Source of the DNA: Symmetrospora coprosmae
Taxonomy: Eukaryota > Basidiomycota > Cystobasidiomycetes > Symmetrosporaceae
Direction of reading: 5' to 3'
DNA length: 64,000 nt
NCBI GenBank assembly: GCA_008802785.1
Contig: VUYT01000025.1
Location: 62,001 to 126,000 of the forward strand
The notes beneath the pieces are model-generated. The model ran no database searches. It was not told where the DNA came from and saw nothing but the letters and a program-made list of their open reading frames with translations. Within the stretch, counting starts at the first letter, position 1. Each line of letters starts with the position of its first letter. Made by a program: the position numbers and the translations under genes. Of this stretch, positions 1 through 64,000 are shown in pieces.

Positions 1-228
1 TGAGCGGATTCAATGGATGACTTCAGGATGGGTCGGCATGCCCGCCGAAGCCGCTCCAGCTCGTTTACCCTCCCGGCTTAACTACACGGGGCGCGCCGGA
101 GAGCGAGGAAGGTTGCTCTGCACAGGATCTTCATCCCAACGGTACTCATTACTCTAGCTGGCCTGAATGAAAGCAGCGTCACATGATCAGGCCACGCTCT
201 CGGCCTCGGCTCCTAAACGCGTCTTCGC

Positions 229-1020
229 ATGCGCGTCTCCGCAATATCAGTTTCCGGCTTCCTGCTTTTCGCCCGAACCGCTCCACGGGCTACCACGAGC
301 AACGACATGCCTGACGCAGATTCCATCTATGCCGCGCTGCGCTCTGCCATCACAGACTCGTCAGCAGACTCTGGGCCCGATGGTCCGACCAGCTTCGACA
401 AAGGCAAAGTCGCAGGTTTCATCGTTGGTGCGGACGAGGTCGCTGAAGCTACCGTCGAAGCTTACCGGAAGCTGGGAATATCTCCCGTCTTCATGATGGC
501 GCGCGAGTCACGCCCACTGTGAGGCTTTCCCCTTTCACTTTCCAAATGCAAGGCCGCGGCCGGAGTACTAAGCTGCCGCCCGAACTGACATATGCGCTCC
601 GACAGCTACCTCCTGATCAACAAGTATCGCGACGTCGATATCCAAGGTCTACGTAGCGTCGGGATGGCGCAGCGAGAGCTCGACGATCTGACGGCGAAGG
701 GCATCGTTCTTGCTGTTGGCGCCACGGCGATCCCCACACCCGCTGCAGACTTCCCGAGCCAACAGATTATATATGATATCGCAACGACATTGCTCAATCA
801 TGCTGCAGCCGCCGAGGCGTCGTCAACATCGGATGGGCCTTCCAACGATCATCTTGTGCTACCTGGAAAACCCGTCTTCCTCGACCTAGTCGACGAGGTG
901 GGTCGACGTGCTCTGCTCCGACCCGGCTGTAGAGCTGAAAGACACCTTTGCCAGCCGAATTCAGACGTCCTTGCGAAAGCAGCAGAGGAGAAAGGCTGGG
1001 CAGTATCCAGAGGAGCATAG
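229..1020 (+). CDS. Shikimate/quinate dehydrogenase-like protein, 3' part
   Basis: Exons read as about 251-518, 606-897 and 955-1020. The first carries a dinucleotide-binding turn (GKVAGFIVGAD, then EATVEAYRKLGISPVFMMAR), the pattern of the NADP-binding half of shikimate dehydrogenase. The second continues (YLLINKYRDV) and ends KPVFLDLV, matching the 'vlDlaYkP' region. The third gives VLAKAAEEKGWAV and stops. Seen: the usual C-terminal Q-x-x-x-Q helix after the GW is absent, and the glycine-rich turn is GADEVA rather than GAGGxA. A branch-like ctaaac followed by an AG at 249-250 suggests that coding begins at a splice site and that the substrate-binding half lies upstream, so the 5' end is open. 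Intron 898-954 is 57 nt, in frame and stop-free, so it could be retained. The protein may be a non-catalytic relative, as in quinate repressor proteins; that is inference. Confidence 0.5.
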
Positions 1021-1386
1021 GCGTTGAGTAAATTACGGAACTATTTTTCAAGAAAGCCTGAACATTCGCTACTCTACACTGGCAAGCTCTGTCGGTGGGT
1101 ACAGCATATTAATAGGTTCGCTGACCCGGCTACATTGGCGCAGAATGCACCATTGCTGTATCCTATTTAGCCCTTGTTGTTCGACAGCATCTTTTGGACA
1201 TGCTGTGCCAGCGTGTCACCCTCTTCAGCTTTTCTGAAGCGAGCTACGGCGACTGCCGTACTTCCGTCGTGACGGGTATGCGATCATTGTACACTTGATG
1301 GCGGGCAGAAGAGCGGCGGCAGATCAGAATGAGCGGAAGCATGGGAGAGCGGGTGGGGTAGCAGCATGCGTGCATACTCCGCCCGC
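1021..1386. other. Convergent intergenic region
   Basis: This spacer between two converging genes holds only presumed 3' UTRs and poly(A) regions. I saw no RNA gene, repeat or conserved reading frame. Confidence 0.5.
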
Positions 1387-4300
1387 TCAAACAGCGTTGG
1401 CGCCCTTGCTCTGTGCGCGCTTCTTCTCTGCCTGCTCGTTGATGAAGCGGTTGTCCATGGTCGTAATCATGGCCAGACGCTTGTTGTTTTGCCTTCGGGC
1501 GTAGTATCGGCGGACGAACTTGTACCCCTCGGCGAATGCCATGTAAACGAAGATTGAGGCAAATATCATGCCCCATTCCCAGCCGAGGCTGGCAAGCAGG
1601 AAGACCTCCTCGTTGATGACGGGAATGTAGATGACGGGGAAGACCGAGAGAATGAGGACAAGGGCCGAGACGAGGAGCGTCTTGTTGTCGAAGAAGTTCA
1701 TCTGGAATACAGACTTTGTCGGGTGCTTGCAAGTGAAGGCGTGGACCATGAGGATGATGAGGAACGATGCAAAGCATGCTCCACGGGCCTGACCCGTAAA
1801 GTTGCAGACATCGTTGCTGATGCTCTCGTTGCATCCGAAGCCGAGATAACCATCAAAGTAGCCCCAAAGGGTGATGGAAAAGTTGGCGAGGGCGAGACCA
1901 GAGATGATGAGACCATAGACGATGAGGTCGACGAACCACCAGAAGACAAACATGTTGGAGAACTCGTCGGGGCCCTTCTGCATGGCATCGATCGGGGTAG
2001 GCTCGAGACCAAGGGCCAGTGCGGGCGGTCCGGCGGCGAGGGTGTTGATCCAAAGTGCGCCGACAGGCGAGATGGGGAAGGTCGATTGTCCATTCTGATC
2101 GATAAAGGCCAGCCCAATCATCATGACCAGGACTTCCGCCAAGTTGCCGGAGAGAAGGTAGAGCAGGAACTTCTGCAGATTGAAGAAGATACCACGACCC
2201 TTGCGGATGGCTGTAATGATGGTAGCAAAGTTGTCGTCGGATAGCACAATCTCGGCTGACTGCTTGGCGACGTCGCTCCCGTTGAGACCCATGGCGACAC
2301 CGACTACAGGGGTGGCAGTATACCAGTCAGTCACTGAAGAGCTCAGCGACACACACTGTCTTGGCTCGGAAGACTACCCACCATCGGATCGCTTGAGAGA
2401 TGGAGCGTCGTTGACACCGTCTCCTGTCATGACACAAGTCCTCTTCCTTCGGTGAAGGGCCTCGACCATTCGAACCTTGGTCTCGGGCGCACAACGGGCA
2501 ACCACTCGAGGCAGCTGATCAAGCGCGTCGATTTGCTCCTCACTGAGCTTGTCAAAGTCTGGTCCAGTCATGACTGCCGTCTTCGGGTGGTCCTTGCCGA
2601 TAATGCCGACCTGGATGGCGATGGCGGTTGCGGTACCGAGGTGGTCACCGGTGAGCATGCGCGGGATAACGGATGCGGTATGGCAGTCGGCGACCGAGTT
2701 GGCAGATTCGGGACGAGGAGGGTCGCTATACCACGAGGAACACGTCAGTGTCATCACAGCACGCCAGCGCAGGGCTTTTGCGACTCACTAGATACCGGCA
2801 AGTCCGAGGAAGCACATGTCCTGCTCCAGAGCATCGCGCTCCATGTTCTTGATCTCGTCGGCTGCGCCCTTGGGCATCTTCTTGCCGACGAGAGTCAAGA
2901 CACGTAAACCCTGAGAGGCGAGCGTCTCGTACTGCTTCATGATGTCTGCCTTCATGTCGCCGGAAATCTTGGTGTTGTTGTCGCCGAAAAAGATGGAGTT
3001 GCAACGCTCAAACACGCGCTCGAATGCTCCCTTCATGAGGACGAGGCAGTGAGGCTCTTCGTTTCTCTGCGAGTCTGGGTGGGGGTGATAGGTGTAGGCG
3101 CACGTCATTCGTTTGATGCTGGAGTCGAAGGGGTGTTCGATGATCTGCTCGTAATGTCCTCCCGTGGTCTTGGACTTGACAGGCTTGCGGATGTCGCTCT
3201 GAGCCGTCTCCATACGCTTCAGGTCGGGTCGGTGGGTGAGGTGAGGACGTCCGTGGCCAAGCTTGTATGCCCACTGCGGAGCGGGATGAGAGGGTGTCAG
3301 TGCCCTGTAAGGTGTCGCGAGAGACACGTCACACCCATGTTCACTCACCACGAGGAGCGCAATCTCTGTAGCATCACCGTGTGCCTCCCACTTGCCCTTG
3401 CCTTCGTCCTCTTTGTCTGTAGATCGCTGAATTGTTGCAGAGCTGCACAGCGATGCGCAGAGCACCATGTCACGAAGGGGTGGCTCGATGGTGTCCTTAT
3501 CGACCATGTCCTGGCTTCGCTCCGGGTCATCATCGTCGTCGTCGTCGCCAAAGACATCGCCCTTCTCGTGCGACTCGATAGCCATGACTCGTCCCCGTGG
3601 ATAGTATGGGTCCGAACCGGTCTCGACGGCGTACAGCTGACCCGTCTTGGTGTCGGTCTCGACCTGGGAGTCTCCTCCTTCCTTAGGCGAGAGGTTGGCG
3701 GGGATCCATGCCTTTTGCATGACCATCTTGCCGAGGGTAATAGTACCCGTCTTGTCCGAGCACACGTCCGTCACCGCAGCAAGCGTCTCGATAGCGTCCA
3801 TCTTCCGCACGAGGGCGTTGTTGTCGGCGAGGGTCTTGCTCGCGTTGGAAAGCGAAAGCGCGACGACGGCAGGTAGGGAAGCAGGTAGGAGGGAGACTGC
3901 AGCTGCAACAGCGTAGGTGGCGATTGTGAGGGGGACGTCGCCGAATCCAGTAGAAGCGACAACGATAAAGGCCAGCAGACAGGCGGCTCCGAAAAGGATG
4001 TATGCGATGGTGTTGAGCCTGTAGTCGTTAATGTCAGTTATTTATGCCATCGTGAACGCTTCAGCGACAGAGACGATCCGTGCTCACTTGACCTGGAGAG
4101 GCGTCGTCTCGGCGAGTCCAAGGAAGACCTTGAACTTGTGCCACCTCTTTGCGAAACCGGATCGGTTGTTGGTTTCCTTTCGTGACATGGCTTCGGCAAT
4201 CTTGCCCAGCTCTGTCTTCATGCCGGTGGCGACGCAGACGCAGCGCGCGCGACCCTTGACGACCTGTGCTCCAGAGTAAATCATACAAGTACGGTCTCCG

Positions 4301-5663
4301 ACAGCTGCGGATGCATGGGTTCGTGTCAGACATGCGATGCAACGTTCCTCAGCATCGGAGAGTGCTGGATCACTTACGGCATGTAGGATCCTCAATGGAG
4401 TCAGGGGTCTTGACACTCGGCAGTGACTCTCCGGTCAGGAGAGCCTCATCGACTTCAAGACCAGAGAGGAACTCGGGAATGATTCGGCAGTCTGCAGGAA
4501 CGACGTCTCCGATCTTGACAAGAACGATATCACCGCTGCAAGGAGATGTAAATCGTAGGTCAGCCATCCCGTCAAGTTGAAGGACCTGTTCAAGGGCAAC
4601 CCACGGAACTACGTCGTCCGTCTTGATCGTCTTGGTCTCTCCATCAGATTTTGAGCTTCCTCCGCGGCGAATGACTGTGGCTGTGGGGCTTCCGACCGCT
4701 TCAAGAGCGGCAACCGTCTGTTGACACAGAGCGTGTCAGCCAGCCTTCGCTAGTCTGGTAAGGCTGGTCCAGTCATCAATCACCTTTTCTGCTTTGTACT
4801 CGTTGATAGTGCCTACGCCGACATTCAGCACGACAAGGGCCGCAATGACGCCTCCGGAGATGTAGTCTGTGGCAAGTGGGCATCAGTTACTGATTCCTGC
4901 TCACCTTAGAGACAACAGAGGGTGCTTACCCTGCGTTCCGAAAGACACGGCCATGGCTGCAATGAGTACCATTGTCATAGCTACAAGTTGAACGCAGTGA
5001 GCATGATCAGCTTGCTCGTTCAAGGATTGCCCGAGTCTGTTCTGCTCCGCTGCGCCTGTTACAGCTTCCGCCGGCGCCCTGCTCGCCACCATCGCCAGCC
5101 TTCCCAGTGTAGCTACACGAACGACGGTGAGTTCCACCATGACCGTGCTGGTGGGGGCTTGCCATCGGATAGCATCGCAGTCTCCTGTGTTCCTGCTCTG
5201 CAACCCCCGATGGCCGCTTTCATCCTCCGCCCACTCAAAAGCGTCATGAGAGCCAAGGCCCGCCGCTCGGTGACCTTGTTCGGCGAAATTCCCGCATGAA
5301 GGGTGGTGCAGCAAGCGCGACAGCGGGTGACACCCAAACGCAGACAGGGCAGAGGTTGCATGGGAGACAGGCCCACTCACCATTCAAGGCATTCCTCAGC
5401 AGGATGGACCAGAAGCTGATGGGTGGCGTCTCCTTGAGCTTGTTGGGGCCAAAGATGCCCTGGTACTCGCGGACCTGACCCTCGTCGAGTCCCATGCGCG
5501 GGTCCGTTTTGAACGTCTTGATTGCGACATCTGCGTCAAGCGTGTGTGCTGGGGCCGATAGCCAGTCTGGTGCACCATCGTTCGGGTTGCCTGCTGTGGC
5601 AGTCGACTGGGTATCGACAGGGGCGATCTTTGCCTCCTTCTGTCCCGGCTTCTCGCTGGACAT
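1387..5663 (-). CDS. ENA1: ENA-type (P-type IID) Na+/K+-exporting ATPase
   Basis: Ten exons: 5663-5381, 4980-4930, 4866-4784, 4717-4605, 4535-4378, 4304-4088, 4018-3349, 3273-2789, 2725-2382 and 2303-1387, giving 1106 aa, the usual size for fungal ENA pumps. Visible in order: a cation-ATPase N-terminal domain; a first membrane pair (TMVLIAAMAVSFG); DDVVPGDIVLVKIGD; the actuator LLTGES; the phosphorylation loop DKTGTITLGK; an ATP-binding domain with GHGRPHLT; GIYDPPRPES; the hinge TGDGVNDAPSLKRSDVG; and a C-terminal membrane block. The family expels Na+ or K+ at the plasma membrane and confers salt and alkali tolerance. Residue patterns such as SDVAKQSAEIVLSDDNFA and HAFTCKHPT separate it from PMR1, SERCA and H+-ATPases. 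An acidic stretch (GDDDDDDDP) interrupts the segment after the phosphorylation loop. Basidiomycetes also have related K+/Na+-uptake pumps, so transport direction is not proven. Confidence 0.9.
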
Positions 5664-6912
5664 GGTGGGCAGAGATGTGCTTGCTGTGCTGTGCTGGACG
5701 GGTGGTGCTTGCTTGTCACCAACGTCAATGACGATCTGTGCGAAGGGTTGAGCGAAGGTGAAGCCGTTAAGGTAGCTAGCTGGCTGTATATAGTGCCCTC
5801 TTGTCCTCCTTGGTATTGCGGCAGGTATGAGCAAGAGCAGAGCCAACCCAGGGGAGATAGGCCAGATAAGAAGCAGAGCGGAAAGGTGTCACCCTGCGTG
5901 ATGCAAGCTCCTCACCTGCGCCTGCGTCTCCTCTCTCTCTCTCAACGTGCAGGACAAGCCAAGCTTTTTATCAGCTCTCTTTCTCCGAGCCTGAGGGCTT
6001 GGGGTCGGATGATCTGCGGTCTTCTTCTGCGGTCAGCCGGGGCCGGCTCGACCAGGATGCAGTGCGGATCAGCCAAACGATAAGTCTCGTATCGTACAAG
6101 CTTGTAAGTACTGCTGCGATACAGCTGTGCTGTGCTGTGCCTTGTGGTGGTCTGGTCTGATTTGCATCTCATCTGGCCATGGGCCGGCTGGCGACGTCGA
6201 CGTCGACGGGGCCTTGCCACATGCATCGGCACTCGACCCGTATAATAAAAGACCCACGTGCGATGACATCAACAGCCGCTGGTGGCGACGACGTCGGAAC
6301 AGGGGGGGCTGGGTCATCCAGGCTGGAAGCTGAATTATATAGCTATACAGGTCTCGAGTACTTACAACGACCTGACCTGAGCTGGATAACCATGGCACTC
6401 CCTTGTATAGCAGCTCCGTGTGATCTAACGCCGCTGGCAAAGTGTGTATCTATCTTCTTGTCCCAAGACCTTGGGTTAACACTTCTTGGCAGGACACAAA
6501 AGTCCGAGTCTCTCTGAGGCTTTCGAGAGGGCAGACTCTGCAAAGTCGCGGCCCCAGGCTCGACCATCTATCAGCGATGCTCTTACGTGGCGTTCTGTAT
6601 GGCCTCTGTGTGTGAGGTCCTCGTTCCTGTCTGGCGGAGCTTCCATCCGTGCAGGCCCAAGGCTAGGTCGCCAGATGGGTGGGTACCTGCGGGGAGGCAC
6701 CGGTGCGAAACGACAAGCCGGCCAGGTAGCAGAAACGAGATTGCAGCCTGTGACTGTCAATCAGCTCTCGAGGCGCCTAGGTACTCCTGTGTAGAGGACT
6801 CGGAGGGAGCGGGTCACGGAAGCCACGTGATTTCGTACAGATCAAGCCCTCAGCTCAAATTTGCCCCGTCGTTGTTGCCGCTCGCACCACACCTTAGTTA
6901 TACGGTATCAAG
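5664..6912. promoter_or_regulatory. Shared divergent promoter region, ENA and RRP8
   Basis: About 1.25 kb between divergent start codons. A TATA-like TATATA lies at 5787-5792, about 125 bp upstream of the ENA start. Three matches to the PacC core GCCARG lie at 5958-5963 (+), 6485-6490 (-) and 6721-6726 (+). ENA genes are pH-regulated in other fungi, but three matches is only slightly above chance. Open frames here lack coding character. Confidence 0.4.
5787..5792 (-). promoter_or_regulatory. TATA-like element of the ENA ATPase gene
   Basis: TATATA about 125 bp upstream of the start codon at 5663, consistent with a stress-inducible promoter. Confidence 0.4.
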
Positions 6913-8739
6913 ATGTCGCTCTTCGAGACTGGCTTCGCTGTGGATGGCTCTGTGCCGACCCGGAATGCAGCGCCGGGCGCCAACAAGCGCAAGCGGGCCG
7001 AGCAAGGCGAGGCTGTCGAGCTCGGATCCGCCTCGACCTCGGGGACAGGGACGCGGGCCGGCGAGGGCAAGGGCGAGATCAACCTCGAGAAGCTCATGAA
7101 GAAGCTCGAGCAGGCAGAAGGCCGCAAGTCGACTACGGGCCCGAGCGCGAGCGCGAGCGCGAGCTCGGGCAAGGGCAAAGGCAAGGGCAGGGGTGCGGAC
7201 GCAGAGTCCGCACCGGCTGGACGCCTCGAGAAGCCAGGGCGCAAGGGCGGCCAGAAGCCTGCACACACGGCTAATGACACGGCTGCTGCTGCTACACCTG
7301 CGGCGAACGCGAGCAAGGACAAGGAAGCGCGCCAGCATGACGGCGGGTGGGCGGACCGTACGCAGGCAAAGGAGGAGGCTGCGGCCGCTGCTGTCGCGAA
7401 GGCGAGCGCAAAGCGGCAGAAGCGCGAGAACGCCAAAGCGAATGGCAAAGGCAAGGAGAAGGCAAAGGTGGACGCCGTGCCATACGTTCCCGACGAGGCC
7501 GCTCTCGCCAAGCGCGAGGCGCGCAAAGCAAAGAAGGAGCTCCGGGCTGCCAACCCAAGACCGCCAAAGGACGTTCCTCAAGACACGGGTGCGGCCGACG
7601 TTGACGGAGACACGTCAACGGCGAATATGGATGTAGATACTGCGTCTTCCGCTCCTGTCGCCGCCGCGCCATCTCCGCCGCAGGAAGCACCATCGTCAAG
7701 CGCAATGACGGCATTGCAGAGAACAATGCAAAAGAAGCTCGGCGGGGCCAGGTTCCGGTGGATCAACGAGCAGCTGGTGCGTTCGGGGGTCCCGTTGCTT
7801 TGGAATTTGCGATTGTGCAGGCAGTCTAAAGATACATCACGCTCATCCGCAGTACACGACATCCGGCGAGAAAGCATTAGGCCTGATGCGCGAAGATCCG
7901 TCAATATTCGAAGAGGTGAGGCGCGACTGACTTGCGCAACTTGTGCATCTCGCTGAGACTGACCTTGCTAACTGGAACCCCACCGAACAGTACCACTCTG
8001 GCTTCCGCTCGCAAGCCGCGTCATGGCCATCTCAGCCCATCCAGCTCTTCATCTCCTCCTTGGCCCCCGGCTCGTACTCCACCTCGAGCGGGGCCAGGCC
8101 GACGATTGCCGACCTAGGCTGCGGCGATGGACAGCTGGCGCAGACGCTTGTTCCGCGAGGGTTCACAGTCTTCAGCTACGATCTCGTCGAGAAGCTGCCC
8201 TGGATCAACGAGGCGCAGTGCACGAAGCGCGTCCCCCTGCCGGGAACGGCAGCAGCAGGAGGCGACGCTGGGGCGGTTGTCGACGTCGTTGTCTGCTGCC
8301 TCAGCCTCATGGGCAACGACTGGTTCGGCATGATTACAGAGTCGAGACGGATCCTCCGGACGGGGTGCGTGCTTGTCCCTTCTTCCTCTCCAGAAACATG
8401 AACATCGCCACTAACGGTGTTGTGCGATTACAGAGGCAAGCTAAAGATCGCAGAGGTCACGTCACGCTTTACCGATATTGATGCCTTTGTCGAGTTGGTG
8501 GCGGAAGCCGGCTTCGAGCCTCTGTCGAAGGTGAACGGCAAACCATACCCGTGCCTTCCTGCTGCTACGAGAGTCCATCGCTAACAAGCGCTCCTGTCTT
8601 CTCCCAGGACGATTCCAACACGCATTTCGTCCTGTTCGAGTTCGAAAAGGCAGGCGTGAGCCCCGTAGCTGGTACCGAGCCCGAAGTCATCGAGCGATCG
8701 CGAGCGCTTCTCAAGCCTTGTTTCTATAAGAAGCGGTAG
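6913..8739 (+). CDS. RRP8: 25S rRNA adenine-N1 methyltransferase RRP8
   Basis: Exons 6913-7776, 7853-7915, 7991-8364, 8434-8530 and 8608-8739 give 509 aa. The N-terminal 260 residues are low-complexity and Lys/Ala/Glu-rich, as expected of a nucleolar protein. The family block then begins: LQRTMQKKLGGARFRWINEQLY, the YHSGFRSQAASWP motif, the SAM-binding IADLGCGDGQLAQ at about residue 350, the VVVCCLSLMG.DW motif IV region, GKLKIAEVTSRF, and a C-terminal FKPCxYKKR-like end (LKPCFYKKR). RRP8 methylates N1 of a conserved adenosine in 25S rRNA helix 25.1 in the nucleolus. Each junction restores a family-conserved residue. The basic N-terminus is longer than in yeast. The stop lies 52 bp from the stop of the converging EMC3 gene, so the 3' UTRs must overlap. 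Confidence 0.92.
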
Positions 8740-8791
8740 TACAGTCTACGCCTATGAGACACCGGTGTTTGTACAAGTACATTGGGGTCAT

Positions 8792-9905
8792 TTACTGCCT
8801 TTGGTTATAGCGTCTGAGAAGCCTTTCTTCGACATCGTCGCCCACCCATCGGTGATCTTCGGGCGTGGCTAGCTCGAGATTCTCCCGTTCCTGATTGTAG
8901 AGCTTTTGGTAGTCTTGCTGCGGTGCTCCTGGCATGGCCGTGTTCATCTGTAGGGCAGCGGGGGGTGGACGGGCGTTAGCCGACTGGTCACTCTGATACG
9001 TGAATGCCGCCCACACGCACTCCAGACATGTCCTTTGTCTGATCTGCAGAGTTCTCTCCACCGAGGATGAGCGAGTAGATGCTGTTGAGCCCAAAGAGGT
9101 TCAGGAAGTACCACGACAGCGACGAGACCCAGGTGACATCCATGTCGTCCGTCATGACGCCTCGCTGTAGCATCGACTTGAAGCGGAGGGTGAGCGGGAA
9201 GGGAAGGCGGGCTGCGCGATAAGGATGTGCATCAGCTATGTGATTCTGCTAGCTTGATGCCGCGGTACCTGAGCTCGAGGCTCGAGGCACCAGATGGGAT
9301 GTCGACCCACTAAGGACGAACCCGGAGAAGAAGAGGTTGATCCACCCCATGAGGATGGACTGGGGCACAAACATGACGGCCTGCTTCTTTACCATAGCAA
9401 TCATGCCCTCCATCGCAGCCGGGTCGAGCGGGTTGGGCGGCGCTGCAGGAGGTTCCTCGGACTGCTGCTGGCTGCCGTCCGCTGTAGCAGCGGAGGAGGC
9501 CGCCTTCTTGCTGAGGTACTTCCCGTCTCTGTACTCGTGCATGAGCACCTCGCGCCTCGCTGCGAACTCGGAGGCGCTCAGGTGTCGCCCGTTCGCGCGA
9601 AGCAGCTGGCCGCGCATCAGGGCGCGCTGCTCGCGGAGGGCACGGCGCGCCAATGGTTTCGGAGGGGTGTCGAGCCAGGAGATGAGATAGTGTCGGGCTG
9701 TGTGCGCGCATCGAGGGCAGGGCAGGGCAGGGCAGGGCGGAATGCGGTGGTCGCGGCAGTCAGCCCGTCCCGGCGGCTGTCGCATCAGCCAGCCCATGTG
9801 CGCAGACTCACCCAGCCCGACGAGGAGCATGATGAAGGTGATGGGAAGCAGCACATAGAGTGCAATCTGCGGATCCAGATGGAGGTTCTGCGTCGTTGCC
9901 GTCAT
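8792..9905 (-). CDS. EMC3: ER membrane protein complex subunit 3
   Basis: Exons 9905-9812, 9697-9311, 9211-9021 and 8947-8792 give 275 aa, normal for EMC3. Visible: an N-terminal membrane segment ([17 protein letters not shown]), the [10 protein letters not shown] motif, a charged coiled region ([16 protein letters not shown]), a disordered Ala/Pro linker, a second membrane segment around [13 protein letters not shown], and the family signature [16 protein letters not shown] followed by the [15 protein letters not shown] helix. EMC3 is the Oxa1-superfamily insertase subunit of the EMC, which inserts tail-anchored and some multi-spanning proteins into the ER membrane. The start is the first ATG in frame with the family N-terminus; an upstream in-frame ATG at 9956 would add 17 residues. 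Intron 1 holds a G-run repeat, listed separately. Confidence 0.93.
9715..9740 (+). repeat. GGGCA repeat, potential G-quadruplex
   Basis: Five GGG runs separated by CA, then a short GGCGG tail, inside EMC3 intron 1. The G-rich strand is the template strand of EMC3, so the transcript carries C-runs. The motif satisfies the usual four-G3-run, short-loop rule. Confidence 0.6.
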
Positions 9906-10246
9906 AGTGTACACTGGATCACAGGTCGGTATCCTGTCAAGCCCAGCTTGGTCCATCGCTCGTCTCCTTACTCCCTTCTCAGCGCGCCAACACCACCGCA
10001 GTCCTTGCAGCTCAGCTCAGCTCAGCACGCAACCATACTGGGCTGACGCGCATCTCATTGGTGCACGCTGTGCTCCTGCTGCTGCCCCCTTCCGCCGTGC
10101 CCGTGTTCAGGTGCAGCCAGCCCGCCAGCCAGCGCTCGGCGTGACGTCGGAAAGGCCTCAGCCGCCTCGTCTTCTAGATCTGCTGCGCAGCGTCCAAGTG
10201 CAGGCATAGCAGGCCACAGATAATCAAGAGAAGAGACCGCCCCACC
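9906..10246. promoter_or_regulatory. Divergent promoter region, EMC3 and EFR3
   Basis: 341 bp between divergent start codons. A tandem CAGCTCAGCTCAGC tract lies near 10010-10024. No recognisable TATA box or RNA gene was found. Confidence 0.35.
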
Positions 10247-13128
10247 ATGTCGTCCCTCCGCTCCATGATCCCCTGCATCCCAGAGCCAAACCACCTCCGC
10301 CTCATCCACGATTGCTACCCAAAGTCCAAAACGGCCGTAGAGCCAGACAGCAATGCCCTCGGCAAACTCACCTTCTACACGAAATCCCGGCCCGTAAAGC
10401 TCGACAAGGTCGGGAAGGCCCTCCTGCGCCAGTCGCAGAAGCATGGCGAGTCGGCCGCCACGCTCTGCGTCACGCTCTCCATCGTGAAGAAGCTCCTCGA
10501 CGAAGGTAGGAAGGATGTCAGCGTGTTTGGGGCAGAGGCCATGGCCATCATCGACGTCGCACTGCAGAGGGCAAAGGCTGCTGGTGGTGGTACTGGCAGC
10601 ACACCGACGAACCCTCGTGGCACGCTCGAGCTCTACGAAAAGACGGCCGGCGCCGTAAGTCTGCTCGCAGCCATGCTCGTGTGGAGGCTCATACCGGAGC
10701 TAAACGCTGGTTGTGCTGCTCCCCCCTTGTTACGCGCACTTTCTCAGTTCCACGCTCTGGCAACGTTCTCCCAATCAGCTGCAATCGAAGAAGGCCAGTA
10801 TCTCCGCCTTCTCGCACAGTTCAGCCAGCTCGCCAGGGACGCAAAATCCGCTGAGCTCAGGCTCATCGGCCTCCATGCTCTCGACGGCGTCGTGCAGTCA
10901 GACCTCTTCCACTCTGCCGACTTTCCGGCGCAGAGCGAGCTCGTCATGTCGGCGCTCTTGTTTGACGTGCTGGACGGCAAAGGGGACATGCCAGAGGTGG
11001 ACGATTCAAGGTGAGCAGGCGCGACCTGTAGTAAGTTTGCCGCGTCCCGAAGCACGCTACTGACCCTTTTTCGAACTGGGCGATGGGTTCGGTAGCGACA
11101 AGGAAGACGGCGCCCGATCGCAAGGCAAGAAGACAGACACGAGCCCGCAGCACGCACGGCCCGCCCTGCATGACCGCCGAGCACGGTCCATCCGGATAGC
11201 CAAAGGGCTCGAAGGGACCGAGAAGCCGCCATCCTCGAGCGATGCGGCAACGGCGGCGCTCAAGATCCTCCGCACAATCTTCCGCATGTCCCAGCCGCGC
11301 CACATCGACATCGCCCTCGGCGATACTGTGACTTTTTTCGACAAGCACGACCAAGGGCGTGCGTGGAAAAAGTCCGGACAGGCGGACAGCGTGTCCAGCC
11401 ATCTTGCGGGCAAGTTCACGCAGTGGACACCAGCACAGTACAGATTCGCGGTCGTCCAATTCTGGCTCGATCAGCTCCTCAGCATGGACAGCAACGGCGC
11501 GCCCGACACTGGCGCGGAAGGCGTAGGCGACTTGCGATGGGACGCAACCATCGACATTCTCGTCCACCTCCTCTCCTCGCCCGACACAGCAATCGTTAAC
11601 CTCGCTCTGAGCGACGTGCTCGAAACACTGTCCGGCCTGCTTGCACGCAACCCGGACAAGCCTGGCGTGCAGCGCGCCATCCTTGCGCTCTCGTCGCACA
11701 TCTACTATCCAGAACAGATCAACGACCTCATTGGCGATCTCCTCGGCGACGTCATTGACAGGCACGCGACGGGCCAGGCGAGCCCGCAGAGCATTGTCGC
11801 CCTCCTCGACTGTGTGAGGGGTATAGCGGCCAGTGCTGGACAAGCGAGCGGAGAAGGCACGTCAAACAAGAAACAGAAAGGCCTGGCGCGGACGTTGAGC
11901 CTCGAGCAGGTCCCTGCCAGCCTGGTCTTGCTTGATGACCCGGACCCTGCGGTCCGCATCGCATATCTGCGCACTCTGCGGGCCATCGTGCATGCCGCGG
12001 CAGTGTCTAGTGAGACGCACGTCGCGCCAGCGGAAAACGAGAAGGAGCAGCCTCAGTCGGCCAAAACTGTTCCATCTATCACATTCAGTAACTCGACCCG
12101 GGGCGGTATACCGCTCTACCATTCGCCGGATGCGCGTTTCGCCAAAGACCTCCAGATCCGGGTGTATGGCCTACTGCAGAGGGAAAATGGGGGACTCCAG
12201 AGGGAAGAGGTGCACGCTTTGGACGAGATCCTACATGCTCTTTACAGCAAGGCGGATGGCCAGGTGGTGCTCGAAGGTGTGCCCGTCCTCTTGGCTTTCA
12301 GGCAGATCGCTAGCCCGGATGTCTTGCCGGAGAAGCGCGAGGCCGTCTCGCAGCTACTCTCCACGGCATCTCGTGAACTGTGCAGCACATGGGGAGTGCC
12401 TCTTGTGGATGACCTGCAGACTTTCCTGCATCGCTTGGCCGCTTCGTCAGACCTGCAAACGGCGACCCACCTCTCAGAGCAGACGTTATACGACAGACTG
12501 TCGCACCCGTATACGCACGCATCGGGGCCAGGCACCTCTCCCACATCCGCCATGGAAACGCTCAACTCGCCAAAGCGGGCTGTCAGTGTCCGGTCATCGC
12601 GGTACTCTGGCGCCAACGGCTTGGCTGGCGGTGTCGGCAGCGGGAGGGAAGGCAGCCTGCGCGGGCACAATTCGGCCCTGACGACGAGTCTAGCGGATTT
12701 GAAACTCTCTCTCGGCGGGTCTGGCGGGGCGCACGATGGGATAAAGACGGGGCGGAGCAGCCTGAACGGGACGCACTCGCCCGGTCGAAGCACAGTAGAC
12801 GAGATCGGCGACCGCAGCATTGCGAGCAGTTATGTCGCAGGCAACACGCCGCCGAACGGGTTCAGCCATGCGCATGCAAACGCAAACGGCTCGCCGAGGA
12901 TGGGAGGGTATAGCCCGAACAAGCAGCTCTCGCTCAAGGACGGCACGAGCAGTATTGGGAGCCCGAGCAAGCGGAGATTGGACAGGATCGTCGGCAGTCT
13001 GGATGAGCATCGTCTAAGGTGTGTGCGCCTGCATGAAGTGCGCCTCGAAGTGCATTCGCTGATTGTGGCTTTTTCGACTACCCTTTCGCAGCCATGAGGT
13101 CCCAGATCCACCCTATCAGCTTTCTTGA
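10247..13128 (+). CDS. EFR3: EFR3 family plasma-membrane scaffold
   Basis: Exons 10247-10654, 10748-11010, 11096-13018 and 13092-13128 give 876 aa. The N-terminus is the family hallmark: NHLRLIHDCYP, then NALGKLTFYTKSRPVKLDKVG, followed by alpha-helical repeats (FHALATFSQSAAIEEG, LLAQFSQLARDAKSAELRLIGLHALDG). EFR3 binds the plasma membrane through basic and palmitoylated residues and anchors the Stt4/PI4KIIIalpha-Ypp1 complex that makes PI4P. The last 250 residues are Ser/Gly-rich and disordered. The final coding exon is only 37 nt and ends the protein PPYQLS; without that splice the frame runs on for 26 codons to a stop at 13095-13097. The second GT/AG junction restores a Ser codon and keeps the frame open. 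Identification rests on the N-terminal signature and length. Confidence 0.85.
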
Positions 13129-13330
13129 GCTGTTGATAACGGCGTATAACTGCGGACACCCTAATGACTGAAGCGCAGTGTCTCCTGGTCGTTGTACTGC
13201 TTAATTCGGCTTGCTGTAACGTGCTCGCATCGTGTGGCCTTGCACGTCGCCTCGGAGAGAAGCCGTCGGCCTGCGGACACACATCTCTCCTTGCCGTCGT
13301 GGGCATTCAAGAAACAGAGTAGTTAGCGCG

Positions 13331-14632
13331 ATGGATAGACTGCAAGCGATACAGGATCAGCTGCTCGAACGGCACCGCGCAATGTCGACGACCGCGCGCG
13401 CCATTCTCTGGAGCTGGGCCGTCCTGCAGCTCGTCGTCATTGCCGCCTTCATTATCGTGACACCGTCCCGGATCTTCGAAAGTGAGCACGCAAAAGGCGA
13501 CAACCGTTCCGAAAAGGGCTACTATTTACGTACTGACGCATTCTTCCGCTAGCACTGGCGGAATGGGCAACCGAGCTTCGCGATAGCCGGGGCGGATTCC
13601 TGCTGGTGGGCATGTCGGGCGATGACGCCTCGGGCGACAGGAAACTGACAATACCACCAATGCACACTCCCAGCTCTTCGTTCTCATCAACGTCACCTCC
13701 TTCCCTCCACTTTTTGGTTACAGCACTGCCATAACGCTCTGTGGCTTCGCATTTGGCCTTGGCCGCGGCTTCCTGCTCGCCCTGGCCGGAACGGTGTCCG
13801 GAGCAATGGCCAGCTTTGCGTAGGTCCCGCTCGACCTCAAAGGCGGATCAACCTAGGCGTCTGTTTAGCGCCTCTCTCTGACTGCTCGACGGTCCCATCT
13901 TGCTCCCCGCAGACTCGCCCGCCTCGCCTTTTCTGGATACGCGAAACGGATGCTGGAGGATCAGCCGACTTTCCGGGCGCTTGGGAACGCTGTCGTGAGA
14001 CTGCTCTTTCGACGAATCTGACTGTCCGATGCCTAAAGCTGACGTTGTTGCTTCACCCCGCTTCTGAAGCAACACACGGGTCTCCCCCTCATCTGCCTCA
14101 TCCGGCTATGCCCTCTCCCGTATTCCTATTCGAACTTCTTTTTCGCAAGCATCCCAACGGTCAGCGCACTTCAGTTCTTCCTAGCAACATGCGCCTTAGC
14201 TCCAAAGCTCTTTCTGGCTGTCTTCATTGGGAACCGGCTCTTCCTCTTTTCGGACCCGGACCAGAGAGACAGGATGGACCGCACGAGCAAGGTCCTCAAT
14301 AGCTTCAGCGTAGCTCTGGCCGTTCTACTTGGCCTCGGCGTAGTGAGTCCGATCTTTGAGACGCATGCGACAATCCAGCTCTGAGCTCCTCCATCTGTCC
14401 ACAGGGGACTTACGTGTATCGGCTGGTGATGCGCTTCGTGGCCGAGGACATTGCGCAGGGTGAAGTAGCGCTTTTGGAAGATGATCTGGAGAATTTCCTC
14501 GATGAGGAGGAACGGGTAGACGCCCGAGAGCTAGGAGGTGGAATTGCCGCTGCTGAAGACACGCCCGCATATAGAGACGACGAGGGCGAGGAGAGTAGCG
14601 CTAGCGATACAGAAGTGCAGGTACTGCGGTGA
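13331..14632 (+). CDS. TVP38: TVP38/TMEM64-like VTT-domain membrane protein
   Basis: Exons 13331-13481, 13553-13605, 13674-13819, 13913-13994, 14070-14342 and 14405-14632 give 310 aa. Visible: a first membrane helix (AILWSWAVLQLVVIAAFIIV); the VTT (DedA/SNARE-associated) core with TSFPPLFGYSTAITLCGFAFG and the glycine-rich GRGFLLALAGTVSG; then GLPLICLIRLCPLPYSYSN, FFASIPTVS, and a last helix SVALAVLLGLGVGTYVY. The acidic C-terminal tail (about 75 aa, DDLENFLDEEE) faces the cytosol in the yeast model. Fungal TVP38 is a Golgi membrane protein; VTT proteins of animals are phospholipid scramblases, so lipid handling is likely but inferred. The gene follows EFR3 by about 200 bp on the same strand. 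Confidence 0.85.
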
Positions 14633-14766
14633 CGGTACCAGAATCTCTAACCATGCGTCTATGGACAATTCGCCTTGTATCTTACGCACAATCGTTCGAA
14701 TCTTCCACGAGATGGCCGAATGCACTCTTGCCATGTACCAAAGCTGGAGATTGCTGATGGCGGTGG

Positions 14767-15980
14767 TCACTGGTCACCCGCACCGCTGAAACCGCCAGTC
14801 TCCATGCCTTTCCGAAAATCGTCCTTCATTTTGTAGACGGATCGCGCATCCTTCAACACCGACAGATCCAGGTCGACCACCTTTAGCTGCTCGTCCGGCC
14901 CGTCCGTTCGACCGATGCACCCTTTGAAGGGCACAGCAACGGCACTCCTTCCCAGGAAGCCCTTTTCTGCAGGTCCGCCGCAGCTGCGATCAAGGAAGAC
15001 GTGTCAGCTGCCAATATTGGGATTGATGAAGCGGGGCGTCGGGTGACTGACTTGACAAATGCGACTGCACATTCGTTCTCGTATGCGCGCGTTCTGAGAG
15101 CCGTCGGGGATGATTAGCACTCAGAAGGTCAGAAATCGACATCGTCAGAGCGTAACTCACACCACCAATGCGTCTAGCCAGGACTTCTCGCCAGTCAATC
15201 TGTTCAAGCCGAGCCCGTCAGCAAGTGGCCCGCATGCTATGCTTAACAGACCTCTCACTCTGGGTCGTGCGTTTTGCCCTCGTCCGTAATGTCGTCGGCT
15301 ACCCAGTACGAAGGGACGATTACGAGCTCGACGTCTTGCATGAATAGTGCTCGGAATGCTTCGGGCCAGGCGAGGTCTGGGATAGGCAAGGCATATTAGC
15401 GGATGGTCGATATGACCGGCAGTGCTCCTGTACCAACCCCAGCAGACGAGCATTCCGACGCGGCCGTGAGCAGTATCGAAAACCAGATGATCATCCTGAC
15501 CGGGGTGGAGATAACTTCTCTCGGGATGCCCTGTAACGCATCTTGCTCAGTCGGGACGTGGGCGCCGGCCGCTGCTCATACTCCAGGCTCTGGCAGCGCA
15601 CACAGATTCCGCTTCCGGTATTGCCCGAGAGTGTTCCCATTCTTATCGAAGTAATACGCCGTATTGTACGTCTTCTGCTCTCTGACGTTCTTGCGCTCGT
15701 CGTGCTCCTCGACCTTCTCCACGAGCGTGCCGATGACGATGTCGACGCCGAACTCTTTGGCCAGCGCCGCGAATTGCTGCTTCGCGTCACCATCCTCGGA
15801 CGTGAAGACCTTCTCTGGCGCGTCGGCAAGCACGCCCTGCACGTAGAATTCCGGAAAGATGATGATGTCCGCTCGCTCCGAACGAGCCCGCTCGAGCGCG
15901 TCTTTCAGGGATGCCACATTCCGTTCGAGGGATGGCGAGGAGTACAGCTGGGCGAGGACGATTCGCACGCTTCGAGTCAT
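14767..15980 (-). CDS. Carbon-nitrogen hydrolase (nitrilase superfamily)
   Basis: Exons 15980-15602, 15530-15438, 15376-15259, 15199-15161, 15093-15052 and 14983-14767 give 295 aa, typical of a single-domain CN hydrolase. The catalytic triad is complete: Glu in IIFPEFYVQG, Lys in GQYRKRNLWHPE, and Cys in GMLVCWDLAWPE. ARALFMQD-like and VIVPSYWVADD segments and TRAYENECAVAFVNCGG follow. The family hydrolyses amides or nitriles; this layout fits an amidase of the N-carbamoylputrescine/omega-amidase type rather than a nitrilase, but substrate cannot be read from sequence. Two exons are small (39 and 42 nt). An in-frame ATG at 16028 would add 16 residues; the chosen start puts the family beta-strand RIVLAQL near the N-terminus, as usual. 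Confidence 0.87.
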
Positions 15981-16321
15981 ATCGTCGGGGTGGTTGCCGA
16001 GATTTAGCGTGTTGGCAGCAGCATGCACGAAGACATGCCCGCCGAAACGGGCTGCTCAGGACGGCTATATCAGGGATCACAGAAAAGACGAGCGCCTTGC
16101 TAGCAAGCTATTTTCACAAGAGCGCAGCGGATAGCACAGCAGGGCACGCATTTACATTTCATACTGGTGGTCGCACGAAAGCTAGTGGGTAGGAGGGATA
16201 CAAGGACGCCGGACGAGCGGGATTTCGGAATAGGCACGAGTGAGGCGAGCAGAACAGGCGATGGCGTCTGAGCATATGTAACATGAAGCGGATGGCGTAC
16301 AGACTACTTGTGAACGACACT
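15981..16321. other. Intergenic region
   Basis: 341 bp between two genes on the minus strand: the hydrolase promoter and the 3' UTR of the demethylase. I saw no other signal. Confidence 0.4.
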
Positions 16322-19300
16322 TTAGCTGGATTGGACAGGCTGCCACGCGTAGTTGTAAGACGGGTGGTCTGAAGCGTGAGCCGAAGGCTCCTGCTGCTGA
16401 GGCGGCTGTTGGTAGGTGGAGAAGTAAGAAGAAGCGCGAAGCTGTTCATAGGGATCCTGCTCATGGGCAGGTGGATTGCTGTGGTTGCTGTTGCTATGAT
16501 TGCTCTGGTAAGCTGCGTTGCTTTGTACCGGAGGCAGATATTCGAGCTGTGGCGCGCTGCTCCACGCCTGCTGGTGGTACGCCTGCAGCTGCTGCTGCTC
16601 AGCGTGGCGTGTCTGCTGCGTCTCGTAAGCAGCCTGCTGCCTGGATGTCATCTTGCCCGCTTGCGCGGGCGGCAAAGGCGGAAGCGGCGCAGTTTGAAGC
16701 GCGGCCGCTTTGGGTTTTTTGGTGACGGGCTTGCGAGGGGCTTTGGAAGCTTTGGTGGTCGTGGCCGCGATCGGTTCCCCAGTCGGTGTTCGACCCGAGT
16801 TGCGAGCGTAAGGTATGTAGTCTGGGTTTGCTCCATTGGCGAGGGGCGAAGGTGCCCGTTGAGCATTGCCGGCGTTCACCGACAGCGACCCGGACCCCGC
16901 TGCATGCGGAAGCGAGACCATGGACGACGCGCCGTCAGATTGCGATGCCGGCGCGGTCTGCCCGCTCGGCTGCTGGTAGGAGGCAGGAGAGGCAGAGCTA
17001 CGCCCGACCGAATTGCGCTCTTGTGACACCTGCTGGTACTGCTGAGCGTAACCTTGATGCCCGCTCTGATGAGCAGGCTGCACCGGAGTAGGGGCCTCTG
17101 CGGTCCAGTTGGTTGGTTGCCAGGACAGCGTGCTGGACTGAGATTGTGCCTGCGCCTGGGAATATGCGGTCGACTGCGGGGGTGGAGTATTGGCGTAGCT
17201 GGACGTGCTTCGAGATGCATTTGGCTGCTGGATGTGCGTCGGGGCCCCGTATCGGTACGCTGGCTTGGCCGTCTGAGCTGCCTGTTGAGGTGCTGTAGGT
17301 CTTTGCCGGGATGGCTGCGCAGAAACTCGCGCGCCGTTCTGAGCTGCAGGCGCTGCTGATTTTGGTGGCTCATCGAGCCAGACGATGGCTCCGTGCTTGC
17401 AAAGCGCGCGGGTGCAGTCGCCGAATGCAATTTCGACCGCTCCCTGATCCGCTCTATGCCCGAGCAGAGTGACGCCGTAGATGCCAGTCGTCGTCCTGAT
17501 CTGAACGGTAGACTGCAGAGGCAGGCCAGAAACGCGATCTGCCAGCTCCTGCTTCTTCTTCTCAGCCTGCGCCTGTATCCAGGCCTGAAGAGTTGTAAGG
17601 CATTCGAACGTCAATTCAGGATACATCTCCGGTGTACGCAGCGCAGGTACACTCACAACGTTGTGCTGCCTGCATGTGACGTCCAGTTGTAGGTGCCCGT
17701 CGCCAAAGTTGACCGCTTCACCTTCTTTCGGCGCCTCGAGAACGCTCTTGCCGTCAATGAGAGCATCCAGCAGAACGCCGGAATCCTCCTTGATCGCGCA
17801 GGTAGCGTGGAATGCGCGGACACACTTGGCCGACTTTGTGCATTGGATCTGCAAGGGAGCCGGATCAGCACAGCCTGCTTCTGCAGATGAGATAGCGATC
17901 ATAGCATACCTTTGTACCGTGCTTGTCCGTGCAGAGCCCGCACTTCAAGCCCCATCTTTCCTTCTCGATGTCCTCGAAACCAAAGACAAATTCCTCGCCG
18001 GTGACCGGGTCCGGAGCGCACCATGTGGTCGGGGTGAACGTTACACAGACCTTGTGCGCGTAGAGCGTCTTGTTGCCGTGCTTCTTGATATTTGCCGGGT
18101 TCTGCAAGGGCGCAACCTTGACCAGTCCCTCCTGGATCGGCTCTGGACAGAGCGCACACGGGTAGTAACCCCTGACAGGGATTCGGGTGGCGAGCTTTGC
18201 CTGAGCGGCTGCCGTTTGAGGGGCAGCGCCAGTCTGGCCGATAGTAGGGTTCCTGGTGGAGTTGTCGATCGCTTGAGCGCCGCCCAGCGGCGCCGAATGC
18301 CAACTGGCAGACATGGTCGCCGCCCCCTGGGATGGAGTCGGAGCAGACATAGGCGCGCTGGCTGCCATAGGAGGTGCCTCATCGCCCGGGGCCGCCTTCT
18401 GCGCCTTCCTCTTAGCATCCTTCTTCGGCTTCCCAACTTTGGCGTTAGAGGCTGTGACAACCGCAGTAGGGCCAGCCTCGAACATGCCTGGAGCGGGGCC
18501 TGCAGCTTCCTGAGGCACTGGCTGCATGCGTGGCTTGACCGGAGGCTCGGCGGCCTTGCGCTCCTTGTAGGCAGCGCCGAGCTCTCGCTTCCTGCGAGCC
18601 TCGTGCTGCGGGATGACGACTGCCGCAGCGCGCTCTCGCTTTCTCTGCTCGGCGTATTCCGGGTCGGAACGGATGCGCTCGGCATCTTCTCGCGCTTCCT
18701 CCAGCCAGCTGTCGACGTCGATCCGGACTCTGTAGATATATCATGTCAGCTCAAGCACCAGATTCTAGACTTCGGCGGCCAGACGTACGTGTCTGGCAGG
18801 CAGACGCATGCTCGCGCACGCCTTCCGATGTCTAGCCAGGCCTCGGTGGCGAAGTTGATGCTCTCCGCGCAATTAAAGCCCAGATTGAAGCCAGAGTGAT
18901 AACCATATGGGTAGGTCAGGACAATCTCGCCCGGGAACTGAATGACTCGGTTGAGTGGAATGTTGTCCTTGGCCAGGTTGGTGGGCGAGACCAGGAAGGA
19001 CTTGTGTCGTAAGAACTCTGGGCAGCGCTGCTGGTCGCGCGGGAAGTACCCTGCCATGACGCGCTCGAACCGCTCGGCGTGCGCCTGTGGTACAGAGTAC
19101 CAGAACTTTGGCGAGCCGAAATGGATGTAGTTGATGGAGTACAGGTCGGCGTCTTCTACGTGCCATGAGACTGGGCGAAGAACCGGGATAAGCGTCAGTG
19201 TAAGGGAGCACGAAATGCAGCTGAGCTCGCGCTGCGGCTCACACGTCGCCCTCCACATGCCAAAGTACAGGTAAGGCGTGTTGACTCCCGGCATCGGCAT

Positions 19301-21416
19301 GTGCGGGTTGATGCGCATGAGGAGGTCGTCGAGCGCGGCGACGTTCCAGTCCTTGACGGACTCGTCAAAGAGCGACCCGGAGCCATCGGCGCCATACATG
19401 GGGGGAGAGCCGAATGTGAAGCGACGCCAGTACATCTTTTCGATGTTCTTGCACTCCTCGACAGTGAAGTCAGACGGCTTGGCATTGTACGGCAGCGACT
19501 GGTAGTCGAGCGCATCCCAGTCCTTTTCTCGCTTCTCGGCGTCCTCCTCGCGCTGTCTTCGCTTGATGGCCGCTTTGGCAGCGGAGGCTTCGGCCTTCTC
19601 TGCCTTCTCCTGTGCCTTCTGTGCAGCTTCCTCGTCCGTCATTTTCGTGGGCGTGGCCGGTACATGAACTGACCCCGGCGCTGCCGTCGAGGCGGATTTG
19701 GAGGTGTTGGGAAGCGGCCACTGCAAAGGCTGCCAGGGCATCGAGACAGGTGCATCGTTCACCGCGGATACTACGGGGACTGAAGCTGAACCAGCAAGCG
19801 CAGCCACGGGTGCATCCGAAGGCTTGGCATCCTCCATGAACGCGTTGTCGATGGCAGTGGGCGGAAGCTGCGACTGATCCTCGGGTTTGACGTTGCAGTC
19901 TTCCTCCGCAGCGTGTGGCTCGCTGACAGCGGCACTGGCAGCCGCAGCAGCTTGCTCCTGCTCACTCTTTTCCTTCAAGGTCTCCTCCCAGCGATCCGCC
20001 TCGTCCGGGTTCTGCAGCGTATCAAAGTCGACATCGTTCTCATCTTCCCGGTTCTCCTGCATCGTCTGGTCGCCTGCGGTCGACTCGCCATCAACGGTGT
20101 CGGCGGGCGAGCCAGCGCCGGCTGCGGCGACTCCCGCCGCCGCCGCCGCTGCCTTCTTCTGTGCCCACGCGGCCTTCGCTCTGGCAGAGCGCGAGTTGCG
20201 TGCTACAGTCCTCGCGGTGGCTTTGGGGGTGGTCCCGCTCGCTGCCGTCTTCGATGCCGGCGTAGAGGCGGAGGCGCCCTTGCCCCGCTTTGACGCCCGG
20301 AGTGCGCGAACTTCGGCGCTCTTGTCCTCCTCGGGTGCATTGAAGAAGTTAGGTGTCTTGAACTTCTCCGAGTCACACAGGTCTTTCCACTGCATCACGT
20401 TGTACAGGCGGCGGGAGGCAATGTTGGACTGGCGGAAGAGGCCGCGCGAGCCCATGAAGTTCTGCTCGATCGAGTCCTTGATGACGGTGTCTTTGAGCGG
20501 CTGTGCGACAGAGCCGAGCGAGTTGATCCTGCAGAGAAGGTGGCAGGGAGCGTCAGCGTGTCTATCCGTTCCATCACGTGCATGTCTTTTCGCGCTGCAG
20601 AAATGGGAACGCACCACTCCTTGGGAGGGACAATCTTGACAATGCCGCTGCGCATGCCATAGTTGTCGATGTTATTGATGAAGCTGTGTAATGTGCGAGG
20701 AAGGCAGGATGGTACAGAGCGAAACGAGCGTCGACGCGCGCCGAGGGGACGTGGCGATATGTGGGCTCCTGTCAGCATGCAGCGGGCGCCCACGCCTCAC
20801 GAAGGAGCGATGCGCACCTGTTGAAGTCCTTGAACTCCTCGATGGTGGGCTCAAAGACGGGGACACCCCGCGCAGAGCCTTCCGTTGGGTAGTAGTAGGA
20901 CGGCTTGATCTTGCCATCCGGGCGGAGCTTTTCGCCCTCCGGTCTGACCCTCCTCTTGCCGTCGTAGCCAGGCGGGAGCTCTGCATCGGGCGCAGGGATG
21001 GCCCACTCTGAGCCATCCCCTTCGTCGTCCGAGAGCTCGTTCATCCCTTCGCGGACGGGGAGTTGGATCTTGCGGTTGCGCTCGCGGTAGACGCGCTGCT
21101 TGGGCAGGAGCGCCTCTGCGCCCGCGTCTTCCTGCTCTCCCTCGGCGTCAAGGTCATTGGCATCCTCCTCGTGGTTGCTGCTGTCGCTCCTGCTGCTGCC
21201 CGATGCGAGCGATGGGGTGCTGATGGTGCTGGCGTCCTGGTGGTGCTGCCCTTCTTGCCCTGCTCCTCCCGCGGTCGGCCATGCTGCCGCTGCCGCGCTG
21301 GCCAGGCCGGGCTGATGCAGCTGCAGCTCCTCGTCGACCCCATCCGCCGTCGTCTTGCCATTGCCATGGCCATTGCCTCCCATAGCAACGAGCTGAGGAC
21401 CCATCTCAAGCGACAT
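16322..21416 (-). CDS. JmjN-JmjC-ePHD histone lysine demethylase (KDM4/Rph1-like)
   Basis: Exons 21416-20818, 20683-20615, 20528-19243, 19170-18789, 18729-17910 and 17848-16322 give 1560 aa. JmjN (GVPVFEPTIEEFKDFN, then NIDNYGMRSGIVKIVPPKEW) spans residues about 180-225. JmjC spans about 620-770 with the Fe(II) ligands in WHVEDADLYSINYIHFG (HxE) and YHSGFNLGFNCAES (His), so it looks catalytically competent. An extended PHD (YYPCALCPEP ... CGLCTDKHGTK, then CVRAFHATCA ... CRQH) spans about 960-1100. Between JmjN and JmjC lies an acidic/Ala-rich insertion of about 270 aa, and the C-terminal 400 aa are Gln/Pro/Ser-rich. KDM4-type enzymes demethylate H3K9me3/H3K36me3 in the nucleus; specificity here is inferred. 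A 72-nt in-frame GTGAGT..TTCAG segment after CRQHNV may be a further intron. An in-frame ATG at 21536 is unlikely because it would translate a CT microsatellite. Confidence 0.9.
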
Positions 21417-22599
21417 TGCAGCAACCTCCTCCTGTTGCTCTCTGCTCTGGTCCTTTCCCCCCAGACGTGGTCCGACTCGCTCTCTCTCTCTCTCTCCCCC
21501 GGCCTGTCTCTCCCCGGGCGAGCGAATAGGCTCCAATCACTCCACGACTAAGCGCGTGAGCGCAAAGCTGGCTGGATGGATCACAATCTAGACGTCTCTG
21601 GAATGCTTGGACGCTATCTGATCTCCTCCTGCTATCCTGGATCACCTTTGCGACTTTTGGGGAGGCTGAAGGCGAGTCAGGTGAGGGAAGAGGAGCCACC
21701 CGGCGGGCGGGGGAGGAGGGCTAGGCTATGCAAGAGACCAGGCTTGCGTGGCGACGAGGGTCAACTACATGCTGAACGAGCTGATTGCAGCAGACACAGG
21801 GCATTGAATACTCTCGTTCGATGCGGCATGCCTATTCCACGGTGTCGGGCCGCTCCTGGCCCGAGTTCCCTCTTCCTCCTCTTTCCCTTGCAGCCTCGAG
21901 ATGCACGAGCAATGGCCAAATGCTGCCCACCAGAGGACGGTATATACGCACGTATGTCCATCATCAGACTGACCTTGTCATTCCGTCTGTGCTGCCCTGC
22001 CTCCAACGCCGCCAGCGTAACCCCGTCGGCTGCTGCTCACCGAGAGCTCCGCCCAATCTGGCGGCTCTCACCACTACGGGCCCGAACGGATGCAGTAGTA
22101 CAGATGTGAGGGCATAGAAAGCACAAGCAACGCTCTACCGACATGCTGTCCAATCCTCAGCGTCTCAACTGTCGTTGCTGCCGAGATACTGCTCGGTTTA
22201 CCTCTCTGTCCGGGCGGGCCGGACTCACGCAGCCTCTCCGGGGACCTCCTGCAAGTGACCACCACGCGCTGCAGAACAGCTACACGGCACAAAGGATCTG
22301 TCCAGGAGCCGACTCACATGCCCATCTACCATTCAACATGTTCTAGCACTGCCTGAACCCTGTTGCCGTTCCTACGGTGCGCTGATCGCGACCTGCCAGG
22401 GCGCGGCTCCGTCAGACTGAGAATCGTTAGCGCGGGCAGCGTGAGGAAGCATTGTTCGCTGGTACTAGATTGTACAATTTCGCTGTTTTGGACTGCCTAT
22501 GTACATTCGTACCATGCAGCTCTCCCGAATTATGTGCAAGGAAGCAAGCATCGACAGGAACCCCGTTCTAGGATTGTGACCCTTAATTGATCTCCTCTT
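21417..22599. other. Intergenic region with demethylase promoter
   Basis: 1.18 kb between the demethylase start and the 3' end of the next gene on the same strand. Apart from the TC microsatellite I see no coding frame with family similarity, no tRNA and no clear TATA box. Short frames on both strands look random. Confidence 0.45.
21481..21496. repeat. (TC)8 microsatellite
   Basis: A dinucleotide tract about 65 bp upstream of the demethylase start codon. On the gene strand it is GA-rich, and it probably lies in the 5' UTR or core promoter. Confidence 0.7.
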
Positions 22600-23923
22600 T
22601 CACGCCGCACCTCCAAACGACAGCCAGATACGGACTCGTGCTATCCAATTCGACACTTGAACCAGCCACAAGCTATGCCAGGGCTTGAGGACCGGCAGCT
22701 GGGTATAGTACCCATCCCGAGCGGCTGCCCGATCCTGTCGCAGGGTATACCACAGATTCTCCCGCTCAAAGGCCTCCCGGAACAGCTGCAGAGCATAGTT
22801 GTTGGCGTCTTCGCGCGTGTGCCCGTCCTTCTTCATGTGCGACTCGAGAGCGTGGTGTACAGTCACGTCAATGGACGGAGGGCTGAGCCAGCTCGACCCC
22901 CTGCCGTGCAGGTCGGGAATGAGCGGGACGACCCATCTCTGCACGCCTCCGCGCGACAGGTGCCCCGCCATCCAGATGTCATCGACCAGATGCGCTTCTC
23001 CGCTGCTGAGCGCCTGCACGTCCAGCAGCCCCGCGCAGCTGGGTGGCGCGGCAGGCGTGCTACCTCCATCAGCGACACTCGCGGTCGCGTTAACACTGCG
23101 CGAGAACCAACGGGGATAGACGAGATAGCCCTCATTGGCGGTGAGGACGCCGACGCGGTACGGTGCGGCCAGAGTATGCCCTTCGGCGACGTGGTCCCGC
23201 AGCTCGGCGACGGGCACTCCCCATCGCAAGTTCTTTCGTATACGCCAGCCTCTCTGTCCCACTGAGATGCGGTCATTTCCACGAGACAGAGACGCAGACT
23301 GCGCGAGGAGGGAGTAGAGGAGCGTGGGCGCGTACGCGTGATCGTCGTCTGCATGGAGAGGGCACCACCTTAGCCCAGGGTGGCGCTCTGTGTGCTCGTC
23401 ACGCCGACCCGCGCGTACCGACTACGACAAGCGGAATATCCCCCTGCCCCGCTTCGAGCTGTTCCTTGATAGCGTAGACGAACTTGCCGCTCGGTCCAAT
23501 GTCGTCTCTGTACTCGACCTTGATGACATTGCTGTGCTGCCGCACATAGCGACCGACGGGATGGTCTAAGCGTGCGAAGGCCGTTTGAAATAGGGCCCGC
23601 TCGTGGAGTGGGAGATAGAGGCGGATCTCGCGTGCGGGCAGTGTCTGTCGGAGGAGCGAGTATAGCGCGATGGCGAGCTCGTTCGAGGCGAGACGCGCGG
23701 ATGAGGACGCCAGTGTCACAACGACTTTGTCGCCATTATCGACTGGCAAGCTTGCGGAACCACGAAGCTGCTGCAGCAGGACGATAGTGGAGATGCAGAG
23801 AATGGTCACGAAGGAGAAGAGGCGCGCGGCCAGAGCTCGACGGCGAGAGAAGAAACCCCGTCGTAGAGGCCAGCTCGAGCCCGTTAGCTTGCCTGAGCGG
23901 AGCAGCATGCGAGGACGAGCCAC
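22600..23923 (-). CDS. Type II membrane protein, possible glycosyltransferase
   Basis: Exons 23923-23419 and 23348-22600 give 417 aa. An N-terminal basic stretch (RRGFFSRRRALAAR) precedes one membrane anchor (LFSFVTILCISTIVLLQQL), the topology of Golgi glycosyltransferases. The lumenal part opens with KVVVTLASSSARLASNELAIALYSLLRQ, resembling the first strand and helix of a GT-A fold, and carries DIPLVVVDDDHAYAPTLL, where the acidic cluster occupies the place of a DxD metal-binding motif. Later blocks include EGYLVYPRWFSRS, HLVDDIWMAGHLSR and a conserved-looking REDANNYALQLFREAF. The intron falls exactly at the DDD motif. No named family was recognised with certainty; the enzyme class is inferred from topology and the acidic motif. 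ATGs at 23923 and 23908 are both possible starts. Confidence 0.6.
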
Positions 23924-24342
23924 CGCTCAGGGACCTGAACAGCCCAGTCAGGGGGAAGTCTGCAGCTGAACGTGAATTTGGAGAAGGCAGATGAAGTGGT
24001 GCGGAGGATAGTCATACGTGCATTCCCAGTCAGTCAGGATCAGCCGCTGCACGCCAAAGAAGCAAGCGGGTATCGTGCCGAGCGTCCCAGTCCGGGTCCA
24101 TGTGCATGTGCATGTCCCTGCTTTCTTCGTTTCGGCTTTTTAGCAACTGCCGTAACTAAAAAGGGACGAGAGCGAGAGCCCGGCGTCGTACATCTGTCAA
24201 ACGTTCGGACGGCTGCTATTGCTGATGAAAGCGTTGCTGCTTTCGCGATAGTGGTCCAGCGGGCTTCCGCGTCGAGAAGAAGAGCGCCTGCGGGCGGCAC
24301 GACGAGAACAGCATCAGAGACCAGGTGCAGAAAGAGCCGAAG
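23924..24342. promoter_or_regulatory. Divergent promoter region
   Basis: 419 bp between the putative glycosyltransferase and the Q/P-rich gene. A GTGCATGTGCATGTCC direct repeat lies near 24103-24118. No TATA box is evident. Confidence 0.35.
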
Positions 24343-27300
24343 ATGTACAACAACAATAACCCATACAGCCAGCCAGGCGGCTATGCCTCGATGATGCAGC
24401 AGCAGCAACAATGGCAGCCCGCTGCGCCGCCGCCGCCGCCGCCGCCGCCTGCTGGACCTCCACCACCGCTGCCGCCAGGTCCTGCTGCTGGTCCTGCATC
24501 GTCACCTGGGGGAGCTGCTGCGGACGCTGCATTCAGGAACTATGGCTATGGCAGTGCACCTCAACGAGGTGGAGCAGGTGGGCCTGGTGGCAGGGGCGGT
24601 CATCACCAGGGGATTGGGAATGGAGGAAATGTGAGTGCGAGACCAGGACGACGTCCTTCGATGACGTTTCAAGGGTCAGATGTTCGTTGCAAAGGGCGAC
24701 GCTAAGGCCGCTGCATACGCATGCTTGCATCCAGTTCCGACAGCAGCACACGATGGGATCCCCTCTCGGTCCCCACGGAGGGAATGTGTCACCCGCAGGA
24801 GGACCTGGTCACGTCGGTCCGGCTGCCTACCCCTCGAATGGGCAACCGCCAATGCACCAGCAGCAGCAGCCCATGGCGGCACAGCAGACATACGCCGGTG
24901 GACCACCTCACAAACGAGCGCGATTCGATCACAACGCCGCAGGCGGGCTGCAGGCTGGACCGGGGCCTACCATCGTAGCTGGTCTCCCGCAGAACCCGAT
25001 GCAGCAGCAACAGCAGCAGCAGCCGCAGCAGCCCGGCATGCAATATGCCTATCAAGCGCCACAGCTGCCAATGCAGCAGCTGCCGCAGGGTGGCGCGCAA
25101 CCTACGCCGGGTGCGCCGATGCAACATCCGAATCAAGGCTTTTACCCACAGCAGCCGCAACAGCACGTCGGATATGCGCCAGGTCAGCAGCTGCAGGGTC
25201 CGCAGGCATACGTTGCGCAGATGCAACAACCAGCTTTTTATGGTCAGCCAATGCAACAGCAACAGCAGCAGCCAGTCCAGCAGCAATTGGCCATGGGCAA
25301 CCAGCCGTACCACGGGCAGCCGATGGTGTATCAAGGCCAGCAGCAACAGCAACAGTACCACCAGCCTCAGCAGCAGGGATATACCCAGCCTCAGCAGCAG
25401 CAGATGGGCTCGTCTGCACCCTTGCCGCTGGCTGTCGCGCCGATGAAAGCCTCCTCGATGGCTGGCGGGCCTCGACGTGGTCCGGGCAAGCCTGCAGGCT
25501 CCCCAGCGCCACATGCATCGCTCCCCGCAAATCCTGCCGCAATCACACATCCGCTCCCAGCGCCGCCGAACAAGCTTCCTGCCGCGCCCGGAAACAGTCT
25601 GCCAACCGGGCCAAGCCAGGCTAATTCCCGTCCGCCGACGGGTCCTGCGGGAGGGAGCATCAGGCTGTCTCCGAAAGGTGCAGCTACACTTCCGCCCACT
25701 CCGACTGGACTGCCCAACATACCTTCCGGCCCTGCTGCTGCGTCACGCATGGCGCCGAATGGCAGTTCGTCAGGAGCGCCAGGCGAGTCAAGTGGCGGCC
25801 CGACAATCAGAAGAGACACGCGCCCGCTGCCTAGCCAGAGCAGCACGGCCGCGTCTGCAAGACAGGATCGACAGTCGGAGTCAGGCTCGTCTTTCCGTCC
25901 ACCCACCCAGCCGGCAGCTTTGCGCTCCTCCACGGCTGGAGGTGGACGCGGTGGAGGCCGAGGGAGTATCCCATCTGGTCCTGCTGGGCGAGGAGGGCGA
26001 GGTGGCAGTACGCGCGGCGCTTTCAACGACCGACGAGGCAGCGGTCGCCCTGCCACGGACGGAGGCAGATCCGACGGCGCCAGTCTCGGGAGGCAGGGCG
26101 GTCCCAGCGGGCCGGGCGGGGGCGTGGGAAACAAGCGCTCCTTCTCCCAAACCAACAGTGCCAACCCTTCACCCAACTCGTCGTTCTGCATTCCCACCGG
26201 CCCGGCAAAGGGAAGACGCAGAGCAGACTCGAACGCTACAATCACGTCCCAGACTGGTTCCCAGGCTGGAACTGCAGGCGGCAGAAGCACACCCAGCGTC
26301 AACAAGAAGGCCAACTCCGGAAAACTTGCTGCTCAAACTGGCTCGCGAGGCGGCTCCGTTGCTGGGGATGGGACGGCCCCATCGGCCAAGGGCGGGAAGG
26401 GTAGTAGTGACGCGGCTGCTTTAGCGACGGCGGCTGCCCTGGCACAGAAGCGGACATTGACCGATTTCCGCATCGAGAGCCTGGAAATTGTCGAGCTTGG
26501 CTGGTCCTGGAAGGCGGTCCCGCTCAGCGAGATCCTCAAGAAGCTCGCAATCAAGGATCAAAAGCTGGAAGCAGGAAAGGCTCAGACGCCAGACACCAAG
26601 GTCGAGGACGATCTCGAGGATGCCGCCGATGCTCTGGACGATGGTGCGGGCATTCGCGAGAATACCGCCGAATCAGAAGCAGAGACTGTCAAGGCTGAAG
26701 ACGGGGATCCAGACACTGTCGGCATGCCTGCACTGGGCTCCGAGACCGGCGAGACGGACGAGAAGGAGGACATTGTCACCGCATCTCAAGAACATGTCGT
26801 CGACATCGAAGATGGTTCTGAGGCTCCCCTTACGGATGGAGTCGAGGACCTATCGCTGCCGGCCGGTTCGCCAGACATCCCCGCGTCAACCGGAGACGCT
26901 GCAGTGCCAATGCAGCGAGCTGATTCTCGCAGGGAGAAGCGCAAGCACAGCGAGGAGCAGGAAGATCGCGATGGTGAAGGCGACCATCGCATGGACACCG
27001 GGGAGGATATCGAGGGATCATCAACCTCCGGTGCACCGGTCGGGAAAAAGGCCAAGAGCGACGTCGCTGCCCCTCCTGAAGCGATTCAAGCAGGCCCCGG
27101 AGGAGCCCTTGCTGGCAATGCCACGACAGAGGAGTCGACTGAGAAGGAGAGGGAGCCACACAAAAGCCCCGTTGTTACAGCTTCGGAGGATCTACCGGCG
27201 CAGGCTACTGCACCCAGCCATACATCTACCGAATCGATTGTCGATGGCGAGAAAGGGGAAGTAAACGCCCATAGTGCATCGAGCCAGCTTCCTCCGAGCG

Positions 27301-30181
27301 CGAAGGAGGAGAGCCCAGTCACGGCCAACGATGACAACGATGACAACGACGACGAAGAAGTAGCGGCCCGCGTTCTCCGTACCGCCGGCTCGACTGCATC
27401 TGAAGCGACTCCCGCGGAGGAAGATGACAAGGATCCAGTACTTTCAGCGCAGCAGGCGTCAGTTGAAGCGCCTGAGGCGATTGAGGATGCAGCCTTGAGG
27501 TCACTGGGTACACAGAGTGTACATGATGAAGTACTCCCCTCCAAGGCCGCGGCTAAGCAAGCCAAAGCCAACAACCTCTCCGCGAGCAAGAAGTACCGGG
27601 AAAACAGTCGTCTACGCATCTACTTCTCGACGCCCTTGGACGAATCTTCTTTGAACGCCAGCAGCAACACCAAAAAGGGCAAACAAGCGCAAGTGGAGCC
27701 TGTTCTGCCTGTAGCTCCTAAATCAACACGCGGGCAGAAGCGTCGGGCTAAGCTCGACCCGGATGCACTTCGCGCTCAGAGGGCAATGAGCGTTGAAAGC
27801 AGGATGTCACAGGCCGTGCCAGAGCCGGATGGCAGGAATGACGACGGTGCACAACCGGAAACTCCCGAGCTTGCCAAGTCTGCCGAAGGACTCACGTCGG
27901 AAGGCCCCGAAGCAGACGCTGGCGTTCAGACAGAAGCTGAGGCGGAGGCGGAGGCAGGCCGAAATGCAAACGGAGGGGAAGACGATCTTGACGGCGAGCC
28001 TCTGACAAGCGCAGCTCCGGTAGAAGATGATGATGGAGCGGATGAGGCGCCAGCCGTCGGGAATACCAGAGAGCCTATGGGCATGGTGCCGACCTCCTCG
28101 ACCTCACAAGCTGCCGCATCATCACCGCCACCCACTTCCGCCCAGACGATCGACATTCAAGGGGAGGCATCCGCAGTGGACAAGACCCACCTGGACCCCC
28201 CGAGCGACGACGCCGAGTTGGCGACTGCCGAGATCAGTGCGGCGACTACGACCGAGGCTGCGACCGCAAGAGGCGTAGAAGGTGAAATCAAAGACAGCAT
28301 GAAGGAAGAAGAAGATCTGGAGCCCACCGTTGACAACACCGAAGGAGATGTGCCACCGGCGACGCAATCGGCTCAGCCATCGGAGGATCGCGTGTCGATC
28401 TCGTACGCTCGAAACTCTCGGAGGATCGTGCTGGATGCCAGCGTAGTGGAGGAAATGGTCGTTCATCGAGCCGAAGGGAAGATCGAAATGAAGATCCGTC
28501 TTGCCCCCGTTGGCCTTGCAGAGCAGAAGGCTCGGATTTGCGCCGGAGTATACGTAAGTCCCGCAAGCAGAAGCAGGCATAGCCGCTGAATCACCGCTGA
28601 TGCGCTCCGCACCATACAGGTCGAGGTGTTGTCCCAAGGCAACAATGAGTTTAGCGAGGTCGACAGGGAAGGGCTGGCCGCATCTTGGCCGGAGAATACA
28701 AGTCGAGATGGCGTGCGCGACGCAACCGAAGACGCGGAGGATGCAAGCGTCAAAACAGAGCGGGAAGAGGAACAGGCTGAAGCTGCAGAGGGCAGCATTG
28801 CGGTCAGTGCAGCAGATGAGCTCCTGCCTCCGCTGCATCGTCTGCTGGTCGGAGGCGCAGGCTCGGCAGAAAAGCTGGAAGAGGACCAGGCTCCCGGCGA
28901 CTCGGCTACCACCGCGACCGCCTTCGTGCACGAAATCATCACGGTAGTAGCTCGGCTAGACCGAGCCAATCCCCTGACTGAAGCGAAGTGGGTACGGGCG
29001 GGGAATCCGGACGAATGGATCGAGTCCATCGCGGGCCCCGCCGGCGCCCTGGCTGCTGCTTCTGTGGGCCTCCGCCCGCAAGCGGGCAAGACCCCTAAAG
29101 GGGCGTCCTATCCCGCAATGCCGCTCAATGGCAGAGACGCCTCCAGCGAGTCCGCGGAAACCTCGGCTTGGAAAGGCAGAATCAAGGTCGCAGACCCAGA
29201 AGCAGTACGCCTTCTTTCCTTTCCTAAACCCCTGCCGCCTTCCTCCTTCGGGAACCAGGTATCGAGTGAAGGATTCGCAGCTTACACCGTGCCTCTCTGT
29301 TTCTTCCTGGTCTTGTTTCCTCTTGCGGCTGACTCGTCTTCTCCTCCGCCTGCGGTCAATCTCCCTCCGCCTCCGCGTCTATGCTCGGTTTCTGGCGCTG
29401 CTCTTGCTTTGATTTTCGGTCATTGCCTTTCCCCGCTCCACCTCCCGCCCTTCCTCCCGTTCCTGTCCCGTCCCCTGCCTTTGCACTACGTGCATCCACT
29501 TTCATCCTCAATGCCTGCTGTCCTGTCCGCTTCGCATTCCTCCTTACGCTCTCTCGTACGATATCCTCTCTCGCCACATCCGCACTTTCGTACAATGGCA
29601 CTCAGCCGCCTACCTTCCAACATGCACTCGAGAGCTGGCTGTCAACCTCTAATACGCGCTACGGGTTCGACGAGGCGCGGTATCGCTTCGTTTCGACGTA
29701 CTTCACGGACATCAACAATGTTCTCGAGGTGCTTCTGCGCCTCATGCGTGGCGGGACTGGGCCGGTCGCAAGTCAGGCGCATGGGTTTGGGCACGGGCAC
29801 GGGCACGGCGCGGCAGGGACGGGCGGAACTGCTACTGCCGGCGTGCCCTTTCCGGAGCAGCAGACGCCCGTCACTCTCGCGGCGTTCACGCTTTTCCGGC
29901 TCGGGCTCGATACGGCGCGAGGCGCGGGCCTGCCGACGGCCGACATTGAGCGGCGCGTTGGCGAAGTCGTCCGCACGCTCCCGTACGCCCTCGTGTTCCG
30001 CAGCCTCGACTCGATCTTTACCGACTACAAGCGGGCAAGTGGTGGAGGCGGCGGCGGTGGAGGAGGCAGCAGCGGTTCGAGTGGCAAGAAGTCACACGGC
30101 GGAAAATCGTTCCAGCCTCCAACGGGTCCGTCGCATCGAGGACCGGGAGGCTTCCAGAACACCAAGAGGCAGAGGAAGTGA
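24343..30181 (+). CDS. Very large Gln/Pro-rich disordered protein, function unknown
   Basis: Exons 24343-24630, 24735-28553, 28620-29204 and 29606-30181 give 1755 aa. Residues 1-300 are a prion-like Q/N/P/G-rich domain (MYNNNNPYS, polyP, QQQ runs, PPHKRARFDH nuclear-signal-like). Residues 300-650 are Ser/Pro/Gly-rich with RGG-like repeats (GGGRGGGRG, GRGGRGG). Ordered islands follow: TDFRIESLEIVELGWSWKAV at about 670, KKYRENSRLRIYFSTP at about 1050, VSISYARNSRRIVLDASVVEEM at about 1315 followed by KIEMKIRLAP, and a helical C-terminus (QHALESWLSTSN, YFTDINNVLEVLLRLM, AAFTLFRLGLDTARG, LVFRSLDSIFTDYK) ending in a Gly/Ser/Lys tail. Acidic repeats separate the islands. I recognise no named domain; the composition suggests a nuclear RNA- or chromatin-associated scaffold. 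The last intron (401 nt, pyrimidine-rich) is unusually long and its 3' site is the least certain join. Confidence 0.7.
24425..24449. repeat. (CCG)n codon repeat encoding polyproline
   Basis: Trinucleotide tract inside exon 1 of the Q/P-rich gene, flanked by CAG/CAA runs that encode glutamine. It is a likely site of length variation. Confidence 0.7.
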
Positions 30182-30604
30182 GCAGTGCGCTTGCTTCAGT
30201 CCAGCCGAAAAAAGCAAGCTACATCTTGCGCGGACGATCATCAAGGTGAGGTCGCTGCTTGATCGTATCATAGTCTCAGCCTTGCCAGCTTGTAGTGTAG
30301 ATATGTTCTAGCTGCTGCCTGCCTGCAGCAAGGCCAAGGGAGAAAAAGCAGCCCAATCGAGAGTGGACGAAACACGGGCAGATGGACTGTTGACACAATC
30401 GAAGAAAAGTAGTTCTCCCGCAGAGAGAACAGAAGCACTGTGGTTCCATCATGCGTAGACGAATACCAAGTACAGGACAGCGAAGACCTTGATCCCAGGG
30501 AGCCGCTCTAGTGCCGAGGGCACCCAGCCCATCTATACTATAAGGCTCCGGCCAGGTGAGCGCCCTCGCAGATCTGCCCAAAACTGATACCCTCCCGTCT
30601 CTGC
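30182..30604. other. Convergent intergenic region
   Basis: 423 bp between the stop of the Q/P-rich gene and the stop of the Rieske gene. It presumably holds both 3' UTRs. No RNA gene or conserved frame was seen. Confidence 0.45.
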
Positions 30605-31562
30605 TTAACCGATGATGAGCTTGCCATCGTCGTCCGAGAAGCTGTACTCTGGGACCTCAAGATTGAGCGGTGCAGGGCCACGCCTGATGCGTCCGGAAAT
30701 GTCGTAGTGCGATCCGTGGCAAGGGCAGTACCATCCACCGTAGTCGCCGGCCTCGCCAATAGGGACACATCCGAGATGGGTGCAGACACCGAGCATGACG
30801 AGCCATTCGGCTGTGGCAGCGGACACACGACCGGAAGCGAAGGTCAGCCTTGTACACATGGCCGCGCGCAAACAGGCTGGTGGGAGAGACACGCACGCCT
30901 CTGAACTCGGTCGTCGTCCTTCTGCGGGTCACGCAGGCTCTTCACATCGACGCCGTTGGCCTCGTCGATCTCGGACTTCGTTCGGTGGCGAATGAAGACT
31001 GGCTTTCCTCGCCACTGGGCAGGGGGAAAGGCGTGTCGTGTTAGCGATGCCACATTACCGGAAGCCGCGGTGATTCCAGGCCGGAAGCGGGAGGACCCTA
31101 ACGAGGGCCTGCCTTGGCCGTGCGCTGGCTGCTCGCGATCCCGCCATGTCGCGCTCGACCCACCTTGATGATGACGTTCTTTCCTTCTGGGATGCTGCCC
31201 ATCTCAACCTCGACCTTTGCGAGCGCAAGGACATCGGCCGACGCCGACATGTTCTTTAGGAAGTCCGACACGAGTGATTTGGCACCTGCAGCGGTGATGA
31301 GGCCCATTGATCCGACGGCAAAGTAGGTAAAGCCCTTTGCGGCCGTCTCGGACTGCTTGCTTGTGTACTTTGTATAGTTTGGCACCTGGCTCGCGTGGAA
31401 GCCCGCAGAGGTGGTAGGGGTGCGTGGGACGTGGGGTGCCTCGTCGCCGGCGGCGAGCGAGCGCGAAGAGGTGGAAAAGAGTCGCTGCTGGTACGGCCGG
31501 GTCGGGTTGGCTGGGATGGGGGTGGAGCCAGGGGCCCACGACAAAGGACGGAAGAAGCGCAT
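30605..31562 (-). CDS. RIP1: Rieske iron-sulfur protein of complex III
   Basis: Exons 31562-31164, 31014-30897 and 30810-30605 give 240 aa. A basic, Ser-rich presequence ([16 protein letters not shown]) is followed by the mature start DEAPHVP, the single membrane anchor ([21 protein letters not shown]), the hinge and neck ([20 protein letters not shown]), and the [2Fe-2S] fold: [19 protein letters not shown] and [10 protein letters not shown], with both Cys-His ligand pairs and the disulfide cysteines present. The end, KLIIG, is canonical. The protein carries electrons from ubiquinol to cytochrome c1 in the inner mitochondrial membrane. The ATG at 31562 gives a plausible targeting peptide, but an upstream exon (31904-32156) could replace the first codons; see that entry. 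Confidence 0.95.
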
Positions 31563-31903
31563 GGCAAAGAGTCAGCATGAATGAAGGACCTACCACACAG
31601 GCTATGCAATAGGGGCATGGATGAGCGGGCGTGCGAGCAGGAGATCTCCGGCTGGAGAGAGAGACGACAGCCATCCATGCCAGCCGGCTGGGGAGCTCGG
31701 GGAAGCGTCGATGGCCACGGCTGGGGCTGGCAAGCCAGAGGCCTGGCTGGGAGCTGTAGCACACGCCTTGCTGCTCCAGATGCCTTGCCCCTGTTCTCCT
31801 CCCTGGCGATCCTCCACTGCCATTGCCATCCGGCGTCCTCCCGCCCCGCGCGCCCAATCCAATCTCGCCCGGTTGCTTCGCATTCGAGGGTTTGCGCACG
31901 CAC

Positions 31904-32156
31904 CATTCGCAGGCGAGGTCATCCTGGCCGCACCCAGCGTGGACAGCTCGACCCTGTTTGCCCACTTGGGGATGTTGTAGTCCTTCCTGGGCGATGGGCC
32001 GTGGCCGTGGCCGTGCCCGTCATCGTGCCCTGCTGCTGGTGCAGCGGCATTGAGGTTGATGCCATAGGCGACGGGCAGGCCCTTTGCCGTGCTGTACGTC
32101 GACGGGGCGAGGTTGGCAAACTTGCGCTGCAAGGTGCTGCGGGTAGCGAGTGACAT
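31904..32156 (-). CDS. Candidate alternative first exon of Rieske gene, or separate small mitochondrial gene
   Basis: An 84-codon open segment begins at ATG 32156 with a convincing presequence (MSLATRSTLQRKFANLAPST), continues through a His/Gly run (HDDGHGHGHGHGP) and a DYNIPKWANRVEL motif, and reaches a strong donor (G|GTGCGT) at 31903. A polypyrimidine acceptor (CCCATCCCAG) ends at 31511, and the join 31904 to 31510 keeps the Rieske frame (307 aa in total). The intron would be 393 nt, long for this window. An alternative is an independent small gene whose remaining exons I cannot place. Codon use and targeting character support real coding; the connection to the Rieske gene is inference. 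Confidence 0.45.
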
Positions 32157-32591
32157 GGTGCTGTTGCTGCTGTTATGCCTTTTGTTGGTATGCGATACGA
32201 GTGAAGCTGAAGCTGAAGCTGGCCGGCGCCTGCTCTGGGCGATGCTGAGGGGGCGAAGTCTGATGGCCATGGCCACTGGCATGGATGGCCGGGAAAGCCA
32301 GCAAGGAGAGGGAAGATTACAAGGATATGCCCATGCAAGTGAGTACAGCAGTGCACACTTGCTCTGTCTGCTTCGCATTCGAGTTCCCCTTCTGCCCCAT
32401 AGTTTCCGATGCAGACGTCAGATTGGCCCACCCCTATTGGCCCGGGATGGAAGGGAATGAATGATCTCCGAAACCGCAAGAGACATTGCTTGACCACCAT
32501 GTACAACAACACTGTGTATCTGCACCCTATTAGTCCTGTACATCCTTGTCGCCGCAGCGCTCCCACTCTTCTCGGAGAGGCGGCCCTCCCG
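32157..32591. other. Intergenic region between two minus-strand genes
   Basis: About 435 bp, with (GAAGCT)n near 32203-32219 and AT-richer sequence towards 32500. It presumably holds the promoter of the Rieske locus and the 3' UTR of SRP101. No further gene was seen. Confidence 0.4.
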
Positions 32592-35114
32592 TCAGTTCCT
32601 CAAGAGCGCATTCACCACATGGTTGACCTTCATCGCCTTGAGGTCCGTGTACGTCTGGCCCGTCCCGATAAAGACAATGGGCTGGCTCGTCACGTACGTC
32701 ATGCTCAGTGCCGCCCCGACCTGGACAATTTGGCCAGAAAAGCGCATCAGTCCCACCCTGTATCAGCTCTGTCACACCGGTGAGACCGGCCCAGCAGCAG
32801 CGCACCTTGTCGTCGATGACATCCATCTTTGTGAGAATCATCCCGTCCACGCCGCGTGCTTTGGCGTTGCTCAGTCCGGAGAAATCTCGAAGCGAGCGAT
32901 TGAATTTGGTGAGCTGGTCCACCGCCTCGTTGCCCACCACCGCCTCGCCGACAAACAGGATCTTGTCCGGGTTGTTGACCGAGACGAGCTGCAATCAGGT
33001 ATGGTCGGAACCAAGACCCAGTCAGTCGGCCCTTTACAGTAGATGATAGCCGGAAGCCAGCAGGTCCGCTACGGACGCACCTTGGCCAGAGCCCGCATCA
33101 AAGGCTCATTGTCCTGCATCCGCCCTGCCGTGTCAATGAGCACGACGTCAAACTCGTTCTCTTTGGCTGGAAAAGATTAGAAGTACACGTGAAAGATGAT
33201 CAGCCCGATCTGAAGCAGCACATTCGTGCTCGTGGCACTGGACGAAAGACCTACCAAAAGCAATCGCATCTTTGGCGATTCCCGCTGCATCCTTCCCATA
33301 GCCCCTCTCATAGAGCTCGATCCTCGACTTGCCCGTGTCCTGCTCGAGCTCTTTGAGGATTCTCAGCTTGCCGAGGTTGCGCACATGGATGCGGAGCTGC
33401 TCGACCGCGCCGGAGCGGAAGGTATCGCATGCGGCAATCAAGACGCGCAGCCGGTTCTGGAGCAGCCAGAAGGCGACCTTTGACAGGTTGGTCGACTTTC
33501 CCACGCCATTGACGCCCACAAACGTGATGGCATAAGGGTCCTTCCGGGCGAGCGCGGCCTGCGCCTGCTTTTTGCGGTTAACATCGAGCAAAATGTCGGT
33601 GCTGGTCTTGCTCGTTAGGATGCGCGTGAGCGACTCCTCCAGCGCGTTCCGCACGGCGGCGCGCACCCCGCCGTCGCCAAACCCAGAGACCTGCCTGCCG
33701 ACGAGCGACGCAGAGACGCTGTCGCAGATCTTGTCTGCAATATCGCGCGCGACATTCTTGTTCATGAGGTGCTCACGCATCACATTCATCACGGGCACCA
33801 GGTCTTCAGCCGTGATGGCCTTGCTCGACAGCCCCGCCGATGTGCTGAGCCGGGAGAAGAAGGAGGACAACGCGCCCGCCTTTTTGGTGCTACCTTCTGA
33901 GGCGGCATCCTTCGTCGACAGCTTGCCGGCAGCAAGGGCAGCGAGGATGCTGTCCTCTTCGTCATCGTCGTCGGCGCCGCTCCTTCCTGCTTTGCGCTTG
34001 TCTTGATAGTCTGCCACTTCGTACAGGCCGTTCTCCTGACGCTGGCCGAGCGCTGCCGCGTCAACAAGCGAATCCAGCACCAAGTCGTCTCCGTCTGCGT
34101 CATCACCGACTGGAGGCGCGCCAGCGGAGAAATCCAGAGACGCCATATCCTTATCCGAGACTTTATTTGAGTCTTCCCATTTTCGGGCGACTTTCGAAGG
34201 CGTGGCCGACCTCTTGGGGGTTCCCTCGGTGCTGCAGCCAGGTACGCCTTGCATCAGATTCCAAGCTACGGCCAACCAGCGCAGCGGACTGAGCGGACTC
34301 ACTCGCTTGCCTCGCTCGCCGAGCTCACGCCGCCCTTTCCGCCCTTCTTGCCCATCGCCCGCGGGCTGGGGCTCAGTCGCGCTTTGTTCCTAGCTTTGAG
34401 GGCGGCAATGTTCTTTGCTATCGTCTCGGCGTCGTTGGCCTTCATAGGCGAGACAGTGGGCGTGGTGGAGGCGTCCTCGTCGCTAGGCGTGGGCGGACCA
34501 CCGGAGCTCGACATGGGGCTGAGCGGCAGCCCGCCCGTGAGACTGCCCGGGTGCGCGCCACGCCCGATGCCCGCCCCCGCGCCTTTACCGTTCCTGCTGC
34601 TCTTGGCCGCTTCAGCCTCGAGCTCCCGCACGAGGCGCGTGACAATGCCGTCCCATCCTGCCCAGAGTGCGTTCCACGCCGTGTTGCCAGTCCCGAGCTC
34701 GCGCAGCTGCCCCGAGGTGAGCTTGCGGACCGTGTCGCCGTACATGCTCACAAAGAGCTGCTTCATCGTGTCTAGGAGCTTCTCGAGGTACCCCAGGTGG
34801 AGTATGCGCGGCCACACGACGACAAAGATCAGGCCGAGGTCGTTGGCGAGCGTCCACATCATCGACTGCGAGTCCTTGTCGTGCCTGTTGACGCTTCCGG
34901 CCGCAGACGACGATGCCGCAGCGGCCGCCGCAGCAGAAGCATCCCCGACACCTTCGCCAGTGCTGAAGCTGCTTGCGACGTAGTTGTCGCTGCTGAGGAG
35001 GACCTCCTGGACCAGCGAGTTGATGGGCCCAGACGTGTCGCCCGAGCTCGAGTGGTAGCTCTTCGACCAGAGCACCAGCCCAGACGGCGTAGAGATGGAG
35101 AGCGCGTCGAGCAT
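32592..35114 (-). CDS. SRP101: Signal recognition particle receptor alpha subunit
   Basis: Exons 35114-34303, 34231-33255, 33166-33081, 32988-32806 and 32720-32592 give 728 aa. The N-terminal SRX domain begins [20 protein letters not shown], which binds the beta subunit and the ER membrane. A long charged, disordered linker (Ala/Ser/Lys-rich) follows. The N domain starts near residue 400, and the SRP-type GTPase shows G1 [13 protein letters not shown], the insertion-box region ([19 protein letters not shown]), G3 [11 protein letters not shown]4 TKMD and the closing [12 protein letters not shown]. It docks the SRP-ribosome complex at the Sec61 channel. The protein ends at [11 protein letters not shown], as in fungal homologues. 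A poly-Ala run (AAAAAAASS) interrupts the SRX domain. SEC7 lies 255 bp upstream on the same strand. Confidence 0.95.
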
Positions 35115-35368
35115 TGGTAGCGATAGGCAACAGGGGAGTCTGCTATGTCACGCTGATGAATGCTTTGCTCGCAGCAGATGATATCGGATTGGACGCGAGT
35201 GTAGGGCAGCTGGAGTAGCTGGGTGGGCCTGGCCAGCCGGAAGGTGGCAAAGCGGAGCAGGAGCAGCTCAGACTGTTTCAGTACTGCGCATACTGCAGCT
35301 GCTCATGCTACGTCTAAGCTTTTGAAATCTACATGCAAGCATACCACGAGCACTTTGCGGCATCATGT

Positions 35369-38300
35369 CTATGCGCCGTTTGCAATCTGGCCGACACTTT
35401 CACCTCCACCTGCAACTGCAGATGAGCCCCGCTCACCCTCGCCCTCGTCCTCATCCTCCGCCTGGAACAGATTCAACGTCAACCCTATGCGGTGGAAGAC
35501 ACTCCGCACGCTCTCGCGAATTTCGGGTGTCACATCCCTCGCCAGGAGGTCCACCGCCAGAGGGTAGATGACCGAGACGTGGCTCTGCAGGACATCGTCG
35601 TCCCACGAGCAAATGCCCTGCAGCACTTCTGCGACAACGGGCGTCCAGGCGCTGATGTTGCGCGCCTGTGTCTCCGCGTCTAGAGAGATGTAGCCCTCGA
35701 GGATGTCGATGCCGAGCCTGACAAAACGGAACGAAACGAGACGAAGGCACAATGCGATCTCCGGGTCAGCCTTTGTTGCGACGTTAGTGTAGGTCTTTTC
35801 TTCCAAAAGTACTCACGGCAAGAAAGCCTGGATGGTCTCTTGACGCTTTGCGATGTGGTCCGGTCGACGATCCCCATACATCCGCAAGAGGACATTGACG
35901 AGCGTCGCCGCTGAGCTCGACTCCTGCTTGAGCAGGTTCGGGAGCTGCTTCATGAAGCCAACCTTCCAGAGCGCCATGCGCAACTCCTTGTCGGCATTGA
36001 ATCGCTTGGCAAAGCGATAAGAGTTGTCGAGCTCCGCCATGAGCCGCAGCAAGTCCGCCGGTGGGATCGTCAAGTAGACCTCCTCGTTCTGAAGCAGATC
36101 GTGCGCCGTCTCGATGAGCAGCAGCTGCAGGACACACTTGACGATAATCTGCCGGAAGATCCGCCGCCGTTCCGTGAACCCAAGTGGGCGTGACGTGGCT
36201 GAGGCTTCCGCACCGCTCGTCTGGGAGGACGGATCAGCTAGCGGAGTAGGGTGTACGAACCCGTTCAAGTTGGCTGCAAAGCACGGCACCGGGATATCAG
36301 CATGGTAGAAGAGGACGGCCTGGTCTGACTTCATGGCATACGCACACGAAGACTCGGAGGGAGACTCGGGCGCATCCGGATCCAGAGGCAGACGCAGGTT
36401 CTCGTCAAACAGCTGATAAGCGGTCGTCGTCTGGAAGAGCTGCACCAAGGTAGTGACGATCTTCTGCCAGAGCGGGGGCGTGAGCTTGCGGACATTCTTC
36501 TCGATGAGTTGCCGCAAGCACGACGTCCCTATGCGGGCCAGTGTGTCGTTTTCTTGCGGAAGGCAGGGGAGTGAGGGTCAGTCAAGCGTCCAACAGCTGA
36601 TGACTCGGCTGAGGCCGCCCTCACCTTGGCAGATGCACTCGACGAGCAAGCCCAGTAGCTGGTCAAGCATGCGAACAAGCACGTCAAAGTAGTGCGCGAA
36701 GAGGTCGACGAGATCCCTTAGCGCCTGAATCATGGTCGTCGAAAGCCAGACGCTCATGTCCTCGTGGGTCGAAAACCGCGAGACGTCTGCTTGGGACCGC
36801 AACACCGAAAAGATGGGGAAGAGGACCTCCTTGCAGACGCTGTCCCAAAACTCGGCTGGGAAGGCATGCCCATGCGTCTTAAGCGTTTCAAAGAGGTAAT
36901 CGAGAGCGCTGCGCAAAATTCGTTACGAGTCAGCTGACTGCAGCAACACGGATGTTCCGGCAGATCAGCCTGCCACTCACCGCTTGCGGACTTCAAGATC
37001 CTCGCCGTTCATGATGATGTCGTAGAAGCCAAACAGGACCGGGAACCAGAATTTCGTCATAGGGTCGTCTGCAGGGTTGTCGTGCTCTGTCCGCGCTGGC
37101 GGGCCGGCTTCTGTAATGGGACATTCCGGGCTCCGCTGCATCTGGACTATCAAGCCGCGCAGCATCTCGATGGCGTGCAGGCTGATCTTCTGGTATTTGC
37201 TGATCTTGCAGAAGTCCGTCAAGCACACAGCCAGGTCGGCGAAAGAGCCGTATGTCACAATGAGAGCGAAGTTATTCTTGTTCAGGTGTTTGACAATGTC
37301 AAAGGCCTGATTCGCAACGCGCTCTGTTGGTTCCATGGGTGTGGGGGGTGGTCCAACAATTAGTCCCTTGTGAATGCAACCCCATCATAGAGCATCTCAT
37401 ACCTGTGTTGACCTTGGAGGCCGCGCAGAAGACGCCAAACATTGTGCGCCAACCAGATCTGAGGTTGTCGACCCGCGCCTGTATCATCTGCTGCATGCAC
37501 TGCAAAATCATATCCCTCGCCTCCGGATTTTTGTTGTGCAGCATGGCGTATTCGAAAGGCTTGAGAAAGTCCTTCTGGAAGTTGAAGTTGGCCAGTTCCT
37601 GCTTCTCTAGGAAGCGCATCGCAAGCTGGCGCAACGAGTCGAGTGCCAGGAAGCACACGTTGGCATTCGTATGGCAACACACCTACGCAAGAGAACGGGC
37701 GTCAGCAAGACTTTCACGGTGCGGGAGTCCGCGAGCTGGGGCCAGGACCAACCTGGTTGAAGTGTTCGCCGAGGATCCCCCACATCTGTGACCATTCGAG
37801 TCTTATCCGCCCCATGTTGTAGTACGAGATTTCAACCAGCTTCTGCAGGCAGAACACTCTGGGGTGCTCGGCCAGGCCCGATGACTGGATCTCCTCCCAC
37901 GAAACTTCGCTAAGGGCCCGAACGAAGTCCACGATGGCTGTGCCGGACAGCGCAGCGCTAGACGAGAAGATCCTGTCCGCAGCGTTGGTAATGTGCGACG
38001 AGCTCGCTTCATTCGAGACCTCGTCTGTCGGGCGATTTGGCCGCAGCTTGGCTGCAGCGTTCGTCCGAGCGCTTGCGTTGCTGCTGCTATGCTTCCTCCC
38101 GAGTTCTGGGACTGCGCGCGAGTCGACGCCGCGGCTGATGAGCTGGAAGCGCTCGAGCTGGCTCACGCAGATAATGACCTCCTTCCAGCTGCCTTTGAGG
38201 TAATTGCCATCGATGGCAGCGACATCGAGCAAGCAGCGGATCGCCGCCACGTTCTTTGCCTTCATCTCGCTGAAATCGTTCAGGAAGGTGAATTTGGTCA

Positions 38301-41300
38301 GGGTCGTGACGAAGGCGTTCCGCTCCAGCTCGAGGTCAAACAGGCAGACAATCTTGATTGCCTGCTTGAAGCCTTCAAGCGTTCGCTCCACGACAATCAT
38401 CTCCTCCGAATCTTGCAGCGGCCTCGAAAGTCCTGCTAGCAGCGGCATCCACACCACCTCAAACATCGGGCGCACGTGCTCCACGTGCGAAGCTGCAAAG
38501 AACACATCGTTGCCTTTCTGCAGGCCGCCGCGCTTCTGACTGCGGTTCATGCCGCGGAACAGAGCTTCCGTCTTGTTGGCCATCCCTTCCGACTGCAGCT
38601 GGTAAGCCTCCCGCTGAAAGTCGCGGCCGACATTCGAGAGCGCTGTCGCTATGCCAGACCCGGCTGCACCCTGCAGACCAGCAGCAGATTCGACCTCGTC
38701 TTTCATCCGAATTTCGTTACTGTGGATCTCGTCGTAGATGTCGCTGAGCAGCTGCTCTGGCAGGTCTTGCCCGTTGTTAATGCCCCGGTTGTTCTTGAAG
38801 AATTCGGCTTTCGTCATCCGCCCCTTTTTGATGTTGGGCGAGTGTGCATCGGTGTTGAGCATGATGGTGGAGAACGAGAGGATGTAGGCTGTGTCTGCGT
38901 TCGCGAACACGGCTGGGTTGCCCGCGATGTAGCGCTCGGCGAACTTTAGCATGTAACGGTCGATCTTCTGCGCCTCCCCTGGAAGACGGAAGGACTGAAG
39001 GAACATCCGCAGCGCATCGACAAAGCCCATGTTCTGGAACTCCATAAAGTCGACAAAGGCGTGCATCGTCGCCACGCTGACCGGGTCACTGTGAAGATGC
39101 AGGGCGGAGGCCACGAAAAGTCAGGGCTCTTGTCGCGCTTTGTAGACCGGCGGTGTATTGGACTCACCCCTCTCCAAGGTACTCCCCTATCATGGCCTTG
39201 CTAAGCCCGTCGGCGTGCAGCAGGAATGCCGCAATGTCCTTCGGCTCTCTCGACCGGATAAAGCCAGTCTCGACCAAGAAGGCAATGCCCCGCTTTGGCT
39301 TGAAATTGAATTTTTTGATACCCTCGAGCAGGGTGGTCTTGCGCAATTTAGCAGTCTCGAATCTGCCCGGATCGTCAGAGGACTCTGCCGTCCCGGACCC
39401 TGGTGTAGGAGGCAGAGCGCCGTTCTCCTTCGCAGAAGCGGGCAGCTCCATGGAGCGATCACCCTCGTCCTCGCTGTTGCGTGACGAGGGTCCCGCGGGT
39501 GAGTCGTTGCCTAGATCGGGTAATGTGGTGCTGGACGAGCTGGCCAGGTTGGCTATCGATGTTGAGCTCGGGTTGACCGTTGGCCGCCCCGCCCATGCCA
39601 CCAGCGACCGGATAACCGAGATGAGGCATTCCAGGCTCTGACGCTGCAGCTGCGTCTCTATGGTCTGCTTGGCATTGACGATGTTGGGTGTCAAGGGGTT
39701 GATGGTGAGATCTGGTGCTGAAGATGACGAAGACAGACTCGACGTGCTCTGCCCAGTGATAGAGAGGGACGATACAGAGGGTGTGGAGACGCTGTTTGGT
39801 ATGGTCGGGAGGAAAGGCATGGCGGCGGTCCAGCTAGCGGTCGCAGCAGCGTTGCTGCTGTCGAGCTCCTTGCCCTCTTTGCCCGGCGGGCCAGCGACGG
39901 CGGGTGTATGGGTCGTATACTGCGTGGTCGATATCCGCGAAATGATGTTCAGGAGACGCTCGTAGATGTTGTCGAGCGAGGTGCGGTCGCAGTCGTAATT
40001 GATGTAGATCTCGACGAGCGCCTGGGGGTCCATGCAGACGCGCGAGAAGACGTTGAGGAGTGCGAGCTTCTGCCGCACGGAGGAGTTGCGCATCTCGAGA
40101 ATCGGCAGGAAGATCTCGTTCAGCAGCACCTCAATCTCCTTCTTGAGGCGCGTGCGCATCCCGCTCAAGATCCGCCAGAAGATCTCGCAGCTCAGCTCAA
40201 ACACGCTCAGCACGGGCGACACGGCGTTCCGGCTCAGGCACAGAAGCAGGTACTGCTTGATGGCCTGGACAAAGGGCGTGAACTCCTTTGTCGCCGTCGA
40301 ATAGATGACCACGTTCGGGTCCGTGAACATGGGCAGGTGGGTGTGGAGGATGCTGAGGATCAAGTGGAGCGAGAGCAGCTTTGAACGCATAGCGTGAGAC
40401 TTCATGTCGCGCTCGCTGTGCATTTCGACCGGGGTAAGTCTTCAGCTTGGAGCGAGTCACGAAGCCGTCTCACAAGCTCACCTCTCCATGCCAAGCGGCT
40501 TCATGCCGAGCTTGCACAGCGCCCGGAAGACCAAGTAGGCGTCCTTTGTGTGCAGCTCGTTCAGGCTGAAGAATGTCTGCTGTCCCTCCTGTCCAGGGCC
40601 TGGTGTTTTCGGTCCGTTCTCGCCTGACGGGGTCTGCAGCGGGGCCTCCGCGGACGTTTGCTGGCCTCTGGGCTTACCCTCGACGCTACCTGCTACATCT
40701 GCCAGCTGTAGGGATGGAGGTGGGGCGCGGTCTTTCGATGTCTTGGCAGCTGTCGCATCATCCGCCTCCGGAACGGCCTCAACGACCTCCGGGATAGTCT
40801 CCTCGAGTCGGTCTGCACCGCTCTTGCGACTCTCTGCGTCCGGTCCGGTCATCGACGCTTCGCCCAATACAGCGGGACGAATCGTTTCTGTGCTGGTGCG
40901 CAATGCCTTCCTGTCGGGAACCGCCTCATCAGCCGGCGGTGGGACCGGCTCGCTGTCGTCCTGGTCTTCCGCTGCCTCGGCCTGTGGCGGCGTGGCATCG
41001 CTCTGCTGCTCCGCGGAGGCAGAAGCGACCAGGGCCTCCGAAGTAGTCCGGCTGTTTGGCGGCCGCGGCGATGGTGCCGAGGATCGGCTGCTGCGAGCAG
41101 CAAGCTTCGGCTCGGCCTGTACACGAGCAAAGACGGATCCCACGATCTGGTTCAGGGCGCCTTGGGCGACCATCTGGTTCGTCGGGCTCTTGCTGAGGAG
41201 GAAGATGTTGTACACTGTCCTGACGGCTTTGAGCTGTGTACGTGTAGATGATCAGCGCGTGTTGAGGCAGACTCGGAGGCAAGCCGCCCTGCTGCTCACC

Positions 41301-42616
41301 AGGCTGGACTGATGCACTGTCAGGCCCCGACCGTTGGCGTCTTGCAGGACCAGAGTCAGCAGAGCCTTGACGATCTGCAGATTGACGCTGTCTGCCGTTG
41401 CCGGGTTGCTCGACGTCGCGGCCTGGATAGCAGCCGCTGTCGGGCCTGTTGGCGTCTCGATGAAGCAGTCGCAGATGGTGTCGACAACAATCTCGGAGAG
41501 CCGTTCGGATTTCGCATCGCGGACAAAGTTGTCTTCCGCTTCCGATGCTGGGTCGGCGGGCGTCGCGATGCTCGGCAGACTGGAGGGTGCGGGCCTGTCC
41601 GTCTCACCGTCGAGGGACGTACGGGCAGAGCCGTCCCCTCTCGAGGGAGCCGTGGTAGAGTCGTCGAGCGGTGGGTTGAAGAAGCCATAGGAGACGAGCT
41701 TGCCAATGGCGTCGAGAGCGGTCATCATGAGGCCGTTTGTCTTTGTCTCGCACGCGAGCTTGAGGGCCTCAAACACGTCCTCGCGACGGTCCTCGCTCTC
41801 CTCGCCAGCGTGCAGGGGCTCCTTGAGGATGTCGAGCGCGCGCTGGGCCGCGGCTTTGAGCGGGGGTATGCGCCGGGCGTCCTTGCTGTTGAGGATCGTC
41901 TCGAAGGCGTTCATGACGAGAATCCCTTGCAGCAGCGGTTTCCGCCCAGCGGCCGTGGTGGAGGTCGAGGCGCGCCCCGCCGATGCCACAGAGTAGGTGG
42001 TGCTGCTGCGCCGCATCGACGACGAGAATGAGGTCGAACCTGTGCCTGTGCCTGTGCCTGATGCCGAGGCGGGAGTCGAGGCGGACGCGCTCGGGCTCGC
42101 TGGGTGCGCTCCATTACCCATTGCGGCGCCGCTGCTCGAGTGCCGCGTCCCGAGCGGCGGGATAGGAGGGAATGACGAGGTCGCAGAGGATGGCGGTAGC
42201 GGCGTGTGCTGATCCTGTGATGGGTTAACCTGCTCTCGTTCTTGATCCTGCTCCTGCTGCGGCTGAGACTGCGACGCCCGCTCGTCCCGCAGCTGCGACC
42301 GCGCCTGTGTCGCTCCAGCTGGCGGTTCCTGGTCGTGCGCCGCCCCAAGCGAGACCTCCTGAAAGTCGGCGGTCGAGGCGGACGGGCTCTTTGAAGGTAA
42401 CCCGGGCGGTTGCCCATCCTCTTCCTCCTGCACTGTGGCTATGCCTGGCTGCGCTCCACTATCATCGTCGTCGGGCGTCTCTGGCACGGGGAGCGCGACC
42501 TCGTCCTCCTCTTGGGCGACCACATGTGCAGACGCAGCCGCCGGAGATGCTTCGCTGCCATTCTGCTCGGCTGCACCACCTCCTCCATCGAGTGCGACCT
42601 CCTCAAGGTCCGCCAT
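35369..42616 (-). CDS. SEC7: SEC7 Arf guanine-nucleotide exchange factor
   Basis: Nine exons: 42616-41300, 41233-40482, 40415-39168, 39088-37753, 37682-37403, 37323-36981, 36908-36625, 36552-35817 and 35717-35369, giving 2214 aa, in the range of Sec7p/BIG proteins. After about 200 acidic/Ser-rich disordered residues come the DCB region (QGILVMNAFETILNSKDA), the HUS region with NFDCDR-like YINYDCDRTSLDNIYE, the Sec7 domain at about 1050-1245 (FNFKPKRGIAFL; the catalytic-Glu loop IGEYLGEGDPVSVATMHAFV; FLQSFRLPGEAQKIDR; NTDAHSPNIKKGRMT), and HDS repeats to the end (ENANVCF-like TNANVCFLALDSLRQ; NISAWTPVVAEVL). The protein activates Arf1 at the trans-Golgi. The last intron (35718-35816) was placed using a CTAAC branch point; it is stop-free for much of its length and could be mistaken for coding. 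Confidence 0.95.
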
Positions 42617-43381
42617 GTTCCTACTTGCTGACTATAATTCGAATTGGTGAGAGTCGACTAGGCAGCAGCAGCAGCAGCAGCAAGACGCGCCTGCCTCTCT
42701 CCCTCCCGCTGCCCGGCGTTGAGAGGCCCGAGACTGTCATGGCCGCGACCCATGTGCGGACGGCTGCACGCAGAGAGGGAGAGAGGGAGAGAGAGCTCTA
42801 TCTGCAGTCAATGCGATCCCTGCCAGCTACATCCGCTCGTTGCATCTGGTCATCCCGAGCTCCTTGTCTCCTCAGTAGGCGTCCCCGTCTTGGCCACTTC
42901 GCCCCGGGCCTGTCAGGCGTGTCCCAGCAACGGCCCACCCAATCTCCTGTGTAGGCTATACGCTATCATCCGCCTTGTGCGTCTGCTGCGGTCTATATAT
43001 AACAGTAGTATGCCTCTCTCTCTGTGTGCCGTCTTCTGGCTTTATTTGCAGCGGTGTGCCTCTCTCTCTGCCAGTAGGTAGTGGACGCTGCTGCTCCCCT
43101 CCTCGTCTCCCCCTTGCCCGCGCCCAGCCCCGACTCTACGCAACTCACCCTCACACTCAGAGGAAAGGAGCGCAGATTGATACAGGCACAGACCGGGAGA
43201 ACAACGACCTCTGTGCTATTCAGACGTCTGCTCTGCTCAATCCTGCACAGCCGCATCTCAATCGAAAAGCAGCTCGGCCTCGCCGCACTCTCGACGTCTC
43301 GAAAAATTGAAAGAGGCACAAGACGGAGAACCGCCAATCCACCTCGACAACAGCAGCACGCCGGTACCTGAATAGCCTATC
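42617..43381. promoter_or_regulatory. Divergent promoter region, SEC7 and NOP56
   Basis: 765 bp between divergent starts. Seen: a (GCA)n tract at about 42662-42682, a purine GAGAGGGAGA repeat near 42774-42793, and a TATA-like TATATATAA at 42994-43002, about 380 bp upstream of NOP56. Pyrimidine-rich sequence precedes NOP56. No coding frame was supported. Confidence 0.45.
42662..42682. repeat. (GCA)n trinucleotide microsatellite
   Basis: Run of about seven GCA units in the 5' flank of SEC7, about 45 bp upstream of its ATG, probably in the 5' UTR. Confidence 0.65.
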
Positions 43382-45500
43382 ATGGCCACCCATTTGCTAT
43401 TTGAGAGCTCGGTCGGATATGCCCTCTTCTCGTGAGCGGGCGGATGATCAGGCTTCGAACGAGCATGCGCCGGGAGGGGTGCGAGGGGATCCCCCCTTTG
43501 CCTAGCAGCTCGGATGTGCGAGAGCGAGAGCGCTGATGCAGGGAGATTGCGTGTACTCATCTTACAGAGCCACCCTCCATGAGGAGATCGGCCAGAGGAG
43601 CAAGGCCGTCCAGGACCAGATCGCCGAGCTCTCGACTTTCGGCAAGATGGTCAAGCTCGAGTCCTTCGAGCCGTTCAAGTGAGTGCGGGCGGGCACGGAG
43701 TATGAGCCTCCCTCATCAGGCGCACTGGCTGACCGTTGCTTCTTGCATGTGCTCACAGAGACGCTGCTCACGCTCTCGAGAACGCCAACGATGTCTCGGA
43801 AGGTGTGTAACACTGGTACCTCCTAGCGCTTGTCGGCAGAGCACAACGCTAAAATCCCAAAGCTTCCACCCGCAGGTGTCGTCAATGACTACCTGAAGGC
43901 CATGCTCGAGCTAAAGCTCCCCGCCAAGAAGGCCAACGTCGTTCTCGGCGTGTCTGACCGACAGCTCGCGAGCAGCATCAAGGGCGGGCTCGGCATCAAC
44001 TGCGACACGTCCGAGCGCTCGCTCGAGCTCATCCGCGGGATCCGCCTGCACGCCGAAAAGCTGCTCAAAGGCCTCGAGACGGGCGACGTGTCGCGCGCCC
44101 AGCTCGGCCTGGGCCACGCCTACTCGCGCGGCAAAGTAAAGTTCAATGTCAACCGGTCCGACAACATGATCATCCAGGCCATTGCCCTCCTCGACCAGCT
44201 CGACAAGGACGTCAACACGTTTGCCATGCGCGTCCGCGAGTGGTACGGCTGGCACTTCCCAGAGCTCTACAAGATTGTACCCGACAACTACCAGTACGCG
44301 CGCTGCGTCGGCCTCATCCAGGACAAGAACAACCTGCGCGACAAGGAAAAGGAGGACGACTACGTCTCGTCGCTCACCGACATGCTCGACGCAGACTCGA
44401 CGCGCGCAAAGAACGTCGTCGACGCGGCGCGCGCGTCCATGGGCACGGACATTGCACCCATCGACCTGCTCAACGTCATCAACTTTGCAGAGCGCGTCAT
44501 CAACCTCTTTGCGTACCGCAAGTCGCTCCAGATCTACCTCAACGAAAAGATGTCGCTCGTCGCGCCCAACCTCGGCGCCCTCATCGGCGACACTGTCGCT
44601 GCCCGCCTCATTTCGCACGCCGGCTCGCTCACCAACCTGTCAAAATACCCGGCCAGCACGGTGCAGATTCTCGGTGCAGAGAAGGCACTCTTCCGAGCAC
44701 TCAAGACAAAGGGCAACACGCCCAAGTACGGTTTGATCTACAACGTGGGTTGTTTTGTTCACTCCTCTTCCTCGGCCTAGAAGGTCTCGTTCTGACAGTT
44801 CTTGCTTCCACCGAACTTGCAGTCCACCTTTATCGGCCGCGCGGCGAGCAAGAACAAGGGACGCATCTCGCGGTTCCTCGCAAACAAGTGCTCGATCGCC
44901 TCGCGCATCGACTGCTTCTCGGACGCACCGACAACCAAATTCGGCGAGGCGCTGCGGGCGCAGGTCGACGAGCGGTTGGCCTTTTACGAGACGGGCTCGC
45001 AGCCGACCAAGAACAGCGCGGCCATGTCTGCGGTGCTCGACGTGCTGCGGAAGGAGGCGGCCGACGGCGCCGTCGTCGAGGTCGAAGCCGAGGCGGACGT
45101 GAGCAGGAAGGACAAGAAGGACAAGAAGAGCAAGAAGCGCAAGTCCGAGGCGGTCGAGCCCATGGAGGGCGTCGTCGTCAACGACGAGGAGGTCGCGCTC
45201 GAGCCGGCAGAGAAGAAGGTCAAGAAGAGCAAAAAGAGCAAGGTCTCGGACGTCCCGGGCGCACCCCTGTCAGCGGCTGCGCCCGCAGAGACGACGGCGG
45301 ACATTTCGATGGCCGACGTCAACCCGGACGCTAGCACGGCGGAGAAGAAGCAGAAGAAGAAGGACAAGAAGAAGAAGGCGGATGCGGAGGCTATTGCTGC
45401 GCCGTCAACGGCCGAAATGACGGTGGACCCGGTTGAAGTCGACACGAGCGTGGTCAAGAAGCAAAAGAAGGAGAAGAAGGAGAAGAAGGCCAAGGCATAA
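43382..45500 (+). CDS. NOP56: Box C/D snoRNP core protein NOP56
   Basis: Exons 43382-43431, 43568-43678, 43760-43802, 43875-44744 and 44823-45500 give 583 aa. The N-terminus ([17 protein letters not shown]) and the [15 protein letters not shown] block match NOP56. The Nop domain contains [38 protein letters not shown] and the RNA-binding signature [19 protein letters not shown] followed by [19 protein letters not shown]. The [20 protein letters not shown] block follows, then a Lys/Glu/Asp-rich nucleolar tail of about 160 residues with KKDKK and KKSKKSK repeats. NOP56 pairs with NOP58 and fibrillarin in rRNA 2'-O-methylation and early pre-rRNA processing. The WYGWHFPEL motif separates it from NOP58. 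The first four exon joins all use GTGAGT/GTGTGT-type donors with an ACAG or GCAG acceptor. Confidence 0.96.
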
Positions 45501-46285
45501 TCTGCCTTGCCCTCCTCTCTCTGTCCTTCCATTCTCTGCTGTGCTCCCCTGTTTTTTCGAGTCTGCGCTACTCGCCGGGCTCTGGTCTCTTTGCTGTTCG
45601 CTCCAGCTCTCCATACGGGCTCTTGTATACTCTTTGTTGCTGCAATACTTCGGCTCCGTCACTGATGTGCTGCTCTGCCCTTCCTTGTGCGTCGGCCTGG
45701 TCTTCAGGCTGTTTGGCGTCTGCAGTCGTTGTTCCTGCGGACCGCCTCAGCCTTCGCTCGATGTACGCGCAGCGCATATCCCCGAAGTGCGTCTCGCAGG
45801 ACTGGGCGCATCCAGACTGTGAAACTTGAACTGCTATTCACTCGCATGCGAGTGCACTGGCCGTACACGAGTATGGGCGCAGATCGCGCTCTCGTTCGGA
45901 GGTCCATCGACGTCGACGTCGAGCTGACCGGTACCCCCTGAACCGGCACGCTCCGAAGCCCCGAAGAATGGCATATGGATCGCGACCAGATGAGAAGTGG
46001 CCTGGAGCTCAAGCTCGACCATGCGCATGCAGCTCTGGAGCATCGAAGGAAAGGAGGCCGCCCTCTGGCCCACTGCACCGCCGTCCCTGGTGCTGTAACC
46101 CCGACCCCTGACTGGACCCCCTTGCGCCCCTCCGAGACCACCGAGATGCTCCATAAAAGCCAGCTCTCGCTTTCTCTTCCACTTCCATCCTCATCTTCTC
46201 ATCTTCTCATCCTCCGCCGCCTGTCTCTCCCACCCTAACCAGCTTTTCAGCAGTCTTATCTTAATCTCCACTCACTTGCAGCAGC
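45501..46285. promoter_or_regulatory. Intergenic region and promoter of the secreted-protein gene
   Basis: 785 bp. A TATA-like CATAAAAG lies at 46152-46159, about 130 bp upstream of the ATG at 46286, followed by a CT-rich stretch (TCTTCTCATCTTCTCATC) typical of highly expressed fungal promoters. No other gene was seen. Confidence 0.5.
46152..46159 (+). promoter_or_regulatory. TATA-like element of the secreted-protein gene
   Basis: CATAAAAG about 130 bp upstream of the ATG, followed by a CT-rich leader. Confidence 0.45.
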
Positions 46286-47758
46286 ATGTTCTCTTCGACC
46301 ACTTCCCTCGCAGCCGCGGCGCTCTCGGCACTCACACTCTTTCAGCAAGCCTCCGCTGCGCCTTTGATCGCCCGCGGCTCCACCAATGACGGCTGCGCTC
46401 TCGGCTCGTACCGCCCCACCTCATCGGGCTCCTGCGCCCCTCTGAACTCCTGCGTCTTCCTCAAAACGACTGGCCTGGCAAAGGTCGTCGCTACCGTGAC
46501 CGGCCTCGTCAAAATTGACGCCAATGCCGTCCTCGACCTCGCTGCCAATGCGTGTGTGTCGCTCGACACCTGTACCGCGGTCAAGACGCGCGAGGCCGCC
46601 GTCAGCTCCGTCGCCGGTTGGTCCGGGGTTCGTGTCTGCCAGGTCAAGACGTGCCGCGGCGTCTCTGTTCTCGTGAGTCGACTCGCCTCTAGCATGGTCT
46701 CTTACTTTGAACACGACTGACGAGTGCGCTTCTGCACGCAGAACATCGACACGGGCATCTGCGAGTGCCCCTCGAGCCACGTCTGGAACGCCGACAAGAC
46801 TGTTTGCGTCGAGAAGAACAAGTGCCACGCAGGTACCGTCTGGGCGCCTTCCCCCTCGGCTTGCGTCGCTGTCGACCTCTGCGCCAAGCAGAACGGCGGT
46901 CTCTGCGAGCTGCTCAGGGACGTCGGCAAGGTCGTCGGCGGTGTGGTCGGCGGCACTGTGAACGTTGTTGGAACAGCGCTGGCAGGCATTGAGGCGACCG
47001 TCAAGGCGACCCTTGCAGCGCTCGCCAAGGTCGTCATCACCCTCGATGCCGACACCAAGGCCGCTCTCCACACCTCGGTCAACCTCTGCCTCGACGCCAT
47101 CGCCAACATCCGGGCACAGCTCCAGGCCGAGGTCTTTGTCAAAGTCGAGGCATCTCTTGACGTTGCTGTCAAGGCCGTCGCCGACCTGCAGGCCAAGCTT
47201 GCCGCATCTGCTGTCCAGCTCGACGCCGACCTCCACGTCGCCCTCGTCGCGGCAGTCAAGGCGTGTGCCGTCCTCGAGGCTGAGGTCACCGCACAGGTCA
47301 ACGCTGCCGTCCACACTTCTCTCCACCTCGCCGTCCAGGCCCTCGCCGACGTCCGAGCCAAACTCGTCGTCTACTTCCTCGCCACCGTCCAGACCTCGAC
47401 CAACATTGCCGTCAAGGCTGTCGCCGACGCGCAGGTCCTCATCGACGGCACGACGCTCTTCGTCGAGGCGTCCATCAAGGCGTCCGCCAAGGCTGCCGCG
47501 TCGGCCGTGCTCGAGCTCAATGCCTACATCTCGGTCATTGAGGCACAGGGCAAGGCAGACGGGCACGCTACCATCGCTGCTGCCCTCTCCGCATGCGCCG
47601 ACCTCCAGGCTCGAGTCGAGGCCGACGTCGTCCTGAAGGCCAACGTGGCCCTCAAGACCACCATCGAGACCGCCCTCCAGGCGCTCGCAAAGGTTCAGGC
47701 ATCCGTTGCTACCGATGCCGACCTCCTCGTCCTGGCTGGCATCACCTCGCATGCGTAG
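46286..47758 (+). CDS. Secreted protein: Cys-rich head and Ala/Val amphipathic repeats
   Basis: Exons 46286-46672 and 46742-47758 give 467 aa. A clear signal peptide (SSTTSLAAAALSALTLFQQASA, cut before APLIAR) is followed by about 195 residues with roughly 15 cysteines, spaced as short Cys-rich modules (GCALGSYRPTSSGSC, CQVKTC, CECPSSHVW, KCHAGTVWAPSPSAC). Residues from about 210 to the end form degenerate repeats of about 26-29 residues recognisable by the core AVKAVADLQAKL, AVQALADVRAKL, ALSACADLQARV and ALQALAKVQASV. These look like long amphipathic helices. No membrane anchor or GPI signal is evident. I recognise no named family. A cell-surface, wall-binding or surface-active role is possible but is inference. 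TATA box and CT-rich leader suggest strong expression. Confidence 0.8.
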
Positions 47759-48172
47759 TGCCCTTCCTCCGTCTCTTTTCGCTTTGCTCTGCTGCCTTTC
47801 TCTGCCTCCCGGGGGTCACTGTTAGATTAAGTTGGATGTAGTGCCCATGTTCTCTAGGAAGTCTGCCGTCTGGTAATTGACTAGTCTATGACACGCCACT
47901 ACCTTTGATGTCGTCCGAGCTGCAGCAAGAGACTGCAGCAAGAGGGGCTAACATCTGCAGTGCAGCCTGACTCAGCGACAAGTTGACCAGTGGCACTATA
48001 CCAGGATCATCAGGCATGCCCAATGCGAACATCAGCACAGGCCACAGCTGCGGACCCAGTCTCGTCAAAACGGCCCAATGCAATCGTGAAGCTCGAACAG
48101 CAGGCATTGCAAGAGCTCAGATGTTCCAGGACGCAGTAAGGTAGATGCGCAACTACCAGGTGCAGGCGAGAC
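47759..48172. other. Convergent intergenic region
   Basis: 414 bp, visibly less GC-rich than the flanking genes. It presumably holds 3' UTRs. I see no coding frame or RNA gene. Confidence 0.4.
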
Positions 48173-48823
48173 CTACTTGAAGTGCCGCACGCCAGAGAAG
48201 CTCCAAGCGCAAACGTTGAGGCCGATGATCGCGTCATTGGGCCACATCTTGTGATTCGTCACGTTGTCGATCACCATGTTGCACTGAATGATCTCCTTCG
48301 CATGTTTCTCCTGGGCCGACTTCGCCAGCTGCTGCTTGAGTTCCGCCTTGTCAAGATCGGTCATCGGAACATCGACGTGCAGATTGCCGTTAGCGAATGA
48401 TCCTCCAGATCTCAAGATGCTGCCTTTGCTCTTGTGCAGGGTGGCTACAAAGTGGTCCCCCTTTTTCCATCGGAACTCGGGAGGTACCTGTGGCAGTCCT
48501 GGCGTAGCGACGGCAGGTGTGGTACCGGTAGGGCGGCTCGGACGCTTGGCTGCCGCGTTCTCCTCCTGGCTGCAACGAGACGTGATTCCACCACTACTTT
48601 TGGGAACCTGACCAGGTCCCTGCGCCTGCTTGGGTCGACGCGGGTTCCCTCCAGTGCCCGCGGCATCCTGGCTGGAGCGTGGGGTGGTGTGCGCAGAGAA
48701 CGCGCTCGGATGTCGCTTCAGCACTGCAGGGACTGTGTTTTCGGAGCTTCTGTTGCCGGAGGTCTTGGTTGGACCAGACGAGCCGCTGCGAGAATGACGG
48801 ACATCTGGCGACGGTGTGGGCAT
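48173..48823 (-). CDS. Unknown protein, paralogue A of a local pair
   Basis: Single-exon frame of 216 aa. Residues 1-115 are Ser/Pro/Thr/basic and disordered (SGSSGPTKTSGNRSS). Residues about 116-214 form a compact domain beginning FRWKKGDHFVATL, continuing GNLHVDVPMTDLDKAEL and ending IIGLNVCAWSF. This domain aligns without large gaps with the gene at 49610-50023: W-(K/R)2-G-x2-F-x-ATL, then G-x-L-x-V-x2-PM, D-(K)A-x-L, a Q-x-x-x-VI strand and a final V-x-x-W. I know no family with this pattern. A TATA-like ATATTTAAG lies about 75 bp upstream. No signal peptide or membrane helix. The conserved domain and its duplicate make real coding likely despite the AT-richer context. Confidence 0.6.
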   Translation of the reverse strand: MPTPSPDVRHSRSGSSGPTKTSGNRSSENTVPAVLKRHPSAFSAHTTPRSSQDAAGTGGNPRRPKQAQGPGQVPKSSGGITSRCSQEENAAAKRPSRPTGTTPAVATPGLPQVPPEFRWKKGDHFVATLHKSKGSILRSGGSFANGNLHVDVPMTDLDKAELKQQLAKSAQEKHAKEIIQCNMVIDNVTNHKMWPNDAIIGLNVCAWSFSGVRHFK

Positions 48824-49609
48824 GCTGCAGAGTGTGTCGAACCTTGAGTTGCGGTAATAGTAACGCTTTGATATTGTAGGGCGTGTCCAAGATGCTTAAA
48901 TATGAGGGAGTAGAGCCTTGTCAACCGTCGTGAGCTGTATTTATTGCTTTTGCCCGGCGCCACCAGCAGGCGATTTGCACCGCAGGTCACTTGCAGCTCG
49001 GTTGCACAGCTAAAGAGTAGTGGCAAACCGTTCGCCTTTGATCACTTCTACGTGTGAAGAACGGATCAGGAGCTCGCCCGCAGACCACCATGCCACTATT
49101 GCCGAATCTCTGTATACGTTGTTCGAAGGCCTCCGCATCTTGTGTCATCTCCGTAACATCAGATGCTTTGACAAGCGCGTGTACGTCCAGTTGAGTAGAT
49201 TGCGCGCATCTGCCACCTGAACATTGACATATGAGGCCGAAGCGCAGTAGAACCTTTGAGTCCCGGTATAGCGCCCGGACCAAAACTTCAAGGGGGTCCA
49301 GACAGAGCTGCTCCAAGTGAGGGATTGCGACACCACGCGGGACATGCTGGAGTCGCCAGCTGCAGTGGAGGTGTCAACCGTCGGGGGAGAAACCCGACGA
49401 GAGAATCGAATATCGCCAGCGGGAATCACATGCGTTCAGTCTCTATCACCACGGCTCCACACCAGCAACCGAGTTCCAACGTAGTCCGAGTGTAGATAGG
49501 CACCGAATGCAAAATGGACGACAAACTTGATGCGACCGTCTAAACTGTTGCGATCAGTTAACATTGAGAGGTTAAAAAATGCCGGTCAACAGTGAGTCTG
49601 CGTCATCGA
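48824..49609. other. Gene-poor spacer between the two paralogues
   Basis: 786 bp. On the minus strand it contains a 94-codon frame (49145-49429, with SSVWTPLKFWSG and YVNVQVADARN) and an overlapping 109-codon frame (48987-49316). Either could be the remains of a third copy, since SS-x-W ... KF ... VQV..DA has a counterpart in the 49610-50023 protein, but similarity is weak and I do not call a gene. Confidence 0.4.
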
Positions 49610-50023
49610 CTAGCTTGTCGCGATGATGCTATTGATTCGCCACGACACGACCATGACTCCGTCGGCCTGGCGAGTCTCCGAATTTGAAAAAAGCTCCCGG
49701 CTGATTACAGCGCACTCAACTTGGACGCTCTTGCGACCCTGCAGATTCTTCGAGTATGTAAGATCGTGAATTTCTTTCATGAGAGCCGCTTTGTTGTCCG
49801 CATCCATGGGTGCATAAACTTGCAGACGGCCGCGTGACCACGAAGGCAGGTGGAGCTTGCCACGGTGACCTCGGGCAAGGGTTGCGTAGAATTTGGTGCC
49901 GCGACGCCAGTCGCTGCTGCCAATCAGAGGAGCCGGCTGAGCACCCTGACCGCCAGCAGGGTTTCGTCCACCGCTGTTGCGCTGCTGCGTGAAGCTGGTG
50001 CGAGGCGAGTTACCCGTTGACAT
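49610..50023 (-). CDS. Unknown protein, paralogue B of a local pair
   Basis: Single-exon frame of 137 aa. A short disordered head (MSTGNSPRTSFTQQRNSGG) leads into the domain shared with the 48173-48823 protein: SSDWRRGTKFYATLARG, GRLQVYAPMDADNKAALM, SVQVECAVISRELF and GVMVVSWRI. The head is about 80 residues shorter than in copy A. A TATA-like ATATATA at 50164-50170 stands about 140 bp upstream of the start. No signal peptide, membrane segment or known catalytic motif. Both copies lie on the same strand about 0.8 kb apart, consistent with an old tandem duplication followed by strong divergence. Function unknown. Confidence 0.6.
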   Translation of the reverse strand: MSTGNSPRTSFTQQRNSGGRNPAGGQGAQPAPLIGSSDWRRGTKFYATLARGHRGKLHLPSWSRGRLQVYAPMDADNKAALMKEIHDLTYSKNLQGRKSVQVECAVISRELFSNSETRQADGVMVVSWRINSIIATS

Positions 50024-50369
50024 TGTCGATTGGCTGTTGCAGCGTGCTCTGGAGAGGGTAAGCGAGATATATGGATGGATAGATGTAGTGTAGGATTAAT
50101 TGATGTAGAGTAGCGGTGTAGTGAGGAAAGAAGAGAGCGAGGGATGTCGGAGCAGGGGGGCGCATATATAGATTTTGGCGGCTTTGACACCGCCCTGATC
50201 TTTCCGCTGTGCGCTCCGGACAAGGGACTGGTATGGTCAATGGGCCGAAGACCTGGGGTGTCTGTTGCGGCGATGCAAGGACGCAGTAAGAGCATCAGCA
50301 GTGCCGAGCAACGGCATCGGGTAGCCAAACAGCGTTGATGACATTGGCTGCTGCCCTTCTGACAGGACG
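50024..50369. promoter_or_regulatory. Promoter of paralogue B and 3' flank of SND2-like gene
   Basis: 346 bp, AT-richer than average. The TATA-like element at 50164-50170 is the only recognisable signal. Confidence 0.4.
50164..50170 (-). promoter_or_regulatory. TATA-like element of paralogue B
   Basis: ATATATA about 140 bp upstream of the ATG at 50023. It is among the few TATA-like sequences in the window. Confidence 0.4.
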
Positions 50370-51122
50370 TCATGACTGTGGTCTCTGGTGCATCTGATAT
50401 CGTTTGTCGCCCTTTTCGTAGCGTGCCTGCATCTTTTGCTGTCGCTTGGACATGCCTTCCTTTGCCTTTGCGGCTGCAGCCTGTTCCTGCTGCTGCTGCT
50501 GCTGCCGGTGTCCCGCAGCAGATGCGCCTTTGCTCCCAAATATGAAAGGGCTGGCGATGTTGATGATCTTGTAGAGTGCGTATGAGGGGATCTGAGAAAC
50601 GACAGCGATGGCACGTAGTCAGCGGGCATGTGGAAGTGGGCCCGCCGCGCGCAGCAAGACTGATGAGATTGCACCCCACCAACGTGTACAGCCACCAGCC
50701 TTTACTCCAGACGAGGCCAAAGAGCTGGGCCGCCCATGTGACGTAGATGACATCCTGCATGTACTGAGTGAGGCCCGGCTGGGTGAGGTCGGCTCCTGCC
50801 GAGACGAGGGCGCCGGAGCTCGAGTACTTTGGCGATGCCATGCCATAGAGCTGCTGCGTGAAGAAGAGCGAAGGGAGGGAGGTGAAGAGGTAGAGGAGGA
50901 GGTGTGCGCGGGTGCGCTGCCTGGCCGAGACGGCAAAGAGGAGGAGCTGGAGGAGCTGCGCGCGAAGGGTGGAGCACGGGCGTCGGAACTGGAGCTTCCA
51001 GCGACAGTGACAGCGCCATCCCCATCGCGCGCACCCACCTGCGTCAATGCAGTCCCTGCGAGCAGGAGCGTCCTCGTCGATGCATTCTCTGCTGCGATCC
51101 TCTTGTCTGATTTGTTGGCCAT
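50370..51122 (-). CDS. SND2: TMEM208/SND2-like ER membrane protein
   Basis: Exons 51122-51039, 50994-50680 and 50591-50370 give 206 aa. The family start MANKSDKRIAAEN is followed by two membrane hairpins (LLQLLLFAVSA, then LLLYLFTSLPSLFFTQQLYG), the conserved PKYSSSGALVSAGADLTQPGLTQYMQDVIYVTW block with its YMQDVIYVTW core, and WSKGWWLYTLIPSYALYKI. The C-terminus is a Gln/Ala/Lys-rich cytosolic tail (QQQQQQEQAAAAKAK). Fungal members (Snd2/Env10) act in SRP-independent targeting of proteins with central or C-terminal membrane segments to the ER. The long minus-strand frame crossing this locus is a read-through of the introns, not a larger protein. The polyQ tail is encoded by a CTG/CAG run near 50493-50510. 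Confidence 0.85.
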
Positions 51123-51191
51123 GGTTGCCGAGCCGAGCAGAGTCTACAATCCCGGTCAACCGAGGTCAAGCACCGGGGTCAAGCGTGCTGG

Positions 51192-51254
51192 ATTACCCCT
51201 ATTCTCGTTCGCATTACCCCTATTCTCGCTCGGACTAACCCCGATTAACCCCGA
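51192..51254. repeat. Two short tandem repeats in a divergent promoter
   Basis: ATTACCCCTATTCTCG occurs at 51192-51207 and 51213-51228 (21-nt period). TAACCCCGA occurs at 51236-51244 and 51246-51254 (10-nt period). Both sit in the 294-bp interval between the SND2-like and ENP2 start codons and look like paired protein-binding sites. Confidence 0.55.
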
Positions 51255-51416
51255 CGGGGTAAGGGAGAAATCAGAGGCAAGCCCAGGCTCAGGCTCAGGC
51301 TCACCTTTACAGCAACCACCACCTCGCCAGCCAGCTGCCGACACTACGGGCATATCACAAGCAAGGTCACTGTTGTTGTTGTCGTCGTGTGCTCTCCTTA
51401 GGCTTCAGCACCGGGC

Positions 51417-54216
51417 ATGGTCGTCAATCTCGCCTCGACGGGCTCCAATGTGGGTGGCAAATGTCGATGGACCAAGCGTCCAACCCGACCACCATCAGCA
51501 GCACCGTCTGAAGCAAGCCAAGCTGACACTGTGCTCCACTCAATCCGACATCCGATGTCCGACCACAGGCACGCTGCTACATTGTCAACGGCGGAGGGCA
51601 GACCGTCCCAGACTGGCTCGCGGCAAAGAAGAAAGGCGAACGCCGCCGGAAAAAGACAGAGGAAGGGCAGGGCATTCGCCTGATACAGGTGTGTGTGTCT
51701 TTCGAGGATGGGCTCGCAGCTATGCGCCGGGAGATACTCGTCTTCCATCCTCATGCTGATGCGACCCATGCACGCATGTTCCGCAGGACTTTGACTTCCC
51801 CGAAGCTAGCAACAAGATCAAGACGACACGCGATGGCCAGTTCTGTCTCGCTACCGGCACCTACAAGCCGCGCATGAAGATTTTCGACCTCCTCGAGCTC
51901 GGCTTAAAGTCGGAGCGCGTCACCGACTCGGAGAATGTCGACTTCTGCATCCTGTCGGACGACTGGACAAAAACGCTGCACCTCCAGGCAGACCGGAGTC
52001 TGTCCGTGCACACTGCCTCGTCCGAGTTCTACTCGACTCGCATACCGACACATGGCAGGAGCCTGGCATACCACTTCCCGTCCTGCGATGCAGTCGTCGG
52101 AGCGAGCGGCAACCAGATCTACCGCTTGAACCTGGACCAGGGCAGGTTCCTCAATCCGTTAGAGTGCCAGTCCACCGTCTCGGGAGTGAATGCACTCGAT
52201 ATCAATCCTGCACATGGCCTGCTGTCTGCGGGGACAGAGTCAGAGGACCAGGGTCTACCGGGAACCGTGGAGTTCTGGGATTTGCGGATGCGCAACAGGG
52301 CGGGTGTCCTGCAGCTTCCGTCTGCACAATCCCTTGGAGTGGCTAGTACCTCTTTCGATGGCTTGGATCACACCGCAAATCCACTGTCCGTGACATGCCT
52401 TTCGTCGCGTGACGATGGCCTCAACATGGCTGTCGGCACCTCGACGGGCCATACCCTCCTTTACGACCTCCGCTCATCGACACCTTACACTGTCAAAGAT
52501 CAGGGATACGGCCTGCCCATAAAGTCGATACAATGGGTCAACAGCTCGGCGGCTTCCACTTCGCTAGCAGATGAGGCCGGAGGGCTGGTCGCCTCGGTTG
52601 ACAGCAAGGTGCTCAAGATCTGGGGAGCGCAATCCGGCCAGAACCTCATCTCCATCAACCCGCCCAGCAACATCAACGACCTCCACGTATTCCCAGACAC
52701 CGGCCTGGTCTTCCTGGCGAATGAAGCGAGTCCCATCACGGGATACTACATCCCGCAGCTGGGCAATGCTCCCAAGTGGGCGCGCTTCCTCGACAACATG
52801 ACCGAAGAGCTGGAGCAAGACTCTGTCGAGACGCTGTACGACGACTACAAGTTCGTCGACCGGCAGGAGCTGCGCACGCTGGGCATGGAGCACCTCATCG
52901 GGACCAACACGCTCAAGCCCTACATGCACGGCTTCTTTGTCGACCTGCGCCTGTACACCAAGGCGCGGGCCATCGCCAACCCTTTCGCATACGCAGAGTA
53001 CCGCGACCGCCTCATCCGCGAAAAGCTCGAGAAGGAGCGCGAGTCGCGCATCCGCACGAGCAAAACGACCTCGCTGTCCCGGAAGGAGCGCGAGCGCCTC
53101 GCAGAGCTGCAGCAGACCATCGACGAAGCCAAGGTCAACAAGGGCCTCGCGCTGCGGATACAAGAACGCGAGGAGAAGGAGGAGAAGGCAAAGGCGCGCA
53201 AGGAGGCAAAGAAAAAGGCGCGGGCCGCTGCTGCCAGCGGCGCAGACGTACCCGTAGAAGCGGAAGAGGACGAGGAGGATGCCGAATCGGAGCAGGAGGA
53301 GGAGGTCAAGCAGGGTGGCAAGGCCGAGCCGCGCTCCGTGCTCACCGACTCTCGATTCAAGACCCTCTTCACCGATCCAGAATTTCAGGTGGACGAGGAC
53401 TCGCTCGAGTTTGCCATGCTCAACCCTTCAACTGCTGCTCGGCGGCAGAACGAGCCCAAGGATCGCCAGCGCATCGTCGCTAGCGACCTTATGGACGGCG
53501 GCGAGGAAGACGAAGAGGAAGGCAGTGAGGGCGATGATGATGACGACGCTAGCGACGGGGACTCGGACAGCTCGGGCGATCTCGGGCAATTCGACCCGAG
53601 GACGGCCAAGGGCAAACAGAGACAGGCACCGGGCGAAGTCGATGCACGCACTGGCAAGCGAAAAGCTCCGAATCAAATGCGAGAGAGGGAGGCGCTCAAG
53701 CTTGCCCGGCAGCAGAGGAAGCAGGAGCGTGCTTCCGGTGCGCCAACCTACCGCCCGCGCTTGGTCGTCGATGGCGATGCCGCCGAGGCAGCGTCACCTG
53801 GCAGCGCAGCGGCATCTGGCAGCCAGACCTTCGGGCAGAGAGCGCACACTGCGCTATCCGGCAAAGCTGGACGGCAGGGCCGCGCGGTCCCGCGAGGCTC
53901 CAAGCTCAGCTCGGCAGCAGACGAAGGCGTCCTGCGCTCGACGCCCGGCGGAGGCATGGAGTACTCGTTTGTGCCGAGCACGACCGAAGCGCAGGACGCG
54001 GCGGACGAGAAGCGCATGATGAACAAGCAGCGCATGGAGAAGCAGGCCACCGATACGCTGAATAACGCCCGGATGGGCGCAGGGCTCGAGCGCGACGACA
54101 GCAAGAGCGAGAATGCACGCATGCGCCTCGAGCTGAGCGAGGCCGAGCGCACGGGTCGCACGGGTCGGAGAAGGGAGATCAGATCTGCGAGCCGGAACAA
54201 GACGCGGATGTTGTAG
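51417..54216 (+). CDS. ENP2: SSU-processome protein ENP2/NOL10
   Basis: Exons 51417-51449, 51569-51688 and 51787-54216 give 860 aa. The first exon holds only 11 codons (MVVNLASTGSN). The second gives YIVNGGGQTVPDWLAAKKK, matching the PxWL..KKK motif of NOL10. The third starts DFDFPEASNKIK and carries LATGTYKPRMKIFDL, then WD-type blades (PSCDAVVGASGNQIYRLNL, GTVEFWDLRMRNRAG, GHTLLYDLRSS, VLKIWGAQSG), the ENP2 middle (FVDRQELRTLGMEHLIG), a charged coiled coil at about 430-490, the NUC153 motif (DSRFKTLFTDPEFQVDEDS) and an acidic/basic tail. ENP2 is required for 18S rRNA maturation in the nucleolus. Upstream lie the paired repeats at 51192-51254. Confidence 0.93.
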
Positions 54217-54644
54217 TGCAACGATACCGCAAGAGCTTCCGCCAGCCAGCGATTCCGCTTGTCTGAAGACGATATCGCGTGACGAGCTTCCCTACGCGTC
54301 TGACTCCCCTTCACAGCAGGGAGTTGCCGGGAAGCATCCGATATGATGCGTCGGCTATGTCACTGACTACCTATAGGCTCAAAGGCTTGACAGCACCCCT
54401 TGCGTGACACGTACAGCGACGATGCGGTGTCAACAGGCCGCCGATGAACCTCCAAGCGTCTCTTGCCAGGAGTCTGCTTCTGACTTCTCCGACATTGCTA
54501 CTGGCTAGCTGTGTCTCGTACGCGTTCACGTCCGCACCTGCTCTCGCTCGTCCACCGACACACTCCTTTGTGCTATCTCTGCCTTTCTGCCCTAATTCCT
54601 ACATCTCAGGCGATCATACAGCGCGACACGGCTTGCCCGCCGGG
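54217..54644. other. Intergenic region and leader of the next gene
   Basis: 428 bp. The second half is pyrimidine-rich and ends in CTAATTCCTACATCTCAG just upstream of 54612, which looks like an intron 3' end. The in-frame ATG at 54444 therefore may lie in a spliced leader rather than begin the protein. Confidence 0.4.
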
Positions 54645-55283
54645 ATGCAGCAACCTGCATACGTACCTACGAAGCACGTTCATTTCTACCTGCCGCAGAA
54701 GCCATTCCCGCGGTACTCTAGCGAGGAGCACGACGGCATACCCAGCCCGTCATCAATCTCGAGCGCTCTGAGCCACGGCCCCTACGCATCAGATGATGAC
54801 GATGATGACGACGGTGCCAGCATTTCAGATGACGATGCGTGGTCCGACAGGAACGACAACAGCTGTGATCTCTACACCGCGCTCATGCTCAGCCACAGCG
54901 ATGTCTCCCTCGACCGACCGGGACTCACCTCGAGCGCGAGCTGGCGCTCCGACTCGTCATTCAGCTGCAGGTCAGACGATTCGCACTCCTCGCAGGATTC
55001 CGTGACGTTCACAGTCACGCTCGAGCCAGGGCGCAAGCACCTCCTCGCAAAGACCAAGACGTGGCACAATGCCAAGATGCGCATCTCGCCGCCCAAGGTC
55101 GGTGCCGACCTCTCGCTGGACGAGAAGAGCGCGTTGCGACAGCACATGCTCATGCAGCGCCTGAATAACTCTGCCGCGGTGCAGTCGTCCATCACGGCCG
55201 AGTTTCTAGCGCCCTGGCTCATGATCCCGCCGCTTCGCCTGTTGCCTCAGCAAGATGGCAACTGCTGGCCGTCAGGAGCATGA
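54645..55283 (+). CDS. Unknown Ser/Asp-rich protein
   Basis: 212 aa from the ATG at 54645 (MQQPAYVPTKHVHFYLP); 279 aa if the ATG at 54444 is used. The N-terminal addition would look like a signal peptide (LLLTSPTLLLASCVSYAF), but the DNA encoding it has the CT-rich character of a leader or intron. The middle is acidic and Ser-rich (SDDDDDDDGASISDDDAWSD, SDDSHSSQDS). A more ordered segment follows: VTFTVTLEPGRKHLLAKTKTW, then MRISPPKVGADLSL and a helix with ALRQHMLMQRLNN. I recognise no family. Codon use matches neighbouring genes, and the frame is open only on this strand with such composition, so it is probably real. Confidence 0.5.
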   Translation: MQQPAYVPTKHVHFYLPQKPFPRYSSEEHDGIPSPSSISSALSHGPYASDDDDDDDGASISDDDAWSDRNDNSCDLYTALMLSHSDVSLDRPGLTSSASWRSDSSFSCRSDDSHSSQDSVTFTVTLEPGRKHLLAKTKTWHNAKMRISPPKVGADLSLDEKSALRQHMLMQRLNNSAAVQSSITAEFLAPWLMIPPLRLLPQQDGNCWPSGA

Positions 55284-55430
55284 CGTGACCTCGAACGTGT
55301 GCATGCGAAGAGCGGGATATCACCGGGCTCCGGTAGCCCCGCAATACTGCGAGCGAGCTGCTGGACACTCGCATAGCGTTGTTTGCTGCTTGAGCCATTG
55401 ACTGGACATACTTTGCGCAACGACATAAGG

Positions 55431-57070
55431 TCAATATTGCGTCAGAGGTGACACGGTCGCTTGCGGAGGCGTATCCCCTGAAATGTCGCGGGCATTGCTC
55501 GCAGTTGAATTGGCTTCTGCCTCCTCGTCCCTCTCTTCCGCCTCGAAACCTTCCTCGCAGGTCTCGCCTTCAAGCTCGGCCTGCTGTCCACCATCACGTT
55601 CTTCCGGCGTAAGGCCACCCGCGATGTCAGCTTGCTCTCTTGCCTCCTTCCGCTTCTGCTTCCGGCTCTTGTCGTCAAACTTGCGTTTGGGAATTACGTC
55701 AAAAAACGCCTTCTCCCAGTCACGGTATTGTATCCTGTGCAGCAAAGCTATCGGTCATGCGCATAGACGTAGCCTAATCAGACTCGATCGCGCTCACCAC
55801 CGGCTCATGATCTCGAAACATTGGTTGACCGTCAAAACTCTGCGCGAAGCCATCTCCACGTACTGCCCGATGGGCAGCGCAGCGTGCCGAATCTTGTGCT
55901 CCTTTGCGATCCCAAGGCAGAGGTTCTAGGTGCATGGGGTATATGGCGAAGTCAGAACGTGGCCCGCGAGCCGATCACTTGATACGAGCAACAGCCCACC
56001 TTGTACTGATTGTGGTCGACGATGCCGCCAATGATGTACGTCTTGTCCTCTTCTAGCTCCGTGAGAGTATTCTCCGAGTCCGCTGTCAGGTAGATAACGC
56101 TACTCTGGTCGATCTGTGGTACCGGAGGCTCCCCTCGATTTTCTGTAGGTGTCGTCCCGGACAGAGCACTCGTGCTGGCTTCCATGTTGCCTGTTGTAGC
56201 ATCTCCCGCCGCTTGCACATTGTCGCCCGTTGAGGTGGTCGCTGCATCTTTTGTCGCAGGACTCGTGCTGTCCGGCGGGTGTGACCATAGCGCCTGGATG
56301 GGCACTTCTAGCGTTCGTATCCGCTTCCATCGAAGATAGTCGCGGTTGTTAAGGGCGTCCATCCGCTCGCGCAGCTGCCCTTTGAGAGGCGTCATGATGA
56401 TGTCTACGGGGCCGGTGGCATTGCGATTGACGTTGTAAAGGTGCGCCAGCTGGGTCGACATCGATTTGATGTCCTGTGTGCGCAAGGTCAAAGCAAGGCA
56501 AAGCGGCGTTGGATCAGCAGAAGACGCACGCAGACTACGGATGAATCCACACAGCGGCATCCGTCTGCACACCTTGAGCGCCATCTTGTCGTCAAAGCTG
56601 AGGTCGATGACGACCTTTGCGCCGAAGGGCTGCCTCGGTTCCTCGAGCTTGCGCTTCTTCAGCCCGAGCTCGACCGGATCCGCCCCTTCCTCATTGACCA
56701 AGCGGCGCTTCTCTGCGCGCTTTGCTTTCTTTCCTTCTCGCTCGCGTGCACGTCGTGCAGGCCGCTCGGCCTCGGCTTTGGCGCGTCGGGCGAGCTTCTT
56801 CTGCATGTTCTTGCTCATTGCGGGCACGGCGGCCGCGTCTTCGCTGCCGCCCGCTGTTGATGCGCCGCCTGCGTGAATGACTGAAGCATCTGCAGTGGCA
56901 TTGCGCGCTCCGGCAGTATCGTCTGCAGCCGGTACCCCATCCTCGTGTGCCCCGACGCTTCCGCTCGCTTTCAAGTCTATCGACGGAGCCGTCATCTGTA
57001 CCGGTACTGCATCCTGAGGCAAAGCCACGGCGTCACCGCTTCCGTCCGACAGACCGCTCATCGAAGCCAT
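55431..57070 (-). CDS. TRM10: tRNA (guanine-N1-)-methyltransferase TRM10
   Basis: Exons 57070-56573, 56473-56000, 55925-55798 and 55734-55431 give 467 aa. After about 85 disordered residues comes a basic helix (SKNMQKKLARRAKAEAERPARR) and the SPOUT domain: AKVVIDLSFDDKMALKDIKSM, then QLAHLYNVNRNA, VIYLTADSENTLTELEEDKTYIIGGIVDHNQYK, the trefoil-knot region GIAKEHKIRHAALPIGQYVEM and LTVNQCFEIMSRW. The C-terminal tail is acidic. TRM10 methylates N1 of guanosine 9 in tRNAs using SAM. A Thr/Ser/Pro insertion of about 55 residues lies between ALWSHPP and DQSSVIYL. The conserved GIVDHNQYKN is split by an intron, and joining the exons restores it. Start ATG 57070, with 57061 as alternative. Confidence 0.94.
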
Positions 57071-57446
57071 CGCGCGAAATAGAAGGCGTTTCGACTATGT
57101 CGTCGAAGCAAAGCTGAGCTTGGAGACGCGGCAAACCTCCGACGCCTACGACGGACCAAACGAGTAGAAACGAGTAGACGTGCCCAGCCGATCAACATGT
57201 GTGAGCCCATTGCACTGCATTGCTGACCATGCACGTGTCAATGACACCTGGTTCCCAACGGCCTCTGACTAAGATAAGCAAGCGACTACGGTAGGTAGAT
57301 TGTGGTTTAGATTGGGGAGGAACTGCTGGGAGACGACGAGAGACGGGAAGCGCGAGCAGAAATTTGTGCTGCTGCTACATGTTTGCGACATGTCGCGCCG
57401 CTATGCACTCCGCACATGCCGCCCCTCGCGACGCGGACCCAGCGCT
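57071..57446. other. Intergenic region between TRM10 and glutamine synthetase
   Basis: 376 bp containing the TRM10 promoter and the glutamine synthetase 3' UTR. A GATAAG occurs at 57273-57278. Nothing else was recognised. Confidence 0.35.
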
Positions 57447-59216
57447 TTACTCGTCAACTGGAAACGAGATCCCACATCAGCGGCTTATAAGACGGACACA
57501 TGGAAGGCCGGGGGGACTCACGAATAGTGGTGCGGACCATGATCTCGGTGACCTGGTAAGGGTCAATGTTGGATGCCGGTCGCCTGTCCTCGAAGTATCC
57601 CTTCTTCGTCTGGCCGACCGAGCGGGGGATTCGGATCGAAGCGCCACGGTTGGCGACGCCCGAAGAGAACTGGCCAATGTGGCCCGTCTCGTGTCGTCCC
57701 GTCAGGCGCATGTCGTTGTCGTCGCCGTAGACGGCAATGTGTTCCATGTGCCTGTGCGAGAGCTTCTCAATGGCCGCCTCAATCGCCTTGATGCCGCCCT
57801 CGGCGCGCATCTCCTCGGTCGAGAAGTTGGTGTGGCACCCGGCACCGTTCCACTCGCCCTTGAGGGGCTTGGGGTGGAACGAGACCTTGATTCCCCATTC
57901 TTCGCAGACTCGGAAGAGGAGGAAGCGGGCCATGGTCAAGTGGTCTCCCATGTCGATACCCTCCTGTTGGCGGCAAACAGCTCGGCTTGTCAGTGCTCTA
58001 AGCCACACTTGTGCCTCAACGCAGCTGAGCGAGCAATGTCAACTCACACAAGGGCCGACCTGGAACTCCCACTGCGAAGGCATGACCTCTGCGTTGATGC
58101 CAGAGATGTTGACACCGGCGTAGAGGCAGGCGCGGTAGTGAGCCTCGACGGCATCACGGGCAAAGACCTTGCCAGCTCCGACACCGCAGTAGTATGGGCC
58201 CTGGGGACCGGGGAAACCGCCCTTGGGCCAGCCATATGGTGCGCCGTCGTTGTTGAACAGGGTGTACTCCTGCTCGATGCCGAACCACGGGACGTGCTTC
58301 TTGGCGGCGTCCATGGCCTTCTTGCACGAGTATCTGAGAGGTGGATCGCTAATCAGTCGTGTTGCCTCGTGAGGGCATTGTGCAACGAGGGCCTCACCGG
58401 TGGTTGGTCTTGACGGGGAGACCCTCCGAGTTGTAGCATTCTGCGAGGACGAGGACGTTGCTAGCAAGCAAACAAGCAAGTCAGCTCTGAGCTTGCAGGT
58501 AAGTAGACGGTGTCAGCTGAACCCTGACTCACTCGCCGCCTCGGAACGGGTCTTTGAAGACGGCGGCGGGTCGGAGGTAGACGTCCGAGTCGTGGCCCTC
58601 TGCCTGGTTTGTCGACGAGCCGTCAAAGTTCCACTCCTTGTAGTCCTCGACGTTCATGGACGCCTTCTCGCAGGTCTGTTCAACAAAGTGGAGAAGGCTC
58701 CCTTCTTTCCTCAGCGGGTTGACCCGGAGCACCGCTGCTCCCCCGGCCAAATTAGCCGGGGGGGCGCAGTGAGCGATAGCAAGCAGGGACGCACGGTGGT
58801 CTTGCATCTGAGCGGGTGGGCAGGGGACGTGTGAGCGAAGGTCAGGCGAGACTAGGCACAGAAGCTTCTCCCTCACCTCAATCCTCCATCTCCGTCAATC
58901 CAGACGTCTGGGCGGCGGGGCGGAGTCGCAGCGGCGATGGGGGCGTCAGGACGGCAATCAGAGCAGAGGGCTGAGCCGGGGCGGGCTGTGAGAGCCACGT
59001 CGGAGCTCACATTCGGCCTGGATGCGGCCTCCCTGGTCGAGCTGGAGGTACCTGTAACGCAATGACAAGACACAAGTGTCAGCGCCGTGCTCTGTAGCTC
59101 GCCGTCTGGCCGTCTCGGGAGGTGACGGCCGCATCGTCCCCTATCATCCCCTCGCCTAAGAGCCGCACTCACTTCTCGAGGATCTGGGGGTGGGCGACGT
59201 AAGGATCCAACGACAT
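57447..59216 (-). CDS. GLN1: Glutamine synthetase (eukaryotic type II)
   Basis: Nine exons: 59216-59173, 59051-59011, 58908-58878, 58807-58795, 58675-58533, 58460-58398, 58333-58048, 57963-57522 and 57457-57447, giving 357 aa, the standard size. Visible: [60 protein letters not shown] with the active-site Glu, [41 protein letters not shown] (ATP-binding signature), MRLTGRHET and [10 protein letters not shown]. It condenses glutamate and ammonia using ATP, central to nitrogen assimilation. Exon 4 is a 13-nt microexon (5' part of CKTT), and the last coding exon is 11 nt (ending LDE); both keep frame and restore the family sequence. Without the final splice the frame continues 22 further codons. 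Two GATAAG sites lie upstream, consistent with GATA-factor nitrogen control. Confidence 0.95.
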
Positions 59217-60288
59217 GACTGGCTAATACTGAATGGAGGATGATATGTGTGTACGAGAGATAGAGAGCCTAGCTGCTTGCTGTGTGTGGTCGTTGAAGGG
59301 AGAAAGGGGAAAGATAGACGCCGCCCGGGAAAGCAGGTTTGGGTCGGGCTGGCTGGCTGTCCTTTCTCCTCCTCCGCCCAATCCGAACCGGGTCAAAGAC
59401 GAGCTGAGGTGATCGGACAGCGATAAGGAGGCAGGTCCTTGTACTGTAGGGCCAGCCAGCCGGTTGCGAGAAGCCGGTCCAGGTTCACAGCAGTGACGGG
59501 GAGCTTCCCAAGGGACCGGCTAATCAGCTTCACCACTTGCCTCCTCCACACGGCCCTCGCTGTGCAGGAAATGCTGTTGAAATGCTCACTCCGGGCGTTG
59601 TCCCGTCTGTCTCCGCTTGCCGACGCGCGAAATGATAAGCAAACGGGCCCATCACGACGACCAAGCTTCCTCACAACGACCGACTGCAGGACGTGGTCGA
59701 ATGGTTCTCACAAGAGGGCCTGTCAGACTGAGCAAGGAGAGCTTGCAAAACGGGACGAAACAGCGCGATCGTCGGAGCTTGGTGGAGGTCGCAGTGGCTG
59801 ACGCACTGACGGCCGCGTCCGGGCTCACTGGCAAGCCTGGCTTGCATCTAATCTAGAATGGTACTTTGATCCTCTTCTCACAGATTCATTGCTTGAGCCC
59901 AGACCATCCTAGCATCACAGGCTTCGCCCCCGTTCCAGCTGTGACAGACAGCTCCCAAGGCCCCGGACTTGACCCACAGTTTCGCAGCATCCTCATCACC
60001 CTTCAGCCGATCTCAGTTGATAGTTCCGCTCCGTAGCCCCAAACCACCCTTGTTCCAATCTCTTCAGCCCGTGCAGGCACAAAGGGATCAGCAGTAGGAG
60101 ACGATCCAGCTGATTTCGAGGACCCATTCGTCAGAAAATGTCCGCATCTGGAGCGGCTGACTAGGGGTTCCTGGATCGCTACGCCCGCCTTTGTGGTTCG
60201 GTGAGTGGAGAGCAAGGATTAGGCAGGGCAGTCTTGCCCTTCATCGTGCAATGTCTGCGCGTCCACCCTCCACCCTCGGACCGAGCTG
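59217..60288. promoter_or_regulatory. Divergent promoter region of glutamine synthetase
   Basis: 1.07 kb. GATAAG elements lie at 59422-59427 and 59634-59639, about 0.2 and 0.4 kb upstream of the glutamine synthetase ATG. No coding frame, RNA gene or repeat is convincing; short frames on both strands look random. Confidence 0.45.
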
Positions 60289-63108
60289 ATGACGCAGTTC
60301 TTTGGAGATCTATATGAGCTCTTGTACTCACACCACGGACGAACACAGCAACCCGGCAGGCACATTATGACCGAAGCTCCCGCCAGCCCGATTGCGGACG
60401 ACCTTGCTGTTAGGGATGTAGAAGCTCCAGCGTCTGGATCTGAGCAGACCTCGTCAGCTATGCGGGATGGGCACCCTGCGCCGTCAAGTAGCAGGCCTAC
60501 CCTCGTTACCATCTCTCGCAGTGTCATTCCTCCGTCCATGTCGTACGATGCCTACATCATCGTCTACCGCTCCTTGCTGGGCTGGGTCAAGCAGCTAGCG
60601 CTATCTCCGTCTGGTCATCCAGCCAGAGTCGCTGAGCTGGCTTTCTTGAGTGATCATCGGAATCTGCAGAGGTGAGCTGCTACCTGACATGTCACGGCGA
60701 TGCGCGAGACGCTCGCTAAGTTGCGACGCTTCTCCGCGTACTCGCGTGCCTGCAGCTGCCTACACGCTAGCAATGGCGACGTGAGCGTTGCTCAGGACAA
60801 GATCACAGCTGCTTTAGGCAACATCAAGCTACTGAAAGGGAAGACCGATGACATCCCTTTGTCTCCGTGCGCGAAACTGTCAGCGGCGAAAGATAGAGGC
60901 GGCCAGGATACATCACCCAGTAGCGAGCCCACAGCACCAGATCCTGCAACACCAATGCATGCCATCGAACACGAGGTCGAGGAAGGGGAGGGACATCGTG
61001 AAGACGCCAAGAACGGATCAGGTTCCGCAAAGGCACGAGACATGCGAGATGCAGCCTCGCCTCCAGGAGGTCCCACGGAGCATCAGGACAGCGGAAGCGC
61101 GCTTTCTTCAAGCGTGACGGTGAAGATGGAGTGCATCACCGACCCCTCTGCTCCCCCGCTCAGCGCGAGCATCGAGGTAGACTGTCAGCCCAAGCGAATG
61201 AGCATCAAGCTCGAGCTGCGCGAATCGCCGACCAACTCCACCAAGCCGGCCACGCCTCAGTCCAGCATTCTCCATTTCAACAGGTTGCAGACGGCTCGCG
61301 CGCAGCCTGCAGAGGATGTCACTCTGGAGACGGAGCAGAAAGGCGTCGCCACCCTCATTGCGATGCGTCGAAGCGAGACCGCGACCGCGTCGCGACAGGC
61401 CGCACCGATCCCTGCTCCTCTCGCTACAGGCTCGCTCAAGTCCGTGCTCGGTAGAGCTGCTCCGGGCAATGTACTCGGCTCCGGTCGTCTCACATCGATC
61501 CCAAGCTCGCATCCGTACTACCGTTCCGACCGCGTGCTGGCTTCCCCTAGTTCAGCTCGAAGCGTCGCAATGGCTCGCGCACATAGTGGCATTCGGACGC
61601 CCTCGACGCCGTCTGGTCAACCAGCATCAGCAGGCCTCCGCGGGGCACTTAGGGAGCTGCGACTGGAGCCTTCGCACATGGCCGCTGATGGAAGCGGACT
61701 GGATCAGCGGCAGCGACCCGCCTTAGCTCTCGACGCGGGCACGGCGTGTTTCAGCGATGGCTTGCGAAGCGGGTCCATGTCAGCCTTGCCCACTTGTGGT
61801 GCTGCTGCCTTCTCGCTGAACGAGGGGCCGAGTGGTTCACCGAGAATCTTCATCCCACCTCCATCAGCATCCGCGTCTCTCCGCAACCAGCTGCAGCGCG
61901 CAATGACGATTGTAAGCCCGTCTCTCGTATCGCACTTGCAGCGCCCGGTCAAGCATCTGCGCACGACTTCCGACACGACCAACGGGGCCGGAGACCCGCG
62001 GGCTCGGGGCCGAGCTCCGCCTGCTATCGCTATGCGCTCTGGCCGGAGCCCTCTCCCTTGCTCGGCTGCGCCTCTGGCCGTGACTCCTACCACCATCAGG
62101 CGCTACATCGCTCCCCCTGCGCCTGCTTCACCCATACCCCGTCGAATGGCGCTGCCACGCAGTCCGCCTGCCTATCCCACATACACCGAGAGAGACGAGC
62201 TATCAGCGCAAACACCGCACAGGGAGAGCTTTCTTCGTAGAGGTCTGGAGGACCGGGAAGACGAGGCTATGCCTTTCGGCTCCGGAGACTCTGCTTCGCC
62301 CGGTCAGCCACGAAGATTGGCATACCAGCCATGCGGTAATGTAGAGACACGGGCCCGAGCACCACCAGTAGCTCCCTCACTCGGCAGTCCGATATCCATC
62401 TCAACTCCGCCCCGTCGTGTGCTCATCCCGCCTCCGCCTCGTACACCCATCTCGCAATCGCACTGTCATTCTCGCGTAAGCTCCGCCTCATCACTCTCGC
62501 AGCCCTCATTACACTCCGGCAGTGATTATGCGAAGGGGCCTGTCCTACCACCGCTCCTCCCGCATCTGTCCACGCCCGGCATGGGCGCCCGCTCGTACTC
62601 GACGCCTCTAGATCGGCAGATCGCGCCAGAGCAAGCCGACATCGGACCGCGCGTCCCGACACTGAAGCGATCATACACGGATGCTGTTGGATTGAACGAC
62701 GGGTCCATGCGGTACATCGATTCAGTCAACGTCCCCGCGTCCATGTCGCTCGCCCGGACGGTGGTGGCTAATCAGCACAAGCGATACAGAGCCGAGTCGT
62801 CACAGAGCGATGACTCGTCAGTTGGATCCGTGCGTTCGACGACGCCGCCGCCTTCCGCACCCAGTGCCAGGCACTTCATTCCACCTCCTGCGACAATCCC
62901 CGCAGCTCTCGCACGGACCGGCACGAAAGTGCCGCTTCAGCCTGCTACTCCCGGAGCTGCGGGCGACATGGGCGGCAGTATCCTTAGTCAGCTCATGAGC
63001 GAGGTGAATGCTGCTGGCGCGGAAGGAGCGAACGAGACCGCGCGGGCGCTGGAAGAGGTGGCCTCCACACTTAGTCAGGTTGCGCATAGGCTGCGCCAGA
63101 CTAGATGA
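60289..63108 (+). CDS. Unknown large Ser/Pro-rich protein
   Basis: Exons 60289-60671 and 60756-63108 give 911 aa; ATG 60367 (MTEAPASPIADD) would give 885 aa and is equally possible. An ordered N-terminal region contains SMSYDAYIIVYRSLLGWVKQL, PARVAELAFLSDHRNLQ and VAQDKITAALGNIKLLKG. The rest is disordered: Ser/Pro/Arg-rich with many Pro-Pro and Ser-Pro sites (SPRIFIPPPS, RRVLIPPPPRTPIS, STTPPPSAPSARHFIPPP). Three copies of an IPPP-type motif are evident. The C-terminus is a helix (MGGSILSQLMSEVNAA, ETARALEEVASTLSQVAHRL) that may form a coiled coil. I recognise no family. SP/TP density suggests phosphorylation by proline-directed kinases, hence a possible regulatory role, but this is inference. 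Confidence 0.7.
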
Positions 63109-63494
63109 GACTGTAAAGGTTGTGACATCTGAAGAAAAGAGGTTGCTGTAGACTCAGAGCACGTCTTCACCAGACCAGGAGATATGCGATCCTGTGACTC
63201 TGAGATATATTAGGCCTGCGAGTGGCGTTTTCGATTAACGCGCCTCGATTCTTGAATTCAGCCCACTGGATGCAGACGATTCAGATCTGGTACCAGACAG
63301 CAGAAGTCAACGGTGACAGGGTCACCCTTTCCGCGCCGAGTTCTTCTGACATCACACTCTGGCCACGTGGCGGCTGTACCTCTACTTCGCCCCGACATCC
63401 CGAACGGAAAGAGCAGCTTCGGGGCGCAAAGTGCGAGTCCGTACGCAGTACACACGGAAAGAGCGCGGAGGAAGCACCCTGGCTATCCTGTGCG
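63109..63494. other. Intergenic region
   Basis: 386 bp between two plus-strand genes. A GATATATTAG TATA-like stretch lies near 63203-63212. The upstream continuation of the next frame to 63222 lacks coding character. Confidence 0.35.
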
Positions 63495-64000
63495 ATGCCG
63501 TCCCGGCTATCCGCGTTGGCGGAGCCGGCGAACACCCCCCGAGAGAGGACGCCTCTGTTGGACTCCCCTGGTGCCGTGTCGCGCGCGCATGGACTGGTGC
63601 CGCCAGCAATACGCTTTCCGGGGCACAGCAATGACACTCGGCTGGAGCGGCAGGACAGCTATGGCTTTCCGGCGTCGCCAGAAGCTGGCGCTGGCGCAGC
63701 AGGGGCGACGGGCGCGGGAAGATCAAGCGATGACACCCTCGTCGATCCGCATGACAGCTTGCACGGAAGCAACAGCAACAGCAGCAGCACGAGGCGGTCG
63801 CAGCTGAGCAGAGGAGACTCAAAGGTGTACACGAGCTTTCCGAGACCCGCCAGCAGTGAGTAGTGATGCGCTTCTCCTCCCGTGAGCCGGAGCTGCGCCA
63901 CGAGGCAAGAGTGTCGGGCTGAGAGGCCGCCGCACCCTTCTGTGCAGGCCCATGGGAGGATCCTTCGACGCCTGTCTGCGAACGGCAGGGCCTTTTCGCT
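63495..64000 (+). CDS. 5' part of an unknown gene, cut by the window edge
   Basis: Exon 1 63495-63855 and the beginning of exon 2 from 63948; the rest lies beyond the window. The 120-residue first exon is Ser/Gly/Ala-rich (SNSNSSSTRRSQLSRGDSK) and contains RERTPLLDSP, an acidic-dileucine-like sorting motif (PLL with nearby acids) of a type often seen at the cytosolic N-terminus of vacuolar or endosomal membrane transporters. Exon 2 begins SPWEDPSTPVCE. The donor (A|GTGAGT) and acceptor (TGTGCAG) are good matches to the other introns in the window. The start is the first ATG before the coding-like stretch; the frame is open back to 63222. The product cannot be named. Confidence 0.5.

What the first reader, a model, noticed from the sequence alone, without database searches (positions are those of the whole stretch)
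48173..50023. Diverged tandem pair encoding an unrecognised domain
Two same-strand single-exon genes 0.8 kb apart share a domain of about 95 residues: W-(K/R)2-G-x2-F-x-ATL at the start, G-x-L-x-V-x2-PM in the middle, then a Q-x-x-x-VI strand and a final V-x-x-W. Their disordered heads differ completely in length. I know no family with this pattern. The pair sits in the least gene-dense, AT-richer part of the window next to a secreted-protein gene, a setting often seen for lineage-specific fungal genes. This is the best candidate here for an undescribed gene family.
Basis: partly seen in the sequence, partly recalled or inferred. Interest (0 to 1): 0.72.

Follow-up and report, generated by a model that had tools for sequence, protein, structure and literature searches.

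The report
Two diverged neighbouring orphan fungal genes
Two neighbouring short genes in what looks like a fungal genome code for basic proteins that share a distantly related domain of about 95 residues matching no family in the libraries searched: a real but so far anonymous duplicated gene pair, of an ordinary kind.

Summary
On the minus strand, 48173-48823 (A, 216 aa) and 49610-50023 (B, 137 aa) are intact open frames 786 bp apart with gene-like codon usage. Their C-terminal ~100 residues are more alike than chance: BLASTP E 6e-6; local score 62, shuffled mean 24.8, 0 of 5000 shuffles as high. The first ~37 domain residues (W-[KR]2-G ... PM) carry most of the signal; the last 47-50 are weakly supported when held in register (19 of 10000). 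No DNA-level similarity remains, so the split is probably old.

Searches of Pfam, NCBIfam, PHROGs, PDB sequences, viral contigs, prokaryote contigs and phages gave nothing above noise. No third copy turned up in the 20-Mb genome, but that search was too insensitive: neither member finds the other. No fungal collection was available, so 'undescribed family' is neither shown nor refuted. Both structure predictions failed (mean pLDDT 42).

Best reading: an old tandem duplication of a small, basic, probably intracellular binding protein with a beta-beta-alpha-beta-beta-like domain. The function is only weakly inferred. Orphan paralogues without known domains are common in fungi, so interest is modest.

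The parts
48173..48823 (-). Gene A: single open frame, 216 aa, basic (pI 10.2), low-complexity head of 117 aa
48176..48472 (-). Shared domain of A, 99 aa
49610..50023 (-). Gene B: single open frame, 137 aa, basic (pI 10.7), low-complexity head of 37 aa
49613..49912 (-). Shared domain of B, 100 aa
48895..48903 (-). AT-rich TATA-like stretch (ATATTTAAG) about 72 nt before the ATG of A; role inferred
   Evidence: read; no test of significance
50163..50170 (-). TATATATG, TATA-box-like, 140 nt before the ATG of B; role inferred

Best explanation
The two genes arose by an old tandem duplication of one short intron-less gene (inferred from position, strand and shared domain). Each makes a small, strongly basic protein without a signal-peptide-like start (by eye): a low-complexity, probably disordered head of free length and a C-terminal domain of about 95 residues, probably beta-beta-alpha-beta-beta. 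Selection on the protein is inferred to have kept the domain core (W-[KR]2-G-x2-F-x-ATL, G-x-L-x-V-x2-PM and the helix after it), while DNA similarity and heads were lost. The most likely job, inferred only from charge, size and layout, is binding inside the cell: the domain binds a nucleic acid or protein partner and the basic head adds unspecific affinity, with the two copies acting as partners or as alternatives under separate promoters. Gene-pair part about 0.9; functional part about 0.25. Binding, location and division of labour are not shown.
For: Pair score above all 5000 shuffles, BLASTP E 6e-6. Both frames score like genes, 0.164 and 0.120 bits per codon, with all five other frames negative for each; 0 and 1 of 230 wrong-frame pieces reach them. 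No DNA-level match (best E 2.4); codon positions 1, 2, 3 agree in 36, 51 and 26 of 95 columns. Same strand, 786 bp apart. Basic composition and low-complexity heads. Propensity pattern strand-strand-helix-strand-strand roughly in both; both poor AlphaFold models place a strand at G-x-L-x-V and a helix after PM.
Against: Unrelated real protein pieces reach 62 in 2 of 1829 pairs, and A reaches 54 against one piece. With the first, impure training set one of 23 spurious nested ORFs scored as high as 0.143, above A (0.130) and B (0.141). The codon-position pattern is partly circular, because the alignment was made on protein. Structure models are unusable (mean pLDDT 42.0 and 41.9). No transcript data, no orthologue, and no direct evidence for binding.
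Confidence: 0.6

Rival explanations
1. The domain belongs to a known fungal or eukaryotic family and looks orphan only because both members have diverged beyond detection by single sequences or a two-sequence profile.
For: Only two very different sequences were available as query; the own-genome search fails to link A with B. Divergence past recognition, eased by duplication, is a stated source of orphan genes (PMC12684174, passages).
Against: No Pfam model above noise (best E 0.19 for domain B and 3.8 for A); no PDB sequence for the profile.
Confidence: 0.35
2. One or both frames are not genes, and the resemblance is a chance match picked out of many ORF pairs.
For: 2 of 1829 unrelated piece pairs score as high; impure-training result; no transcripts seen.
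Against: 0 of 5000 shuffles; codon usage; the match is spread over the domain and supported in the last part as well.
Confidence: 0.07
3. The pair is a two-gene segment that moved in as one piece, bounded by a 13-bp target-site-like repeat.
For: AGGACGCAGTAAG occurs at 48128-48140 and 50278-50290, on either side of the pair, and nowhere else in 20.05 Mb; the segment between is AT-rich.
Against: 12 exact repeats of at least 13 nt and 300-3000 bp apart, this one included, occur in the 64-kb window, several of them low-complexity. No inverted repeat at the ends, no second copy of the segment, and no transposase was seen. Noticed after the fact.
Confidence: 0.05

Closest known systems
Species-specific paralogue groups among orphan genes of smut fungi (PMC5897528, passages seen)
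   Same: Paralogues without a recognised domain; 7 to 82 unique groups in each of the nine genome columns of its table
   Different: Not known whether the present pair is species-specific, nor whether this genome is a smut; no sequence comparison was possible
PHROGs phrog_5224 and phrog_38253 (unknown function)
   Same: Borderline matches to the C-terminal parts, E 0.008 (domain B) and 0.0089 (domain A)
   Different: Each member matches a different family; one of two reversed decoys scores E 0.036 against a third family; taken as chance
Ubiquitin-like beta-grasp fold (recalled)
   Same: Strand, strand, helix order at the start of the domain (propensities; poor models)
   Different: No sequence similarity: 1835 and 1893 of 2000 shuffles of ubiquitin score at least as well

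Membership tests
Tandem paralogue pair | Adjacent genes on the same strand | tested here: met
   48173-48823 and 49610-50023, both minus, 786 bp apart
Tandem paralogue pair | Protein similarity above chance | tested here: met
   0 of 5000 shuffles reach the score; BLASTP E 6e-6; but 2 of 1829 unrelated piece pairs do
Tandem paralogue pair | Both copies expressed | not testable with these tools
   No RNA data; codon usage only
Lineage-specific (orphan) gene family | No homologue outside one lineage | tested here: inconclusive
   None in the libraries and collections held, but no fungal collection was searchable
Lineage-specific (orphan) gene family | Homologues in related species or more copies | tested here: inconclusive
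   No third copy by protein or codon patterns; search insensitive, only part of the pattern matches fetched
Ubiquitin-like beta-grasp | Sequence similarity to ubiquitin | tested here: not met
   Scores 19 and 18, below the shuffled means
Ubiquitin-like beta-grasp | Beta-grasp fold | tested here: inconclusive
   Models too poor, mean pLDDT 42.0 and 41.9
Small secreted fungal effector | N-terminal signal peptide | tested here: inconclusive
   By eye none: the heads are polar and low-complexity; no signal-peptide program was available

The most novel reading that the evidence does not exclude
The pair defines an undescribed domain family, possibly with its own fold, confined to one fungal lineage and kept as two diverged copies that work as an obligate pair.
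Probability: 0.2. Interest if true: 0.45.

Novelty: new member of a known kind. Interest (0 to 1): 0.27.

Why it matters
If orthologues exist, the aligned domain is a seed for a new family model, and the pair is a clean case of an old duplicate kept without recognisable relatives. By itself it is one more anonymous fungal gene pair.

Tried and rejected
A decayed third copy between the genes (48824-49609): by eye some frames looked similar, but a frameshift-tolerant alignment of the minus strand scored 28 (query A) and 26 (query B) against a background mean of 29.3 for either query over 76 segments. A profile search of the 1376 stop-free stretches of at least 25 aa in the window found only the two members, next best E 1.6. 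Codon usage there is not gene-like. Rejected.

Third copies elsewhere in the genome, by codon patterns (all counts include A and B). W-[KR]2-G-x2-F-x-ATL with up to 2 mismatches: 34 places, backward control 26; 30 of the 34 became loci. G-x-L-x-V-x2-PM exact: 12 places, control 11, all 12 became loci; with up to 1 mismatch: 438 places, control 424, of which 30 became loci, the 12 exact ones and 18 others. A looser W..G..[FY].A pattern: 4 places, control 3. The fetched loci were compared with both domains by alignment and tblastn (47 loci) and by profile (69 loci); translations around the motif were printed for some of them only. Apart from the pair, the best were L046 at E 0.18 by profile and 0.042 by tblastn, and L042 at 1.8 and 0.09; both had been picked for the motif, so these values flatter them. 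Taken as chance, not disproved. Domain B was not searched on its own in the genome, only as the whole protein.

Match of A to contig C8 (E 0.009): residues 2-73, low-complexity head only. Rejected.

Structure search: not run, because both models were below mean pLDDT 43. Rfam over 47700-50600: none at E up to 1. Shared sequence in 300 nt upstream or 252 nt downstream of A and B: only 7-nt matches.

Coding test: the training set held 14 ORFs, at least two of them spurious in my view (46421-47752 minus, 50608-51759 plus). One search uses 12: those two and 29118-30311 were dropped and 43902-44780 added. Most of the 12 are assumed, not shown, to be genes.

Full report
What is there. The minus strand of 48173-50023 holds two intact open frames of 216 (A) and 137 (B) codons, 786 bp apart. 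Both start codons have A at -3. Eight neighbouring ORFs were scanned with Pfam and four matched at E up to 0.01: a Nop domain (ORF at 43902, plus), TMEM208_SND2 (minus, matched part near 50.7-50.8 kb), NOL10 domains (ORF at 51874, plus) and a tRNA m1G methyltransferase (ORF at 55952, minus). Exact gene limits and introns are my reading. At 46286 a plus-strand frame begins with a signal-peptide-like leader, by eye. The window lies in a 20.05-Mb genome of 77 contigs. That it is a fungus, probably a basidiomycete, is inferred from gene content, size and GC and comes from no call.

Are they genes? Codon usage was trained on 12 long ORFs of the window, with their other five frames as background. 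A scores 0.164 and B 0.120 bits per codon; all five other frames are negative for each. Of 230 wrong-frame pieces of 137 codons, 0 reach A and 1 reaches B. Of 46 true-frame pieces, 39% score no higher than A and 28% no higher than B. In A the domain (0.295) scores far better than the head (0.052). In an earlier version with a less pure training set, the best of 23 spurious nested ORFs (0.143) slightly exceeded A (0.130) and B (0.141), so codon usage is supportive, not proof. The stretch between the genes has no comparable stop-free signal.

Are they related? BLASTP gives E 6e-6 for the whole proteins; that alignment includes part of the heads. Domain against domain, the local score is 62 (shuffled mean 24.8, sd 4.5, maximum 59; 0 of 5000) and the end-free global score 53 (mean 10.9, sd 5.1, maximum 36; 0 of 5000). 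The first 36-37 residues alone beat all 5000 shuffles (47 against a maximum of 42). The rest does not with free ends (905 of 5000), but does when aligned end to end (74 of 10000 with the same gap costs, 52 with lower ones; last 47-50 residues 19 of 10000). The cut points came from the alignment under test, so these last figures are generous. Unrelated protein pieces reach 62 in 2 of 1829 pairs, so homology is well supported but not beyond doubt; adjacency and strand add to it. At DNA level nothing significant remains (best E 2.4), and codon positions 1, 2 and 3 agree in 36, 51 and 26 of 95 columns.

What kind of protein? Both are basic (pI 10.2 and 10.7); the heads consist to 59% and 73% of S, P, G, T, N and Q. 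A simple propensity calculation suggests roughly strand, strand, helix, strand, strand in both domains. AlphaFold with the two-sequence alignment failed in both orders (mean pLDDT 42.0 and 41.9); common to both models are the strand at G-x-L-x-V and the helix after PM. The order recalls ubiquitin-like folds, but sequence gives no support.

Relatives. Pfam: best E 3.8 for A, none for B as a whole protein, 0.19 for domain B. NCBIfam: none. PDB sequences: five rows at E 0.41 to 2.1 for A, none for B or for the profile. PHROGs: E 0.0089 and 0.008 for domains A and B, to different families; a reversed decoy gave 0.036 with a third family. phrog_5224 has no match in this genome. Viral contigs: none confirmed of 30, 7 and 3 pattern matches; prokaryote contigs: none of 21. 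Phages: none for B, one row at E 0.5 for domain A. Own genome: no further copy by protein or among the pattern loci examined; not all pattern matches were fetched. The protein search of the genome does not connect A with B even at E up to 10, so these negatives are weak.

Surroundings. TATAWAWR matches four times in the window (three places, one palindromic; 0.54 expected), once 140 nt before the ATG of B. A 13-bp direct repeat brackets the pair and is found nowhere else in the genome, but the window holds 12 repeats of at least that length at comparable distances, this one included. I do not build on it.

Literature. In the nine genome columns of one comparison of smut fungi, 201 to 1186 orphan genes and 7 to 82 unique paralogue groups were counted, most of the species-specific proteins lacking a conserved domain (PMC5897528, passages). 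A review of fungal and animal orphan genes names divergence helped by duplication as one source, and cites work in Neurospora that ascribes lineage-specific genes to duplication, relocation and rearrangement (PMC12684174, passages). Of other papers I saw only the listings of two searches. Neither search was aimed at this domain, so I make no claim about whether it is in print.

Verdict. A real, probably old tandem gene pair with a shared domain of unknown family: ordinary in kind, open in function.

Noticed in passing
48128-48140 and 50278-50290: Exact 13-bp direct repeat AGGACGCAGTAAG on either side of the gene pair, its only two occurrences in the 20.05-Mb genome; 12 such repeats of at least 13 nt exist in the window.
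   Followed up: partly
46286-47759 (+): Gene with a signal-peptide-like leader, apparently with one intron near 46672-46741, whose second exon encodes a long A/V/L/K/D-rich repetitive stretch; its first-exon ORF has no Pfam match. Gene model by eye.
   Followed up: no
51192-51232: Two 21-nt tandem units ATTACCCCTATTCTCGCTCGC between the divergent SND2 and NOL10 genes.
   Followed up: no
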